DNA from: Helicobacteraceae bacterium
GTDB taxonomy: Bacteria > Campylobacterota > Campylobacteria > Campylobacterales > Sulfurimonadaceae
Direction: 5' to 3'
NCBI GenBank assembly: GCA_027038835.1
Contig: JALWGC010000008.1
Location: 1-64,000 of the forward strand
DNA: 64,000 bases
Below the pieces are notes generated by a model. The model ran no database searches. It was given only the letters and a program-made list of their open reading frames with translations, and was not told the DNA's origin. The translations under genes were made by a program, and so were the position numbers. Positions 1 through 64,000 of the stretch are shown piece after piece (within the stretch, counting starts at the first letter, position 1; every line of letters begins with the position of its first letter).

Positions 1-96
1 CTCAATCACAGACCCAGAAAAGTGCTTGGATATAAAACTCCGTTTGAAGTGTTTTTTAGTGAAATGAGCAGGTTGCTCTGTCTGGCTAAAACTTAG
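1..96 (+). pseudogene. IS30-family transposase, C-terminal end (cut by window edge)
   Basis: Reading from base 1 in frame 1 gives 31 codons and a TAG at 94-96. The peptide starts LNHRPRKVLGYKTPFEVFF. This is the signature end of IS30-family transposases (N-x-RPRK-x-LGYKTP-x-EVF), the region holding the last catalytic-domain helix. The rest of the element lies to the left of the window, so it is not possible to say whether it is intact. The terminal inverted repeat should lie just after the stop, about 97-130; the text aattgcacttgatattagaa there looks like the usual right-end sequence of such elements, but the left end is not visible for comparison. Family call is confident; status as gene or pseudogene is open. 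Confidence 0.75.
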
Positions 97-157
97 GTGA
101 AATTGCACTTGATATTAGAATGGGCGACGCAAATCTTCCAGATGGTTATGTTCCGAC

Positions 158-414
158 TATAAACAGAGCACCGAGAATATGGTCGAACCCTTTCTATCCC
201 ATATCGTAAAGATGTTGGAGAGCGCCAAAGAGGAGAAGGTGTTTATCCCCACAACCGTCATATACGACGAGATCAAATAGATGGGAGATAAAGGAAGCCT
301 GAGATGGCTCCAACAGGTGATGCAACGATATGAACTAAGACAACATGTAAAAATAGAAAAACTGATTCGCTTCGAGACTGATTTGGGCAAACAGATGCAG
401 GTGTAGCCGGATCA
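158..414 (+). pseudogene. Decayed IS21-family transposase (istA) remnant
   Basis: One frame reads for about 85 codons with stops at 278-280 and 404-406. Around the stops the peptide resembles the middle of IstA: a stretch ending VIYDEIK, then MGDKGSLRWLQQVMQRYEL, then RFETDLGKQMQV where intact proteins continue with Asp-Trp. IstA proteins carry this segment just before the DDE catalytic domain. No start codon, no catalytic domain and no istB follow. It is therefore a relic, not an active element. It lies directly behind the IS30 end, so one element may have inserted into or beside the other. The family call rests on motif memory, not on an alignment. Confidence 0.65.
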
Positions 415-698
415 AACCTCCTTTTCGAGACGATCGGCGAAGTGGAAAAGGTGCGCGATGTCGTAAATGAGGCTAATGAATAGAGTAAAAAGGCAACGCA
501 GCGGTTTTGTTGAGGAGTTGTAGCAAACATAGCGGAGAGTAAAAGTCTCCGCATCGTTGCGTTAATGGGCGTTTTGTTAACTTGTTACAAAATTCCCCGT
601 TTTCATTTTTTTCGTAAGTCGCAAAAATAGCGCTCTTTTTTCTACAACATGAGCAGCTATTTCACGATAGCGGAAATACCAAATATCAGTAATAGTAA
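415..698. other. Gene-free stretch between IS remnants and tRNAs
   Basis: No convincing gene. A frame from about 409 to 483 encodes a short peptide (SNLLFETIGEVEKVRDVVNEANE in two overlapping pieces) that is probably a fragment of an unrelated decayed gene. A perfect 7-bp hairpin lies at 532-552 (arms GCGGAGA and TCTCCGC) but lacks a following T-run. From about 580 the DNA becomes AT-rich. A weak hairpin with a nearby T-run on the minus strand around 620-675 may end the tRNA transcript, but I cannot place it firmly. Confidence 0.4.
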
Positions 699-776
699 TG
701 GTCGGGATGACAGGATTCGAACCTGCGACCCCTACACCCCCAGCGTAGTACTCTAACCAGTCTGAGCTACATCCCG
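699..776 (-). tRNA. tRNA-Pro (anticodon GGG)
   Basis: The reverse complement folds as a full cloverleaf: acceptor CGGGATG pairing with CATCCCG, D-arm GCTC/GAGT, anticodon stem CTACG/TGTAG with loop CTGGGGG, and T-arm GCAGG-TTCGAAT-CCTGT. The anticodon GGG reads the proline codon CCC. The discriminator A is followed by an encoded CCA (bases 701-699). It is the last tRNA of the three-gene transcript, 44 bases after tRNA-Glu. Confidence 0.95.
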
Positions 777-820
777 ACGTTTTATTTGATTGATGATTGT
801 TGAAAGAAAGTTGATGAAAA

Positions 821-895
821 TGGTGACCCCTAGGGGACTCGAACCCCTGTGGCCAGGATGAAAACCTGGAATCCTAACCGCTAGATGAAGGGGCC
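821..895 (-). tRNA. tRNA-Glu (anticodon TTC)
   Basis: The reverse complement begins GGCCCCTTCATCTAGCGG and ends with an encoded CCA at 823-821. The anticodon stem is CCAGG/CCTGG with loop TTTTCAT, giving anticodon TTC (Glu). The T-arm is AGGGG-TTCGAGT-CCCCT. It sits 18 bases after tRNA-Lys in the same transcript. Glu-tRNA in this lineage also feeds haem synthesis through glutamyl-tRNA reductase and the transamidation route to Gln-tRNA. Confidence 0.97.
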
Positions 896-913
896 ACATA
901 TGTGGCTTGTAAA

Positions 914-989
914 TGGTGTCCCCTGTTGGATTCGAACCAACGGCCACCTCCTTAAAAGGGAGATGCTCTACCGGCTGAGCTAAGGAGAC
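914..989 (-). tRNA. tRNA-Lys (anticodon TTT)
   Basis: The reverse complement folds with acceptor GTCTCCT/AGGGGAC, D-arm GCTC/GAGC, anticodon stem TCTCC/GGAGG, loop CTTTTAA and T-arm GTTGG-TTCGAAT-CCAAC. The anticodon TTT is lysine. CCA is encoded at 916-914. It is the promoter-proximal gene of the tRNA operon; the sigma70 promoter lies 34-63 bases upstream. Confidence 0.97.
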
Positions 990-1023
990 ATTTGTCGAAG
1001 AAGATGTTCTTCTTGTGAGCGGA

Positions 1024-1052
1024 ATTATAGTCGAAAAATTTTTCTTTGTCAA
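1024..1052 (-). promoter_or_regulatory. Near-consensus sigma70 promoter of the tRNA operon
   Basis: On the minus strand a perfect TTGACA (1052-1047) and a perfect TATAAT (1029-1024) are separated by exactly 17 bases. The predicted start is near 1016, about 27 bases before tRNA-Lys. Perfect -35 boxes are rare in Campylobacterota, where the -35 is usually poorly conserved, so this fits a strong stable-RNA promoter. Confidence 0.92.
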
Positions 1053-1129
1053 GAGAAAAAAGAAAAAAATTGCAATTTTTTTAAAAAAAATTCCAATGCC
1101 CCTGTTTTGTGAGAATTTTAGGGATATTT

Positions 1130-1169
1130 TGCAACTCTAAGTTGCATTTAAATACAACTACTCTATAAT
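1130..1169 (+). promoter_or_regulatory. Promoter with operator-like palindromes upstream of the lipoprotein operon
   Basis: TATAAT at 1164-1169 lies 33 bases before the start codon of the first lipoprotein. Just upstream are three related half-sites: TGCAAC (1130-1135), GTTGCA (1141-1146) and TACAAC (1153-1158). The first two form a perfect inverted repeat with a 5-base gap. The second and third form an 18-base near-perfect palindrome (1141-1158) with one mismatched pair. They cover the place where a -35 box would be. A dimeric repressor or activator site is an inference; the TATAAT is seen directly. Confidence 0.5.
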
Positions 1170-1201
1170 CAACAATTAAGAACAAAAATGGAGTGGAGAG
1201 T

Positions 1202-2143
1202 ATGAGAAAAAATTTACAACGTTGGTTGCTTTTAGGTAGTATGGCATTTTTATTTACGGCGTGTGGGCATAGCCCAAGGATCGTCATCCCCTCTTATACC
1301 GCTCCAAAAGAGGTTTCCAAACTCAAGCAGATAGAAACCAAGGACGAGTTCGTCGCAAAAGGGGCGTATTTGGCTATATGGCTCAATCCCGATGTCAAAG
1401 GGGTTGAAAATACGAATCCAAAATTAGGGGATATGCTCTTAAGCAGTGTCAAAAGTGCCATAACCCAAACCAACTTCATCGCTCTTGACCCGCTTGGGGA
1501 AGAAGACGGCGTCGCGCTCGATATGCAAGTGGTCAGTTACGATTATAAAAGAGGAAAAAACGACGTTTCTTTGTACTTGAAAGTTACTTTCGCACTTGTA
1601 AGAGGAGCGGATGAATTTTTGGTCAAATCGTACGACAAACGCTTGCTTAGAAGCTCATCCGATCCTTCGAGACTGCCAAGTGAAGACCAGCTTGCATCCG
1701 AAGCGGTCGAGAAGGTGGCGAAGTACTTCATTTCCGATATCTCCCCTTTGAAAACTTATCAGATGCGTGAGTTCAAATCGCTTCCTAGCGAACTCGATGC
1801 GGTCGTGAGTTATGCAAAAAGGAAAAACTACAAAGGTGCCATCTCTTTGATGGAAGCTTACGACGGTGAGAAAGATGCGGCGTATTATTACAATCTCGCG
1901 ATTTTGTATGAAGCTTTGGCAAGTCAGACTGAAGAGCTGGATTATCTTAAAGCGGCGAAGAAAAACTACGACAAAGCGATTCTCAAAGGGGGTGGAAGCG
2001 ACAAAACGATAATGGATGCCAAAGTGAGATTCGATCAATTCTACGATTTGCTCAGCAAAACGAAAAAAGTTCAAAAAAACAACAAAGCTTTGATCAAAGA
2101 GAGAAACTCGATGATCCAAAGTAGTGATAGCGAATACGAATAA
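1202..2143 (+). CDS. Lipoprotein with C-terminal TPR-like helices, unknown function
   Basis: I do not recognise a named family. The 313-residue product starts with a lipoprotein signal (residues 1-22) ending in lipobox LFTAC, so the mature protein is probably lipid-anchored by Cys23 in the envelope. Residues 50-180 look like a mixed alpha/beta domain. Residues 195-290 hold helical repeats with a TPR-like feel (YYYNLAILYEAL). ATG 1202 is chosen over GTG 1193 because GGAG at 1190-1193 is correctly spaced for it and the signal peptide starts there. First gene of a three-lipoprotein operon; the next start is 10 bases downstream. The distant look is of LpoB/CsgG-type outer-membrane accessory proteins, but this is only an impression. 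Confidence 0.85.
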   Translation: MRKNLQRWLLLGSMAFLFTACGHSPRIVIPSYTAPKEVSKLKQIETKDEFVAKGAYLAIWLNPDVKGVENTNPKLGDMLLSSVKSAITQTNFIALDPLGEEDGVALDMQVVSYDYKRGKNDVSLYLKVTFALVRGADEFLVKSYDKRLLRSSSDPSRLPSEDQLASEAVEKVAKYFISDISPLKTYQMREFKSLPSELDAVVSYAKRKNYKGAISLMEAYDGEKDAAYYYNLAILYEALASQTEELDYLKAAKKNYDKAILKGGGSDKTIMDAKVRFDQFYDLLSKTKKVQKNNKALIKERNSMIQSSDSEYE

Positions 2144-2153
2144 GAGGGTAAAA

Positions 2154-3527
2154 ATGGGAAAAAGAAGCAGGGCTGTCGCGATTGCGATTTTGAGCTTTGG
2201 CGTGCTTGTGATGACGGGATGTAGCTCCATGCAGGAGATTGCAGCATCGCAAATGGAAGTGCCGACGGTCGAGAAGCAAGTAAACCGCGTCGCTATCGGC
2301 GTGGCGATAGTGCGTGAAAACAATATCATGGCAAAAAAGTTTCCGATTTCCGCCGATTCGACTTGGCCAAAAAGGGTCAGAGCGGAATTGACGCCCAAAG
2401 AGAAAGAGAAGCTTAGAAACTTGCTTTTGGAAGACCCGTATTTTTCTACGGTGCATTATACCGAGCCGATTCAAAGAAACAAACTCGGAAGCGGGTATTT
2501 GATGAACCAGCTTGGAGGGTACGGACAAATCGCGGCGACTTTGCTCAACCAGACGGTCTCCCCTTTGACCTACAAAGCGTTTTACAAGTTGGAGATTTTT
2601 TACGGCGACGACCCGAACGACTGGCCCGATATTTTCGATTTTACCGTCTCTCTTAGCGATTTCGAAGATTTTCCCGGAGGAGATTTGAAAATACCGCATG
2701 AAGCGCTCACAAGTGAACTCTACCCGACATTGGGAGATGCTTTGGCGTCGCTCATACCTATCAACTTGCAAAAAGATGTCGAAGCTGCGCGTGAGGAGAT
2801 GCAAGATGCAGGTGCGCAGGTTCTGAAGATAAAAAGAGACATAGCGACTATCGAGACGTCGTTAAAACGTGACGAAGTGCAAAAATCGGCACAAAAGCAA
2901 AAAGTCAACATCGAGGGTATCGAAGGGTTGCCAGAGGACTACAGACCTTTAAGCGAGCAGGATATCGAAGAGCTGGAAGAGCAAAAAAGCGTTTTGGAGG
3001 AGCAGTTAAAAGCTGCGGAATCGGTAATGGAAGAAAAACAGTCTATCTATTTCGAGTTACTCGACCAAGCTGCCGAAGCACTCCAAAGCGACATCAATCT
3101 CGATGACGAAGCGTATGTGAATTTGGCAAGAAACATCAACCTCGTCGCGGCGGAGATAGACGATTCCGCAACGGAGGCTTACACGACATTCGGTGTCGCC
3201 GCGACACAGTTGACGGCAAATCAGGCGATTGTGAATTTCGGTAAAGAGCTGCAGACGTTAGCGCTTGCAAAAGTGGCTGTGCCTTTGAATTTGCAAGAGA
3301 AATACAACCAAAGATTGTTACGTTTGACCAAAAACGTTCTTTTGGTGATTCCCAATATGATGATGGGGATGTATTATGCGCACAAACAAGCGGCGATAGC
3401 TCAAAAATACAAAGAGTTTACCGATATAGTCGTAGAAGCGTACAACGCGAAAAAAGAGCAAGACGAAGCGGCGAAAAAAGCCGCCGAAGAAGAGCGAAAA
3501 GCTAAAGAAGAGGAAAACAAAGGGTGA
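2154..3527 (+). CDS. Large coiled-coil lipoprotein, unknown function
   Basis: The 457-residue product has a signal peptide with lipobox VMTGC near residue 23. Residues 35-215 form a globular part rich in Tyr and Pro. About residues 220-320 are Glu/Lys/Gln-rich and predicted coiled coil, and the last 35 residues are a charged Ala-Lys-Glu helix. A hydrophobic segment near residue 400 (VLLVIPNMMMGMYYA) could insert in a membrane or pack in a bundle. ATG 2154 is preferred because GAGGG stands 6 bases upstream and the signal peptide begins there. It overlaps the next gene's region by a few bases. No family recognised. The arrangement with two other lipoproteins suggests an envelope complex. Confidence 0.85.
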   Translation: MGKRSRAVAIAILSFGVLVMTGCSSMQEIAASQMEVPTVEKQVNRVAIGVAIVRENNIMAKKFPISADSTWPKRVRAELTPKEKEKLRNLLLEDPYFSTVHYTEPIQRNKLGSGYLMNQLGGYGQIAATLLNQTVSPLTYKAFYKLEIFYGDDPNDWPDIFDFTVSLSDFEDFPGGDLKIPHEALTSELYPTLGDALASLIPINLQKDVEAAREEMQDAGAQVLKIKRDIATIETSLKRDEVQKSAQKQKVNIEGIEGLPEDYRPLSEQDIEELEEQKSVLEEQLKAAESVMEEKQSIYFELLDQAAEALQSDINLDDEAYVNLARNINLVAAEIDDSATEAYTTFGVAATQLTANQAIVNFGKELQTLALAKVAVPLNLQEKYNQRLLRLTKNVLLVIPNMMMGMYYAHKQAAIAQKYKEFTDIVVEAYNAKKEQDEAAKKAAEEERKAKEEENKG

Positions 3528-3529
3528 GT

Positions 3530-4540
3530 ATGGTGGTGAAAAATCTTCTATTGGTACTTGGTATCGTTTTTTTAAGTGCATGTGGGGCGCTCAATGCATC
3601 GCAGCCAAAAGCGGATGGAGCATCTTGGCTGCAAACACCGCCGGCGGACAATCCGCACTATTTTTACGCGGTTGGATACGGTCAAACACTCGAAGATGCG
3701 AAAAACGACGCACTTTCGGGTATTAGCTCGAAGATAAGCGTGAGTGTCGAGAGTACGTTCAACTCCTCCGTTACCGCAACGCGCATAGGAGATGACGAAG
3801 AGGTGCTGAAAAATACCAAAAACGAAGTGGTAGCCAAATCGAAACAAATAGAATACTCCAACGTAAAAGTGCTCAAAAGCAAAAAAGTAGGAGATGAATA
3901 TGCCGTTTTGGTGGAAGTGAGTCGAGACGATTTGTTCCGCAGTTACAAACGAAAGCTTGACAAAATCGACGAAAAGATTCAAACGGAGTGGGAGCTGTTT
4001 CAAAAAGCTTCACCGTTTGAAAAACTCAAAATCGCCAACAACATAGAGCGCTACCTCAAAAAAACCGACGCTATTTTTCCACTTTTGCACACTCTCGATG
4101 AAAGTTTCAACGACGCAAGTTATACAAAACGCTACAAGCTTTATACGAAAGAGATTCGCAAAGCGAAAAACGGGATGAAAATCAAACTAGTCGCAGATGA
4201 AAACTCGGAGTCGCTCGCATCGCTTTTACGTGAAGAACTCAGCCGTCAGGGTGTGAAGTTAAGTGCGCATGATTACGATGTTTTGCTCAAAATCACCACA
4301 AAAGCGAAAAAAAGAAAATACAAATCGAGCAACCCGAATTTCGCAAACGTCGTTTTCGCGCTTCGAAAGAGCACCATAAACGCATACGATGCCAACGGCA
4401 ACGTCATCTCCAACGTTGTGTACAAAACGAAAGAGGGCTCTAGCGAAGGGTTCGAAGACGCCATCGCAAAAACCGCTAAATACAAAAAGAAAATAGCCCA
4501 AATGGGAGTTTTCAACTTCATTACCGGAAACAAAGAGTAA
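3530..4540 (+). CDS. LPP20-family lipoprotein
   Basis: The 336-residue product has lipobox LSAC near residue 18. Residues 35-140 match the LPP20 pattern (P-x-W followed by a Gly-x-Gly turn, then the EDAK-x-DAL helix and ISSKISVSVES strand). LPP20 lipoproteins are outer-membrane proteins, e.g. Helicobacter Lpp20 and the FlgP protein needed for flagellar function in Campylobacter. The C-terminal 200 residues are not part of that domain. ATG 3530 is preferred, with AGGG 5 bases upstream; GTG 3524, which overlaps the previous stop, is possible. Last gene of the lipoprotein operon. Whether it is flagellar is unknown; no other flagellar gene is adjacent. Confidence 0.8.
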   Translation: MVVKNLLLVLGIVFLSACGALNASQPKADGASWLQTPPADNPHYFYAVGYGQTLEDAKNDALSGISSKISVSVESTFNSSVTATRIGDDEEVLKNTKNEVVAKSKQIEYSNVKVLKSKKVGDEYAVLVEVSRDDLFRSYKRKLDKIDEKIQTEWELFQKASPFEKLKIANNIERYLKKTDAIFPLLHTLDESFNDASYTKRYKLYTKEIRKAKNGMKIKLVADENSESLASLLREELSRQGVKLSAHDYDVLLKITTKAKKRKYKSSNPNFANVVFALRKSTINAYDANGNVISNVVYKTKEGSSEGFEDAIAKTAKYKKKIAQMGVFNFITGNKE

Positions 4541-4635
4541 ACTTTCTCTACAATGGTGCGCATAGCGGCGCACTTTACCATCCGTTTAATCCCTTGTACT
4601 ACAATTTTTCTATCAAAACACCCTAAAGGTTCGTA

Positions 4636-5583
4636 ATGGAAACGAAATTCGATTCGATAAAAAAAGAGGTTGCAAAAGTAGTCGTGGGACAAGAGAAGAT
4701 GATAGACTCTTTGCTCATAGCTTTTTTCTGCGAGGGGCATATTCTCATAGAAGGGGTTCCGGGACTTGCCAAAACGACAACGGTTAACGCGTTGGCAAAA
4801 GCGCTTGGACTCAGTTTCAAACGTGCGCAGTTCACACCGGACCTACTTCCTGCCGACATCCTCGGAGCGGAGATTTACGACCCGAAAAACAACACTTTCA
4901 AAATCAAAAAAGGGCCTATATTTACCAACTTGCTCTTAGCCGATGAGATCAACCGTGCTCCTGCGAAAGTGCAGTCGGCATTGTTGGAGGTGATGCAAGA
5001 GAAACAAGTGACTTTGGGGGATACCACTTTCAAAATCGAAAAGCCGTTTTTCGTTATGGCGACGCAAAACCCCGTCGAGCAAGAAGGGGTGTACCAGCTT
5101 CCAGAAGCCCAACTCGACCGTTTTATGCTCAAGCTTGTCGTTTCGTACAACTCCAAAGAAGAAGAGCTCGAAATCGCGCGACGTATCTCAAGCGGCAATT
5201 TCGAAGAGATTCGGCCTGTCATCACCAAAGAGGAGATCGAAGAGATCAAAGAGCAGATAAAAGCGGTACATATAGACCCCGAGGTCGAAGAGTACATGAT
5301 AGAGCTCGTCAACGCTACGAGATATCCGTCTCAGTATGGGCTTGAGGAGATAGAGCACTTCATCCAATTCGGTGCGAGCCCCCGTGTGAGTATCGATATG
5401 TTCAAGGCGGTCAAAGCGATGGCGTATCTGCGTAAAAAAGAGTTCGTAACTCCCGTGGACGTGGCGTATTTGGCAAATGAAATCATGCGTCACCGTATCG
5501 TACTGACCTACGAAGCGGAAGCGGAGGGAATAACGACTGATGAAATCATTCAAAAAGTACTCGAAGCGGTGGAGATACCATAA
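4636..5583 (+). CDS. moxR: MoxR-family AAA+ ATPase
   Basis: The 315-residue AAA+ protein has Walker A GVPGLAKT (about residue 40), Walker B LLLADEINRA (about 98) and sensor-1 ATQNP (about 143). These are the MoxR subfamily hallmarks. MoxR proteins act as chaperones that assemble or activate proteins with von Willebrand A domains, often with metal cofactors. It heads an operon with a DUF58 protein, BatA, BatB/C and BatD; the next gene starts 9 bases on. AAAGG at 4625-4629 supports the start. A small hairpin (GTGCGC/GCGCAC near 4556-4573) lies in the 95-base gap before it, without a T-run. Confidence 0.95.
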   Translation: METKFDSIKKEVAKVVVGQEKMIDSLLIAFFCEGHILIEGVPGLAKTTTVNALAKALGLSFKRAQFTPDLLPADILGAEIYDPKNNTFKIKKGPIFTNLLLADEINRAPAKVQSALLEVMQEKQVTLGDTTFKIEKPFFVMATQNPVEQEGVYQLPEAQLDRFMLKLVVSYNSKEEELEIARRISSGNFEEIRPVITKEEIEEIKEQIKAVHIDPEVEEYMIELVNATRYPSQYGLEEIEHFIQFGASPRVSIDMFKAVKAMAYLRKKEFVTPVDVAYLANEIMRHRIVLTYEAEAEGITTDEIIQKVLEAVEIP

Positions 5584-5592
5584 GGTAAACTC

Positions 5593-6423
5593 ATGGGAAA
5601 ACTGCAAAAGATACTCGTTAAAGCCCGTCGTCAAGTCTTTAGCGAGATGATTGGAAACAACCCGTCCCCTTTTCATGGGGAGGGGTACGACTTCATAGAG
5701 CTACGAGAGTATATGCCCGGAGACGACATCCGCCATATCGATTGGAACATCACTGCGAAGATGCAGCGCCCTTTTGTCAAAGTTTTTCGTGAAGAGCGTG
5801 AGTTGAGCGTGAGTGTCGTTTCGGTGCTTAACGGAAGTGTGTATTTCGGCTCGAAACGTTTCAAACAAGAACTTATAGCCGAGATAAACGCGCTTTTGGG
5901 GTTTTCCGTTATCAAAAACGGAGACTTGCTAAGCTCGTTCATCTTTACCGACAAGCTCGAGAGTTCGCTCAAACCGAGTAAAAATATCTATTCGGTACAT
6001 AAGATGACCCAAAACGTTTTGGAGTTCGACCCGCTTGGTAAAAAGGTCGATTTCAAAACCGTTTCCGATACCCTTTTCAAACGAATTAGGCGAAAGTCGC
6101 TCATTGTGATAATAGGGGATTTTTTCGAAATACCCGATTTCAAGGTACTGGCTCGAAAGCATGAAGTTGTCGCCATCATAGTGCGCGACAGACTAGAAGA
6201 AGAGCCGCCGGAGATGGGGTTTGCATCTTTGGTCGATCCCGAAACCAACGAGGTGCTCGAGGGGGATTTTAACTCCTACAGTATCAAAGAGTACAAAAAA
6301 CGCGTTTTGCAAAACGATAGAAAGCTTTTTGAAACGTTGAAAAAACATCAAATCCGTTTTGCGAAAATCTATACCGATATGAACGAGTCGGTGATGCTAA
6401 GACGGATATTCGAGGCAAGATGA
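5593..6423 (+). CDS. DUF58 domain protein of the Bat operon
   Basis: The 276-residue protein carries the DUF58 signature ELREYMPGDDIRHIDWN (about residues 36-52), followed by the Arg/Lys-rich FVKVFREERE segment. DUF58 proteins nearly always accompany MoxR and Bat proteins and have a degenerate von Willebrand A fold; no transmembrane helix is seen in this one. It probably acts with the MoxR ATPase in assembling the membrane complex. Its stop overlaps the next start (ATGA), so translation is coupled. Exact biochemical role is unknown in the family. Confidence 0.93.
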   Translation: MGKLQKILVKARRQVFSEMIGNNPSPFHGEGYDFIELREYMPGDDIRHIDWNITAKMQRPFVKVFREERELSVSVVSVLNGSVYFGSKRFKQELIAEINALLGFSVIKNGDLLSSFIFTDKLESSLKPSKNIYSVHKMTQNVLEFDPLGKKVDFKTVSDTLFKRIRRKSLIVIIGDFFEIPDFKVLARKHEVVAIIVRDRLEEEPPEMGFASLVDPETNEVLEGDFNSYSIKEYKKRVLQNDRKLFETLKKHQIRFAKIYTDMNESVMLRRIFEAR

Positions 6424-6824
6424 TGCAACCGACACAACTCAAACTTCACGACATCAAACCGCTTGTCGAGATAGTCGATTATTCGTTTTACTATTTTTTG
6501 GCTTTAAGTGTTATCGGTACCGTTGTTTTCTTCGGTGCGCTTTATCTTTTGTTTGGATGGTTGAAACACAGAAAAAAAGAGAACAAGCGAAAAAAAGCGC
6601 TTGAAATACTGAAAAAGATCGATTTGAAAAAAGACCCCAAACAAGCGGCGTATCAGCTGACGAAATATGGTGCGGTTTTCAAAAACGACGATACTCGCCA
6701 TAAAGAGATGTATGAAAACATGGTTTCCAAACTCCAAAACTACAAATACAAAAAGGAAGTCGAACCTTTCGATAGTGAAACGGTTTCGGTTATAAACCTC
6801 TATAGAGAGATATGCGATGTTTGA
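6420..6824 (+). CDS. Single-pass membrane protein of the Bat operon (DUF4381-like)
   Basis: The 134-residue protein has one transmembrane helix (about residues 24-46) followed by a basic helix and a Lys-rich cytoplasmic part. Small membrane proteins at this position in Bat operons are usually called DUF4381. The sequence is too short and divergent for me to be certain of that. It overlaps the DUF58 gene by 4 bases and batA by 8, which ties it to the same machine. Confidence 0.75.
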   Translation: MMQPTQLKLHDIKPLVEIVDYSFYYFLALSVIGTVVFFGALYLLFGWLKHRKKENKRKKALEILKKIDLKKDPKQAAYQLTKYGAVFKNDDTRHKEMYENMVSKLQNYKYKKEVEPFDSETVSVINLYREICDV

Positions 6825-7746
6825 CGGGTTTTATTTCGAACTGCCAAAAGCGATCTCTTTTTTGTTCATTTTCATGGCGTGCGCTTCGCTTTGTCCTATG
6901 CGTTTGCCGTCGATCTATTTCCCTCATTCGTCGAGCTTCGTCAAAGCGAGCGCTTCAAATTCGAAGTTGCTGTTTTTCCTGAAGTGGCTTGGAATAACGA
7001 TGCTCGTGCTTGCCATCATGTCGCCGGTGCGCGATATCGAATACGAAAGCAACCCGAAAAAAGGGCATGAGATAGTGTTGGTACTCGATACGAGCGAATC
7101 GATGAAACAGCGGGGATTCGATCCGAGCAACCCGGCGCTTACCCGTTTTGACGTGGTGAAGCAGATCGTTTCGAAATTTATCGAAAAAAGAAAAGAGGAC
7201 AATATCGGTATGGTGGTTTTTGGGGCGTTTTCTTTCATCGCTTCGCCGCTAACGTACGATACACACATCCTGCAAGATATCCTTTCTCGACTTCAAATCG
7301 GGATAGCGGGGCGTTACACCGCATTATATACCGCTTTGGCACAAGGGGTGAACCTTTTGAAGATGAGCGAAGCGAAAAGCAAGGTGATTATTTTGCTCAC
7401 AGACGGCTACTCGACACCGAATGTCGATAAAATTCCTCTCGATGTGGTGCTCGATATGCTTAAAAAAGAGCATATCAAGGTTTATCCTATCGGCATAGGT
7501 TCATCACATGAATACAACAGACGTGTATTGCAAAAAATAGCCAAGACAAGCGGCGGTGTGGCTTTTGGGGCTAGAAGTGCCGCGGAACTTGACGAGATAT
7601 ACAAGAAGATAGACCAAATGGAGAAAACCAAAATCAAAAGTCAAAAATTCACCTATAAAAAGTACTATTACCATTTTCCGCTTTTTATCGGGTTCATTTC
7701 TCTGATGTTGTATGTTTTTCTGCTTAACCGAAGGGGGAGAGCATGA
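6817..7746 (+). CDS. batA: BatA: membrane-anchored von Willebrand factor A protein
   Basis: The 309-residue protein has two N-terminal hydrophobic segments (about 8-25 and 50-68), a VWA domain and a C-terminal helix (about 284-304). The MIDAS metal site is visible as D-T-S-E-S (VLDTSESMKQ) and the later LLTDGYS. BatA proteins were first linked to oxygen tolerance in Bacteroides; the molecular task is still unclear, and is thought to be sensing or maturing periplasmic proteins with MoxR. It overlaps both neighbours (8 and 4 bases). Confidence 0.92.
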   Translation: MFDGFYFELPKAISFLFIFMACASLCPMRLPSIYFPHSSSFVKASASNSKLLFFLKWLGITMLVLAIMSPVRDIEYESNPKKGHEIVLVLDTSESMKQRGFDPSNPALTRFDVVKQIVSKFIEKRKEDNIGMVVFGAFSFIASPLTYDTHILQDILSRLQIGIAGRYTALYTALAQGVNLLKMSEAKSKVIILLTDGYSTPNVDKIPLDVVLDMLKKEHIKVYPIGIGSSHEYNRRVLQKIAKTSGGVAFGARSAAELDEIYKKIDQMEKTKIKSQKFTYKKYYYHFPLFIGFISLMLYVFLLNRRGRA

Positions 7747-9614
7747 CGTTTTTGCATTCGGAATTTTTTTACTACATACTACCTCTTTTGGTTTTTTTGT
7801 TCGCTTTGTTGTTGACCCAAAAAGAGTCGGTGGCGACTTTTTTCAGCGACGAGGTTATGGAAAAACTGCGAGTTTCGACAAAAGGCTTGACGCTCAAAGC
7901 GCGCAACGCCTTGTTTTTTCTGGCCGGTTTTTTTATGATAACCGCATTGGCCGAGCCCGTCATCCCAAACGGTGAAACGTTCGTAGAGCAAAAAAGTGCC
8001 GACATCGTCATAGCGCTCGATATTTCCAACTCGATGCGCGCGCAAGATATCTACCCTTCCCGTTTGGAATCTTCCAAACAAAAAGCGATAGAGTTCATAC
8101 GTATGTTAAAGCAAAACAGAGTCGGCGTAGTGGCGTTCGCTAAGGGGAGTTACCTTGTTTCGCCGCTTAGTTTCGATACCGAAGCGGTGGCGTTTTTGTT
8201 GCAAAACCTCGACACCTCTTCGATAACCGAACAAGGAACCGATTTTATGGCGCTTTTGGAAACGGTGAAAAATGCTTCGCTAAAGTCGAAACACAAATAC
8301 CTGCTTCTTTTTACCGACGGCGGAGATAAGAAAGATTTTTCCAAAGAGGTCGCTTATGCCAACGACAATGGGATAACGGTGTTTGTCATCGGCGTGGGAA
8401 CGAAAATGGGCGCACCTATACCGATGGAAAATGGAGCGTTTTTGCATTACAAAGGGAAAACGGTCATTACGAAATTCAACGAAAAAGTGGAAGATTTGGC
8501 GCTAAAAACCGGCGGTGTGTTCATACAAGCGACCAACTCCAACCGTGATATCGAAGCGATGAAAAAGGAGATGGAACGGATAATAGAAAAGAAACTTTTG
8601 AAGCGCAAATCTATCAAAAAGTACATACCGCTGTTCTATTTGCCGCTTGGTGCGGCGATGTTGCTCGTACTCATAGCGCTTGCGTCTATGACCAAGCGAA
8701 GCGTAGTCGAAGTGCCTTCGATGTTCTTTGTCGGTTTTTTACTCCTTTTTTCCACGAACGCGAAAGCGGGTGTACTCGATTTTGTAGATATCAAAGAAGC
8801 GAAGCAGGCATACGTCAAAGGAGACTATAAAGAAGCTGCCAAAAAGTTCGAAGAATATGCACAAAGCAGTAAAAAACCGCATGCGTATTACGATGCGGCA
8901 AACGCGTACTACAAAGCGAAAAACTATAAAAAAGCACAAGAGCTTTACAAAAAGGTCCATACAAAAGATGCCGATTTGATGGCACATACGTTTCATAACC
9001 TCGGTAATACCTATGCGAACGAAGGAAAGTACGAAAAAGCGATAGAAGCGTACAAAGACGCTTTGAAGCTTCGAAAAGACAAGCAAATGGAAGAAAATTT
9101 AGAAACGGTGAAAAAGCTTTTGAGAAAACGAAAACAAAAAAAGCGGAATAAACAAAACCAGCAAAATCAGCAAAATCAGAAAAACCAGCAAAACCGGCAA
9201 AATCAGCAAAATCAGCAAAATCAGCAAAATCAGCAAAATCAGCAAAATCAGCAAAACCGAAAGGGGCAAAACGAAAACGCGCAGCAAAAAAACAGCAAGC
9301 AAAACCATCAAAACAAAAGTAAACAGAACGAAAAAACGAAATCGCAACAAAAAGAGAAACAAAAAAAGGATGAAAATTCCAAGCAAAAACGACACTCCAA
9401 AGAGCAACTCCAAAGGCTTGACCAAAATAGCTCGAAACAACGTTCCAAAAGCGGTGCTTCGCGTATGCCAAAAATAGAGCACAACGAAAAGAGAATGAGT
9501 GATGCCGAAGAGAGAAAGTGGCTCAAAGAGCTAAACAACGACGCAAAAACGTTTATGTACATGATAAAACCTGCGCAAAACGGAAGTGAGGATACAGATG
9601 AAAAACCTTGGTAA
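7743..9614 (+). CDS. batB: BatB-BatC fusion: VWA domain plus TPR and Gln/Asn-rich tail
   Basis: At 623 residues this is about twice the usual BatB. Residues 8-22 and 58-76 are membrane segments and residues 85-295 a VWA domain with intact MIDAS (ALDISNSMR, LFTDGGD). Two hydrophobic segments follow (about 305-325 and 330-350). Residues 355-465 hold TPR repeats (KGDYKEAAKKFEEYA, YDAANAYYKAKNYKKA) typical of BatC. Residues 470-540 are almost pure Gln, Asn and Lys, encoded by a 9-base tandem repeat. Thus BatB and BatC, separate genes in Bacteroides, are one chain here. It overlaps batA by 4 bases and batD by 17. The tail's charge and low complexity suggest a flexible periplasmic or cytoplasmic linker. 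Confidence 0.92.
   Translation: MTFLHSEFFYYILPLLVFLFALLLTQKESVATFFSDEVMEKLRVSTKGLTLKARNALFFLAGFFMITALAEPVIPNGETFVEQKSADIVIALDISNSMRAQDIYPSRLESSKQKAIEFIRMLKQNRVGVVAFAKGSYLVSPLSFDTEAVAFLLQNLDTSSITEQGTDFMALLETVKNASLKSKHKYLLLFTDGGDKKDFSKEVAYANDNGITVFVIGVGTKMGAPIPMENGAFLHYKGKTVITKFNEKVEDLALKTGGVFIQATNSNRDIEAMKKEMERIIEKKLLKRKSIKKYIPLFYLPLGAAMLLVLIALASMTKRSVVEVPSMFFVGFLLLFSTNAKAGVLDFVDIKEAKQAYVKGDYKEAAKKFEEYAQSSKKPHAYYDAANAYYKAKNYKKAQELYKKVHTKDADLMAHTFHNLGNTYANEGKYEKAIEAYKDALKLRKDKQMEENLETVKKLLRKRKQKKRNKQNQQNQQNQKNQQNRQNQQNQQNQQNQQNQQNQQNRKGQNENAQQKNSKQNHQNKSKQNEKTKSQQKEKQKKDENSKQKRHSKEQLQRLDQNSSKQRSKSGASRMPKIEHNEKRMSDAEERKWLKELNNDAKTFMYMIKPAQNGSEDTDEKPW
9154..9258 (+). repeat. In-frame 9-bp tandem repeat (cagcaaaat)n encoding Gln-Gln-Asn
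   Basis: About eleven to twelve copies of a 9-base unit, CAGCAAAAT with small variants, lie inside the batB/C gene. The core from about 9198 has six identical copies. Because the unit is a multiple of three, gain or loss of copies would change protein length without breaking the frame. On the opposite strand it produces a long (Phe-Ala-Asp)n open frame that is only a shadow. Confidence 0.9.
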
Positions 9615-11058
9615 GATAACAGTCTTTTTATTGATTGTAGCGGTAAGTTCCCTTTGGGGCGGTTCGGTTTTGGCCAGAGTCGATCACAAAAAAGTGTTAC
9701 CGGGTGAGAGCGTGACGCTGCAGCTCGATGTTTTCGGTTCCGATGTGGAAGCACCGCAAGTCGATTCCCTCTGCGGTGTGGACGTCTTAGCTACTTCTAC
9801 ACAACAAAGTATTCAAATCATAAACGGCAATATCTCTAAAAACTATGTCTATTCGTACAGATTCGAGCCTGAGAACAACTGTACCATCGAGCCGATTGCA
9901 GTCAAAGTCGATGGTAAGGTGGAAAAAACCAAACCCATAAATATCGTCGTAAGTAACCAAGTTCCTCAGAGCAAAGATAGAAATTTCATTTTGGAGCTTC
10001 ATAGCGAGAAAAAAGAGGTTTTTGTCGGCGAGCCTTTTGTGGTGAAGCTCGTTTTCAAACAAAAAAGCTCTGCCGATGCGATCGATTCGAAATTTTTTCC
10101 ACCCAAACTCGAGGGTTTTTGGATCAAGCATCAAAGTCAAGCGGATAAAAAACTTGTCGGAGATTACTACGTAACGACCATCACCTATATCATGGCCGCA
10201 CAGCGTGAGGGTGATCTACGCATTGCTCCTGCGAAGATAAAAATAGCCGTGCGCGATAATTCGGCGAACTACTGGAACAGTTTCGCTCCCGCCGTTAAGT
10301 GGCGAACCTACTATTCAAACCCGATAGAGATGAAAGTGTACGCTCCCCCTAAAGGGGTCAAGCTTGTAGGTAATTTCGACATCACCATAAGGGTCGATAA
10401 AACCGTAATCCATCCAAACGAAGCGGTCAATGCGGTGTTGACCATCAAAGGGGATGGGAACGTCGAAGACCTCGAAGCGTTCAAGCCCTACATACAAAAC
10501 GCGAACGTTTTTGCCGAAAAACCGATTGTAGATGAGAAAAACGGCATATTCACCCAAAAGATAGCTTTTGTCGGGGATAGCTCGTTTACCATCCCTTCGT
10601 TCTCGATTCGCTATTTCGATCCGAAAACGAAAAAGATACAGACAAAATCGACCGCACCGATCGATATCAAGGTCGAAGGCGCTAAGCAAGAAGCGGCGTT
10701 GAACATCAAAAAAGGAAGCGATGAAAATATCGCCGCTGCACAAAGTACCGAAGGTTCGTCCGCTTCGTCGGTCGATTCCTCCTTTGCGATAACGTGGGTC
10801 ATTTTGTCGTTTGTTGCAGGAATGTTCATAGGTGGAATCGTCGTCTTTTTCAAATTTTACGTCTCGAACAAGAAGCGAATCATGCGTTTTAACTTCGATG
10901 ACAAGAAAGTTCTGTTTGTGAAACTTCTGCCTTACAAAGATAAAAAAGATGTCAAAGAGGTGCTCGATATGCTTGAAGAACATCTCTACGGTTCAGGCAA
11001 AGGAGATATCGATAAAGAGAAACTTAAAAATATTATAAACAAATATGGTATAAAATAG
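9598..11058 (+). CDS. batD: BatD: large periplasmic membrane-anchored protein of the Bat operon
   Basis: The 486-residue protein has an N-terminal signal peptide (about 1-24), a long beta-rich periplasmic region that starts with the typical ARVDHKKVLPGESVTL strand pair, one transmembrane helix near residues 394-418 and a short cytoplasmic helical tail. These are features of BatD (oxygen tolerance) proteins. ATG 9598 is preferred over GTG 9586 because GAGG stands 6 bases upstream and the signal peptide begins there. It is the last gene of the operon; the next gene appears to have its own promoter within the batD 3' end. Confidence 0.9.
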   Translation: MKNLGKITVFLLIVAVSSLWGGSVLARVDHKKVLPGESVTLQLDVFGSDVEAPQVDSLCGVDVLATSTQQSIQIINGNISKNYVYSYRFEPENNCTIEPIAVKVDGKVEKTKPINIVVSNQVPQSKDRNFILELHSEKKEVFVGEPFVVKLVFKQKSSADAIDSKFFPPKLEGFWIKHQSQADKKLVGDYYVTTITYIMAAQREGDLRIAPAKIKIAVRDNSANYWNSFAPAVKWRTYYSNPIEMKVYAPPKGVKLVGNFDITIRVDKTVIHPNEAVNAVLTIKGDGNVEDLEAFKPYIQNANVFAEKPIVDEKNGIFTQKIAFVGDSSFTIPSFSIRYFDPKTKKIQTKSTAPIDIKVEGAKQEAALNIKKGSDENIAAAQSTEGSSASSVDSSFAITWVILSFVAGMFIGGIVVFFKFYVSNKKRIMRFNFDDKKVLFVKLLPYKDKKDVKEVLDMLEEHLYGSGKGDIDKEKLKNIINKYGIK

Positions 11059-11077
11059 TCCTAACTAAAGTTAGGAG
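11046..11077 (+). promoter_or_regulatory. Extended -10 promoter and RBS hairpin before the AMMECR1 gene
   Basis: TGG-TATAAA at 11046-11054 is an extended -10 element overlapping the end of batD. The expected start near 11061 lies at a perfect 6-bp hairpin (CCTAAC 11060-11065, loop TAAA, GTTAGG 11070-11075) whose right arm contains part of the Shine-Dalgarno sequence TTAGGAG. Translation could therefore depend on opening this hairpin. Sequence is seen; the effect is inferred. Confidence 0.5.
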
Positions 11078-11083
11078 ATTGTC

Positions 11084-11659
11084 ATGATTGACCCAATATT
11101 GCTTCGGATCGCCAAAACGGCGATTTTGTCGAAGTTCGACGACTCCTACGCCGTCGATAAAGAAAAACTGCTGCGTCAATACCCGTTTTTGGCACAAAAG
11201 GGTGCCGTTTTCGTTACGCTCAACAAAGGGCAAAGCCTAAGGGGGTGTATAGGTTCTATCATCGCGCACCGTCCTCTCATAGACGACATCGTACACAACG
11301 CCGAAAGTGCCGCTTTTAGCGACCCGAGGTTTCCTCCTTTGGAAGCCGAAGAGATCGATACTGCGTTGATGCTCGAGGTTTCGGTGCTAAGCGAACCGCA
11401 ACTGATAGAATATGACGATTACGAGGATTTGAAAAAGAAAATCGTTCCGCACAAAGACGGGCTGATTCTCAAATATGGGCAATACCAAGGGACTTTTTTG
11501 CCTCAGGTGTGGCAACAACTGCCCACGCCGGAGCAGTTTTTGGAACATCTCAGCTACAAAGCGGGTGCGAATCCTTCGATTTACTCTCTTCATCCAGACA
11601 TCTACAGATACCGCGTGGAGCATATACGGGAGCGATGGGATGCAATACAGCCGCTATAA
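11084..11659 (+). CDS. amrA: AMMECR1-family protein (AmmeMemoRadiSam system protein A)
   Basis: The 191-residue protein has the AMMECR1 hallmark LRGCIG (about residues 48-53) and a conserved C-terminal part (GTFLPQVWQQLPTPEQFLEHL). AMMECR1 is conserved from bacteria to humans but has no established reaction. In many prokaryotes it is encoded next to a MEMO homologue and a radical SAM enzyme, the set named AmmeMemoRadiSam by TIGRFAM curators. All three are here, overlapping by 20 and 4 bases, so they likely work in one pathway. TTAGGAG 7-8 bases upstream supports the start. The symbol follows the three-protein naming; it is not tied to an experiment. Confidence 0.93.
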   Translation: MIDPILLRIAKTAILSKFDDSYAVDKEKLLRQYPFLAQKGAVFVTLNKGQSLRGCIGSIIAHRPLIDDIVHNAESAAFSDPRFPPLEAEEIDTALMLEVSVLSEPQLIEYDDYEDLKKKIVPHKDGLILKYGQYQGTFLPQVWQQLPTPEQFLEHLSYKAGANPSIYSLHPDIYRYRVEHIRERWDAIQPL

Positions 11660-12635
11660 AAACGACGATGCCGTCACCTGCTTGTTGTGCAAACACTACT
11701 GCACTCTCAAAGAAGGAAAAACGGGGATTTGCGGCATCAACAAAAACGAAGGGGGTAAACTTCGAAATCTGACATATGCCCATCCAAGCGCTTTGCATCT
11801 CGACCCGATAGAAAAAAAACCGCTTTACCATTTCCTGCCCGCTTCTACTTCCCTTTCATTAGGTACCGTCGGGTGTAATTTCCGTTGCCCTTTTTGTCAA
11901 AACTATTCGATTTCGCAAACAGACAAGGTCAACGAAGCGAACTACTACCCTCCAGAAGCGATAGTGGCACTTGCATTGCAAAACAAAGCAAAAAGCATCA
12001 GTTACACCTACAACGAGCCGACGATTTGGTATCCGTATGCCAGAGATATCGCGGTTTTGGCGAAAAAAGCGGGTTTGAGAAACGTTTTTGTAACAAGCGG
12101 ATACGAGTCGGATGAGGTGCTTGAAGATATGCAAGGGATTATCGATGCGGCGAATGTCGATTTGAAAAGTTTTTCTCACGAATACTACAAAAAAGTGCTC
12201 AAAACATCGCTTGATGGGGTGCTGGAAAACCTTGAAAAATTCGCACGCTCCTCTATATGGGTCGAAGTTACGACACTTGTCGTTCCGGGGGTGAACGATT
12301 CCAAAGAGGAGCTTGAGCAGATGGCGGAGTTCATCGCTACGAAGATGGGTGTTGGAGTACCTTGGCATTTGAGTGCGTTCCATCCGGATTATAAGATGGG
12401 CACGACACCGCCGACTTCACTACAAAAGTTGCTTGAAGCCAAAGAGATAGGGGAAAAAGGGGGTCTAAAGTATGTTTACCTTGGTAATGTGCGCTATGAT
12501 GGTTCTACATACTGTCCGAAGTGTGCTTCGGTTTTGATAAAGCGGGAAGTGTATAGAACCGAAGTTCTTGGCTTGGACTTGGAAAAAGGGTGTTGTAGTG
12601 CGTGTGGAGAGATGATAGAAGGGGTATGGAAATGA
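11640..12635 (+). CDS. amrS: Radical SAM enzyme of the AmmeMemoRadiSam system
   Basis: The 331-residue protein contains the radical SAM cluster motif C-x3-C-x2-C (GCNFRCPFCQNY, about residue 78-89), which binds a 4Fe-4S cluster and S-adenosylmethionine. It is of the pyruvate formate-lyase activase type. A second Cys set is at the N-terminus (CLLCKHYC, then CGI) and a third at the C-terminus (YCPKC ... CCSAC), likely an auxiliary cluster or zinc site. ATG 11640 lies inside the end of the AMMECR1 gene; starts further upstream would add unrelated sequence read out of frame from that gene. Its substrate is not known for the family. Confidence 0.93.
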   Translation: MQYSRYKNDDAVTCLLCKHYCTLKEGKTGICGINKNEGGKLRNLTYAHPSALHLDPIEKKPLYHFLPASTSLSLGTVGCNFRCPFCQNYSISQTDKVNEANYYPPEAIVALALQNKAKSISYTYNEPTIWYPYARDIAVLAKKAGLRNVFVTSGYESDEVLEDMQGIIDAANVDLKSFSHEYYKKVLKTSLDGVLENLEKFARSSIWVEVTTLVVPGVNDSKEELEQMAEFIATKMGVGVPWHLSAFHPDYKMGTTPPTSLQKLLEAKEIGEKGGLKYVYLGNVRYDGSTYCPKCASVLIKREVYRTEVLGLDLEKGCCSACGEMIEGVWK

Positions 12636-13417
12636 AACGAGAAGAGAGTGTTGCAGGGAGTTTCTATCCGGCGAACGAAGAAGCGATAATGAACTATTTT
12701 CGCCATTTTACCGAATTGTTCGACAAACATGCCAAGCTCCCCCGTCTTTCGCCGCGTGCAGTCATAGTACCGCATGCGGGGTACGTTTACTCGGGTTTTA
12801 CCGCAAGTATCGCATACAGATTGTTGCAAAATAGCGGATTGAAAAAGTTCGTCGTTATCGGACCTTCGCACCGTATCGCTTTTAGAGGGAGCAGTATGTG
12901 CGGTTTTGACGCTTACGCTACACCTCTTGGAGATATCGAATCCGCCGATGATATCTTCAAGGCGATAGAGGAGCGTTTTTCACTCCCTTGCGTGTTGCAA
13001 GCGCACGGGGAACACTCCACGGAAGTGCAGTTTCCGTTTGTAAAACATTTCGTCGAAGATGCTTCGATAGTGGAGATTGTTTATTCGGACGAAGATGCGC
13101 ACCGTTTGGCGAAAATAATCGAGTATCTGTTGCAAAGAGAAGACTGCGGGGTGATTATCAGTACAGATTTGAGCCATTTTCATACATTGCAAAAAGCGAA
13201 CGAAATCGATAGCGTCTGTATAAAAGCGATCGAGACACTCGATATGTTTTTACTTTCCCAAGGGTGCGAAGCATGTGGAAAAATAGGCGTGGGCGCTATG
13301 ATTTTGGCGGCGAAACGGTTGGGGCTTTCACCTACGGTGCTCGATTATAGAACGAGTGCCGATGTAAGCGGTGATAGCGACAGAGTCGTTGGGTATGTGA
13401 GTGCAGCTTTTTCGTAA
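12632..13417 (+). CDS. amrB: MEMO-family protein (AmmeMemoRadiSam system protein B)
   Basis: The 261-residue MEMO1-like protein has the conserved PHAGYVYSG and GPSHRI motifs and the later ACGKIGVG segment. These carry the two His and one Cys equivalent to the metal ligands reported for human MEMO1. It is related in fold to class III extradiol dioxygenases. ATG 12632 is preferred: AAGGGG is 7 bases upstream and the start overlaps the radical SAM stop as ATGA. Human MEMO1 has been linked to iron binding and redox signalling; the bacterial role is unknown. Confidence 0.93.
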   Translation: MKREESVAGSFYPANEEAIMNYFRHFTELFDKHAKLPRLSPRAVIVPHAGYVYSGFTASIAYRLLQNSGLKKFVVIGPSHRIAFRGSSMCGFDAYATPLGDIESADDIFKAIEERFSLPCVLQAHGEHSTEVQFPFVKHFVEDASIVEIVYSDEDAHRLAKIIEYLLQREDCGVIISTDLSHFHTLQKANEIDSVCIKAIETLDMFLLSQGCEACGKIGVGAMILAAKRLGLSPTVLDYRTSADVSGDSDRVVGYVSAAFS

Positions 13418-13426
13418 AACGGGTTG

Positions 13427-13435
13427 TGCTATAAT
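13427..13435 (+). promoter_or_regulatory. Extended -10 promoter (TGC-TATAAT)
   Basis: TGC immediately precedes a perfect TATAAT at 13430-13435, just after the MEMO stop. Expected transcription start is near 13442, giving a very short leader before the TTG start at 13457, which is preceded by GGAG at 13447-13450. This would drive the deoxyribosyltransferase and kinase genes separately from the AMMECR1 operon. Confidence 0.65.
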
Positions 13436-13456
13436 ACAAAAAAATTGGAGTCAAAT

Positions 13457-13960
13457 TTGAAAAAGATATATATAGCCGGTCCCGATGTTTTCGAGCGACA
13501 AAGTGTCGAAATAGGGAAAAAAAACGTGGAAATTTGTAAAAAATACGGTTATATAGGGCTCTATCCTCTCGATAACGAAGTCGATTTCAACCAGTCAAAG
13601 CACTCCATCGCCTTGGATATTTTCAAAGCCAATACGAAAATGATTCAAGAGTGCGATATCGTTGTAGCCAATCTCAACCCGTTTCGCGGAAAAGAGAGCG
13701 ACAGCGGAACGGTTTGGGAGTGTGGATACGCTTACGGGCTTGGCAAAAAAGTTTATGGGTACATGGAAAAGACACATGATTATGTCGATTCGTTCACAGA
13801 TAAAGAGAAAAAGGAGCAAAACGGAGTTTTTTTCGACAACGAAGGAAGAATCATAGAAGATTTCGAGCATCCTCTCAATCTTATGATAGCGTGTTCGGTG
13901 GAGAAGATTTTTCAAGGGGATTTCGAAACGGCACTAAAGGGGATAAGTGCGCTTGCGTAG
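13457..13960 (+). CDS. Nucleoside 2-deoxyribosyltransferase family protein
   Basis: The 167-residue protein begins KKIYIAGPDVF and carries the SDSGTVWECGYAYGLGK motif, where Glu is the catalytic nucleophile of this family. The proteins exchange or hydrolyse the base of deoxynucleosides or nucleotides in salvage or house-cleaning. A TTG start at 13457 is chosen because GGAG is 6 bases upstream, the promoter TATAAT lies just before, and the conserved beta strand begins immediately. The gene overlaps the downstream kinase by 14 bases, so the two are co-translated. The exact substrate cannot be read from sequence. Confidence 0.88.
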   Translation: MKKIYIAGPDVFERQSVEIGKKNVEICKKYGYIGLYPLDNEVDFNQSKHSIALDIFKANTKMIQECDIVVANLNPFRGKESDSGTVWECGYAYGLGKKVYGYMEKTHDYVDSFTDKEKKEQNGVFFDNEGRIIEDFEHPLNLMIACSVEKIFQGDFETALKGISALA

Positions 13961-16535
13961 TTATTTACTTCTGTTTTTTTTGACACTCTCTTCTCTTTAT
14001 GGAAATTATAGTCGCGAAAATAAACTAGACCACGTCGTATTACAGCTTCATTGGCGTTACACCTACGATTTCGCCGGCTTTATCATGGCCAAAGAGAAAG
14101 GGTTTTACAAAGATGCCGGGCTTGATGTCAAGCTTAGAGAGTATAGATACGGAATGGACATAGAAAAGGAGGTTTTGGAGGGGAGAGCGAATTACGGCAT
14201 ATACAATTCGAAAATTTTGCTCGATTATCTACGCGGAAAACCACTAAAGCTTTTGGCGTCTTTTTTCAAACGCTCCGCGCTGGTTATCGTCGCTCAACCC
14301 GAGATAAAAACGCTTTTGGACCTCAAAGGCAAAACCGTCATGGGGGGAACGAAAAAAGATTTCATCATCAACTTCCAACCCTATTTCGAAAAGTACGGTT
14401 TGCATGTAAATGACATCAAAATCGTTCCCCATTCCTACCGTATAGATGAATTTGTACAAAAGAAAGTGGATGCGATGACCGCTTTTTTTTCCAACGAAAT
14501 CATAAAGCTTCGTGAAGCGGGTGTTCCTTTTACCGTATTTGACCCCAGCGAAGACAACTTGTTCGTGATGCAACTCGAGCTTTTTACCACACAAAACGAG
14601 TACAAGCACCACAAGGAAAGAACGGAAGATTTCATAAAAGCTTCCATCAAAGGGTGGGAGTACGTTTTCGCTCATCAGCAAGAGAGTATAGAGACTATCT
14701 ATAAAAAATACAATCCAAACCATCTAAGTAAGGAAGATATAGCCAAAGAAGCCAAAGCGGTCGAAAAGATGATACTCCCATATACATACGAAATAGGAAG
14801 CATCGATAAAAGTTTTTTGAAAAAACAATCAAAACTTTTTGAAAAATATTACGACATCGAAGTGCATAAACCGCTTGAGGATTACATCTACGACCCTTAC
14901 AAACCCGATACTTTGAAACTCACATACAAAGAGACGCAATATATAAAAAAGCATAAAAACGTGCCTTTGTGTGTCTATAAAGATTGGCTTCCCATAGATG
15001 ATTTGATAAAAGGGAAGCAAAGCGGTATCATGGGAGATATCTATGCGAAAATCGCTCAAAAAACTGGCTTGCGCTTTACGTATGTCGGTGTAGGCGATAT
15101 TCAAGAGTTTTACGATGCACTCAAGAATCGCAAGTGTAAAATCATTTCGGTTACTACACCGAGTTTGGCAAAAGCGTACAACCTTTTTTCTACCGATGTT
15201 TTCATGCAGAGTAGTTTTACCGTTTTGACCGCTTTGGACAAATCGTTTGTCAAAAATCCATATACACTACGAAAGAAAAAACTACTTGTAAGAAGTCATT
15301 TTGCAAAAAGTTATCTCGAGCGGATATATCCTTATTTGCAAATCACCTTCGAAAACGACCCGAAAAAGATGGCACAAGAGGTGATAAACGGCGAGAGTTA
15401 CGGCATTATAACATTCGATGAAAAAGCGGATTATTTCATAGACAAGTATGGAAACGGCAAATTGAAAGTGGGTGGTTTCTTGGCAAAACACAGACCCGTA
15501 CAAGCGGTCGTAGGAACAGTCAAAAGCGAGCCGGTTTTAGCTTCTATCATCAACAAAGCTTTGCAGTCGATATCGAAAAAAGAATTGGACAATATAGTCA
15601 ATAGCTGGCGGCTGACTCGCTACCATAAAGAGACCGACTATACGCTGCTTTTTGAGATTTTAGGCGTTTTTCTCGTAATCATCGCGATTATGTGGTACTA
15701 TCAGAGAAAGATAAAATGGCTCAATCAGGAACTTGAAAAGACAGTCGAGAAAAAAACGAAAGAACTGCGGGAGTTGAACGAACAACTCGAAGCGCTCGTG
15801 AAGCAAAAAGTCGAAGAGATAGTCCAAAAAGACAGAATCCTCGCCGTACAATCAAAACAGGCTGTGATGGGTGAGATGATAACGATGATAGCCCATCAAT
15901 GGAGGCAACCGCTCAATACCTTGACACTACAGATATCGAACTTGCAGCTAAGAAGAATGATGGGGGAGGTTGTCGATTTGGACGAATACGACAAAACGCT
16001 CGAACAAATCAGCAAAACCATCAATTATCTTTCCGAAACTATCGATGATTTTCAAACTTTTTTCCATCCCGATAGAGAGTTGAATTTCGTCGATTTGAAA
16101 GAAGTGGTGCAAAAAGCGGTCAATTTCGTTTTACCGAGAATCAAAAGCGACGACGTCGAGATACTGATCGATATCGAAGACAAAGAGGCGATGACCAACG
16201 TTTATGTAAACGAACTTATACAGATACTTTTGAATCTTTTGAACAACGCCATAGACGCTTTGGAGGAGTGCGATAAAGAGGAGAAAAAGATAAATATAAG
16301 TGCCCGTCAAGAAGAAGACACCATACAGATTTTCGTCAAGGATACCGCTTGCGGTATAGATGAAGAGATTGTCGAGAGATTGTTCGAGCCATATTTCAGT
16401 ACCAAAGGGAAAAACGGTACGGGGCTTGGGTTGTACATGAGTCAGATGATCATTCAAAAACAGTTCGGCGGAGAGATTCGGGTGGAATCTTCGAAAGAGG
16501 GAAGTACTTTCATAGTAGAGTTTACGAAATTCTAA
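13947..16535 (+). CDS. Orphan sensor histidine kinase with NMT1-like and SBP3-like periplasmic domains
   Basis: The 862-residue protein has a signal sequence (about 1-20). An NMT1/ThiY-like substrate-binding domain follows (about 28-290; LQLHWRYTYDFAGFIMAKEKGFYKDAG is split here only by function). Next come a second solute-binding domain of the SBP_bac_3 type (about 320-560), a membrane helix (about 565-585), a coiled coil and a kinase. His650 lies in the H-box AHQWRQPLNTL. The N-box (NLLNNAIDAL), DTACGIDEE and GTGLGLY motifs complete a HisKA-type kinase. No response regulator is adjacent. GTG 13947 fits GGGG 4 bases upstream; TTG 13953 is an alternative. NMT1 domains elsewhere bind pyrimidine thiamin precursors or sulfonates, so the ligand may be of that kind (inference). 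Confidence 0.9.
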   Translation: MRLRSYLLLFFLTLSSLYGNYSRENKLDHVVLQLHWRYTYDFAGFIMAKEKGFYKDAGLDVKLREYRYGMDIEKEVLEGRANYGIYNSKILLDYLRGKPLKLLASFFKRSALVIVAQPEIKTLLDLKGKTVMGGTKKDFIINFQPYFEKYGLHVNDIKIVPHSYRIDEFVQKKVDAMTAFFSNEIIKLREAGVPFTVFDPSEDNLFVMQLELFTTQNEYKHHKERTEDFIKASIKGWEYVFAHQQESIETIYKKYNPNHLSKEDIAKEAKAVEKMILPYTYEIGSIDKSFLKKQSKLFEKYYDIEVHKPLEDYIYDPYKPDTLKLTYKETQYIKKHKNVPLCVYKDWLPIDDLIKGKQSGIMGDIYAKIAQKTGLRFTYVGVGDIQEFYDALKNRKCKIISVTTPSLAKAYNLFSTDVFMQSSFTVLTALDKSFVKNPYTLRKKKLLVRSHFAKSYLERIYPYLQITFENDPKKMAQEVINGESYGIITFDEKADYFIDKYGNGKLKVGGFLAKHRPVQAVVGTVKSEPVLASIINKALQSISKKELDNIVNSWRLTRYHKETDYTLLFEILGVFLVIIAIMWYYQRKIKWLNQELEKTVEKKTKELRELNEQLEALVKQKVEEIVQKDRILAVQSKQAVMGEMITMIAHQWRQPLNTLTLQISNLQLRRMMGEVVDLDEYDKTLEQISKTINYLSETIDDFQTFFHPDRELNFVDLKEVVQKAVNFVLPRIKSDDVEILIDIEDKEAMTNVYVNELIQILLNLLNNAIDALEECDKEEKKINISARQEEDTIQIFVKDTACGIDEEIVERLFEPYFSTKGKNGTGLGLYMSQMIIQKQFGGEIRVESSKEGSTFIVEFTKF

Positions 16536-17323
16536 TAGGAAAAAATCTCTTTCATCGAATTGTAGATATCTTCTTTGGCGAATTTTCCTTGCAAGAAAAG
16601 CTCGTTGGCAAGTACACCTTGTCCCAAAAGCATATCCGAACCGTCTTTGTATGGAATGTCGAGTTTTTTCGCTGCTTGTAAAAAGGGTGTGAGTTTTCCG
16701 TATATCGCATCGGCAGCGTAGCGGGATCGTTCCAAAACAGGGATGAGGAGCTCTTTTGGAGCGGGAAGTGCATCGTCGTCAAGTCCGGCACTCGTGGTGT
16801 TGAGAACAAGATCGAAAGGTTTTGGAGTGAAGCTTTCCCAAGTGTGGGTTAGTGCGCCGAGATTGGTAAAAAACGGAAGTCTGGCAGCACTTCTGTTGAG
16901 TACTTCGACATCCAACCCCTCTTGTAAAAAACGCATCACAAGTGCTTTTGCCGTTCCTCCAGCTCCCAAAACCAACACCTTTTTTATTCCCTTGAACTCC
17001 GAAATAGCGAACATAAATCCATCGGCATCCGTGTTGTAGCCTATGAGTTTATCGTCACGTTTGACGATGGTGTTGACCACTTTGACCTCTTTTGCAAAAC
17101 CGACAACTTCATCACAAGCTTCATATGCCGCTTCTTTATGGGGGATGGTAACGTTTATGCCACTTAGACCGAGAGAAAGGAATTTTTCCCTTAGTTGCGC
17201 TCCATCTTTTAGACAATAGCGCACATAGCAAGCGTCGATGCCTAAATCTTCAAACACTTTGTTGTGCATAAGCGGGCTTTTGGAGTGTGCCACCGGATTG
17301 CCGAATATCGCAAAAAGTTTCAT
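16532..17323 (-). CDS. aroE: Shikimate dehydrogenase
   Basis: The 263-residue protein begins FAIFGNPVAHSKSPLMHN and has NVTIPHKEAA (catalytic Lys), NTDADGF and the NADP-binding VLGAGGTAKAL. It reduces 3-dehydroshikimate to shikimate in aromatic amino-acid synthesis. The start overlaps the trpE stop by one base (TGATG), so both are made from one message. Its stop overlaps the stop of the convergent sensor kinase by four bases, leaving no room for a terminator. Length and motifs are normal. Confidence 0.96.
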   Translation of the reverse strand: MKLFAIFGNPVAHSKSPLMHNKVFEDLGIDACYVRYCLKDGAQLREKFLSLGLSGINVTIPHKEAAYEACDEVVGFAKEVKVVNTIVKRDDKLIGYNTDADGFMFAISEFKGIKKVLVLGAGGTAKALVMRFLQEGLDVEVLNRSAARLPFFTNLGALTHTWESFTPKPFDLVLNTTSAGLDDDALPAPKELLIPVLERSRYAADAIYGKLTPFLQAAKKLDIPYKDGSDMLLGQGVLANELFLQGKFAKEDIYNSMKEIFSY

Positions 17324-18729
17324 CAGTCCAAATCTTTGAGTGAGCTAATGAGCGCTCCAAGCTTGTTGTTGACTTCGAGGTACTCGAGTTCTTCTTGGCT
17401 GTCGGCGACCACTCCCGCACCGGCTTGCAGTATGACGCTATGTGGTTTGACCATCGCAGTTCTGATGGTTATGGCGCTGTCCATATTTCCATCGAATCCG
17501 AAGTAACCGATAGCACCGCTGTAAAAACCGCGTTTTAACCCTTCGAACTGTGCTATGAGCTCCATCGCACGAATTTTCGGAGCACCGGTCATCGTTCCGG
17601 CGGTGAAGGTTGCTTTGAAGAGGTCGAACATATCTTTGTCGTCATCGAGTTCGGCTACGACATCGCTGACGATGTGCATAACGTGGGAGTAGCGCTCGAT
17701 GTGCATCATATCTTCGACTTTGACCGTACCGACTTTGGCCACGCGTCCGACGTCGTTTCTCCCCAAGTCGATAAGCATCAAGTGTTCGGCAAGCTCTTTT
17801 GGGTCGTTTAGAAGCTCTAGTTCGAGTTCTTTGTCTTTTTCTTCGGTTTTCCCCCGTTTTCTCGTTCCGGCGATCGGGCGAAGAAGTATCTTGCCGTCTT
17901 TTAGACGCACCATGACTTCGGGAGAGCTGCCGACTATATTGAACCCTTCATACTCGAGTAGGTACATATACGGAGAAGGATTTTTGGTGCGTAGAACTCT
18001 ATAGAAACTAAACGGATCGACTTCGACGTTTCTGGTAAATCGGTTGGTCATCAAAATCTGAAAGACATCGCCGCTTTTTATCATCTCTTTGGAGTTTCGA
18101 ACCATCGTGAAAAACTCCTCTTTGGAAAAAGCGAAACTCCCTTCGTCGCTCCCTTTGTTTTTGCGAAGCGGCAGGTAGCGGTAGGTCGATTTCAATTCTC
18201 GTTCTATATTGTCGAAATGTTTCTGTTCGATCTCGTCTATGGTGGTCAATAGGGTGATTTTATGGTCTTTGTGGGAATAAACAAGGATGAATTTCGGCAA
18301 TATCAGATCGAGGTCGGGTGTATGAAGTTCATCTTTTAGCTCTTGCATGAAAGGTTGAAGGACGGGCTCGAAAACTTTGACCATATCGTAACCGATATAG
18401 CCTATGAAGCCATCGACATACCCTATGCCAAGCTCTGTAGATACCTCTTTGTAGAGTTGCGTGTCTATCTGGGCGTAGTAACGTTTGAGAAACTCGAAAG
18501 GGGAAAGCTCTACAATGTGTTTCTTCCCTTGCGCATCGGTGTAGAAAGTCATGTCGTTGATGTACTGGAGTCTTTCTCTGGCACCGACACAGATGAAACT
18601 GTAGTTGCCGTTACATCCATCGGCACTCTCGAAGAGGTATATAACCTCTTGCGCGAAAAGAGATTTTATTTTCGCATAAACCGCTATCGGGGCGAATTGG
18701 TCGAGTAGAAACTGTCTGGAGTGTATCAA
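17323..18729 (-). CDS. trpE: Anthranilate synthase component I
   Basis: The 468-residue chorismate-binding enzyme has RPIAGTRKRG, LIDLGRNDVGRVAKVG and FTAGTMTGAPKIRAME, all catalytic-domain motifs. Near the N-terminus, YLFESADG resembles the LLES tryptophan-binding motif of TrpE, favouring TrpE over PabB. It makes anthranilate from chorismate with ammonia from a glutamine amidotransferase (TrpG), which is not encoded nearby. The start is TTG with AGGAG about 5 bases upstream. It lies between the SPOR and aroE genes, which in Campylobacter are adjacent, so it was added or lost in one of the lineages. Confidence 0.88.
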   Translation of the reverse strand: MIHSRQFLLDQFAPIAVYAKIKSLFAQEVIYLFESADGCNGNYSFICVGARERLQYINDMTFYTDAQGKKHIVELSPFEFLKRYYAQIDTQLYKEVSTELGIGYVDGFIGYIGYDMVKVFEPVLQPFMQELKDELHTPDLDLILPKFILVYSHKDHKITLLTTIDEIEQKHFDNIERELKSTYRYLPLRKNKGSDEGSFAFSKEEFFTMVRNSKEMIKSGDVFQILMTNRFTRNVEVDPFSFYRVLRTKNPSPYMYLLEYEGFNIVGSSPEVMVRLKDGKILLRPIAGTRKRGKTEEKDKELELELLNDPKELAEHLMLIDLGRNDVGRVAKVGTVKVEDMMHIERYSHVMHIVSDVVAELDDDKDMFDLFKATFTAGTMTGAPKIRAMELIAQFEGLKRGFYSGAIGYFGFDGNMDSAITIRTAMVKPHSVILQAGAGVVADSQEELEYLEVNNKLGALISSLKDLD

Positions 18730-18742
18730 TCTTTCTCCTGCT

Positions 18743-19435
18743 TTATAGTTTTGTCAAAAACGCATCTTTAACTATACGTTTTCTGATATTTCTCAAAGCG
18801 TTTCTTGCTTCTTTTTCCGTTCGAAACGGTCCAACAAGTACTTTGGTGATGGTTCTACCGTTTACGCTGGTTTTGTGGTAACGGTAGTCGTAACCGTTGT
18901 TTTTGATAGAAGCGAGAAATTTCTTGTTCGGTTCGTATCTTGTAAAAGAGCCGACTTGAACGTAGTATCTTCCACTTGGAGCCGCTTTTTGATGGGTTTG
19001 TTTCGGTGCAGGTTTTGGTTTTGGCTTGACGTGCTGCACTTTTTTGCTTACTTTTGGCTTTGGTTGTTCGACGACAACTTTTTGGGCTTCTATCTGTTCG
19101 ACGACAGGTTCTTTTACAGGGGTGTTTTCTTTTAGCTTTTTGGCGATTTTGTCGAGTTTTTCATTTTCACTCTCGCCCCCTTCGTCTATCACTTCGACAT
19201 CTTCGAACAGCGGTTCTTCTTTTGGCTCTTGGGCTTTGGAGAGCTCTTTTTGCGGTTTAGGCGGGAGTGCGCTTTGCGGGAGGTTCTCTTGACTTTCGTC
19301 ACTGAGTGAATTCATCAGCAGCACGACGATAATAAGGATGATTCCAAGTGTCGCGACAGCGAGTATTATCTTTTTGCTTCCGCCTTTGTTGTTCTTGTTG
19401 AGAATGATATCTCCAAGTTCGTTTCTCTCTTCCAT
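18743..19435 (-). CDS. SPOR-domain membrane protein
   Basis: The 230-residue protein has a short cytoplasmic start, one membrane helix (about 22-43), a long Lys/Pro/Glu/Gln-rich linker (about 45-150) and a C-terminal SPOR domain (RYYVQVGSFTRYEPN through LVGPFRTEKEARNALR). SPOR domains bind denuded glycan strands at the septum, so the protein probably localises to the division site and resembles DedD/FtsN in layout. It follows DUF1882 in the same order as in Campylobacter. The trpE start lies 13 bases after its stop. Confidence 0.9.
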   Translation of the reverse strand: MEERNELGDIILNKNNKGGSKKIILAVATLGIILIIVVLLMNSLSDESQENLPQSALPPKPQKELSKAQEPKEEPLFEDVEVIDEGGESENEKLDKIAKKLKENTPVKEPVVEQIEAQKVVVEQPKPKVSKKVQHVKPKPKPAPKQTHQKAAPSGRYYVQVGSFTRYEPNKKFLASIKNNGYDYRYHKTSVNGRTITKVLVGPFRTEKEARNALRNIRKRIVKDAFLTKL

Positions 19436-19489
19436 TTTTCGCTCCCTTGTTTTGCTTCTATGATGCTGTTACTTTAGCAACAATCATTC

Positions 19490-20032
19490 CTACATATGTT
19501 TCGACCAAGATGCACCGCGCTCTTTAGCGTACACTTCGTAAGGAAGGACTAAGATGTTGTACTCTCTTGGCATATCGTCGTTTGGAAACATTCTCCACTG
19601 TTTTGGGAGTTTCGCACCCAGTTTCATACTCAAAAGTTTTCCAAGTTGAATCGCTTCTGGGAGTGTAGTATGCCCCTTGTGCACATAGAGATGCAGATGC
19701 CCTTCGGTTTTGCTTTTGTATGCAGTGAAGTTGATGAATCCTTCTTCGCGTAAAAGAAGTTGCGCTCTGTGATAGAATCGCTCAGGGTCTCTTCCGTTGT
19801 AATCGAAAACGATGTTTTCCACCTTTTCGTGCTTGTTGATAAGCGAGTGAGCGACCATGATCTCTTTTTTCAGATGCCTGTTGATGACGGACTGGGTGAG
19901 CATCTCATCTACACGTTCGAACTTGTTGTAAAAAGTTCTCCCTTTGTAGGTGATTTTGTCAACCACCGAATCGCGCTTGATCCAGTAGTGGTCGTTGATG
20001 ATTTTTATCAGTTTCATATCCATCGCCGTCAT
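19490..20032 (-). CDS. DUF1882 protein, conserved in Campylobacterota
   Basis: The 180-residue soluble protein matches what I recall as DUF1882, a family found in epsilonproteobacteria downstream of glyA. Visible features are an N-terminal [11 protein letters not shown] segment and a core [12 protein letters not shown]. The C-terminal half (lines such as [14 protein letters not shown] and [15 protein letters not shown]) looks like a nucleic-acid primase-related fold in length and polarity, but I cannot support that. AAAGG six bases upstream sets the start. No function is known. It is 15 bases from the glyA stop, so in the same transcript. Confidence 0.8.
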
Positions 20033-20047
20033 AACAAGCCTTTAGTA

Positions 20048-21295
20048 TTAGTAAGTCGGTTGGTTGTAAATCACGAACTTGTGTGCAAGCTCTGTAAGCT
20101 CTTGTTTTATTTTCTTTTGTAGTTCGGTGTTTTCGATATCGTCAAGAACATCGGCGATGCGGTTGGCGATAAGTTCGAACTCGGCTTCTTTCATACCTCT
20201 TGAGGTAAGAGCCGGAGAACCGATACGGATCCCGGAAGTTACAAACGGGCTTCTCGTCTCACCCGGAACGGTGTTTTTGTTGACGGTGATTCCGGCGTTT
20301 CCAAGTGCCGCGTCGGCGTCTTTTCCGCTGAAATCTTTGTTAAGGAAACTGACAAGGACGAGGTGGTTGTCCGTACCTCCGCTAACCACGTCGTAACCGC
20401 GTTTTATAAGCACTTCCGCTAGTACCGATGCGTTTTTCTTCACTTGCTTGGCATACTCTTTCCATTCAGGGGAGAGGTTGTGTTTGAAACCGACCGCTTT
20501 GGCGGCGATGACATGAACAAGTGGTCCCCCTTGGAGTCCCGGGAAGATGGCGGAGTTGATTTTTTTGGCGATATCTTCGTCGTTGGTCATAATCATACCG
20601 CCTCTCGGTCCTGCCAAAGTTTTGTGTGTCGTTGTCGTAACGACGTCCGCGTAAGGGAACGGACTTGGGTGCTCACCGGCACAAACGAGCCCTGCGATGT
20701 GAGCGATGTCGGCAAAGAGGATAGCTCCGACTTCATCTGCGATTTCGCGGAATTTTTTGAAATCTATCTCTCTGGCATACGCACTTGCACCACAGACGAT
20801 GATTTTTGGTTGAACGATTTTTGCGATGTCGAGCACTCTGTCGTAGTTGATGCGCCCGTCAAGCTCGACGCCGTATGTGAAGCTTGAGTAGTTTTTACCC
20901 GAAAAACTCGGTTTGCTTCCGTGCGTGAGGTGCCCGCCATGGCTTAAATCCATCCCCAAGATTTTATCGCCCGCTTTGAGAAGTGCGGCGTAAACCGCAC
21001 CGTTTGCTTGGCTGCCGGAGTGTGGCTGGACGTTGACATGTTCGCAGTTGAAGAGTTTTTTCGCTCTGTCGATTGCAAGTTGTTCGACCGCATCGGCGTA
21101 GTCGCATCCGCCGTAGTAGCGTTTGTTCGGGTAACCTTCGGCGTATTTGTTGGTGAAGACGCTGCCCATCGCTTCCATGACTGCCGGAAGAGTGAAGTTT
21201 TCACTCGCTATCATCTCCAAGTGGTCGGTCTGTCGCTCGAGCTCTTTTTCGCATAGCTCGTAAATTTCACTGTCGAATTCTTTTAAAAAACTCAT
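20048..21295 (-). CDS. glyA: Serine hydroxymethyltransferase
   Basis: The 415-residue PLP enzyme contains [15 protein letters not shown], in which the Lys holds pyridoxal phosphate. It interconverts serine and glycine while charging tetrahydrofolate with a one-carbon unit. It fits the serA gene elsewhere in the window (serine source) and pdxJ/pdxA (cofactor source). AAGGA lies about 10 bases upstream of the ATG and a TATAAT lies at 21331-21336 in the 112-base gap behind lysS, so it can be transcribed independently of lysS. Length is normal. Confidence 0.97.
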
Positions 21296-21330
21296 CTGTG
21301 GTTGTCCTTGTGGTTTGATAATTGTTAGCG

Positions 21331-21336
21331 ATTATA
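21331..21336 (-). promoter_or_regulatory. Probable -10 box for the glyA operon
   Basis: On the minus strand a perfect TATAAT lies about 36 bases before the glyA start codon, in an AT-rich gap that contains no gene. No convincing -35 is seen. The same gap, next to the lysS stop, has runs of C and T on the minus strand with only a weak 4-bp hairpin, so lysS may partly read through into glyA. Confidence 0.5.
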
Positions 21337-21407
21337 CAGAAAATTTGATAATAATTGACTGAAAATAGGAGAAAATAAAAAAAGGGGAAGTGGGGAAAAG
21401 GGGAGGT

Positions 21408-22934
21408 TCACTCCTCTTTTTCCTCCATATCGAGTAGGGAAAGCTCCTCTTTGAGCGGTTTCATCGCAGGGAAAAGCAAAACGTCTCTGATGGTGTGCTG
21501 GTTGGTTAGTAGCATCACCAAACGATCCATCCCTATCCCTTGCCCGGCGGTCGGTGCCATGCCGTAACTTAGCGCTTCGACGAAGTCGGTATCCATGTGG
21601 TGCGCTTCGTCGTCTCCGGCATCTTTCGCGGCTACTTGCGCTTTGAAACGCTCATACTGATCGACGGGGTCGTTGAGCTCGCTAAATGCGTTGGCTATTT
21701 CCCGTCCGCCGATAAAAAGCTCGAAACGCTGCGTGATTTCGGGGTGTTGGTCATCACGTCTGGCAAGCGGAGAGATATCGACCGGGTATTCGGTGATGAA
21801 AGTTGGGTTTATGAGTTTTTCTTCGACGAATTCGTCGAAAAGTTCCCCTTGCAGCTGACCTAGGGTGAGGTTTTCGCTCACTTCGATATTGTGCTCTTTC
21901 AAATATGCCAATATTTTCTCTTTGTCGTTGACGATCTCTTCGGGGACGCCACCGATTTCACTCAAAGATTTTATAAGCGGAATCTCTCTAAATTCATTGA
22001 AGTCGATCTCCATATCTCCATAAGGGAGGATTTTAGGCAAATTGAGATGATCGAACAGATAGTCGAAATACTCTTTTGTCAGTTCGATAAGGTCTTTGTA
22101 GGTTTTGTACGCCCAGTAAAATTCGATCGAGGTAAACTCCGGATTGTGCGTTGCGTCCATCCCTTCGTTTCTGAAGTTTCTGTTTATCTCGAAAACCGCT
22201 TCGAATCCGCCGACGATAAGGCGCTTGAGATAAAGCTCAGGTGCGATACGCAGGTATCTGTCCACCCCAAGAGCGTTGTGGTGGGTAACAAACGGCTTGG
22301 CGTTCGCACCGCCGGGAATGGGGTGCATCATCGGAGTTTCGACTTCCAAGAACCCTTTTTCTTCGAAAAAGCGGCGTGTGAGCGAGATGACTTGAGAGCG
22401 AATTTTGAACGTTTTTCGCACTTCCGCATTCATAATGAGATCGAGATAGCGTTTACGGTAGCGAATCTCTTTGTCGGTGATGCCGTGGAACTTTTCAGGA
22501 AGGGGTGCGACCGATTTGGTAAGGAGTTTGAAACTGTCCGCATGGAGACTAAGCTCCCCTTTGCCCGTAACGAAAGGATACCCGCCCACTTCGACGATAT
22601 CGCCCACTTCGACAAGTTTTTTGAAGATGTCGTTGTAGAACCCTTCTGGAAGGTTGTCGCGTGCGACATAGACTTGCAGCATACCGCTCTCGTCTTCGAT
22701 TTTTATAAAGCTCGCTTTCCCCATGATACGAAGGAACTTTATGCGTCCCGCTACGATATAGTGACGGTTTTCGTCCCGTTTGTTCTCCAAGTGCTCGACA
22801 TCGCTGTTGACATTTAGAAACTTCTCTACCGTCGCGTTTCTTTGGGAGTCGTTAGAGTAAGGGTTGAACCCCAGTTCTTTTAGCTTTTGTGCTTTTTCTA
22901 TACGTTGTTGGACATATTTGTTTGATAGTGGCAA
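21408..22934 (-). CDS. lysS: Lysyl-tRNA synthetase (class II)
   Basis: The 508-residue enzyme has an N-terminal OB-fold anticodon domain (about 60-160). The class II catalytic domain has motif 2 ([20 protein letters not shown]) and motif 3 ([20 protein letters not shown]). It charges the tRNA-Lys also encoded in this window. It sits between fur (12 bases upstream) and glyA, the order I recall in Campylobacter. Length is typical; C-terminal acidic tail is short. Confidence 0.98.
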
Positions 22935-22946
22935 TCTACTTCCTTT

Positions 22947-23420
22947 TCATTGATTGTTTTTTTGGCAGTTTTGACATAGACCGTAAATCTGCATCGAGTG
23001 GTCTTTCATCAAAAAACCGTGCTCTTGGGCGATTTTTTCTTGACGTTTTTCTATCTCTTCATCGACAAATTCGGTAATCTCGCCACATTCGGTACATATC
23101 ATGTGGTCGTGGTGCTCTTTCGTACCTAGTTCGTATTTTTTCCCTTGTGCACCAAAAGAGAGCGAGGTTACGATGTCGGAATCCTCAAGAAGCGAGAGAG
23201 TTCTATAGACCGTCGCGATACCTACTTTTATATCGGGATGGCGCTCTTGAATGAGTCTGTGAAGCGCTTCTGGAGTGAGATGTCCGTCGCTGTCGTAGAG
23301 AGCTTTGAGAATCATTTCTCTTTGGAGAGTGAATTTCAAAGCGTTCTTTTTGAGGATTTTTTTGAATTGCTCCAAAAGCGTTTCGTATTCAAGCGTGTTT
23401 GCCGAAAAGTTCTTTTGCAT
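22947..23420 (-). CDS. fur: Ferric uptake regulator
   Basis: The 157-residue regulator has the winged-helix motif IKVGIATVYRTLSLLE (DNA recognition), the regulatory metal site around HHDHMIC and two zinc Cys pairs (CTEC and CQNC). Fur represses iron-uptake genes when bound to Fe(II). It lies 2 bases after cvpA and 12 bases before lysS in a tight run. Family sub-type (Fur rather than PerR or Zur) is judged from the His-rich HHDH and the synteny, so PerR-like behaviour is not excluded. Confidence 0.92.
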   Translation of the reverse strand: MQKNFSANTLEYETLLEQFKKILKKNALKFTLQREMILKALYDSDGHLTPEALHRLIQERHPDIKVGIATVYRTLSLLEDSDIVTSLSFGAQGKKYELGTKEHHDHMICTECGEITEFVDEEIEKRQEKIAQEHGFLMKDHSMQIYGLCQNCQKNNQ

Positions 23421-23422
23421 CG

Positions 23423-24085
23423 TTACTCCTCGCTTGCAGTCTCGTTGAGTGATTTTTCGACTTTTTCTTGAAGTTCTTGAGTGTTTTGTTCGATTTTTTT
23501 GGTGTTCTCTTCGACTTCGCTTTTTATATGTTCGTTAAGTTGCTCTTGGAGTTTGTCTTGGAGTTCTTCTTGATGCTCTTTGACCTGTTCTACCGCATCG
23601 ACGGGGTCCATCTTCATTATGAAACCACCCGTTTTTACCATGATAGGGAACAAGATACTGTTAGAGAGAGGTTTTTCGATATTTTGACGAATGGTTTTTA
23701 CGTTGTAAACGGCGTAAGCGATGATAGAAACGATAAAGAAAAACTTGCTCGCACCGAAGACGAAACCAAGTATCCTATCGACTATACCAAGTCCGCTCAT
23801 GGCACTTAGTTTTTTGAGTAAAAAACCGACCGTTATCATCGCCGTCCAAAAAACAGCCAGTACGACGAGAAAACCGGTGAAGTTCACAGCTGCGGAATTG
23901 TCGAAATGAAATATGATATCGCTAAGATATCCTCCAACCTCTTCGGAGAATCTCGAAGCGACAAACACTCCTCCTACGATTCCGATAAGACCGAAAAGCT
24001 CTTTGAAAAAACCGTTTAAAATCCCTTTGAGACCCAAAAGTAAAATGATAGAACCCGCTACGAGGTCGAAATAGTTGATATCCAT
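23423..24085 (-). CDS. cvpA: CvpA-family membrane protein
   Basis: The 220-residue protein has four hydrophobic segments within residues 1-130 (GSIILLLGLKGILNGFFKELFG through VSIIAYAVYNV), a layout typical of CvpA (colicin V production protein). A long Glu/Gln-rich coiled-coil tail follows (about 140-220). CvpA is needed for resistance to bile and envelope stress in enterics, with unknown mechanism. The extended coiled-coil tail is longer than the common form. It shares one base with the start of the cyclase gene upstream (TGATG overlap) and lies 2 bases before fur. Confidence 0.88.
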   Translation of the reverse strand: MDINYFDLVAGSIILLLGLKGILNGFFKELFGLIGIVGGVFVASRFSEEVGGYLSDIIFHFDNSAAVNFTGFLVVLAVFWTAMITVGFLLKKLSAMSGLGIVDRILGFVFGASKFFFIVSIIAYAVYNVKTIRQNIEKPLSNSILFPIMVKTGGFIMKMDPVDAVEQVKEHQEELQDKLQEQLNEHIKSEVEENTKKIEQNTQELQEKVEKSLNETASEE

Positions 24086-25020
24086 CAGTTCGTTTCCTTT
24101 TCTTCGTAGATGACAAATCTGTTTTTCCCTGCATGTTTCGCTTCGTAGAGCGCTTTGTCGGCACGGTTGAGAATCTCATCAGGAGTGTCGCTTGGGCGGA
24201 GTTTCGTTCCCCCTATGCTTACGGTAACGCGGATAGTCTCCCCTTTATATACAAGGGTGTTGCCGCTGATGAGCTCGAGGATTCTGTGTGCTATCTTCGT
24301 GCAGCTGTTCTCTTCGATTCTGTTGAGGATGATGACGAACTCCTCTCCTCCGTAGCGGAAGATTTTGTCCCCTTCGCGAAGTATCTTCGTTAGTATGCGC
24401 GCTATGAAAATGAGAATCTTGTCACCGGCGATATGACCGTATTTGTCGTTGATTTGTTTGAAGTTGTCGATATCGAGCATCAGTAGATGGATATCATGGG
24501 TGTGGATCTCTTTGGAACACAACGCGTGTAGATAGTTGGTCAATGCACGTCTGTTGAGCGTTTTTGTAAGGGGGTCTTCGTTGCTGCTTTCTTCGAGCAG
24601 TTTCACTTTTTGTCTCAAGTGCGCTATTTCAACGTTGGCGCGTTCTACCTCTTTGGCGATATGTTCTTGCATATCGGAAAATTTCTCTTTGATAGCACCC
24701 ATGTCGATACTCCCCTCGCTGCTTGTCTCGTAGAGTTTTTCGAAGCTTTTTTCATGGGTTTTGGTGATTTTTTGGATGTTTTTATTGGATGTCTCGAAAG
24801 AATTGATACTCTCTATGGCGATATCTTTGTATTCGCTGGTCAAGTGGTTGAGTGTTTGTACCAGCGTAGAACTTTTGTAGTCGATGTCGTCGAAAAGCGT
24901 TTCGTTCTTTTGCACTTCCGCTATGGCGTCTTCAAGCGTCAACGGATCTTGCGCGGGAATCTTCTGCTTGAGATAGTGTAAAACAGCCAATACGGTTTGT
25001 TGAAGTTCCTCTTTTTTCAA
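24085..25020 (-). CDS. Diguanylate cyclase (GGDEF) with coiled-coil N-terminus
   Basis: The 311-residue protein makes cyclic di-GMP. The active site is GGEEF (in RYGGEEFVIIL), and an allosteric I-site R-E-G-D stands exactly five residues before it, so product inhibition is likely. The N-terminal 130 residues are helical, with no membrane segment and no recognised sensor. TTG 25020 is chosen: AAAGG is 6 bases upstream and the promoter TATAAT (25047-25052) would otherwise overlap the longer reading start. It heads the cvpA-fur-lysS run. c-di-GMP may also act on the type II-like ATPase gene at 59 kb, but that is speculation. Confidence 0.9.
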   Translation of the reverse strand: MKKEELQQTVLAVLHYLKQKIPAQDPLTLEDAIAEVQKNETLFDDIDYKSSTLVQTLNHLTSEYKDIAIESINSFETSNKNIQKITKTHEKSFEKLYETSSEGSIDMGAIKEKFSDMQEHIAKEVERANVEIAHLRQKVKLLEESSNEDPLTKTLNRRALTNYLHALCSKEIHTHDIHLLMLDIDNFKQINDKYGHIAGDKILIFIARILTKILREGDKIFRYGGEEFVIILNRIEENSCTKIAHRILELISGNTLVYKGETIRVTVSIGGTKLRPSDTPDEILNRADKALYEAKHAGKNRFVIYEEKETN

Positions 25021-25046
25021 GTACGACCTTTTGATTCTTTGGCGCA

Positions 25047-25052
25047 ATTATA
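25047..25052 (-). promoter_or_regulatory. -10 box before the diguanylate cyclase operon
   Basis: A perfect TATAAT on the minus strand; predicted start near 25040, about 20 bases before the TTG start at 25020. The 140-base intergenic gap with the divergent DAHP synthase gene is AT-rich. No clear -35. Confidence 0.55.
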
Positions 25053-25159
25053 CTCTTTATTTTATAAAAATCTATTTAGAAACGAAAATTTTTCCACTCC
25101 TCAGAGCGTTTTTAGGTTCAAATGGATAGAATTGTAAAAAAATTTCAAGAGAGTGTACT

Positions 25160-26509
25160 ATGAGTGACTGGAGCCCAAACAGCTGGAGAGGCAAGCCTAT
25201 ATTGCAGCAACCGACTTATCCGGATGAAACTGCCCTAAACGAAGTGTTGAGTCAATTGAAAAACTATCCTCCGCTCGTTTTTGCGGGTGAAGTGAGAAAC
25301 CTCAAAGAGCAACTCGCCAAAGTGACCCGCGGTGATGCTTTTTTGCTTCAAGGCGGAGACTGCGCGGAGAGTTTTAGCGAATTTCATGCGAACAATATTC
25401 GAGACACTTTCAAGGTGCTTTTGCAAATGGCCGTTGTGATGACCTACGCCGGAAGCGTTCCCGTTGTGAAAATAGGGCGTCTTGGCGGACAGTTCGCAAA
25501 ACCGAGAAGTAGCGATACCGAAACCCAAAACGGCGTTACGCTCGATTCGTATCGCGGTGATATCATCAACTCGGTCGAATTTAGCAAAGAAGCAAGAACC
25601 CCCGACCCGCAGAGGATGATAAAAGCGTACAATCAGTCTGCAGCGACACTCAACCTGTTGCGTGCTTTTGCAAGCGGCGGAATGGCGGACTTGCATCAAG
25701 TGCATAAATGGAATCTCGATTTCGCTCATCAAAGCGAAGTGAGCAAGAAGTACGAAGAACTCGCCGAACATATAGAGCGTTCGTTGCGTTTTATGGAAGC
25801 GTGCGGTGTAACGAGCAAAACCTACCGAACGCTTCGCGAAACAGATTTCTACACTTCCCATGAAGCGCTTTTGTTACCGTACGAAGAAGCGTTTACGAGA
25901 AAAGACTCCATAACCGATGAGTGGTACAATGTTTCTGCCCATATGGTTTGGGTCGGAGATAGAACGAGACAACTCGACGGTGCGCACATCGAGTACCTAA
26001 GAGGGATAAAAAACCCGGTAGGTGTAAAAGCGGGACCGAGTATGGACCCGGAAGAGCTTGTCAAGCTTTGTATGAAACTCAACCCTACCAACGAAGAGGG
26101 AAAAATCAACATTATCGTTCGAATGGGTGCGAACAAAGTGGCTGAAGGGATGCCAAAACTCGTACGTGCCATCGAGGCTGAAGGGTTGAACGTCCTTTGG
26201 AGTTGTGACCCGATGCATGGAAACACCATCAAATCTTCGAACAATTTCAAAACCCGTCCGGTCGAAGACGTTTTGACCGAAGTGAAACAGTTCTTCCAAG
26301 TTCATAAAGCCGAAGGAACCTATGCAGGCGGTATCCACCTCGAAATGACTGGGAAAAACGTAACCGAGTGTATAGGGGGAAGTTTCATGATAACCGAAGA
26401 GGACCTCAGTTCACGCTACCACACCCATTGTGACCCGCGTCTCAATGCCGACCAATCGCTCGAACTTGCGTTTTTGATAGCCGATACCTTAAAAGAAGCG
26501 CATAAATAA
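25160..26509 (+). CDS. aroF: 3-deoxy-7-phosphoheptulonate synthase, class II
   Basis: The 449-residue enzyme of the plant/Mycobacterium-like class II type starts with the typical [10 protein letters not shown]. It has [18 protein letters not shown] and the metal-binding region ending [12 protein letters not shown]. It condenses phosphoenolpyruvate with erythrose 4-phosphate, the first step of the shikimate route that feeds aroE, aroA and trpE elsewhere in the window. It is alone in its transcription unit and ends at a strong terminator. Class II enzymes usually have Trp/Phe/Tyr regulation by accessory binding sites; that is not readable here. Symbol choice (aroF/aroG/aroH) is by convention. 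Confidence 0.97.
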
Positions 26510-26524
26510 AATAAAAATCGAATG

Positions 26525-26558
26525 AAAAAAGACTCTCGCTCAAAGGCGGGAGTCTTTT
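26525..26558. terminator. Bidirectional terminator between DAHP synthase and peroxidase genes
   Basis: A 13-bp stem (26527-26539 with 26546-26558, one G-U pair) encloses a 6-base loop. The 5' side starts with a run of A and the 3' side ends in TTTT, so it can stop transcription from both convergent genes. The peroxidase stop is only 3 bases away. Confidence 0.9.
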
Positions 26559-26561
26559 GGA

Positions 26562-27578
26562 TCAGTTAAGAGGTTTTGGAGTTTTTTCCGTAGAAGCGGG
26601 AAGCATAGGTGTCATCATGTGAGGCTTTTTCCCATCGAGCGCTTTTAGGAACGTTACGATAGAATCTGCCTGTTTTTCGGAAAGTTTTTTCCCAAGTTGC
26701 ACTCTTGCCATCTCTTTGACCGCGTCTTTGAGACTCCAGATTTCACCGTTGTGGAAATATGGCGCGGTTTGGGTGATGTTTCTTAGTGTCGGTACTTTTA
26801 CCATACCGTTTTTATCCCCTTTGAAATCCCCTACGTTGTCGTATTTGTATTTTGCGGCTATGTTGAATGGACTCATTCCTCCACCAAGCGCTATACCGTT
26901 GTGACAACTGACACAACCTACTTGAATGAACGTTTTAAGCCCCTCTTTTTCCGCTTTTGTCAGCGCGTTTTTGTGTCCGTTTAAAAATGCGTCGTAACGT
27001 GAAGGGGTAACGAGTGTTCTCTCGAAAGACGCTATGGTATCGGCTACGAGTTTGAACGTGATTTTGACATCGTCTCCATACGCTTTTTTGAAACACTTGA
27101 CATATTGCGGTATCGATGTAACCGTTTTTACTACATGCTCGGGTGTTGCAGCCATTTCGGGTGCAGCTTGGATAGGACCTTGCGCTTGCTCTTCCAAATC
27201 GGCAGCTCTTCCGTCCCAGAACTGTTTTTCGAAAAAGACGGCATTGTAAACGGTCGGGGAGTTGAGATGGTGTGGGTTCTTTCTCCATTTATGCCCTATA
27301 GCCGCACTTACACCATCGTCTCCACCTTCGGACAAATTGTGGCAAGTGTTACAGCTGATAAGACCGCTTTTGGAAAGACGCGGGTCGAAATAGAGTTTTT
27401 CTCCAAGTTTGACCTTCACTTTCGTTATGGGGTTTTTAGGGTTGTCGATAAGCTTGAGCAGTTCCGATTGAGATTGTGGAATAGGTTTCAAACCTGCATT
27501 TTTGGCTTCTTGAACCAAACTTGATGAAGCAAAAGCCAAACTTGAAGCGGCGATGACACCAATGAGAATCTTTTTCAT
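26562..27578 (-). CDS. ccpA: Di-haem cytochrome c peroxidase
   Basis: The 338-residue periplasmic protein has a signal peptide (MKKILIGVIAASSLAFAS) and two CxxCH haem sites (CNTCH near residue 76, CVSCH near 222). FWDGRAADLEEQA and the later NITQTAPYFHNGEI motif are typical of bacterial CcpA/MauG-type peroxidases. It reduces hydrogen peroxide with electrons from cytochrome c, protecting the respiratory chain. The C-terminal tail from about 310 is Pro/Thr-rich. It is a single-gene unit with its own promoter and ends at the bidirectional terminator. Confidence 0.94.
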   Translation of the reverse strand: MKKILIGVIAASSLAFASSSLVQEAKNAGLKPIPQSQSELLKLIDNPKNPITKVKVKLGEKLYFDPRLSKSGLISCNTCHNLSEGGDDGVSAAIGHKWRKNPHHLNSPTVYNAVFFEKQFWDGRAADLEEQAQGPIQAAPEMAATPEHVVKTVTSIPQYVKCFKKAYGDDVKITFKLVADTIASFERTLVTPSRYDAFLNGHKNALTKAEKEGLKTFIQVGCVSCHNGIALGGGMSPFNIAAKYKYDNVGDFKGDKNGMVKVPTLRNITQTAPYFHNGEIWSLKDAVKEMARVQLGKKLSEKQADSIVTFLKALDGKKPHMMTPMLPASTEKTPKPLN

Positions 27579-27617
27579 CTGCGTATCCTTTTTAGTAGAA
27601 TTTTTTTCGTCATCACA

Positions 27618-27623
27618 ATTATA
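27618..27623 (-). promoter_or_regulatory. Extended -10 promoter (TGC-TATAAT) of the peroxidase gene
   Basis: TATAAT on the minus strand, directly preceded by TGC, about 40 bases before the peroxidase ATG. No strong -35. The remaining 95 bases of the gap up to the pdxA stop are AT-rich with no gene. A 6-bp hairpin (TTAGCG/CGCTAA) spans the pdxA stop at 27719-27736 but lacks a T-run. Confidence 0.6.
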
Positions 27624-27718
27624 GCAGAGATTTTCTTAAAAATGATTTATTAAAAGAAAAAAATTATCTTTTAGAAAGAGTAGGGGAATGGTTATATAGA
27701 AACATAAATCAACGCCGA

Positions 27719-28648
27719 TTAGCGGCTTGTCGCTAAATCGAGCGCATATTCGAGGGCGTTGAGGTAGCTTGTGGTGTTGGCTTGGTTTTTGTAAGCTATG
27801 TCGAAAGCGGTACCATGATCGACCGAGGTACGGATGATGGGTAGATTGAGTGAGACGTTGATGCTTTGGTCGAAATAGAGCGCTTTTAGCGGTGCCAAAC
27901 CTTGGTCGTGGTACATTGCTATGAAGTAGCGGTAGTGTTTTCTGTTGTGGGGAGTGAAGGCGATGTCTGGGACTTGAGGTCCTATGAAACATGCAAACCC
28001 TATCTGGTTGTTGGCTTGTTGTATGGCTTCTTCTATGAAACGCTCTTCATCTCCAAGTACACCGCCATCACCCGCATGGGGGTTTAGACCAAGGACTGCG
28101 ACTTTTTGCGGGTGGATGCTTTCGTAAAAATCGAGAAAGAAGCGAAGCAAAGCCGGAGTTGTGAGTGTGTTTGCTACTTCTTTCAAAGGGATGTGCTCGC
28201 TAAAAAGCGCGACATACATCGCTTCGCACCCAAGCATCATAATCGCTTCTTTTTTGAAAATATCGCGCAAGGCGTCGGTGTGCCCTTTGTAAGCCACTCC
28301 CGCTTCCTCCCACGCTTTTTTATGAATAGGCAGCGTTACGATGCCATCGACTTGTTTCTCTTTTGCAAGAGCGATAGCGGTCATAAAAGAGTCGTAAGCG
28401 TATCTTCCGCTTTTGGCGGAGATTTGCCCGGGTTCTATAGTAAACGCTTCACCGACCCTTTTGAGAGTGAAATCGTCTGGGAGTTTCGTTCGTAGCAAAC
28501 TGCTTGCTTGCTTAAGCATCGTTTCGTCGATGCAGTAGATAGGGTCGCAGAGCTTTTTTACCTCTTTGTGTGCTTTGAGCGCTATTTCGACCCCGATTCC
28601 ATTCAAATCACCTATGCTGATAGCGAGTTTTTTTTTAGTGCGAGACAA
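27719..28648 (-). CDS. pdxA: 4-hydroxythreonine-4-phosphate dehydrogenase
   Basis: The 309-residue enzyme of the DXP-dependent vitamin B6 pathway begins ISIGDLNGIGVEIALKA. It has GHTDALRDIF, GLNPHAGDGGVLGDEE and MYHDQGLAPLKAL, which carry the metal-binding His/Asp residues. It oxidises 4-phosphohydroxy-L-threonine to the 3-amino-2-oxopropyl phosphate used by PdxJ. It overlaps pdxJ by 14 bases, and pdxJ lies upstream in the same transcript. Length is normal. Confidence 0.96.
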   Translation of the reverse strand: MSRTKKKLAISIGDLNGIGVEIALKAHKEVKKLCDPIYCIDETMLKQASSLLRTKLPDDFTLKRVGEAFTIEPGQISAKSGRYAYDSFMTAIALAKEKQVDGIVTLPIHKKAWEEAGVAYKGHTDALRDIFKKEAIMMLGCEAMYVALFSEHIPLKEVANTLTTPALLRFFLDFYESIHPQKVAVLGLNPHAGDGGVLGDEERFIEEAIQQANNQIGFACFIGPQVPDIAFTPHNRKHYRYFIAMYHDQGLAPLKALYFDQSINVSLNLPIIRTSVDHGTAFDIAYKNQANTTSYLNALEYALDLATSR

Positions 28649-29417
28649 GTTGTTTCATCTCCTTGATGGCGCTCTCAAGACCGCTAAAAACGGCTCTAGC
28701 GACTATGCTTTGACCGATGTTGAGCTCTATTATCTCATTAATAGCGGCTATTTGTCGGACGTTTTGATAATTCAGCCCATGACCTGCGGCGACTTCCAAA
28801 CCCAAAGAGTGTGCATATGCGGCACTTTCTTGGAGTTTTCGCAGTTCATTTTCCAGCAACGCTTCAAGCTCGTTTCGCGGTTTTTGGAGTGCTTCGATGC
28901 GGTGGTGGGAAGCTCCAAGGTTGGAATGAAGCATCGCGTAAACATTGGCGTACGCTCCGGTATGCAGCTCTATCATGTCGGCTTGTGTTTCTTTACTCGC
29001 TTCTATAACTTTTGTTTCGGGGTCGATAAAAAGCGAGACCGCTATCTGGCGCTCTTTAAGGCGCTTGACGGCTTTTGTAACGGCATCGAAACGTTTGATG
29101 ACATCAAGACCCCCTTCGGTCGTTACCTCTTCCCTTTTTTCCGGCACCAACGTCGCCCTGTGGGGTGCGATGTCGCAAACGATGTCGATAATCTCCTCGT
29201 CGATGGAGCATTCGAGGTTGAGAGGAACTTTGCAAAGCTTGGCTATGCGGTACGCATCGGTGTCATGGATGTGGCGTCTGTCTTCGCGCAGATGGATCGT
29301 TATCTGGTCGGCGCCGGCTTGGGTCGCGACATACATCGCTTCGAGGATGTCGGGGTCGTTGACGCGTCTTGCTTCTCGCAAAACCGCTACATGGTCTATA
29401 TTTACGCCTAATTTCAT
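28635..29417 (-). CDS. pdxJ: Pyridoxine 5'-phosphate synthase
   Basis: The 260-residue TIM-barrel enzyme begins KLGVNIDHVAVLREARR and includes QITIHLREDRRHI (phosphate and catalytic His). The end GLEVAAGHGLNYQNV is also typical. It condenses the PdxA product with 1-deoxyxylulose 5-phosphate to give pyridoxine phosphate. Its start overlaps the acyltransferase stop by four bases and its end overlaps pdxA by 14. So the vitamin B6 pair is translated together with the lipid gene. Confidence 0.97.
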   Translation of the reverse strand: MKLGVNIDHVAVLREARRVNDPDILEAMYVATQAGADQITIHLREDRRHIHDTDAYRIAKLCKVPLNLECSIDEEIIDIVCDIAPHRATLVPEKREEVTTEGGLDVIKRFDAVTKAVKRLKERQIAVSLFIDPETKVIEASKETQADMIELHTGAYANVYAMLHSNLGASHHRIEALQKPRNELEALLENELRKLQESAAYAHSLGLEVAAGHGLNYQNVRQIAAINEIIELNIGQSIVARAVFSGLESAIKEMKQLVSH

Positions 29418-30112
29418 CGTGTTACCTCTTGGACTAGATTTTTGTACTTTTCTTCAAGTTCTTGCGGATTTTCTATAACCGCTCCAAAATGGACTTCGAC
29501 CACGTACGGGGTGGTAAAAGGAGCTTCTTGAAACACCCGTTCCAGTCGGTCGTTAATGTAAACGGGAACGATGTCGAGGTTGTTTGATTTGGCTATCTTT
29601 TGCGCACCCGCTTGAAACGGTAGAAGTTCGTCGGTTTTGTTGCGCTCCCCTTCGGGGAAGATGTAGATGTTGAGATCGAAAATGTTGCTTAGTAGGTATT
29701 TGATAGTTTTGAAAAAACTCACAAGCCCCTTTTTGCTCTCCAAATCGACGCTCACACAGCCGCTGTTTTTGAAAAACTCTCCGTAAAAGGCGTCAAAAAG
29801 TTCTTGCTTGGCTATCCATGTTCCGATTTTGTCGTGTTTGGAAAAGATGTGCTCCATTACGATAATATCGAGCAAGGAGCGGTGGTTGATAGCATAGAGG
29901 ATGCGGTCGTTTTTCGGTACTTCGCCGTGGATTTGCACTTCGATGTTGAGCAGTTTCAAAACCGCGTTGGAATAGTTCTGCCGCTCTTTGGAGAGTTGTT
30001 TGTGTTTTTGTCTAAGGGAAATGAGCGGGTTGGCGAAAATTGAGCGAAAGATTTTGATGTACCTTTTGCCCAAAATGATCATGTAAAGATATTTTTTGAG
30101 TTGCTTGAACAC
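29414..30112 (-). CDS. plsC: 1-acyl-sn-glycerol-3-phosphate acyltransferase
   Basis: The 232-residue membrane-associated acyltransferase has the catalytic NH-x4-D motif (NHRSLLD, about residue 76-82) and the FPEGERN substrate motif (about 153-159), which replaces the usual EGTR by EGER. N-terminal hydrophobic residues form a short membrane anchor. It probably adds the second acyl chain in phosphatidic acid synthesis. It lies 12 bases after ppk2. The mild motif difference suggests a PlsC paralogue rather than the main enzyme; the genome would have to be checked for another. Confidence 0.88.
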   Translation of the reverse strand: MFKQLKKYLYMIILGKRYIKIFRSIFANPLISLRQKHKQLSKERQNYSNAVLKLLNIEVQIHGEVPKNDRILYAINHRSLLDIIVMEHIFSKHDKIGTWIAKQELFDAFYGEFFKNSGCVSVDLESKKGLVSFFKTIKYLLSNIFDLNIYIFPEGERNKTDELLPFQAGAQKIAKSNNLDIVPVYINDRLERVFQEAPFTTPYVVEVHFGAVIENPQELEEKYKNLVQEVTR

Positions 30113-30124
30113 TCCTGTTTTCCT

Positions 30125-31072
30125 TTACGCTTGAGTTTGTTGCAGACGCATCTGCTCTTCCATGATTTTTATTTCATCATCGGCGGGGATGAAAATATCG
30201 GGATTTGGTTTGAGTTTTTTCTCTTTTATTTTATCGGGATAATCGAAATTTCGCAATATATGTCTGATGGTTTCGAGTCTCGCTTTTTTCTTGTTGTCGC
30301 TTCTGATGATAGACCAAGGCGCATGCACGGTGTGGGAGGCGAGGAGCATCGAGTACTTGGCGATGGTGTACTTGTCCCACAGTTGCTGGCTGAGTTTGTC
30401 AACCGGAGAGAGTTTGTACTGTTTGAGTGGGTCTGTTTCTCTTTTTTTGAACCTTTTTTGCTGCTCTTTTTTCGAAACCGAGAAGTAGAACTTGAAGATT
30501 TTGATACCGCTGTTTACGAGCATCTTTTCAAATTCGGGTACTTCATGCAAGAACTCTTTGTGCTCTTCCGGGGTACAAAAACCCATAACAGGCTCGACTC
30601 CCGCTCGGTTGTACCAACTTCTATCGAAAAAGACGATCTCTCCGGCGCTTGGGAGGTGTGCGACGTAGCGTTGAAAATACCATTGTGTCTTCTCGACGTC
30701 GCTTGGTTTGTCGAGTGCGACGACCCGTGCGCCCCGCGGGTTGAGGTGCTCGGTGATCCGTTTGATGGTTCCCCCTTTTCCCGCGGCATCGCGCCCTTCG
30801 AAAATCATCAGCACTTTTTGCCCCGTCGCTTTTATGTGGTTTTGCATCTTCAAAAGCTCTATTTGCAAGTCGCGCAATTGTGCTTCGTACTCGAGTGTTT
30901 CGACTTTGACCCAGACCGGAACACGCTTTTTGGCTTTGTTTTTACGTTTTTCTTCCTCTTTTTGCTCTTTGAGCGATTCTCGTCTGTCGTAGTGGATATT
31001 TTCTTCTATGTTGGAGTCGTCGTGAATTTCACTGACGATTACGTCCTCTTCTATCTTTTTCTTTTTGCTCAT
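30125..31072 (-). CDS. ppk2: Polyphosphate kinase 2 family protein
   Basis: The 315-residue protein has Walker A GRDAAGKGG (about residue 95), Walker B FFDRSWYNR (about 150) and the RETDPLKQYKLSP segment of the PPK2 family. These enzymes phosphorylate nucleotides using polyphosphate or build polyphosphate. The N-terminal 50 residues are highly charged and appear disordered. It lies 4 bases after the DUF255 gene stop, and upstream of plsC in the same transcript. Class I, II or III (nucleoside mono- or diphosphate preference) cannot be told from the sequence. Confidence 0.95.
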   Translation of the reverse strand: MSKKKKIEEDVIVSEIHDDSNIEENIHYDRRESLKEQKEEEKRKNKAKKRVPVWVKVETLEYEAQLRDLQIELLKMQNHIKATGQKVLMIFEGRDAAGKGGTIKRITEHLNPRGARVVALDKPSDVEKTQWYFQRYVAHLPSAGEIVFFDRSWYNRAGVEPVMGFCTPEEHKEFLHEVPEFEKMLVNSGIKIFKFYFSVSKKEQQKRFKKRETDPLKQYKLSPVDKLSQQLWDKYTIAKYSMLLASHTVHAPWSIIRSDNKKKARLETIRHILRNFDYPDKIKEKKLKPNPDIFIPADDEIKIMEEQMRLQQTQA

Positions 31073-31076
31073 TGTA

Positions 31077-33017
31077 CTAACCTTGAAGTGTTTTTTCTAT
31101 CTGCGCTTCTACCATTTTAGCATCATTCACGTTAGAAAAACAACTCATTATACCGCAGATGAGAAAACTTTCCACCTCTTCACTTTTTATAAGGGTGTAA
31201 GGATAGCGGATTTTACATAGTGTAGCGAGGTTTTTTTCAAGCCTTGCCGTTTTGGCTTTGACGATTCTGTCCTCTTTGAGATAGCGCATCATCTGGTTGA
31301 ACATATAGGGGTAGTAGATGGGCTTGCGCGAGAGGTCGTAGGAGTTGTACTCCAAAGTTTTGAACGCGAACGTGCGGTACTTTTCATCGCCAAGAAGTGA
31401 AGCGAGGCTAAGGAGATTTTCTATCATCACGCTTACGCTGCTGGTGTAGGTGGCATCGTACACCTCCGCTTTTGTCTGGAAGTCCCCTTTGGAGAAGTAC
31501 CATACCCCTTTGTCGTAAAAATCGCTTAGCGCAAGATTGACAAAACGTTGCGCTTCGATGAGGTAGAGTTCATCGAACGTTTTTTCGTATCCGCTAAGGT
31601 AAGCTTGTGCCAAAAACGCGTAATCTTCCAAAAACGCTTCGACTTTGGGTGTGGTGTTTGGCATAGCGGTATGGTAGAGCTTGGCGTCTATGAACAAAGT
31701 ATTTTTAAGTTTTTGCAAACTTCTTTTCGCTTTTTCCATATAAAGTGGTTCTATGGCACCCAGTTCGAACAACGCACCGATGTACATCGCGTTCCATGAA
31801 GTTTGAAATTTTTTATCTATGAAAGGGTAGGTGCGTTTTTTTCGTAAATCTTTGAGTACCGTTTTTATCTTTTCCCACTCTTTTGGCAGATGTTTTTCGA
31901 TGCGAACGATGTTCTTGTCCCCTTCGAAGTTTCCATAAGGGGAGATGGAGATTTGCGCAAGTGCTTTTTTGACGTTTTGAATACCCGCACGCTCAAGCGC
32001 TGCATACGCTTCATCGTAAGTATAAACGAAGTAGCTCCCTTCCTCACCTTCGCTGTCGGCATCGCTGGCGCTGTAAAAAAGCTCCTCTTCACACATGAAT
32101 TCCTCTACGAACGAAGCGATTTGAAGTGCGATTTGTCGGTAATGTTCATCACCGTATGCAAGGTAGGCTTTTGTGAACACTTTTAGCATCAGCGCATTGT
32201 CGTAGAGCATCTTTTCGAAATGGGGAACGAGCCATTTTTCATCGACGCTGTAACGGCAAAATCCACCATCGATCAAGTCCCACATCCCCCCTTTTGTCAT
32301 GTTGTCAAGGGTGGTTCGTACCATGTCGCGCAGGGTTTTGTCGTTATAGAGTCTGTCCATATCTATAAGGGTCAAAAGGGTGGAGGCTTGGGGAAATTTC
32401 GGTTTTTGGCTAAAACCCCCGTAGGTGTTTTCGAAGTTGTTCTTCGCTTGAAGATGAAAATTTTTGTAGATATCCTCTTTCAAAACGGTCGCTTCTTTGG
32501 GATGGGAGAGATTTTTGACAAAACTCTCTATCTCTTGGGCGTTTTGGTAGAGTTTTGGGTCGGCTTCTTCTATCTTCGTGGCTATGAGTTTGGCAAGTTC
32601 CAAAAATCCCATCCCTTCGATGCTTCCGGGGCGGGAGTGTTTGGGGATGTAGGTTCCGGCAAAAAAAGGTTTGTTCTGCGGCGTACAAAAGATAGAGGTC
32701 GGCCAGCCTCCCGGTCGGCGGTTTAGAAGCAGGTGTACCTCTTGGTAATATTTGTCGATGTCGGGGCGTTCTTCTCTATCGACTTTGATACTGATGAAGT
32801 GGTCGTTGAGCACTTTTGCACATTCCTCATCTTCGAAAACCTCTTTTTCCATTATATGACACCAGTGGCAGGAGCTGTAACCGATGCTTATGAAAATAGC
32901 CTTGTTTTCGTTTTGCGCTTTTTCAAAAGCTTCATCACACCACGGCCACCAATCTACCGGATTGTTCGCGTGCTGCTGCAAGTAGGGGGAATCTTCGTTT
33001 TGTAGTCTATTTGCCAT
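31077..33017 (-). CDS. Thioredoxin-domain DUF255 protein (YyaL/spermatogenesis-associated type)
   Basis: The 646-residue cytosolic protein starts [26 protein letters not shown] and has the [14 protein letters not shown] redox motif near residue 48. A DUF255 thioredoxin-like domain (about 5-165) and an (alpha/alpha)6 barrel region resembling N-acylglucosamine epimerases (about 180-620) follow. No catalytic function is proven. It is the first gene of a run ending with pdxA. Promoter TATAAT lies at 33047-33052. Confidence 0.95.
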
Positions 33018-33046
33018 ATTTTCTCTTTGTTCGTTTTTTACTCGGT

Positions 33047-33052
33047 ATTATA
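33047..33052 (-). promoter_or_regulatory. -10 box before the DUF255-ppk2-plsC-pdxJ-pdxA run
   Basis: TATAAT on the minus strand about 30 bases before the DUF255 start. The 192-base region from 33018 to 33209 is shared with the divergent pheS operon and holds no other gene. No convincing -35 is seen. Confidence 0.55.
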
Positions 33053-33110
33053 GTGAAGTTTGTTTACGAAAAGAAGCGGGTTCAATCTCGGAGTGATAGC
33101 TAAAGCAAAG

Positions 33111-33133
33111 TATAATCAATTTTGCACTATAAT
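33111..33133 (+). promoter_or_regulatory. Tandem -10 boxes upstream of pheS
   Basis: Two perfect TATAAT hexamers on the plus strand (33111-33116 and 33128-33133) are spaced 17 bases apart. Neither has a clear -35. Transcripts would have leaders of about 70-90 bases, including a short stem CCCG/CGGG near 33150-33172, before AGAGGAG and the TTG start. Confidence 0.55.
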
Positions 33134-33209
33134 ACTCGACTTAACAAACCCGTAACGTGATACGATTCGGGTGGACAAACGAAATACAGGTCAAAGAGGA
33201 GACTCTACA

Positions 33210-34202
33210 TTGAAAGAGTGGTACGAAAAGATAGATAGCGCCGCATCTCTTGAACAAATAGAAGAGATACGCATCGCGGTTTTTGGAAAAAAAGGGATTT
33301 TAGCTGCGGAATTCGCGAAGATGAAGCAGATTCCAAACGAAGAGAAAGCCGCATTCGCAAAAGAGCTCAACGAGCATAAACAAAAACTCAACGAAGCTCT
33401 TGGGATGAAAAAAGAGGAACTCGCACTCAAAGCGCTCGAAGAGGCGATGAAAGCCGAAGCGATAGACGTTACGCTTTACAGTCCAAAGAGTGCAAGCGGT
33501 GCGCTCCACCCCGTCATGCAGACGATGGACAGAATAGTGGAATATTTCGTTTCGATGAACTTTTCGGTGCAAACCGGAGGGATGGTCGAAGACGATTTTC
33601 ATAACTTCGAAGCGCTGAATCTGCCGAAGTACCACCCCGCACGCGATATGCAAGATACGTTTTATTTCAAAGACGAGATGCTTCTTCGTACCCATACCTC
33701 TCCGGTGCAGATACGCACGATGCGTTCCACCACACCGCCGATTCGCATGATAGCTCCCGGAGCGGTTTTTAGACGCGATTACGACTTGACCCATACACCG
33801 ATGTTCCATCAAGTCGAGGGGCTTTTGGTAGATAAAGAGGGGAAAGTCTCTTTCGCGAATCTCAAATTTATCCTCGAAGACTTTTTGAAATATATGTTCG
33901 GTGAAGTCGATGTACGGTTTCGACCGAGCTTTTTTCCTTTTACAGAGCCAAGTGCGGAAGTGGACATAAGCTGTGTTTTCTGTAAAGGTGAGGGGTGTCG
34001 CGTATGCTCCCATACCGGTTGGCTGGAAGTGCTTGGATGTGGCATCGTCGATCCAAACGTTTTCGAAGCGGTCGGGTACAAGAACGTCAGTGGATACGCT
34101 TTCGGTCTTGGAGTGGAGCGTTTTGCGATGCTCATTCACCGAATCGGAGATTTAAGAAGCCTTTTTGAAGGTGATATGAAACTACTGGAGCAGTTTGCAT
34201 GA
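33210..34202 (+). CDS. pheS: Phenylalanyl-tRNA synthetase alpha subunit
   Basis: The 330-residue subunit carries class II motifs: [23 protein letters not shown] (shortened here by description), [10 protein letters not shown] and [19 protein letters not shown] Cys-rich loop [12 protein letters not shown] precedes the last motif, seen in many bacterial PheS proteins. TTG 33210 is chosen: AGAGGAG is 8 bases upstream, and longer frames add a peptide unlike PheS. It forms an alpha2-beta2 enzyme with PheT and starts the conserved pheST-aroA-ispH-rpsA-serA block. The start overlaps a short leader frame end, with no clear role. Confidence 0.96.
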
Positions 34203-36535
34203 TTATAACGAAAAGCTGGCTGAACGAATGGATAGACATAAGCGATATCAAAACCGAAACTATAGCCAAAGCGCTTAACTCGATAGGGCTCGAAGTCGAT
34301 CGCATCGAACGATACAGAGTTCCAAGCAAAGTGGTTTTCGGGCGAGTTTTGGAGTGTGAAAAACATCCAGACGCCGACAAGCTAAGTGTTTGTAAAGTCG
34401 ATATCGGTACTAGCGTGCGCCAAATCGTGTGCGGTGCGAAAAACGTCAGAGCGGGACTCGATGTCGTTGTCGCGACGATTGGAGCGGAATTGCCAAACGG
34501 TATGAAAATCAAACATGCCGTTTTGCGCGGAGTCGATAGCGAGGGGATGATCTGTTCTGCCGGTGAGATAGGTATGGTCGATTTCGGTGAAGGTATCATC
34601 GAAGTGGACGATTCTATCGGTCGATACGAACTCGGTCAAGAAGTTTCGACTCACCCCATCTTCAACGACGACCTTATCGAGATAGAACTGACGGCGAACC
34701 GTGGAGACTGTTTGAGTGTGCGAGGTATCGCACGAGACCTCTCAGCCGCGTTTAACAGACCTTTGAAAGACAACTCCATAGAGGAGTTCGCAGATAAAAA
34801 GCAAGGGATAGGGCGTGTATTTTCTCTACTGCATAAAAACGATCTCGATGTCAGCTTGCTTTATAAAGCGGTAGAGCTAAAGAGCATAGAGATGCCGCTT
34901 CTCATAGCGCTTAGACTCGCACAAGTCGAAGAGAGTTTCAAAACGAAGATAGAATCGCTCATCTACTATGTAACCCATTCGACTGGAGTGATTCTTCGCG
35001 GATACGACTACGAATTTTTCAAAAACGAAGAGGATTCCATCGCAAGCGCGGAGCTGAAAAACGAAGATGGATTCGTAGCGCTGTATGCCAAAGGGGGTGA
35101 GCGGGCCGCTTTGATAGGGGTGAACCAGTCCGAAGCCTCAAAAGCGAAAGAGAACGATACGGTTGTGATTCTCGAAGCGGAATACGTTTCTCCTCAGAGT
35201 GTTTCAAAAAGCATGATGGAAAACAAAATCCAAAGTGATTACGCTTACTATCGTAGTTCAAGAGGAAGCGAACCGGAGCTCGAAATCGGTATGCGATATC
35301 TGCTCAAACTACTAAAACAGTGCGCCGAGGCGGAAGTGTTCGGTGGAGATATCGAGATAAACGACAACTATAAAAAAGAGATTGTCAGTATCAAAAAAGA
35401 CGAAATGGACGCCATCATCGGTATGGAAGTGGAGAAATCGAGAGTCAGTACGATTTTGAAAAATCTCGGTTTTACCCTTGAAAAATCGAGTGGCGATACG
35501 TTTGTGCTCGGTGTTCCGAAATTCAGACACGATATCCAAAACAAACAAGATATCGTCGAAGAGGTAGTTCGTCTAATCGGTATAGACAATATTCCCTCAA
35601 AACCTATCGAGTTCGTCGAAGCCGACCGTCTTAGCGAGGATTACTTCGCGTACAAAAAACGGCAACATTTCAGGCTAAAAGCGGCCAACGTCGGTTTTTT
35701 CGAGTCGGTACATTTCGTTTTCGACGATAGCGAAGAACTTGGAAAATACGGTTTTGAGCTATTGCAAGAGGAGCTTTCGCTGCTCAATCCTATCGTCAAC
35801 ACGCTCGATACCCTTCGACCGACGTTGTTGAATTGGTTATTGAAATCGGCTTCGCATAACCGTAAAAACGGCTATGATGCGATTGCACTTTTCGAACTTG
35901 GAAGCGTGTTCGACCCTCAAAGAAACGAAAGTTTTCGTCTATCGTTTGTCGCAAGTGGAGCGAGAGAACGCGATGCGCTTGCAAACGGCGGAAAAGCAAA
36001 GCGGGTCGATTTCGCGTATTTTGTTCAAAAAATCGCAGACGTGATAGGGGATTTCACTTTGGAAGATTTTCAGCCGAGACACAAATTGGCGCACCCGTAC
36101 CAAAGTGCGGCTATCGTTATCGACGGGGAGAAAGTAGGGGAGATTTTCAAGCTCCATCCAAGCGTTCAAAACGATTTCGATTTGGATGTAACCTATATGT
36201 GTGAAATCGAGTTTGAAAAACTGAAACTCGAGTTGAAACAAGCCAAAGAGATTTCGAAATTTCAAGCTTCTTTTAGAGACCTGAGCCTACTCGTTCCAAA
36301 AGATTTGCCGTATGAGCGTATCAGGGAAGTCGTTGACGAAGCTAAAACCAAAGAGGTTGTCCGCTTCTATCCGGTTGACAGATACCAAGACGAAACACTT
36401 GGGGAAAAAGTGAGCTTGACGCTTCGTTTTGTGCTTCGAAGCGATGAAAAGACACTTGAAGAAGAGGATATAAACGGTGCTATGGATGGTATCTTAGCGG
36501 CACTTGAAGAAAAACTTCAAATAGGACTTCGTTGA
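34199..36535 (+). CDS. pheT: Phenylalanyl-tRNA synthetase beta subunit
   Basis: The 778-residue subunit has an N-terminal tRNA-binding OB domain (about 40-150), B3/B4 editing domain (about 200-380), B5 domain (about 395-470) and a C-terminal ferredoxin-fold anticodon-binding domain (about 680-778). The start overlaps the pheS stop by ATGA. The N-terminal [18 protein letters not shown] is typical. Together with PheS it charges tRNA-Phe. The editing domain is shorter than in E. coli, in keeping with the lineage. Confidence 0.97.
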
Positions 36536-37827
36536 TGAAACGTGCACTTGTGCAAAAAGCGAAGTGTTTTTCACTACGCATCGACGACATCGCACCCGAT
36601 AAATCGATATCGCATAGAAGTGCGATGTTTTCGATGCTTGCCGATGGCGTCAGCGTTGTCGAAAACTTCCTACGAGCCGAAGATACGCTCAACACCTTGC
36701 AGATAATCCGCCACCTTGGAGCGAAAGTGGAAGATGACGGTAAGGTGTTGAGAATCTCTTCTGAAGGTATCAAAGAGAGTTTCGAAGTTCTAGATTGCGG
36801 TAACAGCGGAACGGGGATGCGCCTTTTTTGCGGACTTTTAAGCAGTGCGCAGGGGCATTTCGTCTTAACGGGCGACAAATACCTCCGCTCGCGACCAATG
36901 AAGCGCGTTACCCAGCCTCTTCGAAGTATCGGCGCGAAGATAGACGGTCGAAACGACGGTGATTTGGCACCGCTTTGCATACGCGGCGGAGAGCTCAAGG
37001 CGTTTTCATACGAGAGCCAAATCGCCTCCGCACAGGTAAAAAGTGCACTTATTTTGGCCGCTTTGCATGCCGATGGGGAGTGTCGCTACAAAGAAAACGA
37101 GCTAAGTCGTGACCATACCGAACGGATGTTAAAAGGGATGGGCGCGCAAATCGAAACCGATGAAAATCTCGTAACGACCATCCAACCGCTACAAGGGCCT
37201 TTGAAACCGCTGCATATCCGTGTACCTGCCGATCCTTCAAGTGCTTTTTTCTTTGCAGTCGCTGCGTCGATCGTTGAAGGTAGCGATGTGGTTTTAGAAG
37301 GGGTTACACTCAACCCGACCCGTATAGAAGCGTTTTATGCACTAAAAAGGATGGGCGCGGATATCACTTTCGAGCTTAAAGAGGATAAATACGAACCCAT
37401 AGGAGATATCCATGTACGTTTTGCTTCGCTTGAAGCGATAGAAGTGAGTGAACGTATCTCATGGCTTATCGACGAACTTCCGGCTCTTGCCGTTGCCATG
37501 GCTTGTGCAAAAGGGAGAAGTGTGGTCAAAAACGCCAAAGAGTTGCGTGTCAAAGAGAGTGATCGCATCGCTACGGTCGTTAGCGGGCTTAGGGCTTGCG
37601 GCATCGAAGTCGAAGAGTTCGAAGACGGTTATGCGATACAAGGGGGTGAGCTTCAAAAGGGAAAAATTGCCAGTCATGGGGATCACAGAATCGCTATGAG
37701 TTTTCTAATTGCCGGTTTGAAGTGCGGCATGGAAGTTGAGGATGTCGAGTGTATCGACACCTCTTTTCCGAACTTTTTCACACTTTTGGAACAGATTGCG
37801 CAAGTGAGCGTAGAGGAAAGTGCATGA
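36535..37827 (+). CDS. aroA: 3-phosphoshikimate 1-carboxyvinyltransferase (EPSP synthase)
   Basis: The 430-residue enzyme has [16 protein letters not shown] at the start (phosphate-binding Lys/Arg), [28 protein letters not shown] and the KESDRI / [12 protein letters not shown] motifs. It joins phosphoenolpyruvate to shikimate-3-phosphate, two steps before chorismate. ATG at 36535 overlaps the pheT stop by one base (TGATG). Its stop overlaps the ispH start by ATGA. Glyphosate sensitivity class cannot be decided from sequence alone. Confidence 0.97.
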
Positions 37828-38654
37828 AAATAGAACTGGCAGAGAGTTACGGATTTTGTTTTGGGGTCAAGCGCGCTATCAAGATCGCTGAGGAGCATCA
37901 AAACTCTGCAACTTACGGACCGCTTATCCACAACTCTTTGGAGATAAACCGCCTCAAAGAGGATTTCGAAGTGGGGCTTGTAGAGGACTTCAAAGCGTTC
38001 AAACCGGGTGATACCGCGATTGTAAGAACGCACGGTATTCCTAAAAACGAACTTGAAGAGTTGACAAAAACGGGTGTCGAAGTGGTTGACGCTACTTGTC
38101 CGTATGTTACCAAGCCTCAGCAAATTTGTGAGCAAATGAGTAAGGAAGGCTACTCGATAGTGATTTTCGGTGATGAGAAACACCCCGAAATCAAAGGGGT
38201 GAAAAGTTATGCGATAAACGGTGCGCATGTCGTAACGAGTACGCACGATTTGGAAGATTTGAAGCTTGGCGAGCGCGTGGCACTTGTCGCGCAAACGACA
38301 CGAAAAGTCGAAGAGTATCTCGATATCGCTTCTTATCTCATTCCGCGCCATAAAGAAGTGCGTGTTTTCAACACCATCTGTAACGCGACGTTCGAAAACC
38401 AAGAAGCCGCTCGCAAGCTTGCCAAAAGAGCCGACATCATGATAGTGATTGGAGGGAAAAACTCTTCAAACACCAAACAGCTTTTCTCCATCGCAAAATC
38501 GGGTTGCGATGAAAGTTACCACATAGAAAACGAAGAGGAAATCGACTGTAACTGGTTTGCAGGCAAAGAGCTTTGCGGCATCACCGCGGGTGCTTCGACA
38601 CCCGATTGGGTGATTCAAAACGTCATAGACAAAATCCAAAAAGAGTGCTGCTAA
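37824..38654 (+). CDS. ispH: 4-hydroxy-3-methylbut-2-enyl diphosphate reductase
   Basis: The 276-residue iron-sulfur enzyme has Cys residues in [19 protein letters not shown] and NTICNAT, the three ligands of the 3Fe/4Fe-4S cluster. It carries out the last step of the MEP isoprenoid route. ATG 37824 starts with the typical [13 protein letters not shown]; earlier in-frame codons lie within aroA. It sits directly before rpsA, an order conserved in Campylobacterota. The stop is followed by a strong hairpin at 38656-38691. Confidence 0.97.
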
Positions 38655-38655
38655 A

Positions 38656-38691
38656 TCCCGTTGGTTCATCCGAAAGGGTGAAAAAACGGGA
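38656..38691 (+). terminator. Structured hairpin between ispH and rpsA
   Basis: Outer stem TCCCGTT (38656-38662) with AACGGGA (38685-38691), and an inner 7-bp stem TTCATCC/GGGTGAA closed by a GAAA tetraloop (38665-38682), with 2-base bulges GG and AA between. It begins 1 base after the ispH stop. The following bases CACTCTTTTATAG are only weakly T-rich, so it may be a terminator, a processing site, or an RNA element. A -10 box for rpsA follows at 38764. Confidence 0.7.
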
Positions 38692-38763
38692 CACTCTTTT
38701 ATAGTTTCTCCCCACTTTCTTTACAAATTTAATCTTTTTATATCTTTCTTACCTTTATTTAGG

Positions 38764-38769
38764 TATAAT
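38764..38769 (+). promoter_or_regulatory. -10 box of rpsA
   Basis: TATAAT, 30 bases before the rpsA ATG; no clear -35. RNA leader about 25 bases including AGGATAGG. The gap from 38692 to 38763 is AT-rich and contains no gene. Confidence 0.6.
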
Positions 38770-38799
38770 GCGGACAATTTTTATGTAATAGGATAGGTA

Positions 38800-40455
38800 A
38801 TGGCGTTCGATAACGAATTAGTTGAAGAAGAGAGTTTTGCGGAATTGTTTGCCGCAAGTGAGCAAGAACAAGAGTCAAATCGTGTTGTAGAAGGTGAGAT
38901 CGTCGAGATCCAAGAGGACAAAGCGCTTGTTGGTGTCGGCGACAAGTTGGAAGGGATTATCTCTTTGGACGAGATAAGAGATGAAAACGGTGAGTTGAAA
39001 TACGGTGTCGGTGACAAAATCAAAGTCATGATTACCGGTTACTACAACGAAAGACCGAAAATCTCGCACAAAAAAGTGATCGAGCAAGAGAAAATCATGC
39101 AGTTTATCGACGAGAACAAGGATGACTATGAAAACCTTGTTATCGAAGGAACGGTAGTGAAGAAAAACCGTGGCGGGTACGTCATCGAATCGGATGATAT
39201 GCACTTTTTCATGCCGCGCAGCCTTGCCGCGTTCAAAGAGGGTGACAACGTCATCGGTAGAAAGATAAAAGCGCAAGTTATCAAGATCGATCCGGAAGAA
39301 AACAGCGTTGTCGTTTCAAGAAGAAAACTCTTCAACGAAGAGCGTAAACGCAAAAAAGAGATCATCGACAAGTTGATGGAAGAAGAGAGCATCGTAGAAG
39401 GTGTCGTCAAGAAGATAACAAGCTACGGAATGTTCGTCGATGTCGGCGGTGTTGACGGGCTTGTGCACTACAACGAAATCAGCTACAAAGGTCCGGTGAA
39501 TCCTTCGAAACTCTACAAAGAGGGTGATACCGTCGTTGTCAAAGCTATCGACTACGACAAAGAGAAAAGACACCTTTCCCTTTCTATAAAAGCGGTTCAG
39601 CCAGACCCTTGGGAAGAGGTAGAAAACGAGCTTGACGAAGGTGATACCATCACCGTTACGGTATCGAATATCGAAAACTACGGTGTGTTCGTCGATCTTG
39701 GTAACGATATCGAAGGGTTCTTGCACATCTCCGAAATTTCATGGGAGAAAAACGTCAAAAACCCTAACGATTACTTGAGCGTGGGTGACCAAATCGACGT
39801 AGAGGTTATCGAAATCAACCCTAAAACACATAAACTTCGTGTTTCACTCAAAGCGTTGCAGCCTAAACCGTTCGATGAGTTCGTGAAAAACTATCGCGAA
39901 GGTGATGTTGTCGAAGGTGAAATCACTTCACTTACCGACTTCGGTGCGTTTGTCAAAATCGACAAAGTGGAAGGGCTTCTTCACAACCAAGACGTTTCTT
40001 GGGAAAAAGGAGCGAAAGCGAAAGACCTTTTCAAAGTGGGTGATAAAGTCGAAGTGAAAATCGCTAAAATCAACGAGCAAGAAGGAAAAATTTCTCTTAA
40101 CCGTAAAGCGCTTCTCGAGTCACCGCTTGAGAGTTTCGCGAAAAACCACAAAGTCAACGATATCGTTACCGGTAAAATCCGCGATATCAAAGATTTCGGT
40201 GTATTCGTGACACTTGAAGAGGGTGTTGATGCACTCATTCGTGATGAAGACCTTGCACCGCTTAACAAAGAGGAACTCGAAAAAGATCAAGAGATCGAAG
40301 CGGTCATTTCTCAGATAGATACAAAAAGAGACAGACTTAGACTCTCTGTCAAAAAACTCGACTACATCAAGTCGCAAGCGATTCTTGATCAAATCAACGA
40401 AGATGATGCGACAAACTCTCTTGGTGAGTTGATTAAAGACAAAATCCAAAAGTAG
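38800..40455 (+). CDS. rpsA: 30S ribosomal protein S1
   Basis: The 551-residue protein contains six S1 (OB-fold) repeats, recurring with motifs such as GYVIESDDMHFFMPRSL, GMFVDVGGVDGLVHYNEIS, GVFVDLGNDIEGFLHISEIS and GAFVKIDKVEGLLHNQDVSW. S1 binds mRNA and helps initiation, mainly on messages with weak Shine-Dalgarno sites. The acidic N-terminal part (VEEESFAELFAASEQEQ) docks on the ribosome. Length and repeat count are normal. The next gene is 5 bases downstream. Confidence 0.97.
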   Translation: MAFDNELVEEESFAELFAASEQEQESNRVVEGEIVEIQEDKALVGVGDKLEGIISLDEIRDENGELKYGVGDKIKVMITGYYNERPKISHKKVIEQEKIMQFIDENKDDYENLVIEGTVVKKNRGGYVIESDDMHFFMPRSLAAFKEGDNVIGRKIKAQVIKIDPEENSVVVSRRKLFNEERKRKKEIIDKLMEEESIVEGVVKKITSYGMFVDVGGVDGLVHYNEISYKGPVNPSKLYKEGDTVVVKAIDYDKEKRHLSLSIKAVQPDPWEEVENELDEGDTITVTVSNIENYGVFVDLGNDIEGFLHISEISWEKNVKNPNDYLSVGDQIDVEVIEINPKTHKLRVSLKALQPKPFDEFVKNYREGDVVEGEITSLTDFGAFVKIDKVEGLLHNQDVSWEKGAKAKDLFKVGDKVEVKIAKINEQEGKISLNRKALLESPLESFAKNHKVNDIVTGKIRDIKDFGVFVTLEEGVDALIRDEDLAPLNKEELEKDQEIEAVISQIDTKRDRLRLSVKKLDYIKSQAILDQINEDDATNSLGELIKDKIQK

Positions 40456-40460
40456 TGTGA

Positions 40461-40928
40461 ATGAACAAGGTTCTTAAATGGCTTTCGCTGCTTCTTGCAG
40501 CGAGTGTCGCCGTTTTTGTAATCTTTCTGTTTTACAACGTCAATACGGACGAGCCGATACAAAGCCCCGAACCTTTCGCACTCAAGAGTCAGCTCGAAGA
40601 GCAAAAACCACAAGCATTTTGGTTAAACCATTTCGCAAAAAAAGAATCTAAAGGGTACTTTCTTCCAGTCGATGAAGTGTACATCAAAATGGATCTTACC
40701 AAAAAGATCGATCCACGAAAGCCGTACAAACTTGTCGTAGAGAACCTTGACCCTTATCAGATTTTTTGTTTGAATCAGGAATTACAAAGACATAAGCTTC
40801 GCTACTTTTTCAAAAAGACGAAAAACGAAACGAAACTTTTCGTTTATTCCAAAGAGAAAAAAGAGCTTTATGGTTTGATCAAAGTTCTAAAAAACTACCA
40901 AATAGATGTCAAAGAGGTGAAAAGATGA
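40461..40928 (+). CDS. Small membrane-anchored protein between rpsA and serA, unknown
   Basis: The 155-residue protein has one N-terminal membrane helix (about 5-25) and a 125-residue soluble part, probably periplasmic, with a segment EVYIKMDLTKKID and alternating Lys-rich strands that suggest a small alpha/beta domain. No family recognised. A gene in this slot between rpsA and serA is conserved in Campylobacter, so it is a real gene. It overlaps serA by four bases and follows rpsA by five. Confidence 0.85.
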   Translation: MNKVLKWLSLLLAASVAVFVIFLFYNVNTDEPIQSPEPFALKSQLEEQKPQAFWLNHFAKKESKGYFLPVDEVYIKMDLTKKIDPRKPYKLVVENLDPYQIFCLNQELQRHKLRYFFKKTKNETKLFVYSKEKKELYGLIKVLKNYQIDVKEVKR

Positions 40929-42517
40929 AAAAATATACAATCGTAGTGTGTGACCACATCCATCAAGCAGGACTCGAGCTTCTTGAAAAAGATGCCAACA
41001 TCAACTATGTCAATGCGGCTGATTTACCAAAAGAGCAGCTCATAACAGAAATCATCCCTACTGCCGATGTAGCGATTACGAGAAGTTCTACCGATGTGGA
41101 CGATTTTTTCTTGGACAACGCCAAAAACCTAAAAGCGATCGTTCGCGCAGGTGTGGGTGTCGATAACGTCGATATAGCGAGATGTTCCAAAGAAGGGATA
41201 ATCGTTATGAACGTTCCAACTGCGAACACCATCGCCGCGGTCGAGTTGACGTTTGCCCATATGCTTGGTTGTATGAGAGCGTTTCCGTATGCTCATTCAC
41301 ACCTCAAAGACCAAAGAGTGTGGAAGCGTGAAGCATGGTACGGGTATGAGCTCAAAGGGAAACGCCTTGGTATTATCGGTTTTGGGAACATCGGTAGCCG
41401 AGTCGGTAAGCGAGCCAAAGCGTTCGAGATGGATGTCGTGACCTACGACCCTTACATCGACCCTTCCAAAGCGACCGACCTCGATGTAGAATATACTACC
41501 AACTTCGACGATATCCTTGCTTGTGATGTCATAACGATCCACACACCGAAAAACCAAGAAACGATCGATATGATCGGCAAGGAAGAGATAGCGAAGATGA
41601 AAGACGGCGTCGTGCTTATCAACTGTGCACGAGGTGGTTTGTACAACGAAGAAGCGCTTTATGAGGGGCTTAAAAGCGGTAAAATCCGTTTTGCCGGAAT
41701 CGATGTTTTCAAAAAAGAGCCTGCAACCGACAACCCGCTTTTGGACCTCGATAACATCACCGTCACTCCTCACTTGGGAGCAAATACCCATGAATCGCAG
41801 TACAACATAGGTACACAAGCCGCACAAAACGCCATAGCGGCTGCAAAAGGGGTGGCATACCCTAACGCACTCAATCTTCCAATAGATGAAAGCAAAATAC
41901 CTCCGTTTGTCAAGCCGTTTTTGGAGATGGGACAAAAAATAGGTTATATGGAAGCGCAGATGCACAAAGCGAAAATCAGCGCTATCAAAGTAAGCGGTCA
42001 AGGTGATATCGCGGCGTATCTCAAGTCGCTTGCGACTTTCGTTGCCGTAGGTGCTATGAGCCATACGAGTGACGATACCATCAACTATGTCAATGCCGAT
42101 TTTATAGCCGAAGAGAAAGGGATCAAGATAGAAACGGAAGAGTTGAGTGATTCTTCCGTATATAAAAATCTCATCCGTGTTAAAATGACTACGACCGATG
42201 GTAACGTTACCACTATCAGCGCGACGATTTTCGATGACGGCAAAGAGCGTATTGTATGCCATGACGGTTTTGACATCGAAGTCGCACTCAAAGGGGATAT
42301 GATTCTTTTCAAAAACACCGATGTTCCGGGGGTTATCGGTCATGTAGGAACGATTCTCGGGCAAAACGGCGTGAACATCTCCGATTTCTCACTTGCGAGA
42401 AACGATAAAAAAGAAGCATTGGCGGTTATTCTTGTAGATAACGAAGTGAGCCAAAAAACACTCGATGAACTCGCTTCACTTGATGCGTGCCTTGGGGTGA
42501 ACTACGTTAGACTCTAA
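40925..42517 (+). CDS. serA: D-3-phosphoglycerate dehydrogenase
   Basis: The 530-residue enzyme has the NAD fold motif GFGNIGSRVGKRAKAF (about 145-160), catalytic motif NCARGG and the His region TPHLGANTHE. It catalyses the first step of serine synthesis from glycolysis. A C-terminal regulatory part ends in an ACT domain (VPGVIGHVGTILGQNGVNISDF, described in parts), typical of the long type I form that is inhibited by serine. It starts inside the preceding gene and ends at a hairpin terminator. Confidence 0.97.
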   Translation: MKKYTIVVCDHIHQAGLELLEKDANINYVNAADLPKEQLITEIIPTADVAITRSSTDVDDFFLDNAKNLKAIVRAGVGVDNVDIARCSKEGIIVMNVPTANTIAAVELTFAHMLGCMRAFPYAHSHLKDQRVWKREAWYGYELKGKRLGIIGFGNIGSRVGKRAKAFEMDVVTYDPYIDPSKATDLDVEYTTNFDDILACDVITIHTPKNQETIDMIGKEEIAKMKDGVVLINCARGGLYNEEALYEGLKSGKIRFAGIDVFKKEPATDNPLLDLDNITVTPHLGANTHESQYNIGTQAAQNAIAAAKGVAYPNALNLPIDESKIPPFVKPFLEMGQKIGYMEAQMHKAKISAIKVSGQGDIAAYLKSLATFVAVGAMSHTSDDTINYVNADFIAEEKGIKIETEELSDSSVYKNLIRVKMTTTDGNVTTISATIFDDGKERIVCHDGFDIEVALKGDMILFKNTDVPGVIGHVGTILGQNGVNISDFSLARNDKKEALAVILVDNEVSQKTLDELASLDACLGVNYVRL

Positions 42518-42536
42518 GTAGATGCTTGGAGTGAAA

Positions 42537-42559
42537 AAGCCAAGAGAAGTTCTTGGCTT
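42537..42559. terminator. Convergent terminator between serA and the haem protein gene
   Basis: A perfect 9-bp stem, AAGCCAAGA (42537-42545) with TCTTGGCTT (42551-42559), has a GAAGT loop. An A-run lies on the left and ATT on the right. It sits between two convergent genes and could act on both strands, though the T-run is short. Confidence 0.75.
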
Positions 42560-42564
42560 ATTCG

Positions 42565-43131
42565 CTATTTAGCTGAAGTTTTTTCCTCTTTTTTGATCGT
42601 TACGACGATCGCTCCTCGTAAATCTCCCATTTTATAACCGGTTGCTTTGTCGTTTGGATAAATCTCTTTGATTTTCTTAGCGAGTTCGGGTTTTTTGTTG
42701 ATATCTCCGTGGCAGATAAGGCAAGCTTTTTTCTTGATAAGAAGCGGTTTGTAAACGACCACTTTGTCCCCTTTGTCTTGGATGACATTACGCGGTTTCA
42801 CTCCTACTTTGTGCATCGCTTCTAGGGAGCTTAAAATCGTCGCTTCGTCGCTTGATGGCGTATTTGCAGGGTTTCTTGGTTTGAGTGAAATCCGTTTGAC
42901 GTCAATATCTTTGCCATACTTCTCGCTCACTTTTTTCGTGAGGTTGTAGGCGTTTAGGCTACAAAACTGGAGTGCATCGACGGGACCGTTTGCTTTGAGG
43001 TGTTTTTTGAGCTCTCCACCAAGTGTCTTGATAAGCTCTTTGGAAACTTCGTTCGCCGTTTTCGTATAACCGTTACCGCCGGCAAAAAGTACCGATGCAG
43101 TTAGTGTCGTGGCAATGAAAATTTTTTTCAT
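42565..43131 (-). CDS. DUF3365 (Tll0287-like) periplasmic haem protein
   Basis: The 188-residue protein has a signal peptide (about 1-19) and a CLICHG haem site (about residue 140). The N-terminal half pattern EVSKELIKTLGGELKKHLK followed by FCSLNAYNLTKKVSEKYG matches the Tll0287-like or DUF3365 family. These bind one c-type haem and are thought to be redox or gas sensors or electron carriers. The start has AAAGGAGGAG upstream and a promoter. No partner gene is adjacent: the upstream methyltransferase shares no obvious function. Confidence 0.8.
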   Translation of the reverse strand: MKKIFIATTLTASVLFAGGNGYTKTANEVSKELIKTLGGELKKHLKANGPVDALQFCSLNAYNLTKKVSEKYGKDIDVKRISLKPRNPANTPSSDEATILSSLEAMHKVGVKPRNVIQDKGDKVVVYKPLLIKKKACLICHGDINKKPELAKKIKEIYPNDKATGYKMGDLRGAIVVTIKKEEKTSAK

Positions 43132-43164
43132 TACTCCTCCTTTTCATTTATATAAGATAAAGGT

Positions 43165-43170
43165 ATTATA
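43165..43170 (-). promoter_or_regulatory. -10 box of the haem protein gene
   Basis: TATAAT on the minus strand within the palindrome AGGTATTATACCT (43161-43173), about 33 bases before the ATG. It lies over the stop of the methyltransferase gene, so the haem protein is transcribed separately. Confidence 0.6.
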
Positions 43171-44089
43171 CCTCATTTCCTCTTGTGAAAACTAAATTTT
43201 TCAGGCTTTTGGATTCATCTAAGCTTTGGTAGGTCGGCAGGTTTTCCAAACGCTTGAGAAAGCGAAAATCGCTTAATTCTTCTATTTGTGTTATCAAAAA
43301 ATCCTCTCCAAGGTCGGGGGAGTTCAAACATGCAAGAAGCGTGGCGTTTTGGCTTGCGAGTTTAGGCAGTTTTTCGATGATTTTTCTATAATCCTTGGAT
43401 GCTTCGAAGCTGTTTTTTTGAAATGTGGGTGGGTCGATGATGATGATGTCAAAAGGCGCGCGTTTGAGCAGTCTTGGGAACGAGCGTAAAATGTTGTAAG
43501 GCAGGAAGCTCACCCCTTTGGTCTCCAAGGAGTTCAAAGCGTGGTTTTTCATTCCCGTAGCAAGAGCACCTTTGCTCATATCGACATTGACAACCTCTTT
43601 TGCGCCACCCCTTTTTGCAAAGAGGGAAAAACCGCAGGTATAGCTAAAAAGGTTTAAAACACGTTTTTCTTTAGCGATACTCTCTATGAATGCGCGCCCG
43701 TTTTTCATATCGCCAAAGTAGCCTATGTTTTGATTTTCAAGCAGATTGAGCTGAAATTTCATACCGTTTTCTATAGCGACTTCGTCGCCGGTGATTTCGC
43801 CGCAGACCACTTCGGTTTGGCTACCGCGGATGTAACGCCGTTTGATTACCAGCGTATCGTGTCTGGATGTGGTCATGTACTCCAAAAGAAGTGTTTGAAG
43901 CGCATCTTGCACCTCTTGGTCGAATTGGTAGAAAAGTTGTAAAAGCAGGATGTTGTCTATCGAATCGACGGTGATGGAGCGAAGCGCTTCCCATCTGCCG
44001 CCTCTACCGTGAAAGAGTCTTCTAAACTCTTCGTTCAAACCGATGGAGTGGCGCTCAAGCTCTTGCGTTATAGGGGAAAGCTCTATCAT
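43166..44089 (-). CDS. Class I SAM-dependent methyltransferase, RlmI/RlmK-like
   Basis: The 307-residue protein has a SAM-binding motif (RVLNLFSYTCGFSLFAKRGGAKEVVNVDMSKGALATGMKNH, listed by parts), an IIIDPPTF motif typical of rRNA cytosine-5 or N2-guanine methyltransferases and YFGDMKNGRAFI before it. The N-terminal part is not a recognisable PUA domain, which is normally present in RlmI. ATG 44089 overlaps the cysS stop (ATGA). The exact RNA target is unknown. Confidence 0.8.
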   Translation of the reverse strand: MIELSPITQELERHSIGLNEEFRRLFHGRGGRWEALRSITVDSIDNILLLQLFYQFDQEVQDALQTLLLEYMTTSRHDTLVIKRRYIRGSQTEVVCGEITGDEVAIENGMKFQLNLLENQNIGYFGDMKNGRAFIESIAKEKRVLNLFSYTCGFSLFAKRGGAKEVVNVDMSKGALATGMKNHALNSLETKGVSFLPYNILRSFPRLLKRAPFDIIIIDPPTFQKNSFEASKDYRKIIEKLPKLASQNATLLACLNSPDLGEDFLITQIEELSDFRFLKRLENLPTYQSLDESKSLKNLVFTRGNEV

Positions 44090-45486
44090 GCTTTTTCCCA
44101 AAACGTACCATGTGGCGTGTCCATGATTTGCACTCCATAAGAGAGAATCTCCTCTCTAAGGCTATCGGCAAGGGCGAAATCTTTTTCTTTTTTGGCGATG
44201 TCGCGTTTGGTAATGAGTTCGTCTATGCGCTCTTTTGTCGCTTCGTCCACGCCGCTTTGGAAATACGCAAACGGATTTTGTACCCCAAAACCGAGTAGTT
44301 TTTCTATGTATGCAAGGTTGGAGGTGGCTTCTTTTTTGAGGTTTTTGTGTTTGCCCGGGGTATCGAGCGTTTCGTTCGTTTTGGCGATGAATTCGTCGAT
44401 AAGACTGAGCGCTTTTGAGATGTTGAGATCGTCGCTAAGTGCAAGGAGCAGCTCTTTTTGAAACGGTGTTTGCATTTCGTTTGCAGGAAGACCAAAGAGC
44501 CTTTTTTTGAGTCTGTAAAGCTTGTCGAGCCGTTTTTTCGCACTTTCCAAATCTTCGGTAGAGAAGTTGAAGTCGCTTCGGTAGTGGGTCGAGAGCAGGT
44601 AGAAGCGAAGCAATTCACCGTCGTACTCCTTGAGCGCGTCTTTCAAAAAGAAACTGTTACCAAGACTTTTGCTCATTTTTTCGCCGTTGATGTTGACAAA
44701 ACCGTTGTGTATCCAGTATTTCGCCAGTTCTCTGCCGGTTGCGCATCTGGTTTGTGCCGCTTCGTTTTCGTGGTGGGGAAAGAGCAAGTCGGCTCCCCCG
44801 CCGTGGATGTCGATAGCGTATGGGGTGTCTTTGTATGCCAAATGTTTTTCTATCATAGCACTACACTCGATGTGCCATCCCGGACGTCCGTAACCTATTT
44901 TCGTCTTAAACCCAACTTCGTCTTTGGACGCCGCTTTCCACAAAGCGAAATCCGCCGAGTTTCTTTTTTGGTCGTTACACTCGATGCGTTGTAGTTTTTC
45001 CTCTTCGGCTTGATGGCGGTGTGAGAGCGAAAGGTAAGCGGAGTCTTTGGAAGTATCGAAGTAGATGTCGCCGCTGGAGAGTTTGTAGGCTATGTCTTTT
45101 TTGAGTAAAGCGCGTATCATCTCTACCATCGCGTCGATATTTTGGGTCGCTTTTGGTTCGAGAGTAGGGGGAAGAACCCCAAGCTTCGCCATCTCTGCAT
45201 GGTAGGCGGAGGTGTAAAAAGCGGTAATCTCCTCGATCGGTTTGTCGCTTTCTTTGGAGCGTTTGATGATTTTGTCATCGATGTCGGTAACGTTTCTGGC
45301 GTATGTCACTTCGTATCCGTTAGCTTCGAGTACACGTCGCAAAAGATCGAACGTCAAAGCGGATTTGGCATGTCCTAAATGCGCATCGTCATATACCGTC
45401 GGTCCACAAACATAAAGGTTCACTTTCCCCTCTATCTGCGAAACGAATTTTACCTTCTCTTTTTTTGAAGAATCGTATAGTTGCAT
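44086..45486 (-). CDS. cysS: Cysteinyl-tRNA synthetase
   Basis: The 466-residue class I enzyme has the HIGH-like motif HLGH (GPTVYDDAHLGHAK), the KMSKSLGN motif and the zinc-binding Cys/His sites (CGPT early, CSAMIEKH, HGGGADLLFPHHENE). It charges tRNA-Cys. It follows murJ by 64 bases on the same strand but has its own near-consensus promoter. Its stop overlaps the methyltransferase start. Confidence 0.98.
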   Translation of the reverse strand: MQLYDSSKKEKVKFVSQIEGKVNLYVCGPTVYDDAHLGHAKSALTFDLLRRVLEANGYEVTYARNVTDIDDKIIKRSKESDKPIEEITAFYTSAYHAEMAKLGVLPPTLEPKATQNIDAMVEMIRALLKKDIAYKLSSGDIYFDTSKDSAYLSLSHRHQAEEEKLQRIECNDQKRNSADFALWKAASKDEVGFKTKIGYGRPGWHIECSAMIEKHLAYKDTPYAIDIHGGGADLLFPHHENEAAQTRCATGRELAKYWIHNGFVNINGEKMSKSLGNSFFLKDALKEYDGELLRFYLLSTHYRSDFNFSTEDLESAKKRLDKLYRLKKRLFGLPANEMQTPFQKELLLALSDDLNISKALSLIDEFIAKTNETLDTPGKHKNLKKEATSNLAYIEKLLGFGVQNPFAYFQSGVDEATKERIDELITKRDIAKKEKDFALADSLREEILSYGVQIMDTPHGTFWEKA

Positions 45487-45538
45487 GTTCGTTTTTTACC
45501 CTTGTCAAACAAATTGTTCTGGTGTAGATATAAGCGTT

Positions 45539-45567
45539 ATAATAGCATATTTACGGGGATATTCCAA
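45539..45567 (-). promoter_or_regulatory. Promoter of cysS
   Basis: On the minus strand TTGGAA (45567-45562) and TATTAT (45544-45539) have a 17-base spacer, with TGC directly before the -10. The -35 lies in the end of murJ. Start is about 45 bases before the cysS ATG. Confidence 0.65.
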
Positions 45568-46966
45568 GCTGGGGCAGAGAACTCTCGACAAAGAGAGAAA
45601 CCGTAAGAAGAGCGAGTGTGTACAAGAGAAGCAAAAGGGTATGCTTCGAACGCAGAAAGCTTAGAAACTCTTTCGTTCCGAACTCTTTTACCACCAAGAA
45701 AAACGAAACGAACCCGGCAAGTGTGCCGGCAAATGCAAGTCCCGCCGCACCGAAAGGCTTGATGAGAGATAGAGAAAACACGACGTTGGCGATTACGGCG
45801 TACGTGGCTATCTTGGCGGCTTTGAGCTGTTTTTGGGAAGCATAAAGCCACAGCAAGAAGAGCTTGCCAAGACCGTAAGGGAGCAGCCCTATGAGGTACA
45901 TTTGTAAAACAAGTGCGGTATTGAGCGTATCATGGGTATTAAACGCTCCTCTTTGAAACAGCAGCCAGACGATCTCATGGGAAAAGACAAAACCCACTAC
46001 GGCACTACCGCTAAGGAGGTAGGTTAAAAACCAAAACGCTTTTTTCATGTAGGCTTTGGCTTTTGCGTGGTCGTCGTTTTTGAGATAGCGGCTGACTTTT
46101 GGGAAAATCGCGACCGATGTAGCGATGGCAAAAAGTGCCAATGGGAGTTGAAAGACTCTGTTGGCGTAGTAAAGATAGCTAATCGTTCCAAAACTCAAAA
46201 ACGAAGCGAGCCAAGTGTCCAAAAACGCGCTGATTTGCGCCGTGGAGTTTCCCCATACGGCAGGGAAGAACTCTTTTTTGAAAGTGGAAGTTTCGTTTTT
46301 GATGCTTTGCTTTTTGGTTCGAAGATGCTTCAACCCGCCGATGAGGATTTTGCACAGTCCGAGTTTTTTCAGCGCGACGATATGCGCTACAAGTTGCAAA
46401 ACCCCTCCGAACACGACGCCCCAGCTAAGATAGAACACCACCTCTTTAGGGGCACTCCCTTTTGCAAGTAGCAATGCGAGAATAAGTGCTAGATTGAGCA
46501 AAGAGGTTCCAAAAGCGGTAGTGGCGAAATGGTTTTTGTACTGCAACAAAGCCGCCATGAACGTAACGCTGAAAATAAGAGGCAGATACCAGAAGTTGAT
46601 GGCGACGAAAACGGAGGCTTCTTGGATGGTCTTTTCATCAAATCCCACCGCTATCGATTTGGCGGCTATGGCGGGAAAAAGGTTGACCAAAAGGGTGAAA
46701 ACCAAGATGATGGAGAGAAAAAGGGTGAAGATGTAAACGGCGAACACCCCCTTGTGACGGCTTCTGGTAAAAGAGGGGATGAACGTTTGGCTAAACGCCC
46801 CTTCGGCGAAGATTCGGCGAAACAGGTTCGGGAGCTTGAAAGCGATGAAAAAGATGTCGCTGTAAACGTTGGCACCCAAAATCGAAGCGGTTAGAAGGTC
46901 GCGAATAAAGCCCAAAATACGTGAAAAAAGGATGCCGAAACTGTTGGTGAAAATCGCTTTGAACAT
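45551..46966 (-). CDS. murJ: Lipid II flippase MurJ
   Basis: The 471-residue inner-membrane protein has about 13-14 hydrophobic helices. It starts MFKAIFTNSFGILFSRILGFIRDLLTASILG, described as the conserved N-terminal MurJ motif. It moves lipid II from cytoplasm to periplasm in cell-wall synthesis. The gene is divergent from fapA, across a 132-base gap. murJ beside cysS is the order I recall in Campylobacter. The C-terminal end is somewhat short against the E. coli 511-residue form. Confidence 0.95.
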   Translation of the reverse strand: MFKAIFTNSFGILFSRILGFIRDLLTASILGANVYSDIFFIAFKLPNLFRRIFAEGAFSQTFIPSFTRSRHKGVFAVYIFTLFLSIILVFTLLVNLFPAIAAKSIAVGFDEKTIQEASVFVAINFWYLPLIFSVTFMAALLQYKNHFATTAFGTSLLNLALILALLLAKGSAPKEVVFYLSWGVVFGGVLQLVAHIVALKKLGLCKILIGGLKHLRTKKQSIKNETSTFKKEFFPAVWGNSTAQISAFLDTWLASFLSFGTISYLYYANRVFQLPLALFAIATSVAIFPKVSRYLKNDDHAKAKAYMKKAFWFLTYLLSGSAVVGFVFSHEIVWLLFQRGAFNTHDTLNTALVLQMYLIGLLPYGLGKLFLLWLYASQKQLKAAKIATYAVIANVVFSLSLIKPFGAAGLAFAGTLAGFVSFFLVVKEFGTKEFLSFLRSKHTLLLLLYTLALLTVSLFVESSLPQLGISP

Positions 46967-47052
46967 AAGAGTTTTTTAAAAATCCTGACTTTTTTACGAT
47001 AGTTTAACGAAAAATTGATTAAAATAAAGTTTCCATTATCGGTTTTGGAACA

Positions 47053-47073
47053 ACAAGGTGTGAAAAACCTTGT
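47053..47073 (+). other. 7-bp hairpin in the fapA leader
   Basis: ACAAGGT (47053-47059), loop GTGAAAA, ACCTTGT (47067-47073), perfect pairing, 26 bases before the fapA start. No T-run after it: the next bases are ATCTTAAAGGG. It could be an RNA regulatory hairpin. The divergent gap 46967-47098 contains no gene and only a weak -10 (TAAAAT near 47015). Confidence 0.55.
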
Positions 47074-47098
47074 ATCTTAAAGGGAAGCAGAGGATTTT

Positions 47099-49003
47099 AT
47101 GGCACTTTTTAGCAACGCGAAGAAGGCGACGTCTATTGTCAAAAAGGTACGCCCTACGGTCGTAAAAACCGAAAACGTCGCTAAAGAGATAGCATCTATC
47201 GCCAAAGAATACGATATCAAACAAGAAAGCCTCGATTTCAACATCCTCGATGTGCGCTCCTACATAAGAGACAGTGCCGCCAAAGAGTGGGAAGAGATAG
47301 AAAATCAGAATTTGCGAGATATCGACAAAGAGAAGCTTCTCGATCCCGATTTTCAGATAAAACAGGTTTACGAAGTGGAGATTTTCTCCAGATTCCGCAA
47401 CAAAGACTCCCTTGAAGAGTTCAAAATCGCCATCGGTGCGAACGCTACCATTTGCAAGGTTTTCATGCAGGTAAAAGAGGGGTCGGTGTTACACTATTTT
47501 CCTACCATCCGCGAAGACCTCAAAAGCTACATCAACAAACACAAAGTAAGAGCGGGCATACTTATCTACATTTTCGATGAAATGCTTGAAGATACCGTCT
47601 CCAAGCTCGCAGCGAAAGTGCAAGTGGAAGAGATCGTCACTTACGAAAAGACCGAAACGATCCTTATAGCGCAGAGTATCGAACCCACACGTACGCTCGA
47701 TGGAACGTTGATTTTGCATTACAAGCAAAAAGCCAAGCAAGAAAGCGAGAAAAAAGTCGATTATTCAAACAGAGGCTACATTCAAAGCGTGTATAAAGAC
47801 GAACTGCTTATCGAGTATGTAAAACCGCGCCTTGGGCAGCCGGGGCGTGATTGCAGAGGGCGATACATAGAACCTAAACAACCGGATGAGAAAAACCCTA
47901 TCGATTTCGAAATAGACGAAGCGACGATTTATGTCAAAGAGGATGAAAACAGCATCAAGTTCTTCGCAAAGGAAAACGGCTACATCGCCTTTGAAAACAA
48001 CAAATACATGATCAAATCCGAAGCGGATGTCGATGAGGTGAGTTTTCGAACGACAGGCTCCATCACGGTTGGGACAGATAGTGATGTCAATCTCGTCGTA
48101 ACCGAAGCGGATGCGATCAAGGACGCCATCGGTACGGGTATGCGCGTAGAAGTGAGCGAGCTCGATGTCGAGGGGAACGTCGGTAACGAAGCGTATGTCA
48201 AAGCCAACAAAGTCAACGTCGGGGGGCAAACGCACAAAACATCGGTTATCGAAGCGGATGAAATAGACATAAACGTCCATAAAGGGGAAGCGGTAGGCAA
48301 AAATGTCAAAATAACGCGACTCGAACATGGTGTGGTAAGAGGGGAGAACGTTTATGTTTCTCAGGCGATGGGCGGACGAGTTTATGGCGAAAACGTCGTT
48401 ATAGACATCTGTACCTCTTATATCAAAGTGTATGCATCGAACAAGATAGAGATCAAAAAGATGCGCGGTAGCGAGAACGTGTTCGTCATAGACCCGTTGC
48501 AGCGCTCGAAAACCCGTGAGAACTTCGAGAAGAACAAAGAGGAGATCGAAGAGATCAAATCGGAGATGAAGCGGTACAAAAAATCTATCGAGAGTGCCAC
48601 TATCGTCGTCAAAAAGAACCACACCGTTTTCAACGATATCAAAAGACGGCTCGTTCAGTACAAGAAAAAAGGGATAAAGTTTCCAGAAGCGTATGTCAAA
48701 CAGTACAAACTGTTCCAGTCGCAAATAGACAAACTCAAAGAGCTCAAAGAGAGTTATAAAAAACTCGAAGAGAAGTTGCATCTACTTTCGTCGCAGACCG
48801 ATTCGCTGCAATACAGCATTCTCGATGCACGGGTCGTTAATCGGGACGAGTGGAAGGGGTACAACGAAATTCGCGCCAAACTGATCGACCCACCTATGGA
48901 ACTTGTGTACAAACCAAGGGAAAAAGAGCCTTTCCATGTTTACGGCATCGTCGAAGATGAAGAGGGCAACTACGAAATCAAGCCGCTTAAAGAGGATATA
49001 TGA
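47099..49003 (+). CDS. fapA: FapA/DUF342-family flagellar assembly-type protein
   Basis: The 634-residue protein has an N-terminal region (1-200, helical and alpha/beta) and a central right-handed beta-helix-like region (about 210-470) with repeated polar turns such as GNEAYVKANKVNVGG. A long C-terminal coiled coil follows (about 480-590). This is the FapA (DUF342) pattern. The family is named for a suspected role in flagellar or polar assembly, with no reaction known. It stands apart from other flagellar genes here, beside ruvA. Start ATG 47099 has AGAGGA 5-6 bases upstream. Its stop overlaps ruvA by four bases. Confidence 0.85.
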   Translation: MALFSNAKKATSIVKKVRPTVVKTENVAKEIASIAKEYDIKQESLDFNILDVRSYIRDSAAKEWEEIENQNLRDIDKEKLLDPDFQIKQVYEVEIFSRFRNKDSLEEFKIAIGANATICKVFMQVKEGSVLHYFPTIREDLKSYINKHKVRAGILIYIFDEMLEDTVSKLAAKVQVEEIVTYEKTETILIAQSIEPTRTLDGTLILHYKQKAKQESEKKVDYSNRGYIQSVYKDELLIEYVKPRLGQPGRDCRGRYIEPKQPDEKNPIDFEIDEATIYVKEDENSIKFFAKENGYIAFENNKYMIKSEADVDEVSFRTTGSITVGTDSDVNLVVTEADAIKDAIGTGMRVEVSELDVEGNVGNEAYVKANKVNVGGQTHKTSVIEADEIDINVHKGEAVGKNVKITRLEHGVVRGENVYVSQAMGGRVYGENVVIDICTSYIKVYASNKIEIKKMRGSENVFVIDPLQRSKTRENFEKNKEEIEEIKSEMKRYKKSIESATIVVKKNHTVFNDIKRRLVQYKKKGIKFPEAYVKQYKLFQSQIDKLKELKESYKKLEEKLHLLSSQTDSLQYSILDARVVNRDEWKGYNEIRAKLIDPPMELVYKPREKEPFHVYGIVEDEEGNYEIKPLKEDI

Positions 49004-49569
49004 TAGCAGCACTCAAAGGGAAAGTGGAATACAAAGAACCGACGTTCGTTCATGTGGATGTAAACGGGGTGGTGTATGAAGTGTTCATCTCGCTACAAAC
49101 ATACTCCTCTTTGCAAGAGAACGTTTTTTTGCATACGGTCATGGTGGTTCGCGAAGATGCGCAACTGCTTTATGGTTTTTCTACCAAAGCGGAAAAAAAG
49201 CTTTTCGAGCGTCTTATAAAAATAAGCGGAGTAGGTCCTAAAGTCGCTATGGCGATATGTTCGACTTACACTCCGTCTCAGTTCGCTACCGTCATAGGCG
49301 CGAACGATGTCGCCGGAATCAAAAGAGTACCCGGAATCGGTCCAAAAAGTGCGGGGAGGATTTTGGTCGAGCTCAACGGATTCGATGAGGAGTTGCTACA
49401 AAATAGCGATACCGCTTCTTCAACCTCATTAGCGTACGCTCAAGCCGCCGAAGCGCTCGAGGCTTTGGGTTTTAAAAAAGAGCAAATCTCCAAAGCGCTT
49501 GCACAATGTCAAGCCGAAGATACGCCAACGCTTGTCAAAGAAGCGCTCAAACTTTTAAAAACTATCTAA
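49000..49569 (+). CDS. ruvA: Holliday junction DNA helicase subunit RuvA
   Basis: The 189-residue subunit begins MIAALKGKVEYKEPTFVHVDVNGV and has the helix-hairpin-helix KRVPGIGPKSAGRILVEL, the domain that holds the four-way junction. It works with RuvB and RuvC in recombination repair; neither is in the window. ATG overlaps the fapA stop by ATGA. C-terminal UBA-like domain (EALEALGFKKEQISKAL) binds RuvB. Confidence 0.97.
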   Translation: MIAALKGKVEYKEPTFVHVDVNGVVYEVFISLQTYSSLQENVFLHTVMVVREDAQLLYGFSTKAEKKLFERLIKISGVGPKVAMAICSTYTPSQFATVIGANDVAGIKRVPGIGPKSAGRILVELNGFDEELLQNSDTASSTSLAYAQAAEALEALGFKKEQISKALAQCQAEDTPTLVKEALKLLKTI

Positions 49570-49581
49570 GAAAAGGATACC

Positions 49582-50622
49582 ATGAAACTTACAATACTTT
49601 TTGGCGGTGCAAGTTTCGAACATGAAATCAGCATCGTCAGTGCGGTAACACTCAAAGAAAAACTTCAAAACAGATTCGAACTCTCTTTCGTTTTTTGCGA
49701 TTCGCAGCATAATTTCTATCTTATCGAACCATCATCGATGAAAGCGAAAACTTTTTCAAGCGGCGAGTATAAAAAAGCTCCGTTACTGACACTGGCACGT
49801 TCGCGGTTCGTGCATCAAAAAATGTTCAAGAAAATCGAAATTGACGGAACGGTTTTGAACCTCATTCATGGAGCAGACGGCGAAGAGGGAGTCATTGCCG
49901 GACTTTTGGATTTTTACTCCTTTTCCTACATCGGTCCTCGAGTCGATGCGAGCGTGTTCTCGTTCGATAAACGCTATACCAAATGGCTTTGTGAAGCAAA
50001 AGGGGTCAAAACTATCAAATATGACGTGTTGTATGCGAACGAACACAAGGATATCGAATTTAGTTATCCCGTTATCGTCAAGCCCGCACGGCTTGGTAGT
50101 TCCATCGGCGTAAGTGTGGTCAAAGAAAGCGAAGAGATGGACTATGCGCTCGATGTGGCGTTCGAATTCGATAGTGCCGTGATAGTCGAACCGTTCATAG
50201 AGGGTGTGAAAGAATACAATCTCGCCGGATATGTCGCTAACGGCGAGTTGCACTTTTCGATCGTCGAAGAGCCTCAAAAACATGAGTTTTTGGATTTCGA
50301 GAAAAAATATATGGATTTTTCCCGAAGCGAAGGACCAAGTGCCGCACAAATTGATGATATACTTCTTAACAAGCTCAAAGAGGCTTTCAAGACGATTTAT
50401 CTCGATATGTTCGAAGGTGCGCTTATACGGTGTGATTTTTTCGTTATCGACGACGAAGTGTATCTCAATGAAATCAATCCTATTCCGGGAAGTATGGCGA
50501 ACTATCTGTTTGAGGATTTTCCGTCCGTCATTGAGTCGCTCGCTTCTTCTTTGCCACATAAAAAACGGGTGCGAGTGGGGTATGAATATATCCATTCCAT
50601 CTCTCAAGCCAAAGGGAAATAG
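49582..50622 (+). CDS. ddl: D-alanine-D-alanine ligase
   Basis: The 346-residue ATP-grasp enzyme begins KLTILFGGASFEHEISIVSA and has LIHGADGEEGVIAG, VIVKPARLGSSIGVSVV and VYLNEINPIPGSM, the catalytic and magnesium-binding motifs. It makes the D-Ala-D-Ala dipeptide added by MurF. It follows ruvA by 12 bases and overlaps the hydrolase gene by one base. Specificity for D-Ala versus D-Lac is set by a residue I cannot map by eye. Confidence 0.96.
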   Translation: MKLTILFGGASFEHEISIVSAVTLKEKLQNRFELSFVFCDSQHNFYLIEPSSMKAKTFSSGEYKKAPLLTLARSRFVHQKMFKKIEIDGTVLNLIHGADGEEGVIAGLLDFYSFSYIGPRVDASVFSFDKRYTKWLCEAKGVKTIKYDVLYANEHKDIEFSYPVIVKPARLGSSIGVSVVKESEEMDYALDVAFEFDSAVIVEPFIEGVKEYNLAGYVANGELHFSIVEEPQKHEFLDFEKKYMDFSRSEGPSAAQIDDILLNKLKEAFKTIYLDMFEGALIRCDFFVIDDEVYLNEINPIPGSMANYLFEDFPSVIESLASSLPHKKRVRVGYEYIHSISQAKGK

Positions 50623-51350
50623 TGGCGAGAAAGACGATTCAGTACAAAAAACATACGTTTGATGTCAGTTATGAAATCATCAATCCAAAAGAGAAAATCG
50701 ACTTTATCGTTTTGCATGGCTGGGGGAGCAACAAAGCGTTGATGAAGCGAAGTTTCGCTTCTTTTTTGCCGAGATTTCGCCATATTTACATCGATTTGCC
50801 CGGTTTTGGCAACTCCACCGCCCCCATGCGTCTAAACAGCGCCGATTATGCGCGAATCGTCGAATTGCTGCTTTTGGAGATAAACGCAAAACCGGATATC
50901 GCTCTTGGGCACTCTTTTGGGGGAAAAGTAGCGACACTTTTAGAACCGGACCTGCTCGTACTGCTTTCAAGTGCCGGTATCGTGATGCCAAAACCCTTGA
51001 GCGTACGTGCGAAAATCATCGTTTACAAGTTTTTCAAACTTTTTGGATTGACGAAACTTCGGGAATATTTCGTCGCCAAAGATGCGAAGAAACTCTCCAA
51101 GCAGATGTATGAGACGTTCAAAACGGTAGTCGATGAAGATTTTAGCGATATTTTTGCAGATTTTCCGAATGCGGCACTTATTTGCTGGGGAAGCGACGAT
51201 ACCGCAACCCCTTTGGAAGCAGGCGAGAAGATAGCCTCGCTTATAAAGAACTCACGTTTTATCGAGTACGAGGGTGATCACTATTTTTTCCTCCAGCACA
51301 CCAAAGAGATAGCAAAACAGATAGAAAACAGCTTTATAAATGGAGTGTAG
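50622..51350 (+). CDS. Alpha/beta hydrolase
   Basis: The 242-residue protein has the VLHGWGSNKALM oxyanion segment, nucleophile GHSFGGK (Ser about residue 92), a later Asp in WGSDDTAT and a His in EGDHYFF. These form the catalytic triad. It is similar in size to BioH or lipolytic hydrolases. Substrate is not predictable. A hydrolase in the same slot between ddl and murF is conserved in Campylobacter. The GTG start overlaps ddl by one base; murF follows without a gap. Confidence 0.88.
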   Translation: MARKTIQYKKHTFDVSYEIINPKEKIDFIVLHGWGSNKALMKRSFASFLPRFRHIYIDLPGFGNSTAPMRLNSADYARIVELLLLEINAKPDIALGHSFGGKVATLLEPDLLVLLSSAGIVMPKPLSVRAKIIVYKFFKLFGLTKLREYFVAKDAKKLSKQMYETFKTVVDEDFSDIFADFPNAALICWGSDDTATPLEAGEKIASLIKNSRFIEYEGDHYFFLQHTKEIAKQIENSFINGV

Positions 51351-52805
51351 ATGAGTGAACAACTTTTACAAATAGCCTCGGTCGTGACGAACGTTTTGTT
51401 CGTTTTGGCTCTTGGGTTTTATCTTATAACCAATCTGCAATGGTACAACTACAAAATCGAACGTGTCGTTTTGAAACACCACAAGCCGTTTTGGCATCTT
51501 TTTTATTTTATCGTACCGTTTCTTCTTTACTACACAACCGGCAAATTTTTTATGATATTTTTCTACTTCGCCTATTTGCCGGCACTTATTCTGTGGCACA
51601 AGCGGCTGGATAAAAAACTTGTGTGGACATGGCGGGTCAAACGGTTTTTTATATTGCTTGCAGGGCTTGTGGCGTTTCAAGACTTTCTCTGTATTATCAA
51701 ACAAGCTTGCAACATATACGGTGTTTTCTTGCCTCTAGCGGTAGCGTATGTCGGCTCTACGGCGATAGAGAGTTACTTGTTCGTTGCATACAAACGTCAT
51801 GCGCAAAAAAAACTCGAATCGATGAAAAACCTCAAAATCGTTACCGTTACCGGAAGTTACGGAAAAACGAGTATCAAAAACTTCATTGCACAAATTTTGA
51901 GCTATAAATTCAACACCTACATGACTCCAAGAAGCGTCAATACGCTTGGAGGACTCGTCAAGGATGTCAACGAAGCATTGCAAGAGGATGTAGAGTTCTA
52001 CGTCAGCGAAGCGGGTGCGAGAGAACGGGGAGATATATATAAAATCGCCACCTTTTTGAACCCGCAGTACGTGGTTGTGGGAAAAGTCGGGTATGCGCAC
52101 ATAGAGTACTTCAAAACTTTGGAAAACATCGTTAAAACGAAGATGGAAATTTTCGCTACCAAAAGGCTCAAAAAGGGGTTTGTGCATTGTGACGTTACTA
52201 AGGAGAAGCACGAAAAAGTGGAGTTTTTTTGCGAAGATGAGATAAAAAATCTCCATGCCGATTTGGATGGTGTACGTTTCGAACTCGAGATTGAGGGGAA
52301 AACCTACGGTTTCGAAGCGAAAAACGTCCTTGGAGCGTTTCAATCGATCAACATCCTCGCCGCCATCAAAGTCGCTCTCTCTTGCGGTGTCGATATAGAA
52401 ACTATCCAAAAAGCGGTAACGAAGCTTCGAGCACCCGATCACCGTTTGCAAAAAATCGTCGCAGGGGGTAAGATCATTCTCGATGATGGTTTTAACGGCA
52501 ATATCGAGGGGATGAAAGAGGCGATTCGCCTTTGTTCGCTACATGGCGGACGAAAAGTTATCGTTACACCGGGGCTGATAGAGAGTACGGAGGAGCTCAA
52601 CAAAGAGCTTATCGAGGCTATCAACGATGTTTTCGATGTCGTTATCGTTACAGGTAAACTCAACGCCTTGCTTTTCGATACACACTTGAAAGTCGAAGAA
52701 AAAATCCTTCTTGGCGATAAAAGCAAACTCCAAGAGCTTCTTGGAGAGCGAACCAAAGAGGGAGATATCATCCTTTTTGCCAACGACGCGCCTAATTTCA
52801 TCTAA
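51351..52805 (+). CDS. murF: MurF with an N-terminal membrane domain
   Basis: The 484-residue enzyme adds D-Ala-D-Ala to the UDP-MurNAc-tripeptide. It has the ligase P-loop VTVTGSYGKTSIKNF (about 160), the central motif NTLGGLVKDVN, EAGARERGDI and the C-terminal domain start DHRLQKIV (about 360). In place of the usual MurF N-terminal domain, residues 1-150 hold four or five hydrophobic helices (LFVLALGFYLITNL, LFYFIVPFLLYYTTG, LLAGLVAFQDFLCII). The chain is thus membrane-anchored. It starts right after the hydrolase stop, and is followed by the TRAP transporter genes 10 bases on. Confidence 0.93.
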   Translation: MSEQLLQIASVVTNVLFVLALGFYLITNLQWYNYKIERVVLKHHKPFWHLFYFIVPFLLYYTTGKFFMIFFYFAYLPALILWHKRLDKKLVWTWRVKRFFILLAGLVAFQDFLCIIKQACNIYGVFLPLAVAYVGSTAIESYLFVAYKRHAQKKLESMKNLKIVTVTGSYGKTSIKNFIAQILSYKFNTYMTPRSVNTLGGLVKDVNEALQEDVEFYVSEAGARERGDIYKIATFLNPQYVVVGKVGYAHIEYFKTLENIVKTKMEIFATKRLKKGFVHCDVTKEKHEKVEFFCEDEIKNLHADLDGVRFELEIEGKTYGFEAKNVLGAFQSINILAAIKVALSCGVDIETIQKAVTKLRAPDHRLQKIVAGGKIILDDGFNGNIEGMKEAIRLCSLHGGRKVIVTPGLIESTEELNKELIEAINDVFDVVIVTGKLNALLFDTHLKVEEKILLGDKSKLQELLGERTKEGDIILFANDAPNFI

Positions 52806-52815
52806 AGGTTTCAAA

Positions 52816-53292
52816 GTGATAGAGAAGCTGATACGTACAAGTGCGAATATAACCGCTTTGGCTTTGGCGATGTTAGTGGTCTTGGTGGTGTACGATGCTT
52901 CGATGCGTTATCTTTTCAGTCAAGGCTCTACGGCACTCCAAGAGCTTGAATGGCATCTTTTCGATGTGGTTATTCTCCTTAGTATCGCTTATACGATGAA
53001 AGAAGGAGCGCATGTACGAGTCGATATACTCTATGATAAATTTTCTCCAAAAACCAGAAAAATCATCGATATAATCGCCACGCTTTTTTTCATTCTTCCG
53101 CTTTCACTGCTTATCATCTACATAGGGTACGATTTCGTGCATATCAGTTTCGTTCAAAACGAGGCTTCGAGCAACCCGGGCGGGTTGCCTTATAGATGGG
53201 TAGTGAAATCGCTTATGGTGGTTGCGTTTGTCTTGCTCGTTTTTCAGGCGCTTAAATCGCTTGTAGAAGATATAAGGGAGATTCGAAAATGA
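52816..53292 (+). CDS. dctQ: TRAP transporter small permease (DctQ family)
   Basis: The 158-residue membrane protein has four helices: about 13-33, 45-65, 85-107 and 130-150. It has the DctQ pattern (FSQGSTALQELEWHLFD, GAHVRVDILYD). It is the small membrane partner of a TRAP transporter driven by sodium or proton gradients. GTG 52816 is chosen because AAAGG is 7 bases upstream; it starts 10 bases after murF. It overlaps DctM by four bases. Confidence 0.9.
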   Translation: MIEKLIRTSANITALALAMLVVLVVYDASMRYLFSQGSTALQELEWHLFDVVILLSIAYTMKEGAHVRVDILYDKFSPKTRKIIDIIATLFFILPLSLLIIYIGYDFVHISFVQNEASSNPGGLPYRWVVKSLMVVAFVLLVFQALKSLVEDIREIRK

Positions 53293-54572
53293 TCGCTTTA
53301 GCGATGTTTGGCGTAGCGCTTACGCTTTTGCTTTTGGGGATTCCCGTTGCGTTCGCTTTTGGTGGAGTGGCGATTATTTTCGCTTTTTTGATTCCAAATC
53401 TCGGTATGGATGTTTTTCATATATTGCCCTTTCGTATTTATGGGATTATGAGCAACACGACATTGATGGCCGTGCCGCTTTTTATCGCTATGGGGCTGAT
53501 TTTGGAAAAGTCGGGTATGGCGGAAAAACTGCTTGTGAACATGTCGGCTCTTTTTCGTTTGGTTCGCGGCGGACTTGGGGTGAGCGTCGTACTTGTCGGA
53601 GCTATTTTGGCAGCTTCTACGGGGATCGTTTCGGCTTCTGTGGTGATGATGAGTATCATCACTTTGCCTTTGATGCTCAAAGCGGGGTATGACAAATCGC
53701 TTGCAAGCGGGACGATAGCCGCAAGCGGAACTTTGGGGCAGATTATCCCCCCTTCTATCATATTGATCGTATTGGGGGATGTGATGAGCGTGAGTGTGGG
53801 AGAACTGTTTATGGGTGCGGTGCTTCCGGGTCTTGTGCTTGTGGGGCTCTACATCCTGTATATTTTGGTTTACGCTTACATAAAACCCGAGGTCGCTCCG
53901 GCGATGAAGATAGAAAATCATGTAGGCTGGAAAGAGTTTGTCTCTTCGATTCTGCCTCCGCTTCTTTTGATGTTCGCGGTTTTGGGGAGTATTTTTGCCG
54001 GAATTGCCAGTCCGACCGAATCGGCGGCGTTTGGGGTCGCAGGTGGATTGGTACTAAGCGCACTCAATAAAAAGCTTGACTTTTCGATGATTCGTTACGC
54101 ATTGTTCGAGACGATGAAACTTAGCGGAATGATCTTTATGATTTTGATAGGAGCGACCGCGTTTAGTTTGGTATTCAACGAGCTTGGCGGAACGGACCTG
54201 ATATTGGAGTTTTTCAGCGAAGATATCGGTGATGTTTGGGTGTTTATCGGCGTGGCGATGTTTTCGATATTCGTTTTGGGGTTTTTCATCGATTTTATCG
54301 AGATCAGTTTCATAGTCGTCCCTATCTTGGTGCCCGTAATGGAAGCGTTTGGGATCGATCCGATTTGGTTTGGAGTGCTTATCGCTATGAACTTGCAAGC
54401 TTCGTTTTTGACTCCGCCGTTTGGGTTGAGCCTTTTTTTCCTAAAAGGAGCTGCGAAAGACCAAGTAAGTACGGGTGATATCTACAAAGGGATCGTACCG
54501 TTTATCGCCTTACAACTTCTGGCGTTGGCAACGGTGATACTCTTTCCCGATCTGGTGTTTGCTTTCTTATAA
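53289..54572 (+). CDS. dctM: TRAP transporter large permease (DctM family)
   Basis: The 427-residue protein has about 12 hydrophobic helices and DctM motifs such as GTLGQIIPPSIILIVLGD and ASPTESAAFGVAGG. It forms the main channel with DctQ. No DctP periplasmic binding protein is encoded before or after it within this window, which is unusual, since DctP is commonly adjacent. The substrate is therefore not predictable. It is transcribed with murF-dctQ; no terminator follows before the sulfite dehydrogenase gene. Confidence 0.93.
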   Translation: MIALAMFGVALTLLLLGIPVAFAFGGVAIIFAFLIPNLGMDVFHILPFRIYGIMSNTTLMAVPLFIAMGLILEKSGMAEKLLVNMSALFRLVRGGLGVSVVLVGAILAASTGIVSASVVMMSIITLPLMLKAGYDKSLASGTIAASGTLGQIIPPSIILIVLGDVMSVSVGELFMGAVLPGLVLVGLYILYILVYAYIKPEVAPAMKIENHVGWKEFVSSILPPLLLMFAVLGSIFAGIASPTESAAFGVAGGLVLSALNKKLDFSMIRYALFETMKLSGMIFMILIGATAFSLVFNELGGTDLILEFFSEDIGDVWVFIGVAMFSIFVLGFFIDFIEISFIVVPILVPVMEAFGIDPIWFGVLIAMNLQASFLTPPFGLSLFFLKGAAKDQVSTGDIYKGIVPFIALQLLALATVILFPDLVFAFL

Positions 54573-54614
54573 TATTTTCTAATCTCACTTAAAACTTCTC
54601 TTATAAAGTTTCGA

Positions 54615-54620
54615 TATAAT
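54615..54620 (+). promoter_or_regulatory. -10 box of the sulfite dehydrogenase genes
   Basis: TATAAT on the plus strand 29 bases before the ATG at 54649; no clear -35. AAAGG seven to eight bases upstream of the start supports that start. Confidence 0.6.
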
Positions 54621-54648
54621 TCACCCATTTTAAACAAAGGTATTGCAG

Positions 54649-55845
54649 ATGAAAAGAAGAGATTTTCTAAAAACTTCTCTGGCCGCTTCGGCACTTTTGG
54701 GTGCTAGTAAAAGTTTGGCCGGAACCACTCATCAGCCAATAGATGGACGTGAAGTGTCCAAAATGGCTTTTCCGGAGAAAAAACCGCTTATTACATATTC
54801 CGACAGACCTCCGCTTCTTGAGAGTCCAAGAAGCACGTTCGTACATGAATTTACGCCAAACGACGAGTTTTTCGTACGTTGGCACTTACCGGAGATTCCA
54901 AAGCACAACGACCTTGACAAATATGTCATCGAGATAGACGGTTTGGTAGAGCGTCCTATTAAAATTACTATCGGGGAGCTTAAAAAGAACTTCGAGCAAG
55001 TCGAAGTCAACGCCGTTCTTCAATGTGGCGGGAACTCAAGAAGCGCGTTCGATCCGATTGCCGGCGGTATCCAATGGGGTAGCGGCGCTATGGGGTGTGC
55101 CAAATGGAAAGGGGTTCGTTTAAAAGACGTGCTCGATTATGCCGGTTTGAAAAAGAACGCACACTGGATAGAGTTCAACGGTAAAGACAAAGCTGCATAC
55201 TACAAAACACCGAATTTCGTACGTGAAATCGAGTTGCATGAACTTGACGACAACGTTATCATAGCGTATGAGATGAACGGTGAGGATTTACCGTATCTAA
55301 ACGGTTTTCCGGTTCGTCTCGTGATGCCGGGGTATTATTCCGACAACTGGGTAAAGATGCTTAGCCACATCACCGTTTCGGATAAATACAAATCACTCTT
55401 TTTCATGGATGTCGCATACCGTGTGCCGGATAACAAGACCGAATCGGAAACGCCGACTAAAAGAGCGAAGAAAACCAAGCCTATTACCCACATGAATGTC
55501 AAATCGGTTATCGGGTATCCGACAAACGGAGAGAAGGTGTATTACAATTCTCATGTCGTCGTTCGCGGCGTAGCGTTTGATAGTGGGTACGGGATCAAAA
55601 AAGTGGAAATCTCGCTCGATGGCGGTAAGACTTGGGAAGAAGCCAACCTCAAAGCGGACAACGGAAGATACTCCTATAGAGGTTTTTACTATCCGTTCAA
55701 ACCGACGAAATACGGTAAAATCAAATTGATGGCAAGAGCGACGAACAACCTTGGCGAAACGCAGCCGTTCGCACATGAAATAGGATGGAATCACGGCGGA
55801 TATAAGTACAACGGTATCGATGAAGTTACCATAGAAGTTATATAA
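54649..55845 (+). CDS. sorA: Sulfite dehydrogenase, molybdopterin subunit (SorA-like)
   Basis: The 398-residue protein has a Tat signal (KRRDFLKTSLAASALLG, twin-Arg) and a sulfite-oxidase-type molybdopterin domain. The Mo ligand Cys is in AVLQCGGNSRSAF (about residue 123). The WKGVRLKDVLDYAG and LPYLNGFPVRLVMPG segments lead to a C-terminal Mo-co dimer domain (about 280-398). It oxidises sulfite to sulfate in the periplasm. The next gene encodes a mono-haem cytochrome, giving a SorAB-type pair like C. jejuni Cj0005c/Cj0004c as I recall it. YedY-type methionine sulfoxide reductase is less likely because of the cytochrome partner. Confidence 0.88.
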   Translation: MKRRDFLKTSLAASALLGASKSLAGTTHQPIDGREVSKMAFPEKKPLITYSDRPPLLESPRSTFVHEFTPNDEFFVRWHLPEIPKHNDLDKYVIEIDGLVERPIKITIGELKKNFEQVEVNAVLQCGGNSRSAFDPIAGGIQWGSGAMGCAKWKGVRLKDVLDYAGLKKNAHWIEFNGKDKAAYYKTPNFVREIELHELDDNVIIAYEMNGEDLPYLNGFPVRLVMPGYYSDNWVKMLSHITVSDKYKSLFFMDVAYRVPDNKTESETPTKRAKKTKPITHMNVKSVIGYPTNGEKVYYNSHVVVRGVAFDSGYGIKKVEISLDGGKTWEEANLKADNGRYSYRGFYYPFKPTKYGKIKLMARATNNLGETQPFAHEIGWNHGGYKYNGIDEVTIEVI

Positions 55846-55855
55846 GGATTTATAG

Positions 55856-56164
55856 ATGAAAAAGATACTATTTGGAAGTTTAATCGTCGCGTCGTCTCTT
55901 TTCGCGCAGGTCAAAGGGGATATAGAAGTTCCTTACATTCCGTACGAAATCAAAATGGGCAAAGGGTTCGATACGGTTCAAGCTAATTGTTTGATGTGCC
56001 ATTCGTTTGGTTATATCATCAACCAAGGACCGCAATCGCGCGAGTTTTGGAAAGAGAAAGTGGAAAAAATGATTAAAGCGTTCGGCGCTCCGATAACGAA
56101 AGAAGACGCCAAAACCGTTGAAGAATACCTTTTCAAACACTACGGAAACGGGAAGGAGAAGTAG
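55856..56164 (+). CDS. sorB: Mono-haem cytochrome c subunit of sulfite dehydrogenase (SorB-like)
   Basis: The 102-residue protein has a signal peptide (about 1-18) and one CxxCH haem site (NCLMCHSFGYI, about residue 46). It follows sorA by 10 bases, so they form an operon. It would accept electrons from the molybdopterin centre and pass them to the cytochrome c pool. The SREFWKEKVEKMIKAFGAP segment is typical for SorB partners. It ends 1 base before the convergent Bfd-like gene. Confidence 0.88.
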   Translation: MKKILFGSLIVASSLFAQVKGDIEVPYIPYEIKMGKGFDTVQANCLMCHSFGYIINQGPQSREFWKEKVEKMIKAFGAPITKEDAKTVEEYLFKHYGNGKEK

Positions 56165-56165
56165 T

Positions 56166-56390
56166 TTAGAGCTTCCCTTCATGTACTAGTTTCAAAACGA
56201 GCGGGAGATTTATCCCGTCGTTGTGAAACCCTTCATCTTGACACGATTCACACTTATCCCCGACCGGGCAAGCGTTTTGCTCAAGCAGCTCTTTAAGCGT
56301 TTTGATGTCGTTTTGTTTGATACATTCGGCGATTTCACCGGCAGTTAGGTCATTACAGACACACACTTCCGTTTGCGGGTCGAGATTCAT
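56166..56390 (-). CDS. Bfd-like [2Fe-2S] protein
   Basis: The 74-residue protein has CVC (residues 10-12) and CESC (47-50), the C-x-C ... C-x2-C spacing of bacterioferritin-associated ferredoxin and related NirB/NifU-type iron-sulfur domains. An additional Cys41 is near. It may pass electrons to an iron store or serve in Fe-S delivery. It overlaps its upstream gene by four bases (ATGA), and is convergent with sorB with one base between stops. Iron-responsive regulation by Fur is possible but no Fur box was searched for. Confidence 0.8.
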   Translation of the reverse strand: MNLDPQTEVCVCNDLTAGEIAECIKQNDIKTLKELLEQNACPVGDKCESCQDEGFHNDGINLPLVLKLVHEGKL

Positions 56391-56839
56391 GCTTTTTCTC
56401 CTAAAGTTTCTTTTTTGAGTTTTTGTAAAAATTCCAGTATGTTTTTCTGAAAAGCCAAAGTGTCGTCGTCTTCGGCGAAGTCCAAAAACCTTGAAAGATC
56501 GTCGATGTCTATCTTCTTGGCGTAGCGTGGAACGAGTTTGACGTTGTTTACTATGCTATCTACGAGTTTGTCCCTTGAGTAGGTGTGTTTGACGATGATT
56601 TTATCGACAAGCTCTTTTGTCGAAAGAAGCAACAAACTAGCTCTGTCTTCGTCATTTTTGTAGATTTTGTCCGCCAACTCCCTTACCAAGATGAAGTTTT
56701 CCACTTTCGGCTTTTCATTCGCGGTTATCATAAGGGCTAAAATTTTTGCACGAAAATCGAGCGAGTTGTAGTGATGGATGAATATTTCACGAAACATATT
56801 GAAAAATTTGTGTTTGAGTCGAAAGCCGAATTTTTTCAT
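56387..56839 (-). CDS. Small helical protein of unknown function
   Basis: The 150-residue protein has no signal peptide and no membrane segment. It is nearly all helical, with a basic first part (KKFGFRLKHKFFNMFREIF). No family is recognised. ATG 56839 (MKKFGFR) is preferred; longer frames include a hydrophobic run that is not typical of a start. It is upstream of and overlapping the Bfd-like gene, so it may be its partner. It faces away from yebC over 62 bases. Confidence 0.75.
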   Translation of the reverse strand: MKKFGFRLKHKFFNMFREIFIHHYNSLDFRAKILALMITANEKPKVENFILVRELADKIYKNDEDRASLLLLSTKELVDKIIVKHTYSRDKLVDSIVNNVKLVPRYAKKIDIDDLSRFLDFAEDDDTLAFQKNILEFLQKLKKETLGEKA

Positions 56840-56869
56840 AAGAGTATTATAGTTAAAGATAGGAAAAAT

Positions 56870-56878
56870 TGGTATAAT
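56870..56878 (+). promoter_or_regulatory. Extended -10 promoter (TGG-TATAAT) of yebC
   Basis: TGG directly before a perfect TATAAT (56873-56878), 23 bases upstream of the yebC ATG; start about 56885 leaves a 17-base leader containing AGGATAGAG. This lies in the short divergent gap with the 150-residue gene. Confidence 0.65.
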
Positions 56879-56901
56879 TTCGAAAAAACTTAGGATAGAG
56901 C

Positions 56902-57615
56902 ATGGGAAGAGCATTCGAATACAGAAAAGCGGCTAAATTGAAACGGTGGGGCAATATGTCCAAACTGTTTCCAAAACACGCGAAAAAAATCACCATAGCG
57001 GCGAAAGAAGGGGGAAGCGGCGATCCTGATCTCAACTCCAAATTAAGAACTGCGATCCTCAACGCAAAAGCGGACAACGTTCCAAAAGACGTTATCGAAA
57101 AAGCGATCAAACGTGCACTCGGCAAAGATGCCAAAGATATTCTCGAAGTCAATTTCGAAGCCAAAGCGCCTCATGGGGTACTTTTGTTCATCGAGTGTGC
57201 GACGGACAACAACACACGAACCGTCGCGAACGTCAAGTCGATTCTCAACAAAAACGGTGGAGAGCTTCTTACAAACGGTTCGCTTGATTTCATGTTCAGC
57301 CGCAAAGCGGTTTTCGAGTTCAAAGTTCCAGAAGATATGGATATAGAAGAGTTGGAACTCGAACTCATAGATGCAGGTTTGGAAGAGATAGAAACCGAAG
57401 AGGGGTTGGCGATAGTAACGGCTGATTATACCGACTTTGGAAATATGCAAAAAGCGCTCGAGGAGCGTGGTATAGAGCTTGAAAAAGCGGAGCTTCAGCG
57501 TATTCCAAACACCCCTATAGAACTTAACGAACAGCAGCAAGAAGAGGTGGACAAAATCATCGACAAACTTGAAGATGACGAAGATGTCCAACATGTCTTT
57601 ACCAACATAGCATAA
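56902..57615 (+). CDS. yebC: YebC/DUF28 translation or transcription factor
   Basis: The 237-residue protein begins MGRAFEYRKAAKLKRWGNMSKLFPK, typical of YebC, and has the GGSGDPDLNSKLR and NNTRTVANVKSILNKNGGEL motifs. Proteins of this family were called transcription regulators. Later work on close relatives links them to rescue or efficient translation at proline stretches. It is 9 bases upstream of the IMPACT-family gene. Confidence 0.95.
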   Translation: MGRAFEYRKAAKLKRWGNMSKLFPKHAKKITIAAKEGGSGDPDLNSKLRTAILNAKADNVPKDVIEKAIKRALGKDAKDILEVNFEAKAPHGVLLFIECATDNNTRTVANVKSILNKNGGELLTNGSLDFMFSRKAVFEFKVPEDMDIEELELELIDAGLEEIETEEGLAIVTADYTDFGNMQKALEERGIELEKAELQRIPNTPIELNEQQQEEVDKIIDKLEDDEDVQHVFTNIA

Positions 57616-57624
57616 AAAGCCGGT

Positions 57625-58203
57625 ATGTACACGTTAACGCAAGAGGTTTCGTGTACATACGAAATCAAAAAATCGAAATTCATCACCCACGTTATCCCCT
57701 ATGCCGACTTCGAAACACGTTTGGCAGAGTTGAAAAAGCAACATCCAAAAGCCCGCCATTATGTTACAGCCACACGTTCACTCAACGAGTTCGACCAAAT
57801 ACAAGAGAGTTTCAGCGACGACGGTGAACCGAAAAATACCGCCGGTAAACCGATGCTTGCCGTGTTGCAAGGGGGAGAGCTTATAGAAGTCGGCGCTGTG
57901 TGCATACGCTATTTTGGAGGTATCAAGCTGGGAACAGGAGGGCTTGTTAGAGCTTATGGAGATTCGCTAAACGAAGCACTTTTGGCAGCGAACTTGCAAC
58001 GCTATGAAAAAATCTATTCGATGAACTTTGTTTGTGAGTATAATGAAGTGAGATTGGTAGATTACGAGCTTAAAAAATTGAAAATAGAGCAAGTGGAAAA
58101 AAGATTCGAACAAAAAGTTCATTACAAGGTCGAAGCCCCGAAGGAGCTTCTTGACTTGTTAGCGTCTTCCGTGGACTGCGTTTCCAAGATCCCACATAGG
58201 TAA
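57625..58203 (+). CDS. IMPACT/YigZ-family protein
   Basis: The 192-residue protein has the SDDGEPKNTAGKPML and RYFGGIKLGTGGLVRAYG motifs of the UPF0029/IMPACT family and a C-terminal DUF1949-like part. YigZ-type proteins are thought to bind nucleic acids or ribosome-related factors; in E. coli the function is uncertain. Its last 45 bases overlap the convergent pilus gene. The C-terminal 15 residues thus lie over the end of that gene. Confidence 0.9.
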   Translation: MYTLTQEVSCTYEIKKSKFITHVIPYADFETRLAELKKQHPKARHYVTATRSLNEFDQIQESFSDDGEPKNTAGKPMLAVLQGGELIEVGAVCIRYFGGIKLGTGGLVRAYGDSLNEALLAANLQRYEKIYSMNFVCEYNEVRLVDYELKKLKIEQVEKRFEQKVHYKVEAPKELLDLLASSVDCVSKIPHR

Positions 58204-59406
58204 GAAGATACCAAGTGCGAGTAGAAGAACCATAGCCGCAAGCATCAAAAGCATAATTGGCTCGATAGCTTCGTTGAGACCATCGATGATAGCGTCGAAT
58301 TTCATTTTATAGTATTCGGATACTTTTTGAATCATGGAATCGAGCGTACCACTATCTTCCCCCGCTTTTACCATTTGGATAATCATGTTTTCGAACAAAC
58401 CGGTATCTTCAAGCCCTTTGAAGAGGGTATCCCCTTTTTCCACCGCAATACGAACCGTTAGCAGTTTTTGTTTCAACGGTAAGTTGTCAACCATTCCAAC
58501 AGCGGTATCGAGCGCTTCGGCGATCGGGATACCTGCATGGATAAGTTCTGAAAATACGAGTGTGAAACGGCTTAACGTAGAGTACATGACGATATCTTTG
58601 ATAAGATAGGTCTTTAGTAGAAACTGATGCCACTTGAAGCGGAAATCTTTATTTGTTTCGATCATATATCGGAAAAGGAAGAAAAACACGATAAGCCCGG
58701 CAAGGAGATAAAGACCGTATGTGTTGAAAAGATGCTCCAAAAAGAGCAAGATTTTCGTCGGCATCGGCAAGTCTGCATGTAATTCTTCGAAAATTTTCTT
58801 GAATTGCGGTACGACGTAGCTGATAAGAATCGTAAATGCGATAGCCATCGCTATCATGACGTTTCTTGGATATGCCATCGCTTTTTTGAACTTGATATAG
58901 TTGGCGCGAATCTCTTCGAGCATATTCGCCAAAGAGTAAAGCGCCTCATCAAGGTTACCGGTTCTCTCCCCAAGCGATACCATCGCTATGGTCAAGTTAC
59001 CAAGCTGCGGTCTGAACTCTTGCAATGCACTTTGAAAGGAGTGACCGGCATTGATATCTTCGGAGAGTTTGGCAAAAATCGCAGCGAGTGTTTCATCTTG
59101 CGTCGATCGTGCGATTTCGCTTAGAGAGTCGTTGATGGCTATCCCTGCGTTGGTCATAACCGCAAGCTGCCGTACGGCGGCTATGAGAGAGTCTTGTTTG
59201 ACTTTTTTGTTCTTGACGTTTTGTAAAAATTCGTTTTTAATCCGTTTGATTTTATCTTCAAGCGGCTCGGCAGCTTCTTCTACACGTATCAATATGCCCG
59301 TAAATTTCGTTTTGGCCATTTTGTAGGCCTGTTTTTTATCGGGCGCATAAAACCCTTTTTCCTCTTTTTTCCCTTTAGTGAGAACTATAGCTTTATAGTA
59401 ATTCAT
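58159..59406 (-). CDS. mshG: Type II secretion/pilus inner-membrane protein (GspF/MshG-like)
   Basis: The 415-residue protein has two GspF domains (about 70-190 and 275-395) and three membrane helices (about 168-190, 220-245 and 380-405). The cytoplasmic motif TNAGIAINDSLSEIA and SLGERTGNLDEALYSLANML is typical. GspF/PilC proteins anchor the ATPase in the pilus or pseudopilus machine. It overlaps the ATPase gene by four bases upstream. Whether the system is MSHA-type or general secretion is inferred from the neighbouring genes. Confidence 0.9.
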   Translation of the reverse strand: MNYYKAIVLTKGKKEEKGFYAPDKKQAYKMAKTKFTGILIRVEEAAEPLEDKIKRIKNEFLQNVKNKKVKQDSLIAAVRQLAVMTNAGIAINDSLSEIARSTQDETLAAIFAKLSEDINAGHSFQSALQEFRPQLGNLTIAMVSLGERTGNLDEALYSLANMLEEIRANYIKFKKAMAYPRNVMIAMAIAFTILISYVVPQFKKIFEELHADLPMPTKILLFLEHLFNTYGLYLLAGLIVFFFLFRYMIETNKDFRFKWHQFLLKTYLIKDIVMYSTLSRFTLVFSELIHAGIPIAEALDTAVGMVDNLPLKQKLLTVRIAVEKGDTLFKGLEDTGLFENMIIQMVKAGEDSGTLDSMIQKVSEYYKMKFDAIIDGLNEAIEPIMLLMLAAMVLLLALGIFLPMWDLGNAVHGRR

Positions 59407-61145
59407 CCTTTTGCCACCCTTAGAATTTCTTCGATTGACGTTACACCGTCAAGCGCTTTTTGAATACCGTTTTGGAAAAGCGGTATAAATCCTTCTTTCT
59501 CTGCCTGAGCGCGAAGCTCGTCTTTGGATGCTCCCCTAGCGATAAGCGAGGAGAGTTCATCCGATATGGAAAGAACTTCACATATCATTTCCCTTCCCAT
59601 ATAACCGGTATCGTTACACTCTTTACACCCTTTTCCGGTGTAGAAAGTCGCATCTTCTGGGATATAGTCTTTTATTTCTTCCAATACCGATGGGGGAAGC
59701 TCCTCTTTCGTTTTACAATGGGTACAGATTTTTCTCACCAACCTTTGTGCTTGAATAGCTACGAGTGCACCGCTGATGAGATAGTGTTCTATCCCCATAT
59801 CCGCCATTCTCGGTATGGCGGATATAGCGTCGTTGGTGTGTAGCGTGGAGATAACCAAGTGACCCGTTAAAGCTGCTTTGATGGCGATTTCGAGTGTTTC
59901 TTGGTCACGAATCTCCCCGATCATGATTTTGTCAGGGTCTTGACGAAGAATCGAACGCAAGGCGTCCGCGAACGACAGACCGACTTTCGGATTGACCTGC
60001 ACTTGTTGGATAAGGTTCATTCTGTACTCGACAGGGTCTTCGACGGTGATGACCTTGTCTTCGACGTTTCTTAGTTCGTTAAGCGCTCCGTAGAGTGTCG
60101 TGGTTTTACCCGAACCGGTAGGACCGGTAACGAGAATGATGCCGTATGGAGCTTGTAAGCCTCTGAGGAGCTTTTGATAGCTTATAGCATCCATACCGGC
60201 ATCTTCAAGTTTGACAAGCGCTTTTTGTTTGTCCAAAACCCTCATAACGATAGATTCGCCATAGAGGATAGGAAGCGTCGAGATACGAAAATCGTATTCT
60301 CTATCGCCTACCATAGTGGAGAAGCGACCGTCTTGAGGCTTTCTCTTCTCTGCGATATCGAGGTTTGCCAAGAGTTTCAAACGCGACGCCATCGGCGGGT
60401 AGATATCTTTTTCGAAGATGAACATCTCCGTTAGCTTACCATCGACCCGACCTCTGACCATACAGTTTTTTTCCGTCGGTTCTATATGTATATCGCTCGC
60501 TCTACCGTTGATACACGCTTTTAGAACGACATCTATCAGCATCAAGATAGATGAAGCCTCTTGTTGCTCTTCCAAAGTCGCTATGGAATTGAGCTCGTCT
60601 CGAACACGTTTGACAAGGTCTTTGACGCTGTCTTTGAGTTCGACTTTGAAAAGGTAGGAGTCTATCTGTTTTTTGGTTGCTAGCGCAACTTTTATAGGTT
60701 TTCTTGGGAATAGACGTTGAACCGCTTCATGTGCTTCCATATTGAAAGGGTCGTTGAAAACGACCGTTACGCTCAAGTCGTCTTCCGCGATTGGAAGTGC
60801 GGTGTAGCGCTTGAGCTGAGAGAGGGGAACTCTCTCGGTCAAATGGTAATCAAGGTCGATAGAATCAAGATCGACATATTGAATTTGCAATTCCGAAGCG
60901 AGTTTTTTCAAAACATCCGCTTCCCGTATATAATCATAGGAACGCACGAGGGAAAGGTCGTATTCCCCTTTGCGTATCTTCTCGACGATATAACGAACGA
61001 GTCTGTCAACGGTCATAAACCCAGTAAGAGTGATATCGCGTAAAACGAGTTCAGGCGGAACCCCTTTGTTGAGGAGTCTGTTGACCTGAGAGCGCATGAT
61101 GAAGCCGTCGTTGATAAGATCGGTCGTTATTCTATCTAATTGCAT
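59403..61145 (-). CDS. mshE: Type II secretion/pilus assembly ATPase (GspE/MshE-like)
   Basis: The 580-residue ATPase has Walker A GPTGSGKTTTLYG, Asp-rich box VEDPVEY, Walker B MIGEIRDQETLEIA and a tetra-Cys zinc motif CTHC...CKEC (about 490-525). N-terminal domains (1-150) resemble the T2SSE_N fold. The usual RLG-type motif of c-di-GMP-binding MshE is not obvious. It drives pilin polymerisation or secretion. It starts 9 bases after a small exported protein and overlaps the GspF gene by four bases. Confidence 0.93.
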   Translation of the reverse strand: MQLDRITTDLINDGFIMRSQVNRLLNKGVPPELVLRDITLTGFMTVDRLVRYIVEKIRKGEYDLSLVRSYDYIREADVLKKLASELQIQYVDLDSIDLDYHLTERVPLSQLKRYTALPIAEDDLSVTVVFNDPFNMEAHEAVQRLFPRKPIKVALATKKQIDSYLFKVELKDSVKDLVKRVRDELNSIATLEEQQEASSILMLIDVVLKACINGRASDIHIEPTEKNCMVRGRVDGKLTEMFIFEKDIYPPMASRLKLLANLDIAEKRKPQDGRFSTMVGDREYDFRISTLPILYGESIVMRVLDKQKALVKLEDAGMDAISYQKLLRGLQAPYGIILVTGPTGSGKTTTLYGALNELRNVEDKVITVEDPVEYRMNLIQQVQVNPKVGLSFADALRSILRQDPDKIMIGEIRDQETLEIAIKAALTGHLVISTLHTNDAISAIPRMADMGIEHYLISGALVAIQAQRLVRKICTHCKTKEELPPSVLEEIKDYIPEDATFYTGKGCKECNDTGYMGREMICEVLSISDELSSLIARGASKDELRAQAEKEGFIPLFQNGIQKALDGVTSIEEILRVAKG

Positions 61146-61154
61146 GCTTTTCCC

Positions 61155-61703
61155 TTACCAGTAGATATGTTTTTTTACAAGTGTATTGTCGTAATACTCT
61201 TCGATAACCATTTTATACGGTGCACTATCTTTGACAAGATAGAGTTTATAGCTCACTTTTTTGTTCGCATCGTCGTCGAAGAGGTAGTAGTTTCTGTTTT
61301 TATGCTTACCAAGAGCTACATAGTAGTCGAAAATTTTCGAAAGTATGTAGTCGGTTGTCGGTAGTTTGTAAGAGCCAAGCTCATAACCATCCACCAAAGC
61401 GTGATAAAGTAGCTTTTTTTGCATCAGTATCACTGAAAAATAGGCAGAATTGGCTCTTGCGTCTTTTGAATATTTCAAAAGGCTGATTGGAAGCGAGAGT
61501 CTGTCTATGAAATCGGATTTCAAACAGCCAAAAGCGTACAGTGATAGGAAATCCTCATCTTTGGTATAGCGTCCGAGATTTTCGAATCCCAAATTGCATA
61601 CATCTTCGTATCGTTCGTTTTCGTAAAGATTGAACATTCGCTCCTTTACGCCTCCAAACAGAAGTGTCGAAAACAACATAACGCCTATCAAAACTTTTTT
61701 CAT
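61155..61703 (-). CDS. Small exported protein of the pilus cluster, unknown
   Basis: The 182-residue protein has a signal peptide (MKKVLIGVMLFSTLLFG) and a helical mature part, possibly TPR-like (YENERYEDVCNLGFENLGRY). The C-terminal part is rich in Tyr and Lys and looks like a beta sheet (YYLFDDDANKKVSYKLYLVK). No family is recognised. It overlaps the upstream gene by four bases and precedes the ATPase gene. The position suggests an auxiliary factor of the pilus or secretion system. Confidence 0.85.
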   Translation of the reverse strand: MKKVLIGVMLFSTLLFGGVKERMFNLYENERYEDVCNLGFENLGRYTKDEDFLSLYAFGCLKSDFIDRLSLPISLLKYSKDARANSAYFSVILMQKKLLYHALVDGYELGSYKLPTTDYILSKIFDYYVALGKHKNRNYYLFDDDANKKVSYKLYLVKDSAPYKMVIEEYYDNTLVKKHIYW

Positions 61704-62536
61704 TTGAATTTCCCCGTCACTATTTTGTTCAACAACAATTTCGCTCTACTGGATGAAGAAACTCTGATATACGCTTGCAACGTTTTTACCGCTTGGTCTT
61801 TCTTACCGAGTTTGACAAGCGATTTTGCAAAAATAATCCAGCTATCTTCTATCGTGCTGTCTATCTGGTTGGTCAAAAGAGCGTAGTTGTACGACTTTTG
61901 GTACTCACCCATATTGTAGTATTTTTTGGCTATGAAAACACCAAGAGTTGGATTGTTGCTTTTTTTGAACCTTTTGACTATTTGCTCCAATTCCGCTTTG
62001 GACATACGGTTGACTTTGATCTTTACAGTTTTTTTCTCTCTATGAGGTTGTGGTGCTTTCCATTTTTTTTGCTCCGCTTTTTTTGTCGAGGTTGGAACTT
62101 TTTCTTGTTTTTGCGCTTTATAGGTACGAGTAGGCTCGCGCGAGGCTATTACTCTTTTAGGCGTTTGCGGTACTACGGAGACCTCTTTCATCTTGCGCAA
62201 AAACTCCATAGACGGTTCCAAAGCGTTTTTGTTTTCCGTCGATGCACGCTGTGTCGGTTTTGCCATTTGCGGCTCTTTGCTTAAAAGAACACGTTCATCT
62301 TGAAGAGAGTCGGACTTTTGAGCTTTTTTGGCAACAGTTTCTTGCGACTTTTCTTGCGTCGTTTCTTTGGCAGCCCCATTTTGGTCGATACTTTTTTGCA
62401 ACTCTTCTTTCGAAAAATCGATTTGCACCAAAAGAACGGCTATGAACAAAAGTGCGACACCCAACAAAGCGAACGGAAGTGTCTTTTTTATTTTGTATCG
62501 AACCCATCTTCGTTCCAAATCTCTTACATCAATCAT
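61700..62536 (-). CDS. Membrane-anchored TPR-like protein of the pilus cluster (MshN-like)
   Basis: The 278-residue protein has one membrane helix (about 20-40), a long Lys/Gln/Thr/Glu-rich linker (about 50-170) and a C-terminal helical TPR-like domain (about 180-278; GVFIAKKYYNMGEYQKSYNYALLTNQ). MshN of Vibrio has this plan, as do some other type IV pilus accessory proteins. It overlaps the AAA gene by eight bases and the following gene by four. The MshN name is a likeness of layout, not a match of sequence. Confidence 0.75.
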   Translation of the reverse strand: MIDVRDLERRWVRYKIKKTLPFALLGVALLFIAVLLVQIDFSKEELQKSIDQNGAAKETTQEKSQETVAKKAQKSDSLQDERVLLSKEPQMAKPTQRASTENKNALEPSMEFLRKMKEVSVVPQTPKRVIASREPTRTYKAQKQEKVPTSTKKAEQKKWKAPQPHREKKTVKIKVNRMSKAELEQIVKRFKKSNNPTLGVFIAKKYYNMGEYQKSYNYALLTNQIDSTIEDSWIIFAKSLVKLGKKDQAVKTLQAYIRVSSSSRAKLLLNKIVTGKFK

Positions 62537-63356
62537 GGATCAACCCCGTATGGAGCGCAGCCATTTCGACGATTTTGTTCGAAAGCTGCGTGGAGGATAT
62601 TTTCGATGGGTCGTTGGTCGCATACCAATCGTAAATATCAAACAGCGTATAAAGCAGTTTGTTGGTATCTCTGTAGTTTCCGGACGTGATTTTGTATATC
62701 AAGTCGATATTTTTCCCTTGGAACATGTTGGCGGTATCGAAAAGATTGTTCTTTATCAGCTTCTTTTGGATATATATCTTGATTTCGCTTTTGCTGGCGT
62801 TGACAAGCTCGATACTCTCCCAAATCCTTGTTTGGAAGTGCTCCTTGGCGATAATATCCTCTTTTTCGGTTTTATGAAGTGTGATGACGAATTTGAGTTT
62901 TCTTGAATCTGCAAGCAATCTAATCTTCTCCATCTGCTCTTTTGAATACAGTTGCGCTTCGTCGAGAAGAACGATAGGTATATTGTTCTGCTCTTCACTC
63001 ACTTTATGGGAGTGCAATTCGACAACCTTCATAAACTGGGTAAAGTTGAGTTTACCGTCATAGTTGACACCGTAGATGTCTTTTACAAGCACTTTGTAAA
63101 ACTCTCCATCGTCAAGGATGGGAGTTTGGTAGAGATACACGGGATGTTGACTCGATATATCTTCGTATAGTTTTGCTAAGAACATACTTTTTCCCGTTCC
63201 GGGTTTGCCGTAAAGAAGTATCATCTTTAGCGGCTTCTTTACCGACTTTTTCAGCGATGTGTAGATAGTGGAAACTCTATCGAGTTGTACGTATTCCTTC
63301 ACATCTACCGTGTCGATAAAAACGTCCCTGGAACTTTTAAAGATATTATTGTGCAT
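62529..63356 (-). CDS. mshM: AAA+ ATPase of the ExeA/MshM family
   Basis: The 275-residue ATPase has Walker A LYGKPGTGKSMFLAK (about residue 48) and Walker B IPIVLLDEAQLYS (about 131), with a sensor region KLKFVITLHKTE. The ExeA/MshM group helps secretin assembly or pilus function. ATG 63356 is preferred (MHNNIFKSS), overlapping mshL by eleven bases; GTG 63365 is an alternative. It lies between the secretin gene and the MshN-like gene as in Vibrio MSHA clusters. Confidence 0.85.
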   Translation of the reverse strand: MHNNIFKSSRDVFIDTVDVKEYVQLDRVSTIYTSLKKSVKKPLKMILLYGKPGTGKSMFLAKLYEDISSQHPVYLYQTPILDDGEFYKVLVKDIYGVNYDGKLNFTQFMKVVELHSHKVSEEQNNIPIVLLDEAQLYSKEQMEKIRLLADSRKLKFVITLHKTEKEDIIAKEHFQTRIWESIELVNASKSEIKIYIQKKLIKNNLFDTANMFQGKNIDLIYKITSGNYRDTNKLLYTLFDIYDWYATNDPSKISSTQLSNKIVEMAALHTGLIHD

Positions 63357-64000
63357 CACCCTCACTTTTATTTTCCGTTTTTTCGACTTCTTGTTCTTGC
63401 GCTTCTTGAGCTGCTGCTTCTTGCGCCTCTTTTAGCTCTTGCGCTTTTTTCGCCTCTTCTTCTTGAAGACGTTTCTCTTCCTCTACGGTTATAACGGATG
63501 TGTTCTCTTTAAGAACGGTATCGCTAAAACCTTGGTAGCCCAAATCTTTCAAAGAGAGTTTTTTCTCGTCTTTTTTGATAATATGCGGCTGAATGATGAT
63601 AACGAGCTCTTGCACCTGTTTCGTTTTGCTTTCATATTTGAAAAGCGGACTGATTACAGGGATATCTCCAAGAAGCGGAATTTTGTTCATATCGACAGTC
63701 GTTTTCGTATTGATAAGACCACCGAGAATGATTCTGCTTCCGTCTTTGACCGTTACGACAGATGAAAGTTGTCTTCTGTCCAAATCCGGCGGCATAGTTC
63801 TCTCTTCAGCCGTTTTGGATGCGATATTGTCTCTCGTTTCGGAGAGGGAAGGATTGATTTTAAGCGTAATTGCACCATCTTCGGAAATTTCCGGTGTAAT
63901 GTCTAGAAGTACACCTGCAAATACCGACTGAACCGCGTCGTTTTGTGTTGTCGCCACGACACCACCGGTACTACCTTGTTGGTTGGTAGATTGTTTGATT
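63346..64000 (-). CDS. mshL: Secretin (MshL/PilQ-type), C-terminal part, cut by window edge
   Basis: The visible 217 residues are the end of a secretin: VPLLGDIPV-like PLLGDIPVISPLFKYESKT and QELVIIIQPHIIK are the outer-membrane pore signature. A long Glu/Ala/Gln-rich tail follows (about the last 60 residues; EEEKRLQEEEAKKAQEL). The frame continues open to base 64000, with IKQSTNQQGSTGG upstream, so the start lies outside. It forms the outer-membrane ring through which the pilus or secreted protein passes. The tail may contact the MshN-like protein. Confidence 0.93.
   Translation of the reverse strand, partial: IKQSTNQQGSTGGVVATTQNDAVQSVFAGVLLDITPEISEDGAITLKINPSLSETRDNIASKTAEERTMPPDLDRRQLSSVVTVKDGSRIILGGLINTKTTVDMNKIPLLGDIPVISPLFKYESKTKQVQELVIIIQPHIIKKDEKKLSLKDLGYQGFSDTVLKENTSVITVEEEKRLQEEEAKKAQELKEAQEAAAQEAQEQEVEKTENKSEGDAQ

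Follow-up and report, generated by a model that had tools for sequence, protein, structure and literature searches.

Conservation of AMMECR1 and MEMO extends from archaea to humans, in which both are important for development and cancer. Together with a radical SAM enzyme, they make up the AmmeMemoRadiSam set, which is already curated and named (NCBIfam models of type "hypoth_equivalog"; amrA, amrB, and amrS in RefSeq), and the prokaryotic operon, which includes the radical SAM partner, offers the most tractable setting for finding the AMMECR1/MEMO reaction. In the open-access literature searched, we found only passing mentions of the set and no published reaction, in line with the original prediction, which had called the bacterial reaction unknown. 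Human MEMO1 binds iron through H49, H81, and C244 and affects iron homeostasis, and dioxygenase activity was not found for it (PMC11081632). The archaeal AMMECR1 structures 1vaj, 1wsc, and 1zq7 share the fold and the LRGCIG motif of the AMMECR1 protein described here; they were deposited without an assigned function, and the entries contain no partner proteins. Two other enzyme groups bear comparison: LigB-type extradiol dioxygenases, which resemble MEMO in fold, and glycyl-radical activases (including the PFL activating enzyme), which resemble the radical SAM protein in their radical SAM core and CX3CX2C motif.

The amrA-amrS-amrB operon and its flanks

In the window, a 64,000-nt stretch of a Helicobacteraceae genome, the genes for AMMECR1, the radical SAM enzyme, and MEMO lie consecutively at positions 11084 to 13417, all on the plus strand (Table 1). 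The overlaps of 20 nt (amrA/amrS) and 4 nt (amrS/amrB; ATGA) suggest that translation of the three genes is coupled. All three proteins score above their NCBIfam cut-offs, the Pfam matches agree with these assignments, and the family identity of the genes is far beyond chance; the adjacency and overlap originally described for them are borne out. Every motif of the system is present: LRGCIG in protein A, CX3CX2C in the radical SAM protein, and the His-His-Cys site in protein B. A longer radical SAM reading frame of 386 aa, starting at 11475, was discarded as a mechanical prediction that relatives do not support. Each of the three genes is found only once in the source genome. In a radical SAM tree, the window protein groups with mostly Sulfurimonas operons, all with AMMECR1 and MEMO attached, in a clade with strong support (100/99), and its closest relative is 70% identical. 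The genes adjoin and overlap as in the Sulfurimonas operons, and only the flanks are particular to the source genome, with no essential difference from the described system. We are dealing almost certainly with a complete, single-copy AmmeMemoRadiSam operon and, since the set is already catalogued, with an ordinary member.

Table 1. Coordinates of the operon, its predicted functional sites, its neighbors, and related genes at compared loci
Feature	Sequence	Coordinates	Strand	Remarks
amrA (AMMECR1; AmmeMemoRadiSam protein A)	Window	11084..11659	+	191 aa; TIGR04335 199.9 bits (cut-off 99); PF01871 1.2e-43
LRGCIG motif (L52-G57)	Window	11237..11254	+	L52, R53, G54, C55, and G57 invariant in 38 homologs
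amrS (radical SAM; AmmeMemoRadiSam rS)	Window	11640..12635	+	331 aa, ATG 11640; TIGR04337 354 bits (cut-off 220); Radical_SAM 3.3e-26
N-terminal four-cysteine site C14-x2-C17-x3-C21-x9-C31	Window	11679..11732	+	Invariant in 51 homologs; kept when SAM-cluster Cys lost
Cluster motif C79-x3-C83-x2-C86	Window	11874..11897	+	Invariant in 51 homologs
C-terminal four-cysteine site C292-x2-C295 ... C319-x2-C322	Window	12513..12605	+	Invariant in 51 homologs; kept when SAM-cluster Cys lost
amrB (MEMO; AmmeMemoRadiSam protein B)	Window	12632..13417	+	261 aa, ATG 12632; TIGR04336 232.7 bits (cut-off 26); PF01875 (Memo) 6.1e-47
H48, predicted iron ligand	Window	12773..12775	+	Aligns with human MEMO1 H49
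H80, predicted iron ligand	Window	12869..12871	+	Aligns with human MEMO1 H81
C215, predicted iron ligand	Window	13274..13276	+	Aligns with human MEMO1 C244
VVGY motif (252-255)	Window	13385..13396	+	In 89/90 MEMOs of the Campylobacterota-centered (bacterial-type) set
Bat-type cluster	Window	4636-11058	+	MoxR, DUF58, vWA, vWA-TPR, BatD
Nucleoside 2-deoxyribosyltransferase	Window	13457-13960		PF05014
Sensor histidine kinase	Window	13947-16535		NMT1/THI5-like and SBP_bac_3 ligand-binding domains
Protein-L-isoaspartate methyltransferase	L146	4714-5334		Also L078, L081-L083, L086, L096, L102, and others
Protein-L-isoaspartate methyltransferase	L169	7783-8394
LigB (PF02900)-AMMECR1 fusion	L239	1368-2996		Keeps MEMO's Cys and GVGY motif
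LigB (PF02900)-AMMECR1 fusion	L240	749-2830		Keeps MEMO's Cys and GVGY motif
LigB (PF02900)-AMMECR1 fusion	L220	1815-3116		Keeps MEMO's Cys and GVGY motif
Cluster-less radical SAM homolog	L217	3584-5104
Cluster-less radical SAM homolog	L218	4551-6178
Cluster-less radical SAM homolog	L219	4499-6153
593-aa radical SAM homolog	L040	6060-7841
593-aa radical SAM homolog	L042	6212-7993
Tandem unlinked radical SAM paralogs	L167	7088-9129		Two copies
Short AMMECR1-like protein	L056	5844-6194		Conserved context
Short AMMECR1-like protein	L057	5791-6162		Conserved context
Short AMMECR1-like protein	L058	5275-5628		Conserved context
Short AMMECR1-like protein	L059	5440-5772		Conserved context

Upstream of the operon, separated by a gap of 25 nt and in the same direction as amrA, lies a Bat-type cluster that may share a transcript with it. 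We discarded this cluster as a part of the system because it was not seen beside the set in the relatives compared. Directly downstream of the MEMO gene is a nucleoside 2-deoxyribosyltransferase gene, an adjacency that formed no recurrent cluster among the relatives compared, and a sensor histidine kinase gene is found further along. A conserved fourth gene was likewise discarded: only the gene for protein-L-isoaspartate methyltransferase recurs tightly, and it does so in some Campylobacterota only, where it lies beside the gene for the radical SAM enzyme or for MEMO at 13 loci spread over two radical SAM paralog clades. It remains a lead.

Co-occurrence, fusions, and loss of the operon copy

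The original prediction held that the three proteins act together and called for a check of their co-occurrence. Among 150 Campylobacterota genomes, 36 carry all three genes, 4 carry AMMECR1 and MEMO, and 1 carries AMMECR1 only; the radical SAM gene alone or MEMO alone was found in none of the 150. Each pair co-occurs with a Fisher p of <1e-28, a significance that shared ancestry inflates. The pair of AMMECR1 and MEMO was kept, with no radical SAM partner detected, in two Arcobacter-like genera. The 201 Chloroflexota genomes were more varied: 51 have the full set (one of them, G359, counted via a weak MEMO match that in fact represents a LigB domain), 9 have AMMECR1 and the radical SAM gene, 2 have the radical SAM gene and MEMO, 22 have MEMO only, 4 have the radical SAM gene only, and 6 have AMMECR1 adjoining nothing but a sub-threshold radical SAM homolog. 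In 194 DPANN archaea, the radical SAM gene occurs with MEMO in 66 genomes, MEMO occurs without it in 25, and it occurs without MEMO in 4. Finally, all 27 non-Campylobacterota genomes chosen for their radical SAM gene have MEMO and 21 have AMMECR1; Thermus has the radical SAM gene and MEMO without AMMECR1. Many of the surveyed genomes are drafts, so the absences are soft.

These surveys bear on the view that the genes are neighbors without a joint function. Each gene does stand apart from the others in some genomes, and MEMO was found without a detected radical SAM gene in 22 Chloroflexota and 25 DPANN genomes. However, the pattern named originally as a refutation, genes occurring alone as often as together, was not seen in the Campylobacterota, Chloroflexota, or DPANN surveys, and the MEMO-only Chloroflexota proteins that we read mostly belong to a divergent family: 13 of them are stand-alone proteins, most of about 410 to 450 aa, and apart from these, G200 encodes a true MEMO with no partners detected. 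(The fourteenth sequence in the stand-alone MEMO alignment, L215, comes from G374, which has the full set too.) Repeated gene fusions and an unlinked radical SAM paralog, described below, also speak against mere neighborhood, which we regard as extremely improbable.

Two combinations of the genes are fused in nature. Radical SAM-MEMO fusions occur at L031/L115, L087, and L107. We found MEMO-AMMECR1 fusions in Campylobacterota (L032 and L098), in many Chloroflexota (among L173 to L192), and, with a shared open frame as the criterion, in Roizmanbacteria, Aenigmatarchaeota, Uhrbacteria, and Bacteroidota. From alignments of the window proteins and the compared loci, we built AlphaFold models of a natural MEMO-AMMECR1 fusion (mean pLDDT, 95; pTM, 0.79) and a natural radical SAM-MEMO fusion (mean pLDDT, 92; pTM, 0.75), both of which are read for domain folds only.

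In two genomes (G125 and G115), the radical SAM gene is gone from an operon whose flanks match those of intact operons (L051 versus L072 and L053 versus L076). Both genomes, as well as G132, have an unlinked radical SAM paralog that forms a separate supported clade in the tree. Because the genomes that lost the operon copy carry this paralog, radical SAM activity seems to be needed even there, the exception being the two Arcobacter-like genera. At L167, two copies of the unlinked paralog lie in tandem, and similar tandems are found at L013 and L020. The co-occurrence, the two fusion combinations, and the unlinked paralog after operon loss support the original view that the three belong together, as one genetic unit, and we consider it very likely that their products form one functional, enzymatic unit.

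Cysteine sites, metal ligands, and the MEMO glycine

Eleven cysteines are invariant in 51 radical SAM homologs, three in the cluster motif and the others in two sets of four. The original prediction took the extra cysteine sites as pointing to a radical modification, for which they are poor evidence in view of a clade of Chloroflexota homologs in which all three cluster cysteines are gone and the eight others are retained in 15 of 15 sequences (L217 to L219 and L221 to L232, excluding loci of other genes). These sub-cut-off homologs had first been read as enzymes, a reading rejected for the absence of the cluster cysteines. Since the eight cysteines are kept without a SAM cluster, they need not serve radical chemistry and probably have a role independent of it, most simply zinc binding; structural sites, probably for zinc, are more likely here than clusters for radical chemistry. 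Six of the 15 cluster-less homologs adjoin a divergent AMMECR1 gene, in genomes in which no MEMO was detected. The homologs at L217 and L218 lie near genes for a glycine cleavage T protein and a lipoate ligase. Two other homologs are 593 aa long (L040 and L042); the one at L040 has a C-terminal periplasmic-binding-protein-like domain, and its neighbors encode a binding protein and a methyltransferase.

The nearest PDB fold to the radical SAM part of the fusion model, found with Foldseek, is that of the PFL activase (3cb8, 3c8f, and 8fo0; TM-scores, 0.80 to 0.82), and RlmN and TYW1 are weaker matches. The window protein nevertheless differs from glycyl-radical activases: it falls far below their cut-offs (TIGR02494, 57.8 versus 174.35 bits; TIGR02493, 54.4 versus 231.75 bits), carries the two extra four-cysteine sites, and belongs to an operon without a glycyl-radical enzyme. 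These matches are relevant to the substrate, for which the class "peptide or nucleotide" put forward originally is a guess. A role of the set in maturing or repairing a protein or peptide whose gene lies elsewhere would agree with the peptide substrates of the PFL activase and of several other fold and profile matches, with the occurrence of a related radical SAM domain in conflict systems that process peptides (PMC7159879), and with the methyltransferase gene beside the set in the 13 Campylobacterota loci. Nevertheless, that link is limited to some Campylobacterota and the neighborhood clusters (open reading frames of at least 60 aa) hold no conserved small peptide gene, and we consider such a role unlikely. 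We would assign the same low probability to modification of a nucleic acid base or other nucleotide, with the four-cysteine sites as RNA-binding zinc ribbons. Burroughs et al. are said to have linked Memo contexts in 2019 to nucleotide base and isoprenoid modification, and the RlmN and TYW1 matches point the same way; the PFL activase match, however, is stronger than that to any RNA enzyme, and no recurrent tRNA or rRNA modification gene adjoins the operon among the loci compared.

For the MEMO part of the fusion models, the nearest PDB structure is human MEMO1 (TM-score, 0.75 to 0.77), followed by LigB-type dioxygenases (Foldseek matches to 5hee, 7txy, and 3vsg; E values, 1e-8 to 9e-7). The human homolog claimed for MEMO is confirmed, and the predicted His, His, and Cys metal ligands align with those of MEMO1 (Table 1). 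E127, H128, D179, and H182 are also invariant among homologs. LigB-type dioxygenases have a Glu as the third iron ligand, in contrast to C215 in the window protein, which accordingly does not show their two-His-one-carboxylate site. A His-His-Cys set of iron ligands is of the peptide deformylase type, as opposed to the His-His-Glu set of ring-cleaving dioxygenases. In three Chloroflexota genomes (G187, G189, and G359), a LigB domain that has kept the Cys is fused to AMMECR1 in the position of MEMO; these genomes have their radical SAM gene elsewhere and no ordinary MEMO. In three further Chloroflexota genomes, the AMMECR1 reading frame is long and may likewise encode a LigB-AMMECR1 fusion.

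The conserved metal ligands, together with the iron binding and iron homeostasis effects of the human protein, would fit MEMO and AMMECR1 being primarily iron-handling or redox-protective proteins, with the radical SAM enzyme in an accessory role. This view leaves unexplained both the radical SAM paralog that persists after loss of the operon copy and the LigB-type domains that replace MEMO, and we consider it very unlikely.

The C terminus of MEMO (R-V-V-G-Y) resembles the R-V-S-G-Y target of pyruvate formate-lyase, which raised the idea that the radical SAM enzyme acts as an activase and places a glycyl radical on MEMO at Gly254. The similarity of the enzyme to the PFL activase in fold and profile would agree with this idea, as would the near-universal VVGY of bacterial-type MEMOs and the replacement of the Gly, with the metal residues kept, by Ser in human MEMO1 and by Ser or Thr in the stand-alone Chloroflexota MEMO-like proteins. 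We discarded it after an archaeal test. Of 30 DPANN MEMOs with strong matches, nearly all encoded in genomes that have the radical SAM gene, 12 carry Ser, Asp, or Asn where the Gly would be; examined genome by genome, G506, G509, G472, G402, G391, G515, G522, and G525 possess the radical SAM gene, and their only MEMO lacks the Gly. Conversely, Arcobacter-like genomes without the radical SAM gene retain the Gly, and Pfam finds no glycyl-radical domain in AMMECR1 or MEMO. Glycyl-radical activation of MEMO is therefore highly unlikely. The Gly marks a MEMO subfamily and not a radical SAM partner.

A proposed joint function

Our best explanation as a whole, to which we would give not quite even confidence, is a complete operon encoding one enzyme unit in which radical SAM chemistry is coupled to an Fe-thiolate step. 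A tentative mechanism can be outlined, one that we hold with limited confidence. AMMECR1, in which D80, R82, E98, and K159 are invariant besides LRGC, would hold or present the substrate. The PFL-activase-like radical SAM enzyme would initiate radical chemistry by taking a hydrogen atom from the substrate so presented, under low oxygen. MEMO, with its LigB fold and predicted Fe(II) His-His-Cys site, would carry out the coupled Fe(II) step, which may be hydrolytic or redox and would not require O2. In an independent study, AMMECR1 ranked first among anaerobe markers (PMC13386939), which fits radical SAM chemistry under low oxygen. Partial sets exist (Arcobacter-like genomes, Thermus, and humans, whose MEMO has no known radical SAM partner), so every step has to be workable with one partner missing.

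It is possible, though doubtful, that this mechanism extends to the variants, as an O2-independent LigB chemistry in anaerobes. The radical SAM enzyme and an Fe-thiolate LigB-fold protein would then act in sequence on one AMMECR1-presented substrate; in some Chloroflexota, the Cys-keeping LigB-AMMECR1 fusions would replace MEMO, and in another branch, the cluster-less homolog would pair with AMMECR1 as a non-radical scaffold. Although the locus itself is ordinary, such natural variants give it its value, as they frame an experiment: operons minus the radical SAM gene, cluster-less homologs, LigB replacement, and stand-alone MEMO allow the roles of the individual proteins to be told apart.

The AMMECR1 part of the MEMO-AMMECR1 fusion model has the uncharacterized protein 1vaj as its nearest PDB fold (TM-score, 0.81). 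Besides full AMMECR1, Sulfurimonadaceae-type genomes encode short AMMECR1-like proteins of 110 to 123 aa that correspond to the N-terminal half only.
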